Source: Candidatus Peribacteria bacterium
GTDB lineage: Bacteria; Patescibacteriota; Gracilibacteria; Peribacterales; Peribacteraceae
Assembly (NCBI GenBank): GCA_943350395.1
Contig: CALRAD010000010.1
Coordinates: forward strand, 1 to 34,870
Direction of reading: 5' to 3'
DNA length: 34,870 bases
The notes below the pieces were generated by a model. The model saw only the letters and a list, made by a program, of their open reading frames with translations. It had not been told where the DNA came from and searched no databases. Both the position numbers and the translations under genes were made by a program. Below, piece by piece: positions 1-34,870 of this stretch. Position 1 is the first letter of the stretch, and each line of letters begins with the position of its first letter.

Positions 1-99
1 GGTTCGTGCAGCAGAAGAGACGGAGATGTCACCGGAGAGAACTTGTTCAACGACGGAAGCTTTCATGGCAGCAAAACGGAAGGAGGTGTGAGATTTCAT
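1..99 (-). CDS. N-terminus of an unidentified protein with helix-turn-helix-like start (partial)
   Basis: An open frame of 33 codons runs from an ATG at 97-99 off the left edge of the window. It begins MKSHTSFRFAAMKASVVEQV and continues with LSGDISVSSAART. The pattern of a helix, then 'VLSGDISVSSAAR', resembles the first helix-turn-helix of transposase-like or small DNA-binding proteins, where 'SG.IS..EAAR' is common; that is an inference from 33 residues only. The stretch before the start (AGGGTG about 6 nt upstream) is the nearest thing to a ribosome binding site at this end. A second in-frame ATG lies at 64-66. It diverges from the ribosomal operon. It could equally be an ordinary cytoplasmic protein. 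Confidence 0.45.
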   Translation of the reverse strand, partial: MKSHTSFRFAAMKASVVEQVLSGDISVSSAART

Positions 100-207
100 G
101 ACTTCACCCTACCTACGAATGTGTAACCCTAATTGCTGCAATTGGAACATATATTTGCAAATATAGAAGCCTTCCCGACATGTTTCATTATTTTCGTCAT
201 CTTTCCC

Positions 208-236
208 TTGACCCACCCTTATCGGGTCTCTAAAGT
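208..236 (+). promoter_or_regulatory. Candidate promoter of the ribosomal operon
   Basis: A -35 box TTGACC (208-213) is followed after exactly 17 nt by TAAAGT (231-236), giving 5/6 and 4/6 matches to the sigma70-type consensus. Transcription would begin near 243, leaving a leader of about 100 nt before rplC. No other good pair lies in 100-343. Confidence 0.6.
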
Positions 237-262
237 GCCCGAGCTACGAACTTACGTTCTTT

Positions 263-321
263 GATCCGTCTCCCGCGGGACAGTAGTCCCGCACTTGATC
301 ATTCAGGGGGATAAGCGGATC
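263..321 (+). promoter_or_regulatory. Folded 5' leader of rplC operon
   Basis: A perfect 7-bp hairpin GCGGGAC-AGTA-GTCCCGC sits at 275-292. It is enclosed by a second pairing of GATCCG (263-268) with CGGATC (316-321), and CCC (272-274) can pair with the G-run at 306-310. The whole fold lies between the predicted transcription start and the rplC start codon. Such a leader is a reasonable site for autogenous control by an operon product (in E. coli L4 binds the S10 leader), but I see no recognisable similarity to that leader. Confidence 0.45.
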
Positions 322-343
322 TGATGGAACCTCCAAGTATTTT

Positions 344-991
344 ATGGCTTTAGGTCTTCTCGCCCGCAAAATCGGCATGTCCCGCGTGTTTCTCCCGAAC
401 GGAGAAGCGGTCCCTGTGACGTATTTGCAGATCGACGACAACGAGATCATCAGGACGAAGTCGCAGGAGAAAGACGGTTACCAGGCTGTCGTCTTGGGTA
501 TTGGCCATCGCATCGTCAAAACAAGAAAAGGAAAAGAAGTAAGCCGTTATCGAAGCGAAAAAGAGTTTACGGTCGATTCGATCGCTGAGTACGAGAAGGG
601 AAAGAAGCTGACGGTTGCCGCACTTCCGGTGGAGAGTCTGGTGACCATTACCGGTACCAGCAAAGGAAAAGGATTTCAGGGTGTCATGAAGCGTCACCAC
701 TTCGCAGGAGGTCCTGCGAGTCACGGTTCGCACTTCATTCGAGAGCCTGGTTCCGTGGGTATGCGCACATGGCCGGGTCGTATCCATGCCGGCAAGAGAA
801 TGCCCGGACACATGGGACTCGAGACCTGCACAGTGAAGCACAGGAAGGTTCTCGTCTGTGACGAAGGACGCAAAGTGATCGGTGTGAAGGGTCCGGTACC
901 GGGTCCGAATGGAACGATTGTGACGTTAACTCTTGAAACTCCAGCCTTCGCTCCTGCGGGAGCTTCGGCCGGCAAGCCCGCTACCAAATAG
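344..991 (+). CDS. rplC: 50S ribosomal protein L3
   Basis: L3 is one of the first proteins to bind 23S rRNA and shapes the peptidyl-transferase region. The 215-residue product begins MALGLLARKIGMSRVF and carries the family signature around residues 100-160 (GTSKGKGFQGVMKRHHF, then GSHFIREPGSVGMRTWPGR, MPGHMG). It is the first gene of the cluster: the usual rpsJ (S10) is not upstream. The last ~15 residues (from PAFAPAGASAGKP) extend past the normal L3 end and are encoded by a copy of a dispersed palindromic repeat also found in adk, infA and the surface protein. The start has no Shine-Dalgarno; GGAAC at 326-330 is too far away to be convincing. Confidence 0.97.
   Translation: MALGLLARKIGMSRVFLPNGEAVPVTYLQIDDNEIIRTKSQEKDGYQAVVLGIGHRIVKTRKGKEVSRYRSEKEFTVDSIAEYEKGKKLTVAALPVESLVTITGTSKGKGFQGVMKRHHFAGGPASHGSHFIREPGSVGMRTWPGRIHAGKRMPGHMGLETCTVKHRKVLVCDEGRKVIGVKGPVPGPNGTIVTLTLETPAFAPAGASAGKPATK
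944..980 (+). repeat. Dispersed palindromic element, copy A (inside rplC)
   Basis: This segment contains CGCTCCTGCGGGAGCTTCGG (949-968) followed by two variable bases and GGCAAGCCCG. It matches copy B at 31511-31542 at 30 of 32 positions, and the reverse complement of copy F in infA at 30 of 35. It can fold as GCTCC-TGCG-GGAGC plus an outer stem. It is translated as FAPAGASAGKP at the L3 C-terminus. Confidence 0.8.
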
Positions 992-1016
992 TTCGTTTCT
1001 CTCACTACAAGTAATC

Positions 1017-1757
1017 ATGACGATCGACCTCTACACAGCAACGGGAACGAAGAAAGGCTCTCTGGAGCTTCCTGCAAGCATGTTCGAGGCGAACATCAAT
1101 AAGGGTTTGATGCATCTTGCGCTCATTCGTCAGCAGAGCAACCGCCGTCATCCGATCGCACACGTGAAGCACCGAGGCGAGATCGTCGGTTCCACAAAGA
1201 AGATGTTCCAGCAGAAGGGGACCGGTCAGGCTCGCCGTGGTCCGATCCGAAGCCCGCTTCTCAAAGGAGGAGGAAAGGCTTTTGGTCCAAGGAACGAGGC
1301 AAACTTCATTAAGAATATGCCGAAGAAAATGCGCAGAGCCGCTCTCTTCTCCTGTCTTTCCCTTCGAGCAAAAGAAGGAGCGATCATCGGTCTCGAAGAG
1401 TACGGAGATGACATCAAGACCAAGACCTTCATGATGCTTCTGAAGAAATTGCCGGTCGAGTTCGGCCGTCGTATTCTTTTCGTTCTTCCCGGTCGTCATC
1501 GAGGTCTCGAACTTTCGGCTCGCAACGTGCCCCGCGTGAAAACGATCTTCGCACCGTATTTGAATCCGGAGGATGTTCTAGGCTCCAAAAATATTATCTT
1601 CCTCAAAGATGCAGTTCAGGTGGCGGAAGACACGTTCGTGAAAGAGAAAACTGCCGAGCCGAAAGAAGTCTCCGCACCCAAGGAAAAGAAGATCATGAAG
1701 CCAAAAACTGAGAAAGCAGCTAAGAAGCCTTCTGCACCTAAAAAAGTCAAAGCCTAA
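1017..1757 (+). CDS. rplD: 50S ribosomal protein L4
   Basis: L4 (uL4) lines the polypeptide exit tunnel. The frame is open from further upstream, but the start is placed at ATG 1017 (MTIDLYTATGTKKGSLELP), after the rplC stop, because only this start matches the family N-terminus. The tunnel loop is visible at about residues 60-95 (GSTKKMFQQKGTGQARRGP, then RSPLLKGGGKAFGP). The globular domain ends near residue 205 and is followed by a ~40-residue Lys/Pro/Ala-rich tail (KTAEPKEVSAPKEKK...) that standard L4 lacks. The gap to rplC is 25 nt and the gap to rplW is 6 nt. No Shine-Dalgarno is seen. Confidence 0.96.
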   Translation: MTIDLYTATGTKKGSLELPASMFEANINKGLMHLALIRQQSNRRHPIAHVKHRGEIVGSTKKMFQQKGTGQARRGPIRSPLLKGGGKAFGPRNEANFIKNMPKKMRRAALFSCLSLRAKEGAIIGLEEYGDDIKTKTFMMLLKKLPVEFGRRILFVLPGRHRGLELSARNVPRVKTIFAPYLNPEDVLGSKNIIFLKDAVQVAEDTFVKEKTAEPKEVSAPKEKKIMKPKTEKAAKKPSAPKKVKA

Positions 1758-1763
1758 TTTCTC

Positions 1764-2063
1764 ATGCATCTCTCCTCCGTCATCATCGGCCCCGTCGTCA
1801 CCGAGAAAGCAGAACGCTTGAAGCTCGAGGGGACGTACGTGATCCGAGTGCAGCCTGCAGCGACGAAAATCGACGTGAAGAATGCGCTCCGAAAATACTA
1901 CGATGTCGAAGTGTCTTCCGTTCGCGTGCTCCGCACCGTTCCGAAGACCAGACTCGTGGGACAGAATCAGATCATGGAGAAGCGTCATCGTCAGAAGCGC
2001 ATGATTGTCCATCTTGCCAAGAAGAGTAAGCCTCTCGATCTCTCCAATTTCCAACTCGCCTAA
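1764..2063 (+). CDS. rplW: 50S ribosomal protein L23
   Basis: L23 sits at the tunnel exit and is the docking site for trigger factor and SRP. The 99-residue product starts MHLSSVIIGPVVTEKAERLK, with the family's 'P.VTEKA' motif, and contains the conserved segment V.KVDVKNALRKYYDVEVSSVR and the basic hairpin (GQNQIMEKRHRQKRMIVHL). The length is normal (family about 95-100). It follows rplD after 6 nt; the bases before the ATG are TTTCTC, with no Shine-Dalgarno. Confidence 0.96.
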   Translation: MHLSSVIIGPVVTEKAERLKLEGTYVIRVQPAATKIDVKNALRKYYDVEVSSVRVLRTVPKTRLVGQNQIMEKRHRQKRMIVHLAKKSKPLDLSNFQLA

Positions 2064-2070
2064 CGCCACC

Positions 2071-2919
2071 ATGCCTGTTATCCAGCAGAAACCAACGAGC
2101 AATGCGAGACGGCAGATGTCGATCGCCGACTTCTCCCTCCTCACGAAGAAGCGCCCCGAGCGTGCCCTCACCAAGGGAAAGCAGCGCATCTCCGGACGCA
2201 ACAACATGGGTCGCGTGACGGTGCGTCACAGAGGCGGAGGACACAAGCGTCTACTGCGTCAGATCGATTTCAAACAGACGGACAAGCACGGTATCGTCGG
2301 TCGCATTGCAGCCATCGAGTACGATCCGAACCGTTCCGCCTACATCGCTCTCGTGCACTACATGGATGGCGAGAAGCGGTACATCCTTGCACCGGAAGGC
2401 ATGAAGGCAGGTGATGAGATTGTCTGCGGCGAGCGCACGAAAGTGAAGCCCGGAAACCGCATGATGCTTGAGCACGTACCGGTCGGCTATCGAATCTACA
2501 ATATCGAGATCCAGATCGGACAGGGTGGCAAGATTGTCCGTTCGGCAGGCACAAGTGCTGTTCTCGTGGGCTTAGACGGTCCGTTTGCCCTCATCGAACT
2601 CCCGAGTGGAGAGATGCGCAAAGTTCGCTCGGCGTGTTACGCAACCATTGGAACCGTCGGCAACGTCGACCATCACCTCATCACGATCGGCAAGGCTGGA
2701 CGAAATCGTTGGCTCGGTAAGAAACCGGAAGTGCTCGGAAAATCCATGAACGCCGTCGACCACCCGCACGGTGGAGGAGAAGGTCACTCTCCGATCGGTC
2801 TCAAGTATCCAAAGACTCCGTGGGGTAAACACGCTCTTGGTGTCAAGACCAGACGCCCGCATCGAACGAGTGATCGGCTTATCATTCGACGTCGCATCAA
2901 GAAAAAGAAGAATAAGTAA
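2071..2919 (+). CDS. rplB: 50S ribosomal protein L2
   Basis: L2 is a primary 23S rRNA binder needed for subunit association and peptidyl transfer. The start is ATG 2071 (MPVIQQKPTSNARRQMS), 7 nt after rplW; an open frame from 2005 overlaps rplW and is not used. The 282-residue length is normal. Diagnostic features are NNMGRVTVRHRGGGHKR near residue 50, the OB/SH3-like core, and the C-terminal NAVDHPHGGGEGHSPIG holding the invariant His in DHPHGGGEG. It ends in a lysine run (RRRIKKKKNK). It is followed by an unusually long 113-nt gap before rpsS. Confidence 0.97.
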   Translation: MPVIQQKPTSNARRQMSIADFSLLTKKRPERALTKGKQRISGRNNMGRVTVRHRGGGHKRLLRQIDFKQTDKHGIVGRIAAIEYDPNRSAYIALVHYMDGEKRYILAPEGMKAGDEIVCGERTKVKPGNRMMLEHVPVGYRIYNIEIQIGQGGKIVRSAGTSAVLVGLDGPFALIELPSGEMRKVRSACYATIGTVGNVDHHLITIGKAGRNRWLGKKPEVLGKSMNAVDHPHGGGEGHSPIGLKYPKTPWGKHALGVKTRRPHRTSDRLIIRRRIKKKKNK

Positions 2920-2963
2920 GCTATGCTCAGGTACCGAGACAATTTCTTCACCCCCACACTCCC

Positions 2964-3026
2964 ATGGTTCAAGTCATCATCCCCCTCATCGCAATCGCCG
3001 TTATCCTCACCACGACTACTCTCTAA
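2964..3026 (+). CDS. Possible 20-residue hydrophobic micropeptide
   Basis: In the 113-nt gap between rplB and rpsS, an ATG at 2964 opens a 21-codon frame ending TAA at 3024-3026, six bases before the rpsS start. The product (MVQVIIPLIAIAVILTTTTL) is almost wholly Val/Ile/Leu/Ala and could form one short membrane helix. Its start lies in the same pyrimidine-rich context (CACTCCC-ATG) as the surrounding ribosomal genes, and the gap to rpsS (TAATCCCCCATG) looks like the other junctions. It is not a known ribosomal protein. An overlapping alternative frame starts at 2923 (MLRYRDNFFTP...) and runs into the rpsS start. Translation is unproven. Confidence 0.4.
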   Translation: MVQVIIPLIAIAVILTTTTL

Positions 3027-3032
3027 TCCCCC

Positions 3033-3353
3033 ATGACACGCTCACTCAAAAAAGGCCCCTACGTTGATCCAAAGCTCCTGAAAAAAGTTCTGGCTATGGT
3101 CCAGAAGCAGGAGAAGAAGATCATCAAAACGTGGGCGAGAGATTGCGACATTCCGCCGGAGTTCGTCGGATTCACCTTCGCGGTTCATAACGGCAAAGAG
3201 TTTCCTCCTGTCTACGTCACAGAACAGATGGTCGGACACAAGCTCGGCGAGTTCAGTTGGACCACGAAGTTCCGTATCCACGGCGGCAAGATGAGCAAGG
3301 CCGAAGCCGCTCCCGCTCCGAAGCCCGCAGCCGCTCCCGCTCCCGCCAAATAA
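3033..3353 (+). CDS. rpsS: 30S ribosomal protein S19
   Basis: S19 forms a complex with S13 in the 30S head near the A and P sites. The product begins [19 protein letters not shown] as expected and contains the conserved [15 protein letters not shown] segment at about residues 67-82. The core would end near residue 88; the remaining ~18 residues are an Ala/Pro/Lys tail ([17 protein letters not shown]) that typical S19 (about 92 residues) lacks. The start is preceded by a C-run (TAATCCCCC-ATG) without Shine-Dalgarno. Spacing to rplV is 6 nt. Confidence 0.96.
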
Positions 3354-3359
3354 TCTCTC

Positions 3360-3779
3360 ATGCATTCACACCTCTCCTCCGCCAGGCTCGCTCCAAAGAA
3401 GGCTAATCTTATGGCCAAGATGGTTCGTGGGCTTTCCGTGCCGGACGCCATCGAGCTTCTCCGGTCAACGAGCAAGAAGAGTGCCAGACTTTTTGAAGGT
3501 GTGCTCCGTTCGGCTATTGCCAATGCCGAGCATAACTTCAAGCAGAATGCTCAGTCGATGATCGTCAAAACCGTGGTTGTGAACCAAGGAACGTCGTACC
3601 GTCGCGGCATTCCGATGGCTCGAGGGAGAGTCCGCCCGATCCGAAAATTCATGTGTCATGTCTCGATCACGCTTGGCTTTCCGGGAACGCTCAAGGCTGA
3701 AAAGAAAGAGCAGGCGAAGAAAGAAGTGAAGAAAGTACCCAAGATTTCGACGAAGAAAACTTCCGCTTCCTCCAAATAA
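3360..3779 (+). CDS. rplV: 50S ribosomal protein L22
   Basis: L22 reaches from the outer surface into the exit tunnel, where its beta-hairpin narrows the passage. The product has the family opening (MHSHLSSARLAPKKANLMA, region 'ARLAPKKA..VA'), the central VPDAIELLRSTSKKSARLF segment and the hairpin with RRGIPMARGRVRPIRK at about residues 80-96. The usual length is about 110; here 139 residues, because of a Lys-rich C-terminal tail (KAEKKEQAKKEVKKVPKIS...). The start context is CTCTC-ATG and rpsC follows after 2 nt. Confidence 0.95.
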   Translation: MHSHLSSARLAPKKANLMAKMVRGLSVPDAIELLRSTSKKSARLFEGVLRSAIANAEHNFKQNAQSMIVKTVVVNQGTSYRRGIPMARGRVRPIRKFMCHVSITLGFPGTLKAEKKEQAKKEVKKVPKISTKKTSASSK

Positions 3780-3781
3780 TT

Positions 3782-4459
3782 ATGGGACAGAAAGTAAACC
3801 CCAACGGCTTCCGTATCGGTATCACGCACTCGTGGCCGAGCACGTGGTTTGCGACGAAGGACAAGTTTCGCACGATGTTCCTCGGCGACGTTCTTGTCAG
3901 GCGCTACCTCGACAAGAAATTTCAGGATGCGGGCTTAAGCCTCATCGAGATCGAGCGAGGCAAGAAAATTTCCGTGACGCTCAACACCAGCAAGCCGGGA
4001 GTGATCATCGGCAAGCAGGGAGCCGCCGTCGAAGATCTTCGCAAAGAACTTGAGAAAAAATTTGGAGGTTCTTTCGAGGTGAACGTGAAGGAGATCCGTA
4101 CACCGGATGCCGATGCCGTGTGTATTGCTGAGAGCATTCAGAGCCAGATTCAACGTCGCATGCCGTACCGCAGAGCCTGCAAAATGGCGATGGAACGAGC
4201 GATGCAGGCTGGATTGATTGGAATCAAAATCGGAGTTTCCGGTCGTTTGAATGGCGCAGAGATCGCACGTGCTGATTCTTTCAAGGAGGGCAACGTTCCG
4301 CTGCAGACGCTACGCGCCAACATTCAATTTGCCACTCGTCACGCTGTCACAACGTACGGGACAATCGGCGTTCAAGTTTGGGTCTACAAGGGCATGGTCT
4401 TCAAGAAAATTCAGGAAGCGAAATCCTCCGCTTTAGTCTCTCTCCCCGACGCTCACTAA
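3782..4459 (+). CDS. rpsC: 30S ribosomal protein S3
   Basis: S3 lies at the mRNA entry site and contributes to the ribosome's helicase activity. The 225-residue product begins MGQKVNPNGFRIGITHSWPS, an unmistakable S3 start. A KH RNA-binding domain has its GxxG loop at residues 77-80 (GVIIGKQG, then AAVEDLRKELEKKFGG). The C-terminal domain carries MPYRRACKMAMERAMQAG and GAEIARADSFKEGNVPLQTLRA. Length is normal. The start lies 2 nt after the rplV stop, so the two are probably translationally coupled. Confidence 0.97.
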   Translation: MGQKVNPNGFRIGITHSWPSTWFATKDKFRTMFLGDVLVRRYLDKKFQDAGLSLIEIERGKKISVTLNTSKPGVIIGKQGAAVEDLRKELEKKFGGSFEVNVKEIRTPDADAVCIAESIQSQIQRRMPYRRACKMAMERAMQAGLIGIKIGVSGRLNGAEIARADSFKEGNVPLQTLRANIQFATRHAVTTYGTIGVQVWVYKGMVFKKIQEAKSSALVSLPDAH

Positions 4460-4465
4460 TCTCCC

Positions 4466-4894
4466 ATGCTGCAACCCATTCGCACCAAATATCGTAAGCA
4501 CCACCGCGGCCGCGGCCAATTTAAGGGCAAGGCTACGAGGGGAGCAACGCTGGCTTTCGGCACGTACGGTCTCAAGTCTCAGGAAGCGGGCGAGATCACC
4601 TCGCGTCAGCTCGAAGCCGCGCGCCGAGCGCTCACCCACGAAGCCGCTCGCGGCGGAAAGATCTGGTGTCGCATTTTCCCGCAGAAGCCAATCACCAGGA
4701 AGTCACCCGAGGTGCCGATGGGATCGGGCAAGGGCGCGGTGGAATTTTACGCAGCCGTCGTGAAGCCCGGAACCATGCTCTTCGAGATGGACGGTCTGCC
4801 TGAGGCTACGGCGAAGGAGGCTTTTAGGCTCGCTTCCCACAAACTTCCGGTTCTGACCAAATTTGTCGTCAGCATTCACAAGCACGCCGTATGA
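4466..4894 (+). CDS. rplP: 50S ribosomal protein L16
   Basis: L16 sits near the A-site tRNA and the factor-binding region. The N-terminus [18 protein letters not shown] and the conserved blocks [26 protein letters not shown] (residues about 30-55) and [20 protein letters not shown] (about 71-90) fit the family; the length of 142 is near the usual 137. Its TGA stop overlaps the rpmC start in an ATGA arrangement at 4891-4894, which suggests translational coupling. Confidence 0.97.
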
Positions 4895-5199
4895 GTACCA
4901 ACACTTCCACCACCGAGCTGCAGCGCATGACGCCGAAAGAACTTCGTCAGGAGATTGCACTGCATCAATCCGAGTATGCCAAAATGCGGATGGGCGTCGA
5001 GATGCAGAAAGAGAAGAATCATGCACTCTACAAAGCAAAGCGCAGAGAGATTGCACGCATGAAGACCGTGGAGACCGCGATGAAGAATGGCGTTCCAACG
5101 GTGACAACGGAGAAGAAAACGTCGAAGATTTCAGATGTTGCGGACAAAACCGCTTCCCAAGCGAAGAAAAAGACTGTAAAAGTTCCCCGCTCAAAATAA
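4891..5199 (+). CDS. rpmC: 50S ribosomal protein L29 with C-terminal extension
   Basis: L29 is a small helical protein beside the tunnel exit. Residues about 8-62 form the two-helix core ([20 protein letters not shown] ... [20 protein letters not shown]), with the KRxIARxxTV motif near the end of helix two. Normal L29 is 60-70 residues; this one is 102 because of a basic Thr/Lys/Ser tail. The start overlaps the rplP stop by 4 nt. Identification rests on the core motifs and position between L16 and S17. Confidence 0.92.
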
Positions 5200-5200
5200 T

Positions 5201-5542
5201 ATGCGCACGAAAATCGGTACCATCACATCGGCCAAAATGCAGAACACCGTTGCCGTTACCGTCCATCGGTACGTCATGCATCCGACGTACGCAAAGCGTT
5301 ACCGCGTCAGCAAGAAGTTTCTTGCGGATACGAACGGCAATGATCTGTGGGTAGGCGATGAGGTGACGATCACCGAGTGCAGGCCTCTGAGCAAGCGAAA
5401 GTGTTTCAAGGTGACGGAAGTCTTAAAGAAAGCGCCGAGAGTGTCGGAGATGAAGACGGAGACGGTCGAACAGAATACGAAGCGCGATCATCGCGATGCA
5501 ACCTATGAGAAGAAAGCCAAAGTTTCCGCTCCCAAATCATGA
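5201..5542 (+). CDS. rpsQ: 30S ribosomal protein S17
   Basis: S17 binds 16S rRNA early in 30S assembly. The product starts [20 protein letters not shown], the standard OB-fold opening, and contains [41 protein letters not shown]. Residues past about 83 are a charged tail (family length about 85; here 113). It starts one base after rpmC ends, and its TGA stop overlaps the rplN start (ATGA at 5539-5542). Confidence 0.95.
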
Positions 5543-5907
5543 TCCAGCAGCAGACCGTCCTCAACGTTGCCGACAATACGGGTGCAAAAACCTGCATGTG
5601 CATCAAAGTGCTCGGAGGAAGCAAGAGGCGGTATGCCGGCATCGGTGATGTCATCGTGGTCGCCATCAAGAGCGCTGCTCCAAGAGGTACCGTCCGTCAG
5701 CACGCCGTCGAGCGCGCTGTCATCGTGCGCACCCGCAATGTTCAGAGGCGCAAGGACGGCAGCGGTATCCGTTTCGACGACAATGCCTGCGTGATCATCG
5801 ACGCCAACAAAGAGCCCAAAGGCACACGTATCTTCGGACCCGTTGCCCGCGAACTTCGTGCAGGCGGTTACCAGAAAATTATCTCTCAAGCCCCAGACGT
5901 TCTCTAA
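5539..5907 (+). CDS. rplN: 50S ribosomal protein L14
   Basis: L14 lies at the subunit interface and forms bridge B8 with 16S rRNA. The 122-residue product matches the normal length from [20 protein letters not shown] to the end. The motif [19 protein letters not shown] follows the opening, and [13 protein letters not shown] is present near residues 95-107. There is no tail, unlike its neighbours. Its start overlaps the rpsQ stop by 4 nt. Confidence 0.97.
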
Positions 5908-5911
5908 TTCT

Positions 5912-6418
5912 ATGAAGCTCTCCCAAGGCGACTCCGTCGTCATCATCGCAGGCAAGGACAAGGGTAAGAAGGGCACAATTATGCGCGTGCTTGCCTCCAG
6001 CAACCGCGTGATCGTGAGTGGCATCAATATGATGACCAAGCACGTGAAGAGGACGGCACAGAGCGAAGGAAAAATTGTGAAGCTCGAAACGTCGATCTCG
6101 GTGAGCAATGTCCAGATCGTTGACCCAAAAACAGGCAAGCCGAGTCGTATCGGATACAAGATTGATTCCAAGACTGGCAAGAAAGTGCGCGTCGCCAAGA
6201 AGAGCGGAACGATTCTCGGTCGCACCAAAATCGAGCCGTCTGCAGCCGAGAAGAAGTTGGCAACGTCCGGAACCGATCTCAAGAAGGCGACTGCCGCCAA
6301 GAAGCCAGGATTCTGGAAGAAAGTGGGCTTTGGCGCCGACGCAGCCGAAGGATCGAAGAGCGAAGCAGGTCCGGCCTCCAGCACGATTCATTCCCGTTCC
6401 ACCGGTCGCGGTTCCTAA
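5912..6418 (+). CDS. rplX: 50S ribosomal protein L24 with long C-terminal extension
   Basis: L24 starts 50S assembly by binding the 5' end of 23S rRNA. The start is ATG 5912 (MKLSQGDSVVIIAGKDKGKK), 4 nt after rplN; the frame is open further upstream but inside rplN. The KOW motif is at residues about 6-33, followed by VIVSGINMMTKHVKR and the conserved TGKPSRIGYKID. The normal protein is about 100-105 residues. This one is 168, the extra ~60 residues being Lys/Ala/Gly/Ser-rich and of low complexity (for example ATAAKKPGFWKKVGFG). No function is known for the extension. Confidence 0.94.
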   Translation: MKLSQGDSVVIIAGKDKGKKGTIMRVLASSNRVIVSGINMMTKHVKRTAQSEGKIVKLETSISVSNVQIVDPKTGKPSRIGYKIDSKTGKKVRVAKKSGTILGRTKIEPSAAEKKLATSGTDLKKATAAKKPGFWKKVGFGADAAEGSKSEAGPASSTIHSRSTGRGS

Positions 6419-6424
6419 TTTCTT

Positions 6425-7006
6425 ATGACATTCATCCCTCTCCAGAAACGGCTCCAGACGACGATCGCAGATTCCCTCAAGAAGGAACTCGGAGTCGGCA
6501 ATGTGCATGCGCTTCCGCGCATCACCAAGGTGATCGTCAATACCGGTCTCAGCCAGAAAAAGTACTCTGCCAAGGACGTGCAGCAGTTCATCCTCGAATC
6601 CCTTGCGACCGTCACTGGTCAGCGTCCGGCAATCCGCAGAGCCAAGAAATCCATCAGCGATTTTAACATCAGAGAGAACATGATCGTTGCAATGATGGTC
6701 ACGCTTCGCGGCAAAAAGATGTATTACTTCCTCGATCGTTTGATCAATTACGCCCTTCCTCGTATTCGAGATTTCCGAGGCTATCCGATGAAATTGGACG
6801 GTCACGGCAATTTCTCACTCGGCATTATCGATCAGTCGATCTTTCCCGAACTTCCGCCTCCCGAGGCCAATAAGATCTTCGGCATGCAGATTCAGATCAC
6901 CACCAACGCAGGCACCGACGAGAGAGGACTCGCACTTCTGAAACACATTGGCATTCCTTTTAGGAAAGTTGCCCCAAGAAAGACTGACGTTGAAAAGAAA
7001 GCCTGA
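6425..7006 (+). CDS. rplE: 50S ribosomal protein L5
   Basis: L5 binds 5S rRNA and contacts the P-site tRNA and S13 in the 30S head. The product (193 residues, slightly longer than the usual 180) contains the signature [13 protein letters not shown] at about residues 29-41, [20 protein letters not shown], and the [26 protein letters not shown] block. The C-terminus has the [21 protein letters not shown] segment. The start is preceded by TAATTTCTT with no Shine-Dalgarno. The 49-nt gap to rpsN is pyrimidine-rich. Confidence 0.97.
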
Positions 7007-7055
7007 TTCTGCAATACTCTCTAGCCCTTACTTTTCTTTTACTTTCTACAGTCCT

Positions 7056-7280
7056 ATGGCCCGAGAAGCACTCATCGTCAGCTGGAGGAACAAACAGGAG
7101 GCTCACGCCAAGTCTCTGGCTGCGGGCAAGAAGCCTAAGTTCCCAACGCGCGTCTACAATCGTTGCAAGCTCTGCTACGACAAAGGAGGTTACATGCGCT
7201 TCTTTGGAATCTGCCGCATCTGCTTTCGAGAACTTGCAACGAATGGCGACATTCCCGGCATTAAAAAATCTTCTTGGTAA
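7056..7280 (+). CDS. rpsN: 30S ribosomal protein S14, zinc-binding type
   Basis: S14 is needed for late assembly of the 30S head. The start chosen is ATG 7056 ([16 protein letters not shown]); an upstream open frame overlaps rplE. The product is 74 residues, close to the short zinc form (61 residues) rather than the ~100-residue form. Four cysteines at residues 37, 40, 53 and 56 form CxxC-x12-CxxC, and the tail [10 protein letters not shown] is the standard S14 end. The N-terminus is about 13 residues longer than usual. Confidence 0.95.
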
Positions 7281-7292
7281 TTCTCCACTCTC

Positions 7293-7679
7293 ATGCCTCT
7301 TACAGACCCCATCGGCGACTTTCTCACCCGGATGCGCAATGCGCAGCACGGAGGGAGGACCGACTGCAGAGCTCAGTGGTCGAAAATTCTGCAGGCGATG
7401 TGCGATCTCATGAAGAAACAAGGATATCTTGAGTCCGTTTCCGCTGAGGGCGACGATGCTCATAAAGAAATTGTCGTGGTGTTCAAAACAGACCGACCTG
7501 CACTGCTTTTGAAGCGCATCTCCTCACCCGGAGGACGCAAGTATGTCGGTGCCGGAGAGATTCGCTCCCATCTACACGGCAGTACCATGGCGATTTTGTC
7601 CACGAGCAGCGGACTGATTACTCATAAAGAAGCAAGGTCGAAGAATATCGGAGGTGAAATTCTCTGCACCGTTTCCTAA
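7293..7679 (+). CDS. rpsH: 30S ribosomal protein S8
   Basis: S8 binds the central domain of 16S rRNA and in E. coli represses the spc operon. The opening MPLTDPIGDFLTRMRNAQ and the C-terminal signature STSSGLITHKEARSKNIGGE followed by ILCTV are diagnostic. Length 128 is normal. The start is preceded by CCACTCTC without Shine-Dalgarno. I see no obvious S8-binding mimic in the messenger near rplE, but it was not modelled. Confidence 0.96.
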   Translation: MPLTDPIGDFLTRMRNAQHGGRTDCRAQWSKILQAMCDLMKKQGYLESVSAEGDDAHKEIVVVFKTDRPALLLKRISSPGGRKYVGAGEIRSHLHGSTMAILSTSSGLITHKEARSKNIGGEILCTVS

Positions 7680-7686
7680 TTCATTT

Positions 7687-8244
7687 ATGTCGCGTATTGG
7701 AGCCAAAACCATCGCAATCCCGACCGGCGTCACTGTCGAAGTGAAATCCGGCGTTGTGCATGTGAAGGGCTCGAAGGGAGAGCTTACCTACGCGCTGCTC
7801 CCAGAAATTGGCGTCAACATCGACGGATCAGTCCTCACAGTGAAGCGCATCCTTGAGAACGGCGAAGCGAAGGCCAGACACGGTCTTACGCGCGCTCTCC
7901 TCGTGAATATGATTGCGGGAGTAAGTAACGGTCATGAGCGCAAGATCGAGATTGTTGGTGTCGGTTATAAGGCCGTGATCAAAGGAAAAGTGTTGAACCT
8001 AAGTCTCGGCTATTCGCATCCGATCGATTTTACGCTTCCGGCCGGTATCGACGTTGTCCCCGACGAGAAGAACAAGAACATTCTGACCTTCAAAGGCATC
8101 GACAAGCAGCTTGTCGGACAAGTTGCAGCCGATATTCGTTCGCTCCGTCCGCCGGAGCCCTATAAGGGCAAGGGCATCCGTTACTCCGATGAAACCGTTC
8201 GCAGAAAGGCTGGTAAAGCAGCTGCCGCGAAAGGCGCTGCGTAA
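7687..8244 (+). CDS. rplF: 50S ribosomal protein L6
   Basis: L6 lies near the sarcin-ricin loop where elongation factors bind. The start is ATG 7687 (MSRIGAKTIAIPTGVTVEVK); an open frame from 7654 overlaps rpsH. Two similar alpha/beta domains are present, and the end carries the signature PEPYKGKGIRYSDETVRRKA followed by GKAAAAKGA. Length 185 is normal. It is followed by a 38-nt gap containing two direct copies of TCCCAAACCCTCA. Confidence 0.96.
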   Translation: MSRIGAKTIAIPTGVTVEVKSGVVHVKGSKGELTYALLPEIGVNIDGSVLTVKRILENGEAKARHGLTRALLVNMIAGVSNGHERKIEIVGVGYKAVIKGKVLNLSLGYSHPIDFTLPAGIDVVPDEKNKNILTFKGIDKQLVGQVAADIRSLRPPEPYKGKGIRYSDETVRRKAGKAAAAKGAA

Positions 8245-8276
8245 TCCCAAACCCTCACCCCCGTCCCAAACCCTCA
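8245..8276 (+). repeat. Short direct repeat in rplF-rplR gap
   Basis: TCCCAAACCCTCA occurs at 8245-8257 and again at 8264-8276, separated by CCCCCG. Together they make up most of the pyrimidine-rich spacer before the rplR start. It looks like a local duplication of a spacer; no structure is evident. Confidence 0.6.
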
Positions 8277-8282
8277 TCTTCC

Positions 8283-8618
8283 ATGAAGCCAACTAAGATT
8301 CAACTCCGGGCCGCACGTAAACGAAGGATCCGCGCCAAGGTGATCGGTACGGCCTTGCGCCCTCGTCTCACGGTCTTCTGCTCGCTCACGCGTGTGTACG
8401 CACAGCTGATCGATGACGCAGCGGGCAAGACGATCGCCTCTGCACTCTCGACCAAAGGAAAGAACGTAAAAGAAGCAACGAAGGTCGGCGAGACGATTGC
8501 AGCGAAGGCAAAAGACCTGAAGATCGCTGCTGTCGTGTTCGATCGAAACGGTCGCAAGTTTCATGGACGCATCAAAGCTTTAGCCGAAGCCGCTCGCGCT
8601 GCAGGTCTCCAGTTCTAG
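8283..8618 (+). CDS. rplR: 50S ribosomal protein L18
   Basis: L18 works with L5 to hold 5S rRNA in the large subunit. The product (111 residues) has the basic N-terminus (LRAARKRRIRAKVIGTALRP), the core RLTVFCSLTRVYAQLIDDAAGKTIASA, the segment VGETIAAKAKDLKIAAVVFD and the signature DRNGRKFHGRIKALAEAARAAGLQF at the C-terminus. Length is near normal (about 117). The ATG is preceded by TCATCTTCC, with no Shine-Dalgarno. Confidence 0.96.
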   Translation: MKPTKIQLRAARKRRIRAKVIGTALRPRLTVFCSLTRVYAQLIDDAAGKTIASALSTKGKNVKEATKVGETIAAKAKDLKIAAVVFDRNGRKFHGRIKALAEAARAAGLQF

Positions 8619-8643
8619 TCCCTTCTTCCAACTACCAGTTCTC

Positions 8644-9315
8644 ATGGCCAAATCCTCCCGTCCAGACCGCAAGAAGAACGATCGTCGCTCCGACAAGAGG
8701 CGTGAGCCCTCGGAGTACGAAGACGTGACCCTTGCGATCGACCGCGTCACGCGCGTGGTGAAAGGAGGTCGCCGTATGCGTTTCCGCGCTGTCGTCGTTT
8801 TAGGAAACAGAAAAGGAAAAGTCGGTCTCGGTACCGGCAAGGCGACGGAGGTGCAGGCATCGATCCAGAAAGCACAGCGTGATGCAAAGCGTCATATGAT
8901 CATCGTGCCGATGAACGGCTCTACAATCCCGCACGAAGTGAATATCAAGCACAAGGCAGCGAAGCTTCGTCTGATGCCTGCAAGCAAAGGAACAGGAATC
9001 ATCGCCGGAGGTCCGCTCCGCGTCATCCTCGATCTCGCAGGTGTGAAAGATGCGCTCGCAAAGCGTTTCGGTACCGGTAATAAGCTCGTGAATGCTCAGG
9101 CAGCCATGATCGCTCTCGGTATGCTCCGAGGCAGCCAAGCAGTGATCGCTGCAAGCGCCGCACCGGCATCGATCGGCGGTGCAGCCACTCCGGTTGCTCA
9201 GAAATCAGCTGCTGATCTCGGTATTTTCATTCCCGAAGGTCCGAATCTTCCGATTAAGGAAGTGAAGATGAATGACCAAGACAGGAAGCAGATGAACGAA
9301 GGACCGAAAGGGTAA
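8644..9315 (+). CDS. rpsE: 30S ribosomal protein S5
   Basis: S5 helps set decoding accuracy and mRNA unwinding at the entry channel. The double-stranded-RNA-binding fold starts near residue 24 (EYEDVTLAIDRVTRVVKGGR, then MRFRAVVVLGNRKGKVGLGTGK). The second domain contains GTGIIAGGPLRVILDLAGVKD. The family is about 165 residues; this one is 223, with an extra ~45-residue C-terminal region (GGAATPVAQKSAADLGIF and onwards). It is the last plus-strand gene before the opposite-strand insert; L30 does not follow. Confidence 0.96.
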   Translation: MAKSSRPDRKKNDRRSDKRREPSEYEDVTLAIDRVTRVVKGGRRMRFRAVVVLGNRKGKVGLGTGKATEVQASIQKAQRDAKRHMIIVPMNGSTIPHEVNIKHKAAKLRLMPASKGTGIIAGGPLRVILDLAGVKDALAKRFGTGNKLVNAQAAMIALGMLRGSQAVIAASAAPASIGGAATPVAQKSAADLGIFIPEGPNLPIKEVKMNDQDRKQMNEGPKG

Positions 9316-9319
9316 CAGT

Positions 9320-9428
9320 CATGGTTCGAGACGCACTCGTAAAAACTCGTGCTCCTCACCATGACACTCGTTGCTTTGAATTGTCATGCTGAGGAGCGTG
9401 AGCATCAGCGAATGCGTCTCGAAGCATG
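9320..9428. repeat. 47-bp imperfect inverted repeat (large hairpin)
   Basis: The left arm 9320-9366 and right arm 9382-9428 match as inverted copies at about 37 of 47 positions with no gaps, separated by a 15-nt loop. The arms include TTCGAGACGCA and GCTCCTCA/CATGACA blocks. It lies between the converging ends of rpsE and the ACT-domain gene, so it may work as a bidirectional terminator. Its length and imperfect symmetry also fit a dispersed MITE-like repeat. Confidence 0.8.
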
Positions 9429-9430
9429 CC

Positions 9431-9841
9431 CTACTTTAGGGCTTTCTTCGCCTTCTCCAAATCATCGACATCGACATAACACATCGCCTCTTTGCCGAGT
9501 GACGTCGCATAGATATGTTTGATATTGATGCCGGCACCTGCGCATTTGCGTGCGAGATCGGCAATCGCACCGGGCTTGTTATGGACTTTGTAGGCAATGA
9601 TCTCCGTTTCGACAACCTCGCTCATCGGTCGTAGGACGATCTTTGCCGTCTCCGGATCATCGAGGACGAGGTGAACAAGGGTTTTTGTCGGACCTTCGGT
9701 GCACGACAGCGCTTCGATGTTCACGTCTGCGGCCCGAAGCATGTCAGATGTCCTCGCGAGTGCTCCCGGGTTATTCGGCAGCGTGATGGTGAGTTCGATG
9801 GCGGTAAGCACGTTGTTGTAGGGGAAAAGTTTGAGAGGCAT
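9431..9841 (-). CDS. Tandem ACT-domain protein
   Basis: ACT domains bind amino acids and regulate enzymes or transcription. The 136-residue product from ATG 9841 (MPLKLFPYNNVLTAIELTIT) consists of two ACT-like units: residues about 14-70 (PNNPGALARTSDMLRAADVN, then IEALSCTEG) and about 75-136 (VHNKPGAIADLARKCAGAGI, then NIKHIYATS). Each has the 'PG.L....L..AG.NI' pattern. There is no attached enzyme, so this is a stand-alone amino-acid sensor of unknown partner. A TTG at 9868 would add nine residues but is less likely. It lies on the strand opposite to the ribosomal genes, in the place of L30. Confidence 0.8.
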   Translation of the reverse strand: MPLKLFPYNNVLTAIELTITLPNNPGALARTSDMLRAADVNIEALSCTEGPTKTLVHLVLDDPETAKIVLRPMSEVVETEIIAYKVHNKPGAIADLARKCAGAGINIKHIYATSLGKEAMCYVDVDDLEKAKKALK

Positions 9842-9884
9842 GGTCGGGGAAGTAGGGTGGGAAGTCAATGGTGTTGTAACCGGT

Positions 9885-10124
9885 TTACAGCAACCGATAA
9901 TCGGCCATCATCGCCTTGGTTCTGGCGACTTGTTGGCAGTCGCGTTTTCCGCAGACTTCGGACATGACATTGTCGACTCTGCGTCCGCATTCACGACACA
10001 AATTTTCGACGAAAAAAGCAGCATTTTGACTTTCGGGAATCGTTTGCAGTAAGCATGCATCATTATGCGCAACGAACGCATCGATGACATGCGAATGCGG
10101 CGGTGTAAAGTTGGGGGTATTCAT
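9885..10124 (-). CDS. Small cysteine-containing protein, unknown
   Basis: From ATG 10124 the frame encodes 79 residues (MNTPNFTPPHSHVIDAFVAH...). The middle holds CRECGRRVDNVMSEVCGKRD followed by C, that is CxxC and CxxxxC pairs that could bind one zinc. There is no signal peptide or membrane segment. I do not recognise the family. Upstream sits a ~107-nt folded leader that is nearly identical to the one before the next minus-strand gene, so the two may be co-regulated. Confidence 0.55.
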   Translation of the reverse strand: MNTPNFTPPHSHVIDAFVAHNDACLLQTIPESQNAAFFVENLCRECGRRVDNVMSEVCGKRDCQQVARTKAMMADYRLL

Positions 10125-10156
10125 GGGAGAATTGGGGAATGAAAAATTAAAAATAA

Positions 10157-10263
10157 GCCTCGCTTGGGAAGGAGGCTCTGCGAGGGAATTCTTTGGTTCC
10201 TTTACGCAGCCAGCCGCCTTCCCGCTGTAAGCAGGAGGTTGAGACTGAGCGTAAGGGACAGGG
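10157..10263 (-). promoter_or_regulatory. Structured leader element, copy 1
   Basis: Read on the minus strand, this 107-nt element ends 32 nt before the start codon of the 79-residue protein gene. An 11-of-12-bp stem joins GGGAAGGCGGCT (plus 10212-10223) to AGCCTCCTTCCC (plus 10166-10177) and encloses CTGCG/CGCAG and a GGAA/TTCC hairpin. The 5' segment CCTTACGC can alternatively pair with GCGTAAAGG inside the stem. AAGC-GAG-GCTT followed by ATTTTT comes just before the coding region. It is about 90% identical to 10571-10676. Confidence 0.6.
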
Positions 10264-10321
10264 AATACTTCACAGTAGATTGAAAGAAGAAAATCAGGAG
10301 TGGAAATCAACCGTTACTCTC

Positions 10322-10531
10322 TTAAATTGGATTTATTCGTTCTCTTTGCCCCAATCCATTTTCTTTCCAAGTAGCGTCGATCTTTCTGAATTGAGTCAGT
10401 AATACTCGGTACGTATCGAAATCAATCGGATTACCATCTCTATCAACATACTCTTGAGGTGCCTCTGCGGAAGCTATTGGTCGCGTCGTAACGATGTCGT
10501 GCGATGGGGTTGCATCTGGGTTCGTAGTCAT
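10322..10531 (-). CDS. Small hypothetical protein
   Basis: ATG 10531 opens a 69-residue frame (MTTNPDATPSHDIVTTRPIA...) with a Thr/Pro-rich disordered-looking start and a later helical part (DFDTYRVLLTQFRKIDATWK). No cysteines, membrane segment or known motif is seen. Support comes from its position behind a second copy of the structured leader and from the pyrimidine-rich start context CCAATCCTTCCC-ATG, like its neighbours. Family and function are unknown. Confidence 0.5.
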   Translation of the reverse strand: MTTNPDATPSHDIVTTRPIASAEAPQEYVDRDGNPIDFDTYRVLLTQFRKIDATWKENGLGQRERINPI

Positions 10532-10570
10532 GGGAAGGATTGGAAGTAGGAAATGATACAGGAAAAACGC

Positions 10571-10676
10571 GCCTCTCGTGGGAAGGAGGCTCTGCTAGGG
10601 AATTCTCGATTCCTTTACGCAGCCAGCCGCCTTCCCGCAGTAAGCAGGAGGGAGAGACTGAGCGTAAGGGACAGGG
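10571..10676 (-). promoter_or_regulatory. Structured leader element, copy 2
   Basis: This 106-nt element ends 39 nt before the start of the 69-residue protein gene on the minus strand. The stem is formed by GGGAAGGCGGCT (plus 10625-10636) with AGCCTCCTTCCC (plus 10580-10591). The inner GGAAT...ATTCC hairpin and the alternative partner CCTTACGC are kept, and a GCGCGTTTTT run follows. Compared with copy 1 the differences are concentrated in loops and flanks. Confidence 0.6.
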
Positions 10677-10918
10677 ACTGAATCACGGGCGAAGATTAGA
10701 GCAGGGGTTGGGGGAGTGTCAAGAAAATGAAAACGTAGTGGAAGATCCACATCTTCCGCGGTTGTCGTATTTTTCCGTATGCGTGTCCGCGGAGGTAACG
10801 AACCTCCGCTACGATCTTCTTTTTCCCTTTACCTCTCTCTCTTTTCTCTCTAACATTCACGCCCGCAGAGGTCTAAAAAGACTCCTCCTGCGTTTTGATC
10901 CCTCTGCACCGTTTTCTT
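10677..10918. other. Intergenic region before rplO with two hairpins
   Basis: The 387-nt space between the 69-residue gene and rplO contains leader copy 2 and then this stretch. It has a hairpin GGAAGAT-CCAC-ATCTTCC (10740-10757) and a 7-bp hairpin GCGGAGG-TAACGAA-CCTCCGC (10789-10809), the second looking like a dispersed repeat. The last ~100 nt before rplO are strongly pyrimidine-rich. The promoter of the rplO-secY genes must lie here, but I see no convincing -35/-10 pair. Confidence 0.5.
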
Positions 10919-11362
10919 ATGTTCCATACGCTCAAGCCAAACAAAGGTTCCACGCACACCAGTCGCAGGTTCGCCCGCGGCAACGGTTCCGGTCGCGGTA
11001 CGACTGCCGGTCGCGGTACCAAAGGTCAGCAGTCCAGAGTCGGTAAGGGTCGACGCCTCGGTTTCGAAGGAGGTCAGACTCCACTCATCCGCCGTCAGCC
11101 CAAGCTCGGAGGATTCATCAGCCCGATGCGCGTTACTGTCGATGTGCTCAATATCGACACTCTCGAGAGGAAAGTGCCCCCAGGCAGTTATGACAAGGCA
11201 TCTCTCTCAGCATTGAGGCTCGTGAATGGAAAAGATCCGGTGAAGATTCTTGGTCGTGGAAAAGTCACGAAGAAATTTGCACTCAGCGTCTACGCCGTTT
11301 CGAAGAGCGCCAAAGAGGCAATCGAGAAAGCAGGCGGCACAGTCACGATCGTTCGAGCGTAA
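10919..11362 (+). CDS. rplO: 50S ribosomal protein L15
   Basis: L15 is a late assembly protein of the large subunit. The start is ATG 10919 (MFHTLKPNKGSTHTSRRFAR), equivalent to the normal 'MKLHDLKPA.GS'; the frame is open slightly further up (10895) but that would add eight unrelated residues. The Gly/Arg-rich loop GRGTTAGRGTKGQQSRVG lies at residues about 26-45 and LGRGKVTKKFALSVYAVSKS near residue 110. Length 147 is normal. secY follows after 3 nt. In most bacteria L30 would precede it; here it does not. Confidence 0.96.
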   Translation: MFHTLKPNKGSTHTSRRFARGNGSGRGTTAGRGTKGQQSRVGKGRRLGFEGGQTPLIRRQPKLGGFISPMRVTVDVLNIDTLERKVPPGSYDKASLSALRLVNGKDPVKILGRGKVTKKFALSVYAVSKSAKEAIEKAGGTVTIVRA

Positions 11363-11365
11363 TCT

Positions 11366-12646
11366 ATGTTCACGTATCTCAGACAGCTCTGGCGTTCGCA
11401 CGATCTCCGCAAGCGCATTCTATTTACGATCGGGATCTTGGTTCTGTTTCGCGTCATCTCTCACATCACCATTCCCGGAGCCGATAAGGCACTTCTGAAA
11501 AACTTCCTGAATAACAGCAATGCGGGAGGAACGCTCGGGATCTTTGCAACCCTCACCGGAGGAGCTCTCAAGAACTTCTCGATAGCGCTTCTCGGTCTTT
11601 CTCCGTACATCAACGCCTCGATCATCCTGCAGCTCTGCACGGTGATCTTCCCGAAGCTGGAGGCACTTAGCAAAGAGGGAATCCAGGGTCAGCAGAAGAT
11701 CAACACGTACACCCGCTGGATGAGCATCGTGCTCGCATTCATGCAGAGCTACGGTTTCCTCTTCCTCTTGAACCAAGGCGGAAGCGGCAACATCGTTCCG
11801 ATGACGTTCCCTGCAGTCCTTGCTCCCATGCTCTTCGTCTCCGTCGGTTGCGTCTTTGTCATGTGGCTCGGAGAGCTCATTACCGAGAAAGGAATCGGCA
11901 ACGGTATTTCACTTCTCATTTTCACGGGAATCGTTGCGGGAATGCCGACGACACTCACCAACTTGTTCCTCGCTGGACAGGACAAGATGAGTGCTTTCTA
12001 CCTGTTCCTGATTCTCTCCCTCGCGATGCTCGTCGCCGTCATCCTCTTCACGGATGCGCATCGTGCCATCCCGATTACATACGCCAACCAGGGTGCGGGT
12101 CGCGGGGTGAAAGCGAATATTCCGATTCGTCTGAATCAGGCGGGCATGGTGCCAATCATTTTTGCAATCTCCCTCATCACCTTTCCGGCACTCATTGCGC
12201 AGTTTTTGCAGACGGCTCCGCGCTTTGCGGGCGTCGTGAACTTCATCAAGTTGAATCTGGACTCGCAAAATCCGTCGATTCTTTACATGGCGCTCTACTT
12301 CCTCCTTGTCATCGCGTTCACCTATTTCTACGTCTCCGTCACATTTAAGCCAGATCAACTTGCCGAGAATATCCAGAAGCGAGGAGGGTTCATCCCCGGT
12401 GTGCGTCCCGGTCTTGAGACCGCCAAGATGCTCGAAAAGATCAGCAATCGTTTGAATCTTTGGGGAGGTGTATTCCTCGGTATCGTTGCCATCGTCCCGC
12501 TCATCTTCACCCGTTATTCGACACTCAGTTCGCAGGATTTGATCATCTCTGGTTCCGGTCTGATCATCATCGTCGGCGTCGTGATGGAGCTTGTGCGACA
12601 AGTGAATGCGCAGCTTTTGGCGCATGACTACGAAAAATTGGTGTAA
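11366..12646 (+). CDS. secY: Protein translocase subunit SecY
   Basis: SecY is the membrane channel of the Sec system and exports proteins such as the surface protein and lipoprotein encoded further on. The 426-residue product has the ten hydrophobic segments expected. Family motifs include the plug region LKNFSIALLGLSPYINASII, the TM5-6 region, the RG.G.F.PG.RPG-type loop (KRGGFIPGVRPGLETAKML, residues about 338-356), and the last helix ending EKLV. Length is normal. It lies 3 nt after rplO; adk follows with 34 nt and its own -10 box. Confidence 0.96.
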   Translation: MFTYLRQLWRSHDLRKRILFTIGILVLFRVISHITIPGADKALLKNFLNNSNAGGTLGIFATLTGGALKNFSIALLGLSPYINASIILQLCTVIFPKLEALSKEGIQGQQKINTYTRWMSIVLAFMQSYGFLFLLNQGGSGNIVPMTFPAVLAPMLFVSVGCVFVMWLGELITEKGIGNGISLLIFTGIVAGMPTTLTNLFLAGQDKMSAFYLFLILSLAMLVAVILFTDAHRAIPITYANQGAGRGVKANIPIRLNQAGMVPIIFAISLITFPALIAQFLQTAPRFAGVVNFIKLNLDSQNPSILYMALYFLLVIAFTYFYVSVTFKPDQLAENIQKRGGFIPGVRPGLETAKMLEKISNRLNLWGGVFLGIVAIVPLIFTRYSTLSSQDLIISGSGLIIIVGVVMELVRQVNAQLLAHDYEKLV

Positions 12647-12668
12647 CTCCGAGGGTGAAATTTTTCGC

Positions 12669-12674
12669 TATACT
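12669..12674 (+). promoter_or_regulatory. -10 box directly upstream of adk
   Basis: TATACT ends 6 nt before the adk ATG (12681), so transcription would begin at or next to the A of the start codon. No convincing -35 hexamer lies 16-18 nt upstream. The same TATACT-N6-ATG arrangement precedes dprA. Confidence 0.5.
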
Positions 12675-12680
12675 ACGATT

Positions 12681-13271
12681 ATGGATCTCGTCTTTTTTGG
12701 AATTCAGGGCTCAGGCAAGGGCACACAAGCAAAAAAACTTGCAGCAGAGTTTGGCTACGACATTTTCGAGGCGGGCGGAGAGCTCAGAAAGATTGCCGCA
12801 CTTGCCCACCGTAGTCCCGAGGGCGAAGGCGGGTCGGGATCGGAACTTGGGATTAGGGTGAAGACCTACATCGATCAGGGACATCTGGTCCCGCATGAGA
12901 TCATCATGCAGGTCGTGAAAGAGGCGATTGCAGCTCGTCCGCAGTCGACGAAGATTCTTTTCGACGGCATTCCGAGAGACGAAGCGCAGATGCGCGATTT
13001 CGATGTCATTATGAAAGCTGCCGGTCGCGATGTGCTTGGCATCCATTTCTTGCTCCCGATCGACGAAGCAAAAAACCGCATTCTCGGTCGCGCGAAAGCC
13101 GAGGGGAGAGCGGATGATGCCGATCTTGCGATCATCGAGCGGCGCATGAAGACGTTTCAAGAGAAGACGATGCCGGTCATTGAGACATACAAGAAGGCAG
13201 GAATGATTACAGAAATTTCGGCTGAAGGGAGTGTCGATGATATTTATGAGGCGTTGAAGAAGGCACTCTGA
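12681..13271 (+). CDS. adk: Adenylate kinase with repeat-derived insertion
   Basis: This enzyme interconverts ATP plus AMP with two ADP. The start is ATG 12681 (MDLVFFGIQGSGKGTQAKKL); an open frame from 12606 overlaps secY. The P-loop GIQGSGKGT is at residues 7-15, the AMP-site region FEAGGELR at 29-36, GHLVPHEI follows, and FDGIPRDEAQ is the 'DGFPR' motif. The LID is the short form without zinc cysteines; total 196 residues. Residues about 43-51 (HRSPEGEGG) are extra relative to the family, where 'RxAA..GSELG' is continuous, and are encoded by a copy of a dispersed palindromic repeat (12801-12833). Confidence 0.93.
   Translation: MDLVFFGIQGSGKGTQAKKLAAEFGYDIFEAGGELRKIAALAHRSPEGEGGSGSELGIRVKTYIDQGHLVPHEIIMQVVKEAIAARPQSTKILFDGIPRDEAQMRDFDVIMKAAGRDVLGIHFLLPIDEAKNRILGRAKAEGRADDADLAIIERRMKTFQEKTMPVIETYKKAGMITEISAEGSVDDIYEALKKAL
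12801..12833 (-). repeat. Dispersed palindromic element, copy E (inside adk)
   Basis: On the minus strand this reads CCCGCCTTCGCCCTCGGGAC followed by TACGGTGGGCAAG, matching the frame of copies C and B (CC.ACCTACGCT...AGCTACGGTGGGCA). It coincides with the extra residues in adenylate kinase, is a multiple of three in net effect, and does not break the frame. Confidence 0.7.
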
Positions 13272-13282
13272 ATCGCTACTAT
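13254..13282 (+). promoter_or_regulatory. Candidate leaderless promoter of map
   Basis: TTGAAG (13254-13259), 17 nt, then TACTAT (13277-13282), followed by only 6 nt before the map ATG. The -35 box lies inside the 3' end of adk. Transcription would start at the start codon itself. Confidence 0.5.
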
Positions 13283-13288
13283 CTCCGC

Positions 13289-14050
13289 ATGGCTTTCGAC
13301 AAACATTGCCAGATTTTCACGCAGGCGGAGATTGAGTCCCTTCGCAAAGGCGGTGTGATTCTTAGAGACTGCCTGAAGTTTGTCAGCGCAATGGTCGCTC
13401 CCGGCATCACGACGATGATGCTCGATCAGGCCGCGGAGGCTTTTATTCGTAGCAAAGGTGGAAAGCCTGCATTCCTCGGATACTTCGGCTTCACAGGAAC
13501 GCTCTGCACGTCCGTGAACGAGGAAGTCGTGCATGGCATCCCGCGTGCGGACAAAGTTCTGAAGGAAGGGGACATCGTCTCTCTCGATGGCGGCGTGATC
13601 TACGACGATCTCTACACCGATGCGTGTGTCACAGTGGGGGTCGGGCGTATTGCACCGGATGTCCGAAAATTTTTGACCTATACCTCAGATACTTTGGAGA
13701 ATGTCATTACTGAAATCGTTCGTGCGGGTGCGCAGGTCGGGGACATCAGTTCTTACATCGAAAAAGCCTTGAAGAAGAATGGCTACTCTGCGGTACGCAC
13801 GCTCACCGGACACGGGCTTGGAACGACGCTCCACCAGTTTCCCGATGTTCCGAATGTCGGTAAAGCGGGTACAGGCCCCGTGCTTCCTGTCGGTACGATG
13901 ATCGCCATCGAGCCGATCGCAACGATGGGCTCTCCGGAGGTGTATACGGCTGATGACGGGTGGACGGTGATCACGAATGACGGCAGCATGTCGTGTCACT
14001 TCGAGCATTCGATACTCCTCACTGAGAGCGGACCGGAGGTGATCGCCTAG
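13289..14050 (+). CDS. map: Methionine aminopeptidase, type I
   Basis: The enzyme removes the initiator methionine from new proteins. The product is 253 residues with the pita-bread fold. All five metal ligands can be placed: Asp in VSLDGG, Asp in YTDACVTVG, His in TGHGLGTTLH, Glu in IAIEPIATMG and Glu in CHFEHSILLT. The conserved NEEVVHGIPR substrate-pocket motif is near residue 76. There is no N-terminal extension. The gene follows adk in the usual secY-adk-map order. Its last codons (GGAGGTGATCGCCTAG, 14035-14050) recur imperfectly at 14089-14104. Confidence 0.96.
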   Translation: MAFDKHCQIFTQAEIESLRKGGVILRDCLKFVSAMVAPGITTMMLDQAAEAFIRSKGGKPAFLGYFGFTGTLCTSVNEEVVHGIPRADKVLKEGDIVSLDGGVIYDDLYTDACVTVGVGRIAPDVRKFLTYTSDTLENVITEIVRAGAQVGDISSYIEKALKKNGYSAVRTLTGHGLGTTLHQFPDVPNVGKAGTGPVLPVGTMIAIEPIATMGSPEVYTADDGWTVITNDGSMSCHFEHSILLTESGPEVIA

Positions 14051-14058
14051 AGTGGACC

Positions 14059-14090
14059 GGCCTGCCCACCGTAGCTTCAGCGTAGGTGGG
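14059..14090 (-). repeat. Dispersed palindromic element, copy C (intergenic after map)
   Basis: On the minus strand it reads CCCACCTACGCTGAAGCTAC followed by GGTGGGCAGGCC. The stem CCCACC (14065-14070) pairs with GGTGGG (14085-14090). It is flanked by imperfect 16-nt direct repeats (14035-14050 and 14089-14104; 14 of 16 identical), one being the map stop region. It may also act as terminator between the converging map and the 1126-residue gene. Confidence 0.75.
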
Positions 14091-14111
14091 AGGTGATTGC
14101 GTAGGAATTTG

Positions 14112-17100
14112 TTACTTCCCAGCCCTTTGGTTGCGTTCTTGCTGAGATCGCTTCTCCATTTCGACAATCTTGATCGCTTCTTCACCCAATTTTTGGATGA
14201 TGTATTTCACATTCAGATTGAAAGAAACAGTCTCTCCGTCAATTCTCACGCCCTGGAGCTTTTCTGCTTGGTCCCTGAAACTCTTTCGGGTGTTTGTAAG
14301 TGAACAGATCAGCGTATTGTCGGCATCGACCGTGATGATGCAGTCCTCAAAGACTTTGTCATTCTTGAGTATCTGCAGTCTTCCCTCAAAAGCTTCCAGT
14401 TCCCTGATATCTTTCGATTGGCTTCGAAGTTCATTCAGCAGCGTCTTGTCGCTCTCTAGCTGCTTTTCTTTTACGAGAAGTTTGCCGTTCTCACCTTTCT
14501 TTCTCTCGAGACTTCTCGTGTTGGCTTCCTTTTCTTTTTGCGCGTTCTGTATGCGTATTGCAAGCGCTCTTCGCTCGTTCAGTGCAGGATCATTCTCGCG
14601 GTTGAGTGCATTGAATGCGTTTTGCATCTCTGTGAGATCATTCTCGAGGACGATAGTTCTGTCTTCCAGCTTCGGGATTTCTCTGTCGTTGACATTGCGA
14701 ATATCTGCGCAACGATTCTGCTCCTGATCTTTCGCTTTCCAGAGCGCGTCGATCTTCTCTCCGCGCAGAGTGTCGAGTTTGATGAAGCGTGAGTGATCGT
14801 GATTGATGTCCTTCAGCTCTTCGATGATGCGGGTTCTCTGCTGCTCAGGAAATTCAGGATTTCTCTGCTCCTCGAACTTTCTCGGAGCCATGCGCGGTCG
14901 CAGAGGAGGGAGAGGTTTATCATCTTGCTTCTCCTTTGGCGGTTCCTCATCTTTTTGCTGTTCTTTCTTCACGTTCGGCTGCTCCTCTTGTCTTGCTTTC
15001 GCTTCGCGTGCTCCAGCGGCTTCAGCTAAGAAAAAATCAGCGAGCGCATCAGCTTTCTCCTGAAGCGTTGTTTTATTGCCAAATAAAGCCTTATCTTGGT
15101 CTTTCGCACGCTCCGCATTATTTTTGCCAGCCTCTATGACATTGTGAATGAGCGCAGCAACTTGACGGGAATCTTTCGGCTGAATTTTTTGCAATTCTTC
15201 ATCCGTTGCCTTCAGCGCTTGCAAGGCAATGATTCTCCCCAAATGTTGCACAACAAACAGTTCTTCTTTTATTTTTTCTTTATTGATTGGTTGTCCTGCG
15301 ATCAGGGCATCGAGATTACGACATGCCTTCAACGCTACTGGATCTTTCGCCATGGTCATCACCAGAGCGTCGAGTGTGACTGCATTCCCTTCAGGTGCTT
15401 TCTCTCCTCGAGGTTCATCCTCACCTTTTTCTTTCGGTTTCGGTGCAGCCGCAGGTTTCTCTGCTTTCTTTTCAGGCGGCTTTGCTGCCTGTCCGTCCAA
15501 TCGATCGTTGAGAGTTCCGCGTATTCCTTCCAGTGCCATGTCACTTATTGCGCCTGCCATGTCAAACCCGGCTGCTGCTTTTTCCTCAGGGCTTGCATTC
15601 TTATCTCTAGTGATCTTTCGAGCGTCCCTGATCCGTTCCTCATGCAGTTCTTTTCTGGTCTCCGCAGGCGGTTTCTTTGCATCTTGTCCTCCCGGCAGCT
15701 CTCCTCCCGCTTCGACGACTTTGTCGATGAAGGCAAGCAACTCTTTCCGATTCTTTGGAGCCAGTCTCTTAAAATCGGCATCCGTTGCTTTCAGTTTTTC
15801 TTTTCCGATCTTACGTGCGAGTGTATCCATTTCCTCGAAGACCACGTTCGGGATAGCAATCGTCGGGATGTTCATGAGTGCTTGCAATTCTGCGAACCAC
15901 TCGTTCGCTTTCGGGTCTTTTGCGATTTCCTTCGCGAAACTGTCGAGCGTCATTGCGTTGTCATTTTCACGGGCATTTTCTGCTGCAGGCTTTCTCTCAG
16001 GATTTCGTTTCGGCTGAACTGCAGGGGCTTTTGCCGCAGCATTTTCTCGGACAGGTTTTACAGCGGGTTTTTCCTCAGCGTTTACAGCGAAGTTTGCTCC
16101 GCGTGCACCTTTTGGAACGTCGCGCACAGGCAGTACCTGTGCTGCTCTTGGTGCTGCGGCTGCTTGCTTCGGCGGCTGCTCCTTTACTTTCACATCGATC
16201 TTTTGCGGTTCTACTTTCCGCTCCGCCGGTTGTTCATTGAGTGGTTTTGCTTTCACGTCCATCATCTTTGGTTCTGCCTTTCGCATTGGTTTCATGACGG
16301 GAGCTTCAACCTTCTGAACCACCTTCACTTCTGTAGTTTTCTTCGGAGGTTCTACTGCTGCAGGTTTTGGTGTTTCCGGCACTGCCACCGCTGACGGTGC
16401 AACAGTTTGCTTCATTCTGTCTTCCTGCGTAAACGTTGCTGCACGCGGCTGCATCGAAGTCGCTGCAGGCGGTTTCGGAGCCGGCGCTTCGACTGGAGCC
16501 ACTTCAATCGGTTGCTGCACGGGTTCCGGCTTGGGAGCTTCTTTCGGAGGGGGAACCGCGATCGGAGGCGAGAGAGGAGCGGGTTCCGTACGTTTCGGTG
16601 TTAATGCAGCTTGCTCTTTGCTCTTCTCCTCCAGTGCGGATACAGATGACTTTCTCTCCACGGTGATTTTTACATTTCCGGCTGCATCGTTTCTCCGGAT
16701 TATTGCAGGACAGTCCTTGCCTTGAATTTTGATCGTCATGTTCTTCTCCGGCGTGCCTCCCATAAACGCATCCAGATCGTTTTGCTGAATCGTGATGTAG
16801 TGCACGCCATTCGAGGCACGTCCTTCGTTCGTGTGTGCAATCTCAGGGATCTCTGCATCGATCGGAAGGCGGAGACGGTATTCCGATGCGGATTTCTGCA
16901 CATTCTTGAATTGCTCGTTGTTGTAGATATCCAGATTCGTCGTCTGTGCTCCATTCGTCAAAAATTCCGCCAGTCGCTTCGCCGCCATGCGTTCGTCATA
17001 GTTTGCATCGAACGAAGCGCCGCTCTTCTCCGCTTTCGCTTCCAGTGTGCGGATGACTTCTTCGATTTTGCTATAGGTGTGTTCGAGATCTTCAAACTTC

Positions 17101-17492
17101 ACGAAGTTCTCTTTCACTGCATTCTGTCGAAGATCCCCGAGTTCCTTTAGAATTCCCCAGGCTTCCTCAAGCTCAGGGTCGATATCGTCATCGCTGCGTT
17201 CGGTGAGTGTCGCATCCTCCGTTACATTAGTCTTTCCGCTCGTCGTTCCTTTGTTCTCGATTGCTCCGCGAAGCAGTAAGGCAAGCTTGTCGATTTCCTG
17301 CTTGTAGTGCTGCGTGCGGTCTTTGATGCTGTCGTAGGTTGCTTTGTGCTTCTCCTCGCGGTTTTCACCAACCTGTGCATAGAGCGGATTCACTTCTTTT
17401 TTTTCGACTTTTGGTTCCTCTCGCGGCTGCCCAAAGCCTTCTGGACCCGAGAATCCAAGCAGCCGTTGTTCTTTGGTTGAAAAGGAATTCAT
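14112..17492 (-). CDS. Large charged coiled-coil protein with duplicated module, unknown
   Basis: The product is 1126 residues, with neither signal peptide nor membrane segment, so probably cytoplasmic. Order: a helical N-terminal region (to about 260, with coiled-coil patches); a long Pro/Ala/Lys/Glu-rich linker (about 290-515); module 1 beginning MTLDSFAKEIAKDPKANEWF (about 525-610); a second linker; module 2 beginning VTLDALVMTMAKDPVALKAC (about 715-800); another linker; and a long C-terminal coiled coil. Both modules contain 'LKATD.....I/LAPK/QPK..R...A.I..V.EAG', so they are an internal duplication. I know no family. It is transcribed with the 101-residue gene, 27 nt away, against the ribosomal strand. 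Confidence 0.75.
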   Translation of the reverse strand: MNSFSTKEQRLLGFSGPEGFGQPREEPKVEKKEVNPLYAQVGENREEKHKATYDSIKDRTQHYKQEIDKLALLLRGAIENKGTTSGKTNVTEDATLTERSDDDIDPELEEAWGILKELGDLRQNAVKENFVKFEDLEHTYSKIEEVIRTLEAKAEKSGASFDANYDERMAAKRLAEFLTNGAQTTNLDIYNNEQFKNVQKSASEYRLRLPIDAEIPEIAHTNEGRASNGVHYITIQQNDLDAFMGGTPEKNMTIKIQGKDCPAIIRRNDAAGNVKITVERKSSVSALEEKSKEQAALTPKRTEPAPLSPPIAVPPPKEAPKPEPVQQPIEVAPVEAPAPKPPAATSMQPRAATFTQEDRMKQTVAPSAVAVPETPKPAAVEPPKKTTEVKVVQKVEAPVMKPMRKAEPKMMDVKAKPLNEQPAERKVEPQKIDVKVKEQPPKQAAAAPRAAQVLPVRDVPKGARGANFAVNAEEKPAVKPVRENAAAKAPAVQPKRNPERKPAAENARENDNAMTLDSFAKEIAKDPKANEWFAELQALMNIPTIAIPNVVFEEMDTLARKIGKEKLKATDADFKRLAPKNRKELLAFIDKVVEAGGELPGGQDAKKPPAETRKELHEERIRDARKITRDKNASPEEKAAAGFDMAGAISDMALEGIRGTLNDRLDGQAAKPPEKKAEKPAAAPKPKEKGEDEPRGEKAPEGNAVTLDALVMTMAKDPVALKACRNLDALIAGQPINKEKIKEELFVVQHLGRIIALQALKATDEELQKIQPKDSRQVAALIHNVIEAGKNNAERAKDQDKALFGNKTTLQEKADALADFFLAEAAGAREAKARQEEQPNVKKEQQKDEEPPKEKQDDKPLPPLRPRMAPRKFEEQRNPEFPEQQRTRIIEELKDINHDHSRFIKLDTLRGEKIDALWKAKDQEQNRCADIRNVNDREIPKLEDRTIVLENDLTEMQNAFNALNRENDPALNERRALAIRIQNAQKEKEANTRSLERKKGENGKLLVKEKQLESDKTLLNELRSQSKDIRELEAFEGRLQILKNDKVFEDCIITVDADNTLICSLTNTRKSFRDQAEKLQGVRIDGETVSFNLNVKYIIQKLGEEAIKIVEMEKRSQQERNQRAGK

Positions 17493-17519
17493 GAATTTGT
17501 TTGTGTGTGCACTTAAGGA

Positions 17520-17825
17520 TTACAGCGCATCGATTGTCGAGAGAAGTGTATCGGCATCGCTCTGTTCCTTTTTCGTCACGATTGTCTTGATCTCCGGCAC
17601 ACGCTGTTTCCGGAATGCCTTCAGAGCATTGTCCTGACTTCGAAAAGCATCTTCGATGGCATGCTCTTTCATCACTGCTTCATCACTGAGCTTCCTGAGT
17701 TCTTCCATGGCGCTTGCACGCTGCTCGTCCGTGAGTCCTTGCGCTACCGCAGTGAGGGATTCAATCATTTCCGGGAGCAACCCCTGGAGGTTCGTAGCAG
17801 ACTGGATGAACATATCGACAGTCAT
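17520..17825 (-). CDS. Small helical protein, first gene of the minus-strand pair
   Basis: The start is placed at ATG 17825 (MTVDMFIQSATNLQGLLPEM), 101 residues; the frame is open to 17951 but that part lies across the promoter. The product is predicted all helical and acidic, with heptad-like stretches (TDEQRASAMEELRKLSDEAV). A strong-looking promoter lies just upstream and a ~20-nt leader without Shine-Dalgarno follows. It precedes the 1126-residue gene by 27 nt, so the two probably act together. I do not recognise it. Confidence 0.6.
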   Translation of the reverse strand: MTVDMFIQSATNLQGLLPEMIESLTAVAQGLTDEQRASAMEELRKLSDEAVMKEHAIEDAFRSQDNALKAFRKQRVPEIKTIVTKKEQSDADTLLSTIDAL

Positions 17826-17852
17826 AAATGTTGAGTGGAAGTAAATCTTATT

Positions 17853-17881
17853 ATTATACTCTTTTTTGTTGTTTTTCGCAA
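17853..17881 (-). promoter_or_regulatory. Promoter of the two-gene minus-strand insert
   Basis: On the minus strand TTGCGA (17876-17881), 17 nt, then a perfect TATAAT (17853-17858). Transcription would start near 17846, about 20 nt before the ATG at 17825. Confidence 0.65.
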
Positions 17882-17988
17882 AGGCTTGCTGTCTATCGCA
17901 TACTATTCTGTACACCGATCCACCGTTCATCCGCATCCGAAGCATCTTCAAATTTCTTTCATACTATTTTGGTATTTTTGCAATAGAT

Positions 17989-18000
17989 TCTTACGTAAGA
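17989..18000. promoter_or_regulatory. 12-bp perfect palindrome in divergent intergenic region
   Basis: TCTTACGTAAGA is its own reverse complement and lies between the minus-strand insert's promoter and infA. It could be an operator for a dimeric regulator; no function can be read from it directly. The surrounding 17826-18082 is otherwise noncoding and AT-rich. Confidence 0.35.
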
Positions 18001-18025
18001 CGTCATCTTTTGTGAGAGCCAAGTC

Positions 18026-18054
18026 TTGCTGACATCAATCAAACTCTGTAGGAT
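18026..18054 (+). promoter_or_regulatory. Weak candidate promoter of the infA operon
   Basis: TTGCTG (18026-18031), 17 nt, then TAGGAT (18049-18054); start near 18061 and a ~20-nt pyrimidine-rich leader before the GTG at 18083. The match is modest, but a promoter is needed here because the upstream genes run the other way. Confidence 0.35.
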
Positions 18055-18082
18055 CCTTGAGCTTACTTCCCCCGTTTCTTCG

Positions 18083-18424
18083 GTGTCTAAGGATGTGATA
18101 GAGCTCATTGGCGTCATCACAGAGTGCTTCCCCAACACCACGTTCCAAGTCCGGATTACCTCAGAAGAAGCGAAGGATCATACATTGCTCTGTCACCTCG
18201 CAGGACGCATGCGCGTCAACAAAGTTCGCATCCTCCCCGGTGATAGGGTGCGAGTCGAGATGACCCCGTATGATCTCCAGAAGGGTCGCATTGTCTACCG
18301 TTTCCGCACCGACGATCCGGCCGGGTTCCCGGCACCGTCTCGCCCCGCAACTCCTCCAACCCCCGCCTTGCCCGTCGAAGCTCCCTCAGGAGCGAAGTCG
18401 GGTCCCACTCCTCCACAGCCATGA
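18083..18424 (+). CDS. infA: Translation initiation factor IF-1 with repeat-derived tail
   Basis: IF-1 occupies the A site during initiation. The start is taken as GTG 18083 (read as M, then [20 protein letters not shown]), matching the family 'KEDVIE..G.V.E.LPN..F'; the next upstream possibility is a TTG at 18026. The OB fold contains [20 protein letters not shown] and SPYDL-like [14 protein letters not shown]. Normal IF-1 is about 72 residues; this one is 113. The extra tail ([20 protein letters not shown] and onwards) is Pro-rich and part of it is encoded by dispersed-repeat copy F. The stop overlaps the rpmJ start (ATGA). Confidence 0.92.
18365..18399 (-). repeat. Dispersed palindromic element, copy F (inside infA)
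   Basis: Read on the minus strand, CTTCGCTCCTGAGGGAGCTT begins at 18397 and is followed by CGACGGGCAAGGC. It equals copy A in rplC at 30 of 35 positions. Because it is inserted in the opposite orientation it is translated in a different way, as [13 protein letters not shown] in the IF-1 tail. Confidence 0.75.
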
Positions 18425-18534
18425 AAGTCAGTCCTTCCATCAAATTCCGTTGTGTGAACTGCCGTCGCGTTCGTCGCAGACGAAAAAATTTCATCGTTTG
18501 TACTAACCCACGTCACAAGCAGCGCCAAGGCTAA
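18421..18534 (+). CDS. rpmJ: 50S ribosomal protein L36, zinc form
   Basis: L36 is the smallest large-subunit protein. The 37-residue product begins [20 protein letters not shown] and ends NPRHKQRQG, as in the family. Cys11, Cys14, Cys27 and His32 form the zinc ribbon, so this is the zinc-binding form. It overlaps infA by 4 nt (ATGA at 18421-18424) and precedes rpsM by 13 nt, the standard alpha-operon order. Confidence 0.96.
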
Positions 18535-18547
18535 CCCCCAACTCTCT

Positions 18548-18928
18548 ATGGTCCGTATCTCCGGTGTCGTCCTTCCAGGCAATAAGCGCATCGAAATCGC
18601 TCTCACGGCGATCAAAGGTGTCGGGCGAAAGATGTCGAGGACGCTTCTTCTCAGTGCCAAGATCGATCCAGGAACAATGGCCGAGAAACTGACCGAGACG
18701 CAGGAAGGACTTCTCCGTTCACTCGTCGAGAAAATTCCGACGGAAGGCGATCTCGTTCGCAAAGTCTCTCTTGATATCAAGCGTTTGCAGGACATCGGTA
18801 CATGGAGAGGGCATCGTCACAAGAAAAAACTCCCCGTTCGCGGCCAGACATCGAGAAGGAACGCCAGAACCAAGCGCGGCAAGAGAAAGACAGGACTCTC
18901 TGGTCGCACTACTCTTACCAAGACCTAA
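18548..18928 (+). CDS. rpsM: 30S ribosomal protein S13
   Basis: S13 forms bridges to L5 and contacts P-site tRNA. The N-terminus MVRISGVVLPGNKRIEIALT is standard, followed by the helix-two-turn-helix motif (IKGVGRKMSRTLL) and the C-terminal signature GTWRGHRHKKKLPVRGQTSR, then RNARTKRG. Length 126 is normal. Start context: CAACTCTCT-ATG, no Shine-Dalgarno. Confidence 0.97.
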   Translation: MVRISGVVLPGNKRIEIALTAIKGVGRKMSRTLLLSAKIDPGTMAEKLTETQEGLLRSLVEKIPTEGDLVRKVSLDIKRLQDIGTWRGHRHKKKLPVRGQTSRRNARTKRGKRKTGLSGRTTLTKT

Positions 18929-18951
18929 TTTACCCCTCGAATCCTAATTTT

Positions 18952-19437
18952 ATGCCTGATATTAAGCCTCCATCCCCTCCGAAAAAAACTGCGGCAGAGA
19001 TTCTCGCGTCACTCGAAACGCCGAAAGTGGACGTTGCTGCTGCCGATGCTCCGGCTGCAGGCAAGCGCAAAGTGAAGAAAACCAAGAGGAGTGTCCCGAA
19101 GGCAAGAGCTTGCATCAGCGCCACAGAAAACAACACGATCGTCTCCATCACCGACCCAAACGGTCAGGTTCTTGCATGGGCGAGCGCCGGATCTTCCGGT
19201 TTTAAAGGTGCCAGAAAATCCACGCCCTATGCTGCGAAAGTGGCGGCAGAGCGTGCAATGAGCATGGCTAGTTCGTTTGGAATCCAGTCTCTTCAAATTG
19301 AAGTGAAGGGGATCGGGCCCGGTCGCGAGCAGGCAATCCGCGGACTGCAGGTTGCCGGACTCAACTTCGATGCAATCATCGATACGACGCCGATCGCACA
19401 CGGAGGCTGCAGACCATGCAAGCCGCGTCGCGTCTAA
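18952..19437 (+). CDS. rpsK: 30S ribosomal protein S11 with N-terminal extension
   Basis: S11 forms part of the mRNA exit platform. The start is ATG 18952 (MPDIKPPSPPKKTAAEILAS); a longer open frame overlaps rpsM. The first ~45 residues are a Pro/Lys/Ala-rich extension absent from normal S11 (about 128 residues; here 161). The core then shows TENNTIVSITDPNGQVLAWA, SSGFKGARKSTPYAAKVAAE, IGPGREQAIRGLQVAGL and the conserved end HGGCRPCKPRRV. Confidence 0.95.
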   Translation: MPDIKPPSPPKKTAAEILASLETPKVDVAAADAPAAGKRKVKKTKRSVPKARACISATENNTIVSITDPNGQVLAWASAGSSGFKGARKSTPYAAKVAAERAMSMASSFGIQSLQIEVKGIGPGREQAIRGLQVAGLNFDAIIDTTPIAHGGCRPCKPRRV

Positions 19438-19465
19438 TAATCAATTTCTTTCTCTTCTTTTTCTC

Positions 19466-20089
19466 ATGCGTTATACAGGTCCGAAAGCACGGCGTGTCAG
19501 GAGACTCGGGGTCAACATCTACGGTTCTGACAAATACGATCGTGCGCTTCAGAGAAAGCCGTACGCTCCCGGCATGCAGGCAGCAAGCAGAACAGGGAAA
19601 GCGAAGATTTCCGAGTACGGCAAGCAGCTCCTCGAGAAACAGAAAGTCGCATACATGTATGGCGTGCACGACAAACGTCTTCGTGCGATCTACGCAGAGG
19701 CTAGTGAAACACTCGGACAGACCGACACGATGATGGCAACGCTTCTCGAGCGTCGTCTCGACAACGCACTCTTCCGTGCTGGATTTGCAACAACCAGAAT
19801 GCAGGCGCGTCAGTTCGTCTCGCACGGCATGTTTACGGTGAATGGTCAGCGTGTGACTGTTCCTTCTTACAAAATCAGCATCGGCGATAAGGTGAAAGTG
19901 AGAGAGCAGAGGAAGTCGTCACCCGTTTTTGCCCCGATTCTTGCCGCCCACGAGCGGTACACGGCTCCGGACTGGATGAAGGCGGATCCGGCGAGTCTCA
20001 GTTTTGACATCGTCAAGCTGCCGACGGAGGAAAAACATTTCGAAGGGTCGATCGACATGCGCAAAGTGATCGGTTTCTACTCTCGCTAA
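19466..20089 (+). CDS. rpsD: 30S ribosomal protein S4
   Basis: S4 initiates 30S assembly on 16S rRNA and, in many bacteria, regulates the alpha operon. The start is ATG 19466 (MRYTGPKARRVRRLGVNIYG), with a pyrimidine tract (TTTTTCTC) before it. No N-terminal zinc cysteines are present. The S4 RNA-binding domain lies at about residues 92-150 (LERRLDNALFRAGFATTRMQ, then ARQFVSHGMFTVNGQRVTVPS). The end EGSIDMRKVIGFYSR is typical. Length 207 is normal. Confidence 0.97.
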   Translation: MRYTGPKARRVRRLGVNIYGSDKYDRALQRKPYAPGMQAASRTGKAKISEYGKQLLEKQKVAYMYGVHDKRLRAIYAEASETLGQTDTMMATLLERRLDNALFRAGFATTRMQARQFVSHGMFTVNGQRVTVPSYKISIGDKVKVREQRKSSPVFAPILAAHERYTAPDWMKADPASLSFDIVKLPTEEKHFEGSIDMRKVIGFYSR

Positions 20090-20122
20090 ATTTTCGCTCT
20101 TATCAGTTTCCTTACACCTTTT

Positions 20123-21103
20123 ATGCACATTATCCAGGAAGAGATCGGACTACCGAAGGTCTCGCATGTACAGGTTAAAAAGGGCGACACCACCCACGTT
20201 GTTTTCTCGGTCGGTCCGTTGCCTCCGGGTTACGGAATGACTCTCGGCAATGCTCTTCGTCGCATTCTTCTCGGCAGTTTGCCGGGTGCCGCCATCAGCT
20301 CGCTCCGGGTATCCGGTGCAAACCACGAGTACACGGCAATCAAAGGCGTTCGCGAATCTGTCCTCGACATTGCGCTCAATCTGAAGCAAGTGAAACTCCG
20401 CAAGCACCACAAAGACAGCGAAGTCGTGACGCTCGAGGGCAAAGGACCCAAGGTGATCACCGCCGGAGACATCAAAGTGAGTTCCGACATTGAGATTTTG
20501 AATCCAGATCTCGAACTTCTGAGACTCGAGAAAGGCGGATCCATTAAGATGGATCTGACGGTTGAGAAAGGAGTCGGTTACCAGTCCGCATCAGAACTCA
20601 ATAAGAGGCGAAACGAGCCGGGTCTCATCCATATCGATACGATCTTCAGTCCCGTCGAGCGCGTTCGTTTCGAAGTCGAACCCACGCGCGTCGGTCAGCG
20701 CACGAACCTCGAGAAACTCGTCATCGAAGTCCAGACCAATGGCTCTCTCTCCGCAGACGAGGCCGTGCGCTTCGCGAGCCAGCTGCTGTCCCAGTACTTC
20801 AACTTCTTCTCTCTCGATCAGGAAACCGTCGAGAAGGAGTTTATGGCTGATTTCACACGTACGAGCCAGGTTGTTCCGGAGACGGATCGATCGTCCGCCA
20901 AGGAGAGCTACACTCCGATCGAGATCCTCAATCTCTCGCCGCGCACGCTTAACTCGCTCATCAATGCCGGTGTCGGATCGATCGAACAACTCGTAAAGTG
21001 TTCGCCACCTACCCTTAGTAACTTCCGCGGTTTTGGAAGCAAAGCCCTCGACGAAGTGAAGGCAACGCTCGCTACAAGGAATCTTACCCTCACCGAAGAG
21101 TAG
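20123..21103 (+). CDS. rpoA: RNA polymerase alpha subunit
   Basis: Alpha dimerises to nucleate RNA polymerase and its C-terminal domain contacts promoters and activators. The N-terminal domain (about 1-230) has PLPPGYGMTLGNALRRILLG and NPDLELLRLEKGGSIKMDLT, plus the insert with FSPVERVRFEVEPTRVGQRT and LSADEAVRFASQLL. A linker leads to the helix-hairpin-helix C-terminal domain (about 262-326: IEILNLSPRTLNSLINAGVG, LSNFRGFGSKALDEVKATL). Length 326 is normal. Confidence 0.97.
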   Translation: MHIIQEEIGLPKVSHVQVKKGDTTHVVFSVGPLPPGYGMTLGNALRRILLGSLPGAAISSLRVSGANHEYTAIKGVRESVLDIALNLKQVKLRKHHKDSEVVTLEGKGPKVITAGDIKVSSDIEILNPDLELLRLEKGGSIKMDLTVEKGVGYQSASELNKRRNEPGLIHIDTIFSPVERVRFEVEPTRVGQRTNLEKLVIEVQTNGSLSADEAVRFASQLLSQYFNFFSLDQETVEKEFMADFTRTSQVVPETDRSSAKESYTPIEILNLSPRTLNSLINAGVGSIEQLVKCSPPTLSNFRGFGSKALDEVKATLATRNLTLTEE

Positions 21104-21147
21104 ACCACTGGTTTTCTTGCGAATTTCTCCCTACACTGCCCTCCCCA

Positions 21148-21585
21148 ATGCGTCACCAGAATCACAGTAAACGGCTTGCCAGAAAACCCTATCAGTCACG
21201 ACTGATGGTGAAGAATATGGTGACGTCCGTACTTCTCTACGAGCGCATCCGAACGACGAAGAAGCGTGCACAGGTTATTAAGGGTGTTGTTGATCGCGTG
21301 ATCACGATCGGAAAGGGAGAGAAAAAAGATGTCGCCATTCGCAGGATCAACCAGTACGTGTTCGATGACAATGCATGCCGCAAAGTTATGGAAGTCCTGA
21401 TCAAGCGTTATGCTAACCGCACGTCGGGTTTCAGTCGCGTTGTGCCGGTTGGCACTCGAGGAGGAGACGGAGCGCTTCTCGCAGATCTTATTCTCATCGA
21501 CGCCGCAGTTCCTGTGGAGATCGAAGAAAAGAAGGTCGCAGCCGTTTCCACAAAGAAGACTTCCTCCAAGAAAATTTCTGAGTAA
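21148..21585 (+). CDS. rplQ: 50S ribosomal protein L17
   Basis: L17 sits around the tunnel exit. The product begins MRHQNHSKRLARKPYQSRLM, close to the normal 'MRH...KLGR...HR.A', continues with NMVTSVLLYERIRTTKKRAQ, and ends with a Lys/Ser tail after ADLILIDAAVPVE (145 residues versus about 120). A TACACT ten bases before the ATG could give it an extra, nearly leaderless promoter. It is followed by rplM after 6 nt. Confidence 0.95.
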   Translation: MRHQNHSKRLARKPYQSRLMVKNMVTSVLLYERIRTTKKRAQVIKGVVDRVITIGKGEKKDVAIRRINQYVFDDNACRKVMEVLIKRYANRTSGFSRVVPVGTRGGDGALLADLILIDAAVPVEIEEKKVAAVSTKKTSSKKISE

Positions 21586-21591
21586 CCTCCT

Positions 21592-22020
21592 ATGAAAACT
21601 TCCTTCCCAAAACCGGCTCAGACTCCAAAGTGGTACGTCGTTGACGCAGAGAACCAGATTCTCGGTCGACTTTCCACGAAGGTTGCAAACGTCCTTCGCG
21701 GTCGACATCGCGCTTCCTACGTCCCGCACTATCCCGCCAAAGACCACGTGATCATCCTAAACGCAAGTAAGATCAAGGTTACCGGTGACAAAATCGAGCA
21801 GAAAATCTACTACCGTCACACCGGATACCTCGGTCACCTTCGTCAGACAACGCTCAAGCGCATGAACGAAAAAGATCCAACGAAAGCTTTAACGCTCGCC
21901 ATCAAAGGCATGCTTCCGAAGAATGCGACGCGCGATCACACCTTGAAGCAGCTTCACATTTACGCCGGCGCAGAACACGAACACGATGCGAATAAGCCTG
22001 TTCCTCTTCCGCTCTCCTGA
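21592..22020 (+). CDS. rplM: 50S ribosomal protein L13
   Basis: L13 is an early large-subunit assembly protein. The opening TPKWYVVDAENQILGRLSTK, the segment KDHVIILNASKIKVTGDK, HTGYLGHLRQTTL and the late motif GMLPKNATRDHTLKQLHIYA are diagnostic. Length 142 is normal. It is followed by rpsI after 2 nt, the usual L13-S9 pair. TGA is its stop codon. Confidence 0.97.
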   Translation: MKTSFPKPAQTPKWYVVDAENQILGRLSTKVANVLRGRHRASYVPHYPAKDHVIILNASKIKVTGDKIEQKIYYRHTGYLGHLRQTTLKRMNEKDPTKALTLAIKGMLPKNATRDHTLKQLHIYAGAEHEHDANKPVPLPLS

Positions 22021-22022
22021 TT

Positions 22023-22421
22023 ATGACAACTTCACGTCCTTTCTTTTATGGTCTCGGCAAGCGCAAGAGTGCGATCGCACGCGTGCGACTCTTTCAGGAA
22101 GGTGCGGGGAAGGTGATGGTGAATGACGACGTCGCAAGCAAGTATTTCTTTTCGACTCACACTGAGAATGCTCTCTCCCCACTTGCGATCACGGAGCAGA
22201 TCAAGAAAGTCGACATCGAAGCTTTTGTCGAAGGCGGCGGCAAGGTCGCACAGAGCGATGCTATTCGTCTTGGCATCAGCCGAGCGCTCGTTCTTATGGA
22301 TCCGGCACTCCGCACAATGCTCAAGCAGGCAGGATTCCTCAGGAGAGACAGTCGCATCAAAGAGCGCAAGAAGCCGGGACTCCACAGAGCCCGCCGTGCT
22401 CCGCAATTTGCAAAGCGCTAA
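22023..22421 (+). CDS. rpsI: 30S ribosomal protein S9
   Basis: S9 reaches with its C-terminal tail toward the P-site tRNA. The product (132 residues, normal) has GLGKRKSAIARVRLFQEGAG near the start, the VEGGGKVAQSDAIRLGISRA block, LVLMDPALRTMLKQAGFLRR and the tail KKPGLHRARRAPQFAKR ending in the conserved basic KR. It is the last ribosomal gene of the cluster and is followed by a hairpin. Confidence 0.97.
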   Translation: MTTSRPFFYGLGKRKSAIARVRLFQEGAGKVMVNDDVASKYFFSTHTENALSPLAITEQIKKVDIEAFVEGGGKVAQSDAIRLGISRALVLMDPALRTMLKQAGFLRRDSRIKERKKPGLHRARRAPQFAKR

Positions 22422-22446
22422 CAGCGAAAAATTCAAAACTCAAATA

Positions 22447-22482
22447 CCAAATTCCATTTGGGTTTTGGTTTCTGGAATTTGG
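22447..22482. terminator. Hairpin between rpsI and the converging gene
   Basis: CCAAATTCCA (22447-22456) and TGGAATTTGG (22473-22482) form a perfect 10-bp stem with a 16-nt loop, followed by AATTTTCTT. Lying between converging genes, it is a likely bidirectional terminator, although the U-run is weak and the stem is AT-rich. Confidence 0.5.
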
Positions 22483-22489
22483 AATTTTC

Positions 22490-22849
22490 TTAGATGGCAA
22501 TTTGCAACTTCATGTAATACACACTCGATCCTTCCGCGTTGTCCGCGATGAAGCGGGCTTCGATTGCATTGAGTTGCAGAATCGTTTGGCACATCTTGAG
22601 CATCATCTCCGGAGGAAGAGTCACGCCGGCTCTGAGGCACGTAATACAGAGCCCTGCGGCGTCTTTTGCCTTAATGTAGGGCTCGCCGAGGGTCTTGATC
22701 GCTTTCACGAGGTTCTGCTGGAGACTGTGAATATAGTGGTCGATGTGTTGCTCGAGTTGTTCCATCGGCAATTCGTAGACATCAGGCAGCGCTTCGATGA
22801 TGTCTAAATCTTTATGGATCGCATGAGCGATGCAGGCTTCGATGGACAT
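22490..22849 (-). CDS. Hypothetical helical protein
   Basis: The product is 119 residues from ATG 22849 (MSIEACIAHAIHKDLDIIEA...) and is predicted almost entirely helical. It contains a segment LPMEQLEQHIDHYIHSLQQN and a CITC pair near residue 68. There is no signal peptide or membrane segment. A TATACT at 22897-22902 (minus strand) about 45 nt upstream may be its -10 box, with no clear -35. I do not recognise the family. Confidence 0.6.
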   Translation of the reverse strand: MSIEACIAHAIHKDLDIIEALPDVYELPMEQLEQHIDHYIHSLQQNLVKAIKTLGEPYIKAKDAAGLCITCLRAGVTLPPEMMLKMCQTILQLNAIEARFIADNAEGSSVYYMKLQIAI

Positions 22850-22981
22850 GAGATTTGTGTGTGAATGTTTGTGTAATTTTTTTGACGAATCCGATCAGTA
22901 TAGCAGAAAACACTTCTTCACGCACGGGTCAGAGGTTGCGGGAGAGAGGAGATATGGTTTGTTAACGAAAAGATTATTTTC

Positions 22982-23227
22982 CTATAGGCGTGCAAGCTTT
23001 CTGTCGTGTCTACTCGCCATAGCAATTGTTGCGTCCAAATCCTCTTGTAGAGCCTGAATATCTTTTTGAGTTTCCGAGAATCCTTGTTCCACTTTTATTG
23101 TCAGATTCGTGATTTGCCCCTGCAAACCGACAACTTTGTCTCCAAGACCTGTGATTTGCACCTGCAAGTCACTTTTCATTCCTTGCATATGTTCCAGAAG
23201 CACTTTGTTGGTGATATCGTCTGCCAT
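22982..23227 (-). CDS. Small coiled-coil protein
   Basis: The 81-residue product (MADDITNKVLLEHMQGMKSD ...) has heptad-like hydrophobic spacing over most of its length (VQITGLGDKVVGLQGQITNL, then TIKVEQGFSETQKDIQAL), which predicts a parallel coiled coil and probably an oligomer. It has no membrane segment. A well-placed promoter ends eight bases before the ATG. The function is unknown; short coiled-coil proteins of this sort are common in Patescibacteria, but that is only a general impression. Confidence 0.6.
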   Translation of the reverse strand: MADDITNKVLLEHMQGMKSDLQVQITGLGDKVVGLQGQITNLTIKVEQGFSETQKDIQALQEDLDATIAMASRHDRKLARL

Positions 23228-23235
23228 AGGGAGCG

Positions 23236-23264
23236 ATGCTAGGACGATTCTCCAGCCAAGGCAA
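23236..23264 (-). promoter_or_regulatory. Candidate leaderless promoter of the coiled-coil gene
   Basis: On the minus strand TTGCCT (23259-23264), 17 nt, TAGCAT (23236-23241), then 8 nt to the ATG at 23227. Confidence 0.45.
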
Positions 23265-23279
23265 TAAAAATAGGGTGCT

Positions 23280-24953
23280 TCAATACACAGTCTCTAAATA
23301 ACAAGATTCACAATACACAATCTCCGGTCTCTCGGGCCCGTACGTTGTCTCGATCGGCTTGCTGCATTTCGCGCAGGAACGCTTGTGGAGCGTTCTGGAT
23401 GTCTGACGCTTCTGCAGTGCCATCATGCGCGTTAGAGGGGCTTCCTTGGGCACAGGGAGGCCGATTTTTCGATAGAAGGCGAGCTCTTGGGGGATCAGGC
23501 GGTAGGGCTTTCCGGAGATTGCACAGCGCAGGATGAAATTGAGAATGTCATCCGGGACTTCTGCGATGTCGTCCGGAATATCTTTGGCGTCGATCGCTTT
23601 CAGATCATCAGGTAGCGCTTGCTCAAACTCCGACCAGCGCCATCCACGATGCAAGGCCTCACGCTGATCCAGCGGATACCATTCGTTTGCCTTGCTTTCG
23701 TTATACCCGAAGCTCGAGAGCTCGGGCGGAAAGAACTCTCCCCATGTTTTTTCTTTACGCATGGCATCAACGATCTTCGGGACAAGCGCCTCGTACTCCT
23801 CTTTTGTGTACTGCTTATTCAAAATGCAATACCTCTTATTCCTGATCCCGAAGCATCCGAAGCAGTCTTTGGAACTGTGGCAGTTGTCGCAGTAGAGCAT
23901 CGAGCTGCATTGGTACGTGAGGTTGCAGCAGACTCCGGAGATCAGTTCGATGATGTTCGCGCAGTTGTAGAGCAGTTCGTTGTTGCCGCACCGCATGAAA
24001 TCGCAGCAGTCCGTGTTCTTGTGACCCTCGAAACCGTAGCGGCAGTCTTCAAAATGCTTGCCGTTGTATCCCTGATGAACGTTCTTACAATGCAATAGAT
24101 AGTTGCCGGTACAGTTTTCCGAACCGATTTCCCAGATATTGGGCACGGGTACTGTCGCCCGCAATGTCTCGATCTTCTGTTCAAATTCTTTTCGAAACAC
24201 GGAGTCGGTCAGAAGCTTTTTACTCATACGATCAAATTCTTCCGGCTGCACTTTTTCGTTCAGTATTTCATTCGATGCATTGCGTTTCCCCACGCACCCA
24301 AGAACACGCTTGCAGCCCTTGCAGTCGAAGCAAAGCATGCCGTCGGTCACATTGAAGCAGAGCGTGAGCCAATGCCCGTTGTAGCAGTCCTCGCAGAGAA
24401 CACAGCTATAGCAGAGTTGCATGCGTTCGCACGAGAAGCAGTCGACGCTGTCACTCGAGCTGAAGACGAAATCGCTGAAGTACACTTCTTCATCATCGAT
24501 CAATGATGACCCCATGTAGCAGTTCTTGTTTCTGGAACTGTGGACGGTGTAGTCACTGTTCTCGCTCTGCGTCGAGAAAATGCACAGACGCGGCACCTGC
24601 TTTCGAAGATCTGAAAATTGCGTGAAGAAGGAAGAAGAGAGATCGAAATCCTTGCCGTAGGTGAGACCGTCCCACTGATCCGACCAGAAGCAGTCGTGGC
24701 AGTAGACAGTGAATCCTTTGTCCGGTGAATAGATCGAGATGACGTTCTTTTTGCACGATGCACACGTGTTTTTGTAGTAGTGGTTGTCGTTTCGAAAGGC
24801 GATGCGGCGTTGCTGTCTGCATTCGGGGCAGAGTGATGGGGGAGGCAGATGCAACGTTGTTTCTCCGACGACAGGCGATAGTTTTTTGAGCATCGCAAGA
24901 TCGTCATCGAGAATCGTGAAGTCCGAGGAGCAATTCTGACAATGTTGTTTCAT
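23280..24953 (-). CDS. Cysteine-rich zinc-ribbon protein, Patescibacteria-type family
   Basis: The 557-residue product has over 50 cysteines. Residues 1-110 contain a zinc ribbon (MKQHCQNCSSDF), LCPECRQQRRIAFRN and CASCKK, then YCHDCFWSDQWDGLTYGKDF. The middle (about 130-400) is a ladder of short repeats with Cys pairs (NCYMGSSLID, LCYSCVLCEDCYNG, CFDCKGC, CCNLTYQCSSMLYCDNCHSS), then the segment RNKRYCILNKQYTKEEYEAL. The end is a second ribbon (CAKCSKPIETTYGPERPEIV, then YCESCYLETVY). I recognise this architecture from uncharacterised proteins recurring in CPR genomes; no activity is known to me. No signal peptide. A repetitive, metal-studded solenoid is an inference. Confidence 0.8.
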   Translation of the reverse strand: MKQHCQNCSSDFTILDDDLAMLKKLSPVVGETTLHLPPPSLCPECRQQRRIAFRNDNHYYKNTCASCKKNVISIYSPDKGFTVYCHDCFWSDQWDGLTYGKDFDLSSSFFTQFSDLRKQVPRLCIFSTQSENSDYTVHSSRNKNCYMGSSLIDDEEVYFSDFVFSSSDSVDCFSCERMQLCYSCVLCEDCYNGHWLTLCFNVTDGMLCFDCKGCKRVLGCVGKRNASNEILNEKVQPEEFDRMSKKLLTDSVFRKEFEQKIETLRATVPVPNIWEIGSENCTGNYLLHCKNVHQGYNGKHFEDCRYGFEGHKNTDCCDFMRCGNNELLYNCANIIELISGVCCNLTYQCSSMLYCDNCHSSKDCFGCFGIRNKRYCILNKQYTKEEYEALVPKIVDAMRKEKTWGEFFPPELSSFGYNESKANEWYPLDQREALHRGWRWSEFEQALPDDLKAIDAKDIPDDIAEVPDDILNFILRCAISGKPYRLIPQELAFYRKIGLPVPKEAPLTRMMALQKRQTSRTLHKRSCAKCSKPIETTYGPERPEIVYCESCYLETVY

Positions 24954-25006
24954 GAGAATGCGTGAAATGAGCTTTAAATATACTGTTATTGAACTGAAGA
25001 TGATAA

Positions 25007-25035
25007 TAGACAGTATAGATTTAATATATTATAAT
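25007..25035 (+). promoter_or_regulatory. Leaderless promoter of the 187-residue gene
   Basis: TAGACA (25007-25012), exactly 17 nt, a perfect TATAAT (25030-25035), then 8 nt (AAATAAGT) to the ATG at 25044. It lies in a very AT-rich divergent intergenic region (24954-25043). Confidence 0.65.
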
Positions 25036-25043
25036 AAATAAGT

Positions 25044-25607
25044 ATGGAAGACATCAATGCCATGGTTGATAAGGATGCACGATATGCATTCGTTGTTTTC
25101 ACAACAGGAGCTGAAACCGGTTGGGTGTCGATGCATGCCTGCGATTACAGCCCGACCACTGCAGATGCCATGCTGAAGAGAGAATATGGATCTGGCTCAC
25201 ATGCAATTGCAGCACTGGAGGACCTTCGATTGGAGCAAATATCCGCTCTCAATGTCATTTTTGACAACGTAAGCGATATGCGGATCTCTACGAGACAGGA
25301 TTTGGAACGAGTGCTGTCATTTCATTGTGAAGCCATACGGGAAATACCGATACGAAGTGCGATCCATGCGTCATTTCTTCCTGAAATAACGAGAACGCGG
25401 GGCGACACAAAATATTTGCCGATCATACAGAGGCTCTTTGATTTGTACCTTGAATGCGGCGATGACTCCATACAATTTGAGAGCGCGGCGGAACGTGAAA
25501 CAGTCGGAATGGAACCTGCGAGAAAAAAAAGTTGCATGATGATTTTCCAAATTGCATTTCGCGAAACAAGGAATCGCATAACGGAAACGATGACGAGATG
25601 GAATTAG
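25044..25607 (+). CDS. Hypothetical protein, possibly acquired
   Basis: The product is 187 residues (MEDINAMVDKDARYAFVVFT...), acidic, mixed alpha/beta in appearance, with no signal peptide and no recognised motif. The first third (YAFVVFTTGAETGWVSMHAC) suggests beta strands; later parts are helical (LPIIQRLFDLYLECGDDSIQ). Codon use is less GC-biased at third positions than in the neighbouring housekeeping genes, which may mean horizontal arrival. It has a strong promoter of its own. It ends 85 nt before tRNA-Thr, which reads the other way. Confidence 0.6.
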   Translation: MEDINAMVDKDARYAFVVFTTGAETGWVSMHACDYSPTTADAMLKREYGSGSHAIAALEDLRLEQISALNVIFDNVSDMRISTRQDLERVLSFHCEAIREIPIRSAIHASFLPEITRTRGDTKYLPIIQRLFDLYLECGDDSIQFESAAERETVGMEPARKKSCMMIFQIAFRETRNRITETMTRWN

Positions 25608-25688
25608 GATATGTGGCGACGATCAATCGGCATGTACCTCGCAAAAAGCATAGTATGCAAAGAATTCATGTCAATTTTTTGATGTGGA

Positions 25689-25764
25689 TGGAGCCGACGA
25701 CCGGAATCGAACCGGTGACCCTAGGTTTACGATACCTATGCTCTACCAGCTGAGCTACGTCGGC
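25689..25764 (-). tRNA. tRNA-Thr (anticodon CGT)
   Basis: On the minus strand the cloverleaf is complete. Acceptor GCCGACG pairs with CGTCGGC, the D arm is GCTCAGCTGGTAGAGC, the anticodon stem TAGGT/ACCTA holds the loop ATCGTAA with anticodon CGT, and the T arm is CCGGTTCGATTCCGG. Discriminator T is followed by an encoded CCA (25689-25691). The tRNA reads ACG threonine codons. Its 5' end sequence is duplicated 99 bp away (25852-25866). Confidence 0.95.
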
Positions 25765-25866
25765 TTATCTTGCACTGGTGCCAAACTCTGGAAAGATCGA
25801 AACGATACGGAGGGAAAGCTGCCTGTCCTCCGTAGCTTTAGCGAAGGAGGAAGCTACGTCGGCTTA
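25753..25866. repeat. 15-nt direct repeat of the tRNA-Thr end flanking a palindromic element
   Basis: AGCTACGTCGGCTTA occurs at 25753-25767 (the 5' part of tRNA-Thr, read on the minus strand) and again, identical, at 25852-25866. The 99-bp unit between starts contains dispersed palindromic copy D. This could be an attachment-site-like duplication or a target duplication from element movement. Confidence 0.65.
25821..25851 (-). repeat. Dispersed palindromic element, copy D (next to tRNA-Thr)
   Basis: On the minus strand TCCTCCTTCGCTAAAGCTAC, then GGAGGACAGGC. The stem TCCTCC pairs with GGAGGA. It matches the family skeleton CC.CCT.CGCT...AGCTACGG.GG.CAGGC seen in copy C. Confidence 0.75.
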
Positions 25867-25990
25867 CTGTCTGGTTTCCGTGGGTGTTCTATCTCTTAAA
25901 AGATCAGCGTTGCAGCGCGTATTCTCGTGAAAAACACGATGTTTGGCAAGCATGATGTTTTTTTGCGGTTTTTTACCCTGAGACGCTCGC

Positions 25991-25996
25991 TATACT
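25991..25996 (+). promoter_or_regulatory. -10 box directly upstream of dprA
   Basis: TATACT followed by CCCCTC and the ATG at 26003 (6-nt spacing). No good -35 is found at 16-18 nt; the upstream region is T-rich (TTTTTTTGCGGTTTTTT). Confidence 0.5.
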
Positions 25997-26002
25997 CCCC
26001 TC

Positions 26003-27094
26003 ATGGATATGGAAAAAGCTCTCCGTTGGTCGTGGATGAATGTGCTCACGCGCAAGCGGTATGATCTGCTGAAGGAAAAATTTAGAACACTCGATTGTGC
26101 TCTTGAAAATATTTCGGTCGAAATGCTTGGGGAACTCGGCATCAGGGAAAACACTGCGATGGGAGCCATCAACCGTTTGGAGGAATTTGATCCTGAGGCA
26201 CATCAAAAAGAATTGCAGAAGCGGGGTCTCACGCTGCTCACGATTGAAGACGAAGCCTACCCAGAAGCACTCCTGCAGATTCCTGATGCGCCTGTCTTTC
26301 TTTACGCAAGAGGTGATGTGAGTATTCTCCGTGAGCCCTGCCTCGCGCTCGTCGGTACGCGAGGCATGAGCGACTACGGCAAACGTGTCACGGAGCATTT
26401 TGTCTCACCTCTCGTGAAGGCAGGCATTGTCACGGTGAGTGGTCTTGCTGCCGGTATCGATGCTGAGGTCGCGCGCGAGACGATAAGAGCAGGTGGGAAG
26501 ACAGTGGCTGTTCTCGGTCACGGTTTCGGGACGATGTATCCGAAGGCTCACGTTCATCTTGCCGATGACATTGTGAAAGCCGGCGGCTTAATTCTCTCGG
26601 AGCTTGCGCTCGATATTCAGCCCGACAAGTTTACGTTTCCGGCTCGCAACAGGATTATCGCAGGTCTTTCGCTTGGTACGGTCGTGCTTGAGGCTGCGAA
26701 GCAGAGCGGATCTCTGATCACCGCCGATTTGGCACTCGATTACAACCGCGATGTGTTCGCCGTTGCCGGACCGATTTTCGACCCCAACTACGAAGGTTGT
26801 CATCAGATCATTCGGAAGGGGACCGGCAAGCTTGTCACCGATGCGGCTGACATTCTCTGTGAGCTTGGGATGGCGCATGCGGTGACCGCACCGCAAGAAT
26901 CACGCAGAGATTTTGCCGCAGAGAATCAGGAAGAAGCAGTCGTGTGGTCGGTGCTCACAACAATGCCCGTTGATCTCGACGATCTCGTCGTCAAAGCGAA
27001 GTTGGACGCTGCTACGCTGAATGCAACACTGACGATGCTCGAGCTTCGGGGTGCTGTCAAAAATGTCGGGGCGGGGCAGTGGGTGAGGGTGTAA
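26003..27094 (+). CDS. dprA: DNA processing protein DprA
   Basis: DprA protects incoming single-stranded DNA and loads RecA during natural transformation. The 363-residue product has an N-terminal helical domain (about 1-75), a Rossmann-like core (about 80-290) and a C-terminal winged-helix-like part (about 310-363). Core motifs are ALVGTRGMSDYGKRV, TVSGLAAGIDAEVARETIRA, TVAVLGHGFGTMYPKAH, LILSELALDIQPDKFTFPAR, NRIIAGLS and SGSLITADLALDYNRDVFAV. Length is normal. It begins immediately after its own -10 box. Its presence supports competence for DNA uptake, which is known for many Patescibacteria; the com genes are not in this window. Confidence 0.95.
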   Translation: MDMEKALRWSWMNVLTRKRYDLLKEKFRTLDCALENISVEMLGELGIRENTAMGAINRLEEFDPEAHQKELQKRGLTLLTIEDEAYPEALLQIPDAPVFLYARGDVSILREPCLALVGTRGMSDYGKRVTEHFVSPLVKAGIVTVSGLAAGIDAEVARETIRAGGKTVAVLGHGFGTMYPKAHVHLADDIVKAGGLILSELALDIQPDKFTFPARNRIIAGLSLGTVVLEAAKQSGSLITADLALDYNRDVFAVAGPIFDPNYEGCHQIIRKGTGKLVTDAADILCELGMAHAVTAPQESRRDFAAENQEEAVVWSVLTTMPVDLDDLVVKAKLDAATLNATLTMLELRGAVKNVGAGQWVRV

Positions 27095-27114
27095 ATTTTG
27101 CAAGAATGAATCGC

Positions 27115-27208
27115 GGCCAGGATGGCCACGCTGATGAAATTGAGATTGAACCAGTGCGCCTTTCCAAGGCGCGGGCATCAGAACCGTAGACGCGCGAATC
27201 GCGCGTCT
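27115..27208. repeat. Intergenic cluster of short hairpins after dprA
   Basis: Three small inverted repeats lie in the 131-nt gap between dprA and the next, converging gene: GGCC-AGGAT-GGCC (27115-27127), GCGCCTT-TCC-AAGGCGC (27156-27172) and AGACGCGCG-AAT-CGCGCGTCT (27188-27208). The last has the look of a dispersed palindrome. One or more may act as terminators. No gene is seen here. Confidence 0.6.
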
Positions 27209-27225
27209 CTACACAAATACATCGT

Positions 27226-27426
27226 TTATGACATCTGAGATTCCTGTCTTCCGAGACATTGTTGATAATGTTGTCTCAGCAAATTTCCAAGCTCAGTTCC
27301 TTGTTCTACTTCCACAAGAATTTGTCTTGGACTTAGATCTCTTCCGCTTAAATTCATAATGGTTTCGTCTGGAAAAGGCGAGTTTGCAACATAATCTGTC
27401 ATGTGCTCCAGTGCGTCTCCAAGCAT
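27226..27426 (-). CDS. Small hypothetical protein
   Basis: The frame from ATG 27426 encodes 66 residues (MLGDALEHMTDYVANSPFPD, ... VEQGTELGNLLRQHYQQCLG). It is acidic at the start and helical at the end, with no membrane segment or known motif. Its best support is a complete promoter whose -35 box overlaps the tpiA stop codon and whose -10 box ends six bases before the ATG. It may instead be a chance frame. Confidence 0.5.
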   Translation of the reverse strand: MLGDALEHMTDYVANSPFPDETIMNLSGRDLSPRQILVEVEQGTELGNLLRQHYQQCLGRQESQMS

Positions 27427-27432
27427 GCCTCA

Positions 27433-27460
27433 ATCGTAATCTCGTCAGAATAAAAGTCAA
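27433..27460 (-). promoter_or_regulatory. Leaderless promoter of the 66-residue gene
   Basis: On the minus strand TTGACT (27455-27460), 16 nt, TACGAT (27433-27438), 6 nt, ATG. The -35 hexamer contains the tpiA TGA stop codon. Confidence 0.55.
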
Positions 27461-28161
27461 TTTTTTACTGCTGCTTCGACAATCTTCCTGAATTCCTCCG
27501 GCTTGAGTGATGCTCCGCCGATCAATCCTCCGTCGATTTCGGGTTGTGCCAAAAATTCCGCTGCATTCGCGCTGTTCATCGATCCGCCGTAGAGAATGCG
27601 TGTATTTTTGTCCTTGAGAAGCGACCGGATGAATGCATGCGTTTCATTTGCTTCGGAAGCAGTCGGCGTTTTCCCTGTTCCGATTGCCCAGACTGGCTCG
27701 TACGCTACGATCATGCCTTCAGTTTCTGCAAGAGCAAGCAGTTGTTCCGCGAGCACCTCTTTTGTTTCCCCCATCTCGCGTTGATCGGAATTTTCACCGA
27801 TGCAGAGCACCGGTATCAGACCGTTTTCCAGAGCTGACAGTACTTGTTTCGCAATGTACTCATCGTTCTCTTCATGATGCTGCCTGCGTTCGCTGTGACC
27901 GCAGAGCACGTGTGTGCAGCCGATAGATTTGATCTGTTGCATCGCAATATCTCCAGTGAATGCTCCTGCAGTTTCCGGTCTTCCGCACTGAGCGCCGACC
28001 GAAAGCTTTGCCGCGATACAGAGACGAAGATCAATGGCAGTCGGAAAAACCGCAACGTCGACAGCCTCACTCGAAACGTATGGAGAATCAGGCGTATCCC
28101 ACCCGACCGGTGCAGCATTCATTTTCCAATTTGCCCCGATGAATTTTTTCCGATTCGGCAT
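27457..28161 (-). CDS. tpiA: Triosephosphate isomerase
   Basis: The enzyme interconverts dihydroxyacetone phosphate and glyceraldehyde 3-phosphate in glycolysis. The start is ATG 28161 (MPNRKKFIGANWKMN); the upstream open frame crosses into the rpiB side and has no promoter that fits. Catalytic residues are all visible: Asn11 and Lys13 in GANWKMN, His89 in CGHSERR, Glu155 in AYEPVWAIGTGKT. The phosphate-binding ends YGGSMNSANAAE and GLIGGASL are present. At 234 residues it is slightly short (family about 250). It diverges from rpiB with only 28 nt between the starts. Confidence 0.95.
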   Translation of the reverse strand: MPNRKKFIGANWKMNAAPVGWDTPDSPYVSSEAVDVAVFPTAIDLRLCIAAKLSVGAQCGRPETAGAFTGDIAMQQIKSIGCTHVLCGHSERRQHHEENDEYIAKQVLSALENGLIPVLCIGENSDQREMGETKEVLAEQLLALAETEGMIVAYEPVWAIGTGKTPTASEANETHAFIRSLLKDKNTRILYGGSMNSANAAEFLAQPEIDGGLIGGASLKPEEFRKIVEAAVKN

Positions 28162-28167
28162 GCTCTC

Positions 28168-28173
28168 AGTGTA
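28168..28173 (-). promoter_or_regulatory. -10 box directly upstream of tpiA
   Basis: On the minus strand TACACT, then GAGAGC (6 nt) and the ATG at 28161. A -35 would fall inside rpiB; the sequence there (TATTCA) is a poor match. Confidence 0.45.
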
Positions 28174-28176
28174 CGG

Positions 28177-28182
28177 TATACT
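28177..28182 (+). promoter_or_regulatory. -10 box directly upstream of rpiB
   Basis: TATACT, then TGCGTTC (7 nt) and ATG at 28190. It lies three bases from the opposing tpiA -10 box, so polymerases at the two promoters would exclude one another. Confidence 0.5.
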
Positions 28183-28189
28183 TGCGTTC

Positions 28190-28639
28190 ATGAATACGCC
28201 TGAGCGAGTCGTTCTTGGCACGGATCATGCAGGTTTCGCCCTCAAGGAAGCCGTAAAAGCTCATCTGATTGCAAAAAAAATCGACGTTATCGACTGCGGC
28301 ACATCGTCGGAAGACGAAGTCGACTATCCTCCGTTCATCCGAAAAGCAGCGCAGGCCGTTCTTGAGTACGGGTGCCCGGGGATCGTATTCGGCGGCAGCG
28401 GCAATGGCGAAGCGATGGTCGCGAACAAAGTGCATGGCATTCGCTGCGCACGCTGCGTAAGCCTCTGGGATGCGGAAATGGCGCGTCGCCATAACGATGC
28501 GCAGATGATGAGCCTTGCGGGTCGAGTGACCGACAAAAAACTTGCGTGCGAGATGGTGGATCTGTTTCTCGTAACACCCTTTGACGGCGGTCGACATCAG
28601 AAGAGGTTACTACAGTTTCCGGATATGGCGGAAAAATAG
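28190..28639 (+). CDS. rpiB: Ribose-5-phosphate isomerase B
   Basis: RpiB interconverts ribose 5-phosphate and ribulose 5-phosphate. The start is ATG 28190 (MNTPERVVLGTDHAGFALKE); the longer open frame overlaps tpiA. The family's GSDHAG-type opening is GTDHAG at 10-15. Instead of the E. coli CGTGIG active-site loop it has FGGSGNGEAMVANK at 67-80, so the catalytic Cys is absent and Glu74 takes the place it has in the Mycobacterium-type enzyme. RCARC and RRHNDAQMMSLAGR follow. Length 149 is normal. It is followed by rpe after an inverted repeat, making a small pentose-phosphate group. Confidence 0.94.
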   Translation: MNTPERVVLGTDHAGFALKEAVKAHLIAKKIDVIDCGTSSEDEVDYPPFIRKAAQAVLEYGCPGIVFGGSGNGEAMVANKVHGIRCARCVSLWDAEMARRHNDAQMMSLAGRVTDKKLACEMVDLFLVTPFDGGRHQKRLLQFPDMAEK

Positions 28640-28656
28640 AAGATTCAGGGGAAATT

Positions 28657-28746
28657 TAGAATGTATAATGTATAATGTAGAATGAAATCTTGGTTACTCA
28701 GTTTGTTGTGAGTCATTCTACATTCTTAATTCTACATTCTACATTC
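28657..28746. repeat. Inverted repeat of TAGAATGTA-type units between rpiB and rpe
   Basis: The left arm (TTAGAATGTATAATGTATAA, then TGTAGAATGA to 28686) and the right arm (TCATTCTACATTCTTAATTC, then TACATTCTACATTC, 28713-28746) are built of the same 7-9-nt units in opposite orientation. It could fold into a long AT-rich hairpin, or be a remnant of tandem duplication. The GTG start of rpe lies immediately after it. A weak -10-like TACATT is part of the repeat. Confidence 0.65.
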
Positions 28747-29382
28747 GTGAAAGTCCTCATCACACCTTCGATTCTCTCGGCTGATCTCGGACATCTGCAG
28801 GATGAGATCGCGTCGGTCGAGGCGTACGCCGATTGGTTGCAGGTCGATGTGATGGATGGACATTTTGTGCCGAATTTGAGCTTCGGCGCTCCGGTGCTCA
28901 AAAAAATAAAAACGAAGCTTCCGCTCGATATTCATCTGATGGTGAGTAACCCAAAGGATCGCATTACAGAATTTGCTGCACTCGGCGTCCAAAATATTAC
29001 ATTCCATGCGGAGGCAGTTACCGGTACGGAGGAAAGGAGAGCCCTGATACAAGCCATCCGTAAGATGAAGGCAACTGCGGGCATCGCCTTGAATCCAGAG
29101 ACGTCCGTCTCGGCAATCGATGATGTGATCAGTGAAATCGATCTCGTGCTGATCATGTCCGTGCATCCCGGATTCGGCGGTCAGAAATTTTTGCAGGAGA
29201 GTCTCGAGAAAGTCAGAGATATTCGTGTGAAATTTCCAAAATTGATGATCCAAATCGATGGAGGTATCGATACCGCGTCCGCTCCGAAAGCAATCGAAGC
29301 GGGAGCAAATAATCTCGTTGCCGGTACGGCGATTTTTGGATCGAAGGATCGCGAAGCTGCAATCAAAGCTCTCAGGGGTTGA
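28747..29382 (+). CDS. rpe: Ribulose-phosphate 3-epimerase
   Basis: The enzyme interconverts ribulose 5-phosphate and xylulose 5-phosphate. The start is GTG 28747 (MKVLITPSILSADLGHLQDE); upstream codons come from the inverted repeat. The TIM-barrel motifs are VDVMDGHFVPNLSFG (33-47), DIHLMVSNP (61-69), MSVHPGFGGQKF, MIQIDGGID and NNLVAGTAIFGS. Three of the four usual metal ligands are seen (Asp35, His63, and Asp in QIDGGI), but the first, normally His in 'H.DVMD', is Gln here (LQVDVMD). Length 211 is normal. The stop codon overlaps the next gene's -35 box. Confidence 0.94.
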   Translation: MKVLITPSILSADLGHLQDEIASVEAYADWLQVDVMDGHFVPNLSFGAPVLKKIKTKLPLDIHLMVSNPKDRITEFAALGVQNITFHAEAVTGTEERRALIQAIRKMKATAGIALNPETSVSAIDDVISEIDLVLIMSVHPGFGGQKFLQESLEKVRDIRVKFPKLMIQIDGGIDTASAPKAIEAGANNLVAGTAIFGSKDREAAIKALRG

Positions 29383-29406
29383 CATTGCTTGTGCCCATCG
29401 TAAAAT
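29379..29406 (+). promoter_or_regulatory. Leaderless promoter of the DUF192 lipoprotein gene
   Basis: A consensus TTGACA (29379-29384), 16 nt, TAAAAT (29401-29406), then 8 nt to ATG 29415. The -35 hexamer contains the TGA stop of rpe. Confidence 0.7.
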
Positions 29407-29414
29407 ATTTTCCT

Positions 29415-29876
29415 ATGCGTCTCCACATTCTTATCTCGTCGATGTTCGCTTTGTTGGCTCTTTCAGCCTGCGGTCCAAAGGAGCTCACTCTTTCCTCGTT
29501 CAACGGTTCGAAGATGGTAACGGTTCTCGTCGATGTTGCCGATACTCCAGCCGAACGTGATGTCGGACTCATGAATGTCACGACACTGGATCTGGGGAAG
29601 GGCATGCTTTTTGTCTTCCCTGAGCCCGCAATGCTTTCTTTCTGGATGAAGAATACGAAGATCCCGCTTGAAGTGATGTTCTTCGATGCTCTCGGTGAAT
29701 TTGTCAGCACAGCCCAGATGATTCCGTGCGAAGGAGAACCGTGTCCGAAATATACTGCACAGAGTCTTTCTCAATATGCACTCGAAGTGAATCCCGATTT
29801 TCGGGAAGCAAATGGGATTGGAGTCGGTTGGAGGATTGATATGAAGCAGGTTAAAAAGATAGCCAGGCCCAAGTAG
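29415..29876 (+). CDS. DUF192-family lipoprotein
   Basis: The start is ATG 29415 (MRLHILISSMFALLALSACG); an upstream in-frame TTG at 29379 is the -35 box. Residues 1-18 are a signal peptide, and LSAC with Cys19 is a lipobox, so the protein is probably lipid-anchored outside the membrane. The rest is a DUF192 domain: VDVADTPAERDVGLMNVTTL, GMLFVFPEPAMLSFWMKNTK, IPLEVMFFDALGEFV, a CEGEPCPKY disulphide candidate, and the glycine turn GIGVGWRI near the end. The molecular role of DUF192 is unknown. Length 153. Confidence 0.9.
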   Translation: MRLHILISSMFALLALSACGPKELTLSSFNGSKMVTVLVDVADTPAERDVGLMNVTTLDLGKGMLFVFPEPAMLSFWMKNTKIPLEVMFFDALGEFVSTAQMIPCEGEPCPKYTAQSLSQYALEVNPDFREANGIGVGWRIDMKQVKKIARPK

Positions 29877-29882
29877 TCTCGG

Positions 29883-29905
29883 AACTGAGACGCAGCATCT
29901 CAGTT
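29883..29905. terminator. Hairpin between converging genes
   Basis: AACTGAGA (29883-29890) and TCTCAGTT (29898-29905) form a perfect 8-bp stem with a 7-nt loop in the 40-nt gap between the DUF192 gene and purC. No U-run follows on either strand, so any termination would be weak or factor-aided. Confidence 0.4.
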
Positions 29906-29916
29906 GGAGAGAACGA

Positions 29917-30885
29917 TCACATTCTGTATGCTTGCAGATTTTTTTCAATTCTTCCGACAATGTCGGTTGTCTCCGGCAGCACGAATGATTCTCCGGTGAT
30001 TTTCTCGAAGAGCTGAATGTACTTATCCGCAAGCTGAAGCCGAACATCATCGGTGATCTCGGGCTTTGGTTTTCCGTAGTCGAACCCCTGTTCCCGAAGC
30101 CACAGACGGAAAAATTCCTTGTCGAGACTCTCCGGTTCCATGCCTTTCGTCATACGATCTTCGTATGACGATGCGATCCAGTATCGCGATGAATCCGGCG
30201 TATGTACTTCGTCTGCAATGGTGATTGTCCCTTCTTCATCCACCCCCATTTCGTATTTCGTATCGACGAGGATCAGACCGCGTTTTGCCGCGAGTTCTTG
30301 TCCTCTCTTAAAGAGCGCGAGTGCTCGGTCACCGATCTCTTCCCACTGCACAGGCGTCGTTAATTTCTGTTCGATGATTCCTGCAGCATCGATCAGTTCA
30401 TCGGTCTCGCCCTTCGTCGTCGGCGTGATGATCGGGGTAGGGAATTTCTGATTTTTGACCATTCCTTCCGCAAGCGTATTGCCGCAGAAATTTCGCATGC
30501 CCTTCGCATAGTTGACCCATGCCGACGTACCGGTTGAGCCCGTTAAATAGCCACGAACAATGATTTCGACCTTGAACATCTCAAGCTTCTTCACGACGGC
30601 AGCATTCTCATCGGGAACGGTGATGATGTGCGTCGGCATGATGTCTTTCACCTTCTCGAACCACCATGCGCTGATCTGATTCAGTGCCTGTCCCTTCAGC
30701 GGGATGCTGCACCATGCGACATCGAAGGCGGATTGTCTGTCTGTTGCAATGAGAATGCTGCGCTTTTCTTGCGCATACACATCGCGAACTTTACCCGTGT
30801 ATTTTTCGCCGAGATTCTTGAAATTCGTTCCGTCGAGGGTGCTTTTCAGGAATGGTCTGAGCGCTTCTGGGGTGTGTGATGACAT
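29917..30885 (-). CDS. purC: SAICAR synthetase
   Basis: The enzyme joins CAIR and aspartate with ATP hydrolysis in de novo purine synthesis. The start is ATG 30885 (MSSHTPEALRPFLKSTLDGT); the upstream TTG is rejected. The 322-residue length is that of the longer (yeast Ade1-like) form rather than the ~240-residue form. Motifs are GKVRDVYAQ and LIATDRQSAFDV (ATP site), VRGYLTGSTGTSAW, ITPTTKGETD, LVDTKYEMGVDEEGTITIAD and DEVHTPDSSRYW. No other purine gene is nearby. Codons at 30148-30170 contain a perfect 10-bp hairpin. Confidence 0.95.
   Translation of the reverse strand: MSSHTPEALRPFLKSTLDGTNFKNLGEKYTGKVRDVYAQEKRSILIATDRQSAFDVAWCSIPLKGQALNQISAWWFEKVKDIMPTHIITVPDENAAVVKKLEMFKVEIIVRGYLTGSTGTSAWVNYAKGMRNFCGNTLAEGMVKNQKFPTPIITPTTKGETDELIDAAGIIEQKLTTPVQWEEIGDRALALFKRGQELAAKRGLILVDTKYEMGVDEEGTITIADEVHTPDSSRYWIASSYEDRMTKGMEPESLDKEFFRLWLREQGFDYGKPKPEITDDVRLQLADKYIQLFEKITGESFVLPETTDIVGRIEKNLQAYRM
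30148..30170. repeat. Perfect hairpin inside purC
   Basis: CGTCATACGA (30148-30157), loop TCT, TCGTATGACG (30161-30170). The encoded residues (YEDRM region) are normal for the family, so this does not look like an insertion. Confidence 0.6.
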
Positions 30886-30891
30886 GGGGAG

Positions 30892-30919
30892 AGCATAACA
30901 ATCTGTCTTCAATTATCAA
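30892..30919 (-). promoter_or_regulatory. Leaderless promoter of purC
   Basis: On the minus strand TTGATA (30914-30919), 16 nt, TATGCT (30892-30897), 6 nt (CTCCCC), ATG at 30885. Confidence 0.55.
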
Positions 30920-30961
30920 AATCTCAGAGTTTTTCTCAATGATAAGCCGAAAAAGTTATAT

Positions 30962-30988
30962 TTGACATTATATTAATTATAGTAAATA
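30962..30988 (+). promoter_or_regulatory. Candidate promoter region of the giant surface protein
   Basis: TTGACA (30962-30967), 15 nt, TAAATA (30983-30988); a second -10-like TAAAAT lies at 31027-31032. A 10-codon frame (MTIPKTAAIC) starts at 30998, ten bases after the first -10 box, and ends before the surface gene; it may be a chance frame or a short leader peptide. The region is very AT-rich compared with the flanks. Confidence 0.4.
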
Positions 30989-31097
30989 GATACACATATG
31001 ACCATTCCAAAAACCGCAGCAATATGCTAAAATAACAAGATTTTCACGGGCACATACACAGATAGAAGTATGCGCACGCGAGAACAGAAACACACAC

Positions 31098-34000
31098 ATG
31101 CACAAAATCCGTCGACCGCTGGCCTCGATCGTTCTTGCAATCATGATCTTGTCGATCGTCGTGTCCGATGCTCATCTCGTGCCTGCCGCAAGTCCCGCTT
31201 CCGTTCCGGTCGTGGCACGAGAGCCATACGGTCCTTTCGCTGTTGCCTTCACCGGCGCGAGCACAATATTCAATTCGCAGAAGACCGAGACCGGTTCACT
31301 CGACCAGAATCCCGGAGCGTCGATTCTGGAAAGGGCAAATGCAAGACGCCTCCAGAGAAGTTTGTACATTCAAGAACTTACGATTGCCCCTGCAGCGCCT
31401 GCTTTGTTTTCGAGCAGCGTGAGTGTATCTCGTTATGCATTCGGTCCTGCCAAAAACAATCAGGTGCTCACATTTATCGATGGCAGGATGGTGTGGCGTG
31501 ACCCCACCTACGCTCCTGCGGGAGCTTCGGGGGGCAAGCCCGTTGATTTTATCCGCGAGCCCGGTTCTGGGAGGAAGCCTGCAGATCTGTTTCATTCGGC
31601 TGCGATCGACAGAAATCTCGGAAGTGCGACACCTCCAAGACATTATGGCAGTGGGGGCGGAGGTTCTTCTGTAGCGACGACAACGACAGTGTCTGGACTC
31701 TCCGAATCCGATGCAAACGGCAATTATGTGAATGTCTCCGGGGACACGATGGCAGGCGCACTCGTGATTTCTTACAACGGTCTCGGGCTTTCGATTGCTG
31801 GAACGGCATCGGGTGATGTGATCCATGCGACACGACTGCTCACCGTCACCGGATCTGCGATCTTCGACGGCAACGCTCGCTTCAATTCGACGGTCACATT
31901 GAACTCCGTCACCTACACGTTTCCGTCTTCCGATGGAACTTCCTCAGGCAAAGTCCTGAAAACCAATGCAGCAGGGCAACTCAGCTGGTCTACCGATTTG
32001 AATACGGGCTCCTCAAGCAACTGGTCAAACACCGGCTCTCTCCAGACTGCTTTCGATGCTCGTTACGTGAACACGGCAGGCGACACCATGACCGGAGCTC
32101 TCCTCGTCAAAGCCAACCTCTCCGGTTCTCGACTGATTATCTCCGGAAACGCAGCAGTTTCGGGAGCGCTTGTCGTTGTGAGTAACGGCACAATTCGTGG
32201 AACACTTTCCGGAAATATTCTCCATGCGGAGAAAGATCTTACGTCTTCAGGAACCCTCACGGTTGTTGGAGCTGCGAGACTCAAATCCAATCTCAATGTC
32301 GTCGGCACCATTTCCGGAGCCGCTCTCCAAATCATGGCAGGCAGTACCAATTACATCCAAGGCACTCTCGGCATCGGCACCACTGCTCCCAAAGCAAAAC
32401 TCGATGTCACCGGAACGATCTCAGGAAACACTCTCGTCATCAGCAAGAATGGTTCTTTCTCGGGAGCGCTGACAGTCGTCGGAAACTCCACCGTCAGAGG
32501 TACCTTCTCTGGAACTACGATCAATGCAAACTCCCTCCTCACAGGATCCACGATTCAGGGCTTCGGTCTCTACGGTTGCCAAGGCACAGCAAACAAGATC
32601 ACCTACAACGCCTCGACCAAGAAATTCCTTTGTGAGGCGGATCAAGCGGTGGGATCTGGTCTTGATCAAAACGCGGGTGACGCTCGCTACGTCAATCAAT
32701 CCGGCGACACGATGACCGGCGCTCTCTCCGTCCGTGCCACTCTCTCCGGTTCCCGCCTCGTGATCTCGGGTAATGCAGCCGTCTCGGGAGCCCTGATCGT
32801 CGTCGGAAACGGCACCTTCCGCGGAACCTTATCTGGCACCACGATCAACGCCAACTCTCTCCTCACAGGAGCCACCATCCAAGGTTTCGGTCTCTACGGT
32901 TGCCAAGGAACGAGTAACAAGATCACCTACAACCAAACCACCAAGAAATTCCTCTGCGAAGCAGATCAGACAGGGGGAGCCTCCAGCAACTGGAGCAATA
33001 CCGGATCCCTTCAGACCAGTTTCGACCTCCGCTACGTCAATCAATCCGGAGACACGATGACCGGAGCACTCCTTGTCAAAGCCAACCTCTCCGGTTCTCG
33101 ACTGATCATCTCCGGAAACGCAGCAGTCTCCGGTGCACTCGTTGTTGTGGGCAACGGCATCATCAGAGGCACGCTCTCTGGAAACATTCTCCATGCCGAA
33201 AAGACACTGACATCCTCCGGCACCCTCACCTTCGAAGGAGCAGCCTCCGGATCCACTCTCTACGTTGCAACCTCTATTAGCGGTGCAGGACTCACAGATT
33301 GTGATGTCGCAACGCAAACCCTGAATTGGGACAGCAGCACCGGACGATTCTCCTGTGGCACCGACAGCGACACCACCTACACGGCAGGCCAGGGTCTTTC
33401 CCTTAACGGCACAACCTTCTCTCTCGCTTCCGCTTTCTCCGGAACTTCTCTCAAGATCTACGGAACACTCTCTGGAAACATTCTTCACGCCGAAAAAACT
33501 CTCACCTCATCTGGAACCCTTACCATTCTCGGCACCACTACCCTCCGAGGCACTACCTCCGGAAACATCCTTCACGCGGAGAAGACTCTCACATCCTCAG
33601 GCTCTCTCACCTTCGAAGGCGCTGCCTCCGGTTCCACTCTCTACGTCGCCACTTCCATCAACGGTGCAGGGCTTGCAGACTGTGACATCGCAGGCACCAG
33701 CAAACTTCTCTGGGACAGTGCAACAGGCAGATTCTCCTGCGGCACTGACCAGAACAGCGGATCAGGAGCCCCTGAAGTCGGCACCACCTCCTTCACCGGA
33801 GCAGTCCTCAGGCTCGGCGATGCTCGTTACGTCAACACCAGTGGCGACACCATGACAGGTGCTCTCCTCGTCAAAGCCAACCTCTCTGGCTCCAGACTGA
33901 TCATCTCCGGAAACGCCGCAGTCTCGGGTGCTCTCATAGTTGTCTCTGACACCACCATCAGAGGGACACTCTCTGGAAACATCCTCCACGCAGAGAAAAC

Positions 34001-34870
34001 TCTCACATCTTCAGGCTCTCTCACCTTCGAAGGAGCAGCTTCCGGATCTACTCTCTACGTTGCCACTTCTATTAGCGGAGCAGGACTCACAGATTGTGAT
34101 GTCGCAACGCAAACTCTTAACTGGGACAGCTCCACCGGACGATTCTCCTGTGGCACCGACAGCGACACCACCTACACGGCAGGCCAGGGTCTTTCCCTTA
34201 ACGGCACAACCTTCTCCCTTGCCTCAGCCTTCTCCGGCACCTCTCTCAAAATCTACGGAACACTCTCTGGAAACATTCTCCACGCCGAAAAAACTCTCAC
34301 CTCATCTGGAACCCTCACCATTCTCGGCACCACTACCCTCCGAGGCACCACCTCCGGAAACATCCTCCACGCAGAAAAGACACTGACATCCTCCGGAACA
34401 CTGGTTGTTATTGGTAATTCCAAATTCCGTGCCACGCTTTCCGGAAACATTCTCCATGCTGAGAAAGATCTCACGTCTTCAGGAACCCTCACGGTTGTTG
34501 GAGCTGCGAGACTCAAATCCAATCTCAATGTCGTTGGAACAATCTCAGGCGCTGCTCTCCAGATCATGGCAGGCAGTACCAATTACATTCAGGGCACTCT
34601 CGGCATCGGCACGACTTCACCCAAAGCAAAACTCGATGTCACCGGAACGATTTCCGGAAACACTCTTGTCATCAGCAAGAACGGTTCCTTCTCGGGAACC
34701 CTCATGGTTGTCGGAAATTCCACCGTCAGAGGCACACTCTCCGGAACTACCATCAACGCAAACTCCCTCCTCACAGGATCTACGATTCAGGGCTTCGGTC
34801 TCTATGGTTGCCAAGGAACAGCGAACAAGATCACCTACAACGCCTCTACTAAGAAATTCCTCTGCGAAGC
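31098..34870 (+). CDS. Giant secreted modular repeat protein (5' part, open to window end)
   Basis: From ATG 31098 the frame stays open for 1257 codons to the window edge. Residues 1-35 are a signal peptide (MHKIRRPLASIVLAIMILSI, cleavage likely after VPAA). A unique N-terminal region (to about 200) holds a dispersed-repeat insertion (TYAPAGASGGKP). The rest repeats several modules: NTAGDTMTGALLVKANLSGS, like phage tail-fibre 'GDTMTG.L' repeats; LIISGNAAVSGALVVV; LSGNILHAEKTLTSSGTL; and FGLYGCQG...KKFLCEAD or TGRFSCGTDSDTTYTAGQGL, with paired Cys. It is rich in Ser, Thr, Gly and Leu. A beta-solenoid adhesin on the cell surface is likely; the partner is unknown. Overlapping frames on both strands are shadows. 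Confidence 0.9.
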   Translation, partial: MHKIRRPLASIVLAIMILSIVVSDAHLVPAASPASVPVVAREPYGPFAVAFTGASTIFNSQKTETGSLDQNPGASILERANARRLQRSLYIQELTIAPAAPALFSSSVSVSRYAFGPAKNNQVLTFIDGRMVWRDPTYAPAGASGGKPVDFIREPGSGRKPADLFHSAAIDRNLGSATPPRHYGSGGGGSSVATTTTVSGLSESDANGNYVNVSGDTMAGALVISYNGLGLSIAGTASGDVIHATRLLTVTGSAIFDGNARFNSTVTLNSVTYTFPSSDGTSSGKVLKTNAAGQLSWSTDLNTGSSSNWSNTGSLQTAFDARYVNTAGDTMTGALLVKANLSGSRLIISGNAAVSGALVVVSNGTIRGTLSGNILHAEKDLTSSGTLTVVGAARLKSNLNVVGTISGAALQIMAGSTNYIQGTLGIGTTAPKAKLDVTGTISGNTLVISKNGSFSGALTVVGNSTVRGTFSGTTINANSLLTGSTIQGFGLYGCQGTANKITYNASTKKFLCEADQAVGSGLDQNAGDARYVNQSGDTMTGALSVRATLSGSRLVISGNAAVSGALIVVGNGTFRGTLSGTTINANSLLTGATIQGFGLYGCQGTSNKITYNQTTKKFLCEADQTGGASSNWSNTGSLQTSFDLRYVNQSGDTMTGALLVKANLSGSRLIISGNAAVSGALVVVGNGIIRGTLSGNILHAEKTLTSSGTLTFEGAASGSTLYVATSISGAGLTDCDVATQTLNWDSSTGRFSCGTDSDTTYTAGQGLSLNGTTFSLASAFSGTSLKIYGTLSGNILHAEKTLTSSGTLTILGTTTLRGTTSGNILHAEKTLTSSGSLTFEGAASGSTLYVATSINGAGLADCDIAGTSKLLWDSATGRFSCGTDQNSGSGAPEVGTTSFTGAVLRLGDARYVNTSGDTMTGALLVKANLSGSRLIISGNAAVSGALIVVSDTTIRGTLSGNILHAEKTLTSSGSLTFEGAASGSTLYVATSISGAGLTDCDVATQTLNWDSSTGRFSCGTDSDTTYTAGQGLSLNGTTFSLASAFSGTSLKIYGTLSGNILHAEKTLTSSGTLTILGTTTLRGTTSGNILHAEKTLTSSGTLVVIGNSKFRATLSGNILHAEKDLTSSGTLTVVGAARLKSNLNVVGTISGAALQIMAGSTNYIQGTLGIGTTSPKAKLDVTGTISGNTLVISKNGSFSGTLMVVGNSTVRGTLSGTTINANSLLTGSTIQGFGLYGCQGTANKITYNASTKKFLCE
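31503..31542 (+). repeat. Dispersed palindromic element, copy B (inside surface protein gene)
   Basis: It runs CCCACCTACGCTCCTGCGGG, AGCTTCGGGGGGCAAGCCCG. It is the longest copy: its left half matches copy C and its right half matches copy A (30 of 32 from 31511). It is translated as PTYAPAGASGGKP, in the same reading frame as the L3 tail. Confidence 0.85.
32208..32638 (+). repeat. Long direct repeat, first copy (2232-bp offset)
   Basis: This 431-bp segment recurs at 34440-34870 with no insertions or deletions (offset 2232 bp = 744 codons). Identity is high, including synonymous positions. The second copy is cut by the window end. Confidence 0.85.
33162..33599 (+). repeat. Long direct repeat, first copy (795-bp offset)
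   Basis: This segment recurs at 33957-34394 (offset 795 bp = 265 codons). Stretches such as 33301-33420 and 34096-34215 are almost identical at the DNA level, pointing to recent duplication or gene conversion. Confidence 0.85.
33957..34394 (+). repeat. Long direct repeat, second copy (795-bp offset)
   Basis: Second copy of 33162-33599. It encodes the LSGNILHAEKTLTSSG, CDVATQTLNWDSSTGRFSCG and TYTAGQGLSLNGTTFSL modules. Similarity fades near 34390. Confidence 0.85.
34440..34870 (+). repeat. Long direct repeat, second copy (2232-bp offset)
   Basis: Second copy of 32208-32638, encoding the NILHAEKDLTSSGTLTVVGA through FGLYGCQGTANKITYNASTK segment. It runs to the edge, so the repeat may be longer. 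Confidence 0.85.

Follow-up and report, generated by a model that had tools for sequence, protein, structure and literature searches.

Tandem leader elements with a predicted leucine attenuation mechanism in a Candidatus Peribacteria genome

The paired elements and their surroundings

The window, by which we mean the whole 34,870-nucleotide stretch of contig CALRAD010000010.1 (GCA_943350395.1) that was analysed, belongs to a Peribacteraceae genome and carries two similar minus-strand elements of about 107 nt, inside a cluster of ribosomal-protein genes. Element A occupies positions 10264-10157 and element B positions 10677-10571. A preliminary description had reported two such elements, about 90% identical and standing 32 and 39 nt before two small genes, and this arrangement was found to be real. 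A BLAST search within the genome showed that A and B were 92% identical across 108 nt (E=5.7e-38) and that they were the only copies it detected. The distance to the next ATG was 32 nt for A (ATG at 10124) and 39 nt for B (ATG at 10531), and the two small ORFs that start there are unrelated to each other. Further covariance-model matches in this genome were weak (E>0.001), the two best of them had no convincing leader upon inspection, and these matches look like chance. As B was 99% identical to the element of the sister genome G001 and A only about 91%, A looks like the diverged duplicate of the pair on sequence grounds.

The minus-strand order was found to be B, a 69-aa ORF (10322..10531), A, a 79-aa ORF (9885..10124) and a gene for a protein with a pair of ACT domains (9431..9841), which is the conserved gene of the operon. 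Searches of Pfam and NCBIfam revealed no family for either small ORF; matches to herpesvirus and insulin-like Pfam families were weak, fell far below the cut-off and were rejected. The 69-aa ORF had no homologue in the loci fetched, and the 79-aa ORF, which contains a CxxC...CxxxxC motif, showed a weak match (E=0.004) to the ORF following the homologous leader of locus L027. No clear homologue of either orphan was found, the sister genomes G001 and G002 included; each of these two genomes has one element with other small ORFs after it. The ACT-domain gene was 84% identical in G001, and about ten other loci had a homologue of it downstream of a leader of the leucine type or a related type, immediately after the leader in L085 and L138. 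Judged from these sequences, the ACT-domain gene is the strongest candidate for what is regulated here, and we infer that the operon extends to it.

Two other features of the window were observed. A long imperfect inverted repeat with 47-nt arms (79% complementary) lies at 9320-9428, between the convergent rpsE and ACT-domain genes, and is probably a bidirectional terminator or a repeat. Additionally, both strands of positions 31000-34870 contain a long run of reading frames with internal similarity, for example EDVRVFSAWRMFPESVP; TRF reported no tandem array there, and the region resembles a segment of a large repetitive protein.

Leader reading frames and alternative stems

Each element contains a leader ORF, which the preliminary description had overlooked. 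The ORF of B (10615..10686, minus strand) encodes MIQSLSLTLSLSLLLTAGRRLAA and that of A (10202..10273, minus strand) encodes MKYSLSLTLSLNLLLTAGRRLAA; both start with GTG, end with TAA and comprise 23 codons for a leucine-rich peptide. A short ORF spanned the 5' half of nearly every complete, well-scoring element found, and the homologues kept the same frame with the stop at the same place, as in the leaders MHQRNLLLGLALLLLTAEGRLRA, MTTQIFSFGFSFFPFSAGKKPMRLK, MFLQATLPVPFTPPRAGRCLAA and MNSAYVLSCSPVSSCCSLAGGTCA. In the leader region 5' of the stem, 38 changes fell at third codon positions versus 18 and 21 at the other two, and the single changes were synonymous in 17 cases and nonsynonymous in 8. 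The conserved frame, the codon-position bias and the leucine enrichment of the predicted translation thus point to a short ORF rich in the regulated residue. The putative leucine control codons, CTC CTG CTT, are codons 13-15 in B (10642..10650, minus strand), just 5' of the antiterminator, and were assigned to 10229..10237 (minus strand) in A from codon placement and masked folding. The control codons stand 8-14 nt and more 5' of the antiterminator arm, and the stop codon comes just after the arm.

The conserved alternative pairing joins GGGAAGG.GGCU..CUGC with GCAG.AGCC.CCUUCCC. In B, the 5' arm of this antiterminator (10619..10636) lies within the last codons of the leader ORF and the 3' arm, GCAGAGCC.CCUUCCC, lies at 10580..10595; in A, the arms lie at 10206..10223 and 10166..10181, and all four minus-strand assignments come from covariation. 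The scan of homologues for terminators located an intrinsic terminator on the minus strand of each element: GCCUC...GAGGC with a U-tract in B (10563..10590), whose 5' arm overlaps the antiterminator 3' arm, and GAGCCUC...GAGGCUU with a U-rich tract in A (10142..10178). The U-rich run previously noted before the start codon does exist, and we read it anew as the U-tract of this terminator. Of 79 copies put through a simple scan, 66 had a terminator hairpin with a U-tract, with the same overlap between its 5' arm and the antiterminator 3' arm. The first simple promoter and terminator scan detected neither the terminator of A nor that of B, because of a 10-nt loop and a U-tract starting 1-3 nt past the stem.

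Covariation in related genomes, which the preliminary description had proposed to examine with a covariance model, was strong in the antiterminator stem. Two-sided changes occurred in 17 of its 18 pairs among 75 aligned copies (217 cells versus 69 when shuffled, sd 12, and at most 52 in slid controls) and in all 18 among 103 copies (324 cells versus 110 when shuffled), both alignments being fitted to the structure and hence biased towards it. Five antiterminator pairs with double changes were already present when ten copies were aligned with MAFFT without fitting to the structure.

The two exclusive folds that had been suggested do exist. Both elements folded more stably than dinucleotide shuffles (z about -2.5); the predicted minimum fold of A consists of a long 5' hairpin and the terminator, and that of B is the antiterminator. 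The complementarity between CCTTACGC and GCGTAAAGG, to which the switch had been ascribed, occurs in A, B and their nearest relatives. It is lost in the distant copies L005, L009 and L010, and on this sequence comparison we treat it as a lineage-specific detail; UUACGC/GCGUAA was dropped as an essential switch, since distant copies do without it.

The ribosome was modelled as masked bases in the folding of 95 leaders. With the ribosome at the control codon just 5' of the arm, the median probability was 0.97 for the antiterminator and 0.00 for the terminator; with the ribosome at the stop codon, it was 0.99 for the terminator, the antiterminator being zero there by construction of the mask. The terminator was more probable with the ribosome at the stop than with the ribosome stalled in 93 of 94 leaders. 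Without a ribosome, B was predicted to favour the antiterminator, contrary to A. Covariation, the terminator scan and masked folding thus all indicated an antiterminator that excludes an intrinsic terminator.

A promoter resembling TTGACA-N16-TAxxxT was found 5' of 70% of the 95 homologous leaders versus 4% of shuffles, and the distance from the -10 box to the leader start codon was mostly 8-10 nt. In B, the sequence and the promoter scan of homologous leaders placed the -35 box TTGACA at 10717..10722 and the -10 box TCTAAT at 10695..10700 (minus strand; alternatively TAATCT at 10698-10693), with the GTG about 8 nt later. Because the start codon follows the -10 box so closely, the leader ORF is predicted to be leaderless or nearly so. 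The promoter match of A was weak, and A may therefore be transcribed mainly via read-through from B.

Distribution of the leaders and the genes that follow them

A first covariance model, built on ten copies, matched 58 of 74 family genomes (E<=0.01), and the refined model matched 60 of the 74 Candidatus Peribacteraceae genomes, none of which had more than five copies; at the class level, 83 of 353 genomes had matches. Scores were lower outside the family, where convincing leaders occurred in L118, L119, L181 and L183. In L122, which belongs to the set scored outside the family, the putative element precedes a leuA. Weak matches outside the class included clear false positives. The matches in L179 and L180 were plain inverted repeats, those in L097, L098, L099, L103 and L104 had no convincing leader, and all of these were treated as false positives. 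In another class of the phylum, L178 (2501-2631) and L182 (2501-2637) showed a Leu-rich leader, MKRNTSRILAVTLLLLERGKVGIC, with a strong terminator; a gene for tRNA-Val follows directly in L178, and a sequence resembling a tRNA does so in L182. This arrangement may be an attenuator before tRNA genes, or chance.

Comparison with Rfam gave no match for the window at the gathering score, and region 10050-10800 gave only chance matches to eukaryotic RNAs at E up to 10. Leu_leader and similar leader families matched neither the window nor 20 homologous loci, and no T-box (RF00230) was found in the window or in the 74 Peribacteraceae genomes.

The genes after other copies, which the preliminary description had suggested examining, included genes for amino-acid enzymes cognate to the leader residues. 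Leu-rich leaders preceded 2-isopropylmalate synthase (leuA); Phe/Tyr-rich leaders preceded prephenate dehydratase (pheA), DAHP synthase or a prephenate-dehydrogenase-like protein (tyrA); Pro-rich leaders preceded glutamate 5-kinase (proB); Ser/Cys-rich leaders preceded phosphoglycerate dehydrogenase (serA); and Ile/Val-rich leaders preceded a class IV aminotransferase and, outside the family, a PALP enzyme with a LeuA regulatory domain. Across 28 loci and six enzyme classes, cognate residues made up a mean fraction of 0.39 of the leader versus 0.16 when labels were permuted, and none of 100,000 permutations was as high; the peptide chosen automatically for L056 was read in the wrong frame, so that the test errs on the conservative side. 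In all 13 best-scoring leuA-type loci of the family, a Leu leader stood upstream, either adjacent to the gene or separated from it by one small ORF; the leader of G050 among them was short and weakly scoring. In most loci, 15-60 nt separated the leader from the start codon, and the first ORF after the leader was often an orphan. Downstream genes that make or handle the same amino acid were thus found family-wide, and the genes following the window's own elements are only the ACT-domain gene and the orphans. A leuA-type (PF00682) match was absent from the window's genome, and this species apparently lacks leuA. Leucine sensing in it therefore probably serves something other than leucine synthesis, and its leucine attenuators probably control the ACT-domain gene and the two orphans.

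Several other observations were made in the homologous loci. A VIT-family (iron/manganese transporter-like) gene recurred after leucine-type attenuators, at L058 (3480-4247) and as eight clustered proteins elsewhere, and a protein of about 105 aa whose family was not recognised often lay just 5' of it. Small proteins with a GRYGPDERxxMRxxGI-like motif or an RVxxxVDxPV-like end followed Leu leaders in L038, L039, L044, L049, L066, L032, L048, L053 and others, and apparently form a lineage-specific family under leucine control. In L119 (1177-2898), a PALP-domain PLP-dependent enzyme fused to a LeuA regulatory domain follows the Ile/Val-rich leader MQRVIVIGLIIIPLNQER; this enzyme may be a threonine deaminase that is controlled by isoleucine and has borrowed its regulatory domain. 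Attenuators also stood in tandem, within about 1 kb of each other, in L060, L069, L071, L087, L077, L094 and L133, and their specificities were either the same (Phe then Phe) or different (Phe then Pro). The amino-acid types may share ancestry or may have converged; the tandem Phe and Pro leaders of L060, L069, L071 and L094 suggest duplication.

Proposed mechanism, alternatives and known systems

These sequences and folding models make it very probable, in our judgement, that A and B are both transcription attenuators of the ribosome-mediated kind and that they sense charged leucyl-tRNA. The ORF, the covarying alternative stems, the terminators and the family-wide match between residues and enzymes support this directly, and we infer ribosome stalling, with leucine as the signal, for this species. 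RNA polymerase would start at the GTG or slightly ahead of it, and a ribosome would begin the 23-residue leucine-rich peptide. With ample leucine, the ribosome would reach the UAA and cover the antiterminator 5' arm (the last seven or so codons), so that the terminator hairpin and U-tract would form and transcription would stop. With scarce leucine, it would stall at CTC-CTG-CTT just 5' of the arm; GGGAAGG.GGCU..CUGC/GCAG.AGCC.CCUUCCC would then form and sequester the terminator 5' arm, allowing read-through into the downstream genes. If no ribosome were present, the leader hairpin of A, an anti-antiterminator that includes the CCTTACGC pairing, would favour termination. The window would hold two such attenuators one after the other, in the order B, orphan, A, orphan and ACT-domain gene. 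Counting against leucine attenuation, the small downstream ORFs of the window are not recognisable leucine enzymes, the genome gave no PF00682 match, the promoter match of A is weak, and B is predicted to favour the antiterminator when no ribosome is present.

The preliminary description had read the elements as a riboswitch-like RNA of a class that could not be named. Its core, a cis-regulatory RNA with exclusive folds, was retained; the conserved ORF, the terminator and the residue/enzyme match identify a leader-peptide attenuator instead. A metabolite-binding riboswitch, in which the leader binds a small molecule and toggles the two folds, would agree with these folds and with the long, highly conserved stem of the closest copies. 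Across the family, however, variation in the apical part is free, and an unpaired, aptamer-like core that stays invariant was not found; conservation tracks the ORF, which explains the conserved sequence, and the stems. As the downstream gene also follows the amino acids of the leader and no Rfam riboswitch matched, we consider a riboswitch extremely improbable. The short, hydrophobic leader peptides have a common motif at the C-terminus, (T)AEGRLRA or AGRRLAA, as might a nascent-peptide arrest leader of the ErmC/MifM type, in which a Leu/Phe-rich peptide stalls the ribosome and senses an antibiotic or secretion stress. This motif is accounted for by the antiterminator that it encodes, the residue identity shifts with the downstream enzyme, and no resistance or secretion gene recurred among the genes characterised, which leaves peptide arrest very unlikely. 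Finally, the elements have their own promoter and terminator and are often followed by an orphan, as would befit a dispersed repeat or a stand-alone small RNA unrelated to the downstream genes. We assign this explanation a nearly negligible probability: the genome has two strong copies only, biosynthetic genes match the leader residues, and the copies, far from the random scatter of a plain repeat, sit at a fixed place upstream of genes.

The mechanism of the attenuator proposed here is itself textbook ribosome-mediated attenuation, for which a general theory (PMC1183508), actinobacterial cases (PMC1262725) and proline-codon attenuators in Salmonella (PMC3641672) have been described. The Peribacteria genome paper reports that genes for amino-acid biosynthesis are few, without any mention of attenuators (PMC4736985), and a literature search that was thin on subscription journals yielded no account of attenuation in candidate-phyla bacteria. 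New in the present case are the lineage, the re-coding of a single scaffold and the probable control of orphan genes in a species that is apparently auxotrophic for leucine. On an evenly balanced judgement, Peribacteria, candidate-phyla bacteria with reduced genomes and no detectable T-boxes, may use one modular scaffold with Leu, Phe/Tyr, Pro, Ser/Cys and Ile/Val codon swaps as a main sensor of amino-acid starvation, and likely leucine auxotrophs, among them the window's species with no leuA-type match, may have kept it to control an ACT-domain protein and lineage-specific small proteins by external leucine. Gene regulation in candidate-phyla bacteria is little known. An attenuator reveals the amino acid that is monitored, and the leader set of each genome is therefore a testable map of the residues that these uncultured, mostly dependent cells make or have to take up. 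Flagging small unannotated proteins as amino-acid regulated gives a first clue to their function, and the covariance model could become a new RNA family.

One close parallel is leuL-leuABCD of gammaproteobacteria, which comprises a leader peptide, an anti-antiterminator, an antiterminator and a terminator; the leuA attenuator of Shewanella follows the same three-stem logic (PMC2659441). Similarly, Peribacteraceae relatives have a Leu-rich leader before 2-isopropylmalate synthase, three alternative stems, an anti-antiterminator formed from the leader-coding sequence and predicted read-through upon leucine shortage. In contrast, the Peribacteria leaders have no Rfam match, a predicted leaderless or nearly leaderless ORF and an antiterminator 5' arm within the last leader codons, and control in the window's species probably falls on the orphans and the ACT-domain gene. 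Actinobacterial attenuators and the LEU element (PMC1262725) also regulate genes for leucine and other amino acids at the RNA level in a group other than proteobacteria; the LEU element is described as a conserved pseudoknot upstream of leuA, whereas the Peribacteria elements consist of a leader ORF and a terminator. T-box riboswitches likewise sense tRNA charging for several amino acids, but they bind uncharged tRNA directly without a leader ORF. As in the pheA, ilv, his and trp attenuators, the control codons match the operon product (Phe/Tyr; Ile/Val); unlike in those systems, one scaffold has been re-coded for at least five amino-acid groups, all found by one covariance model.
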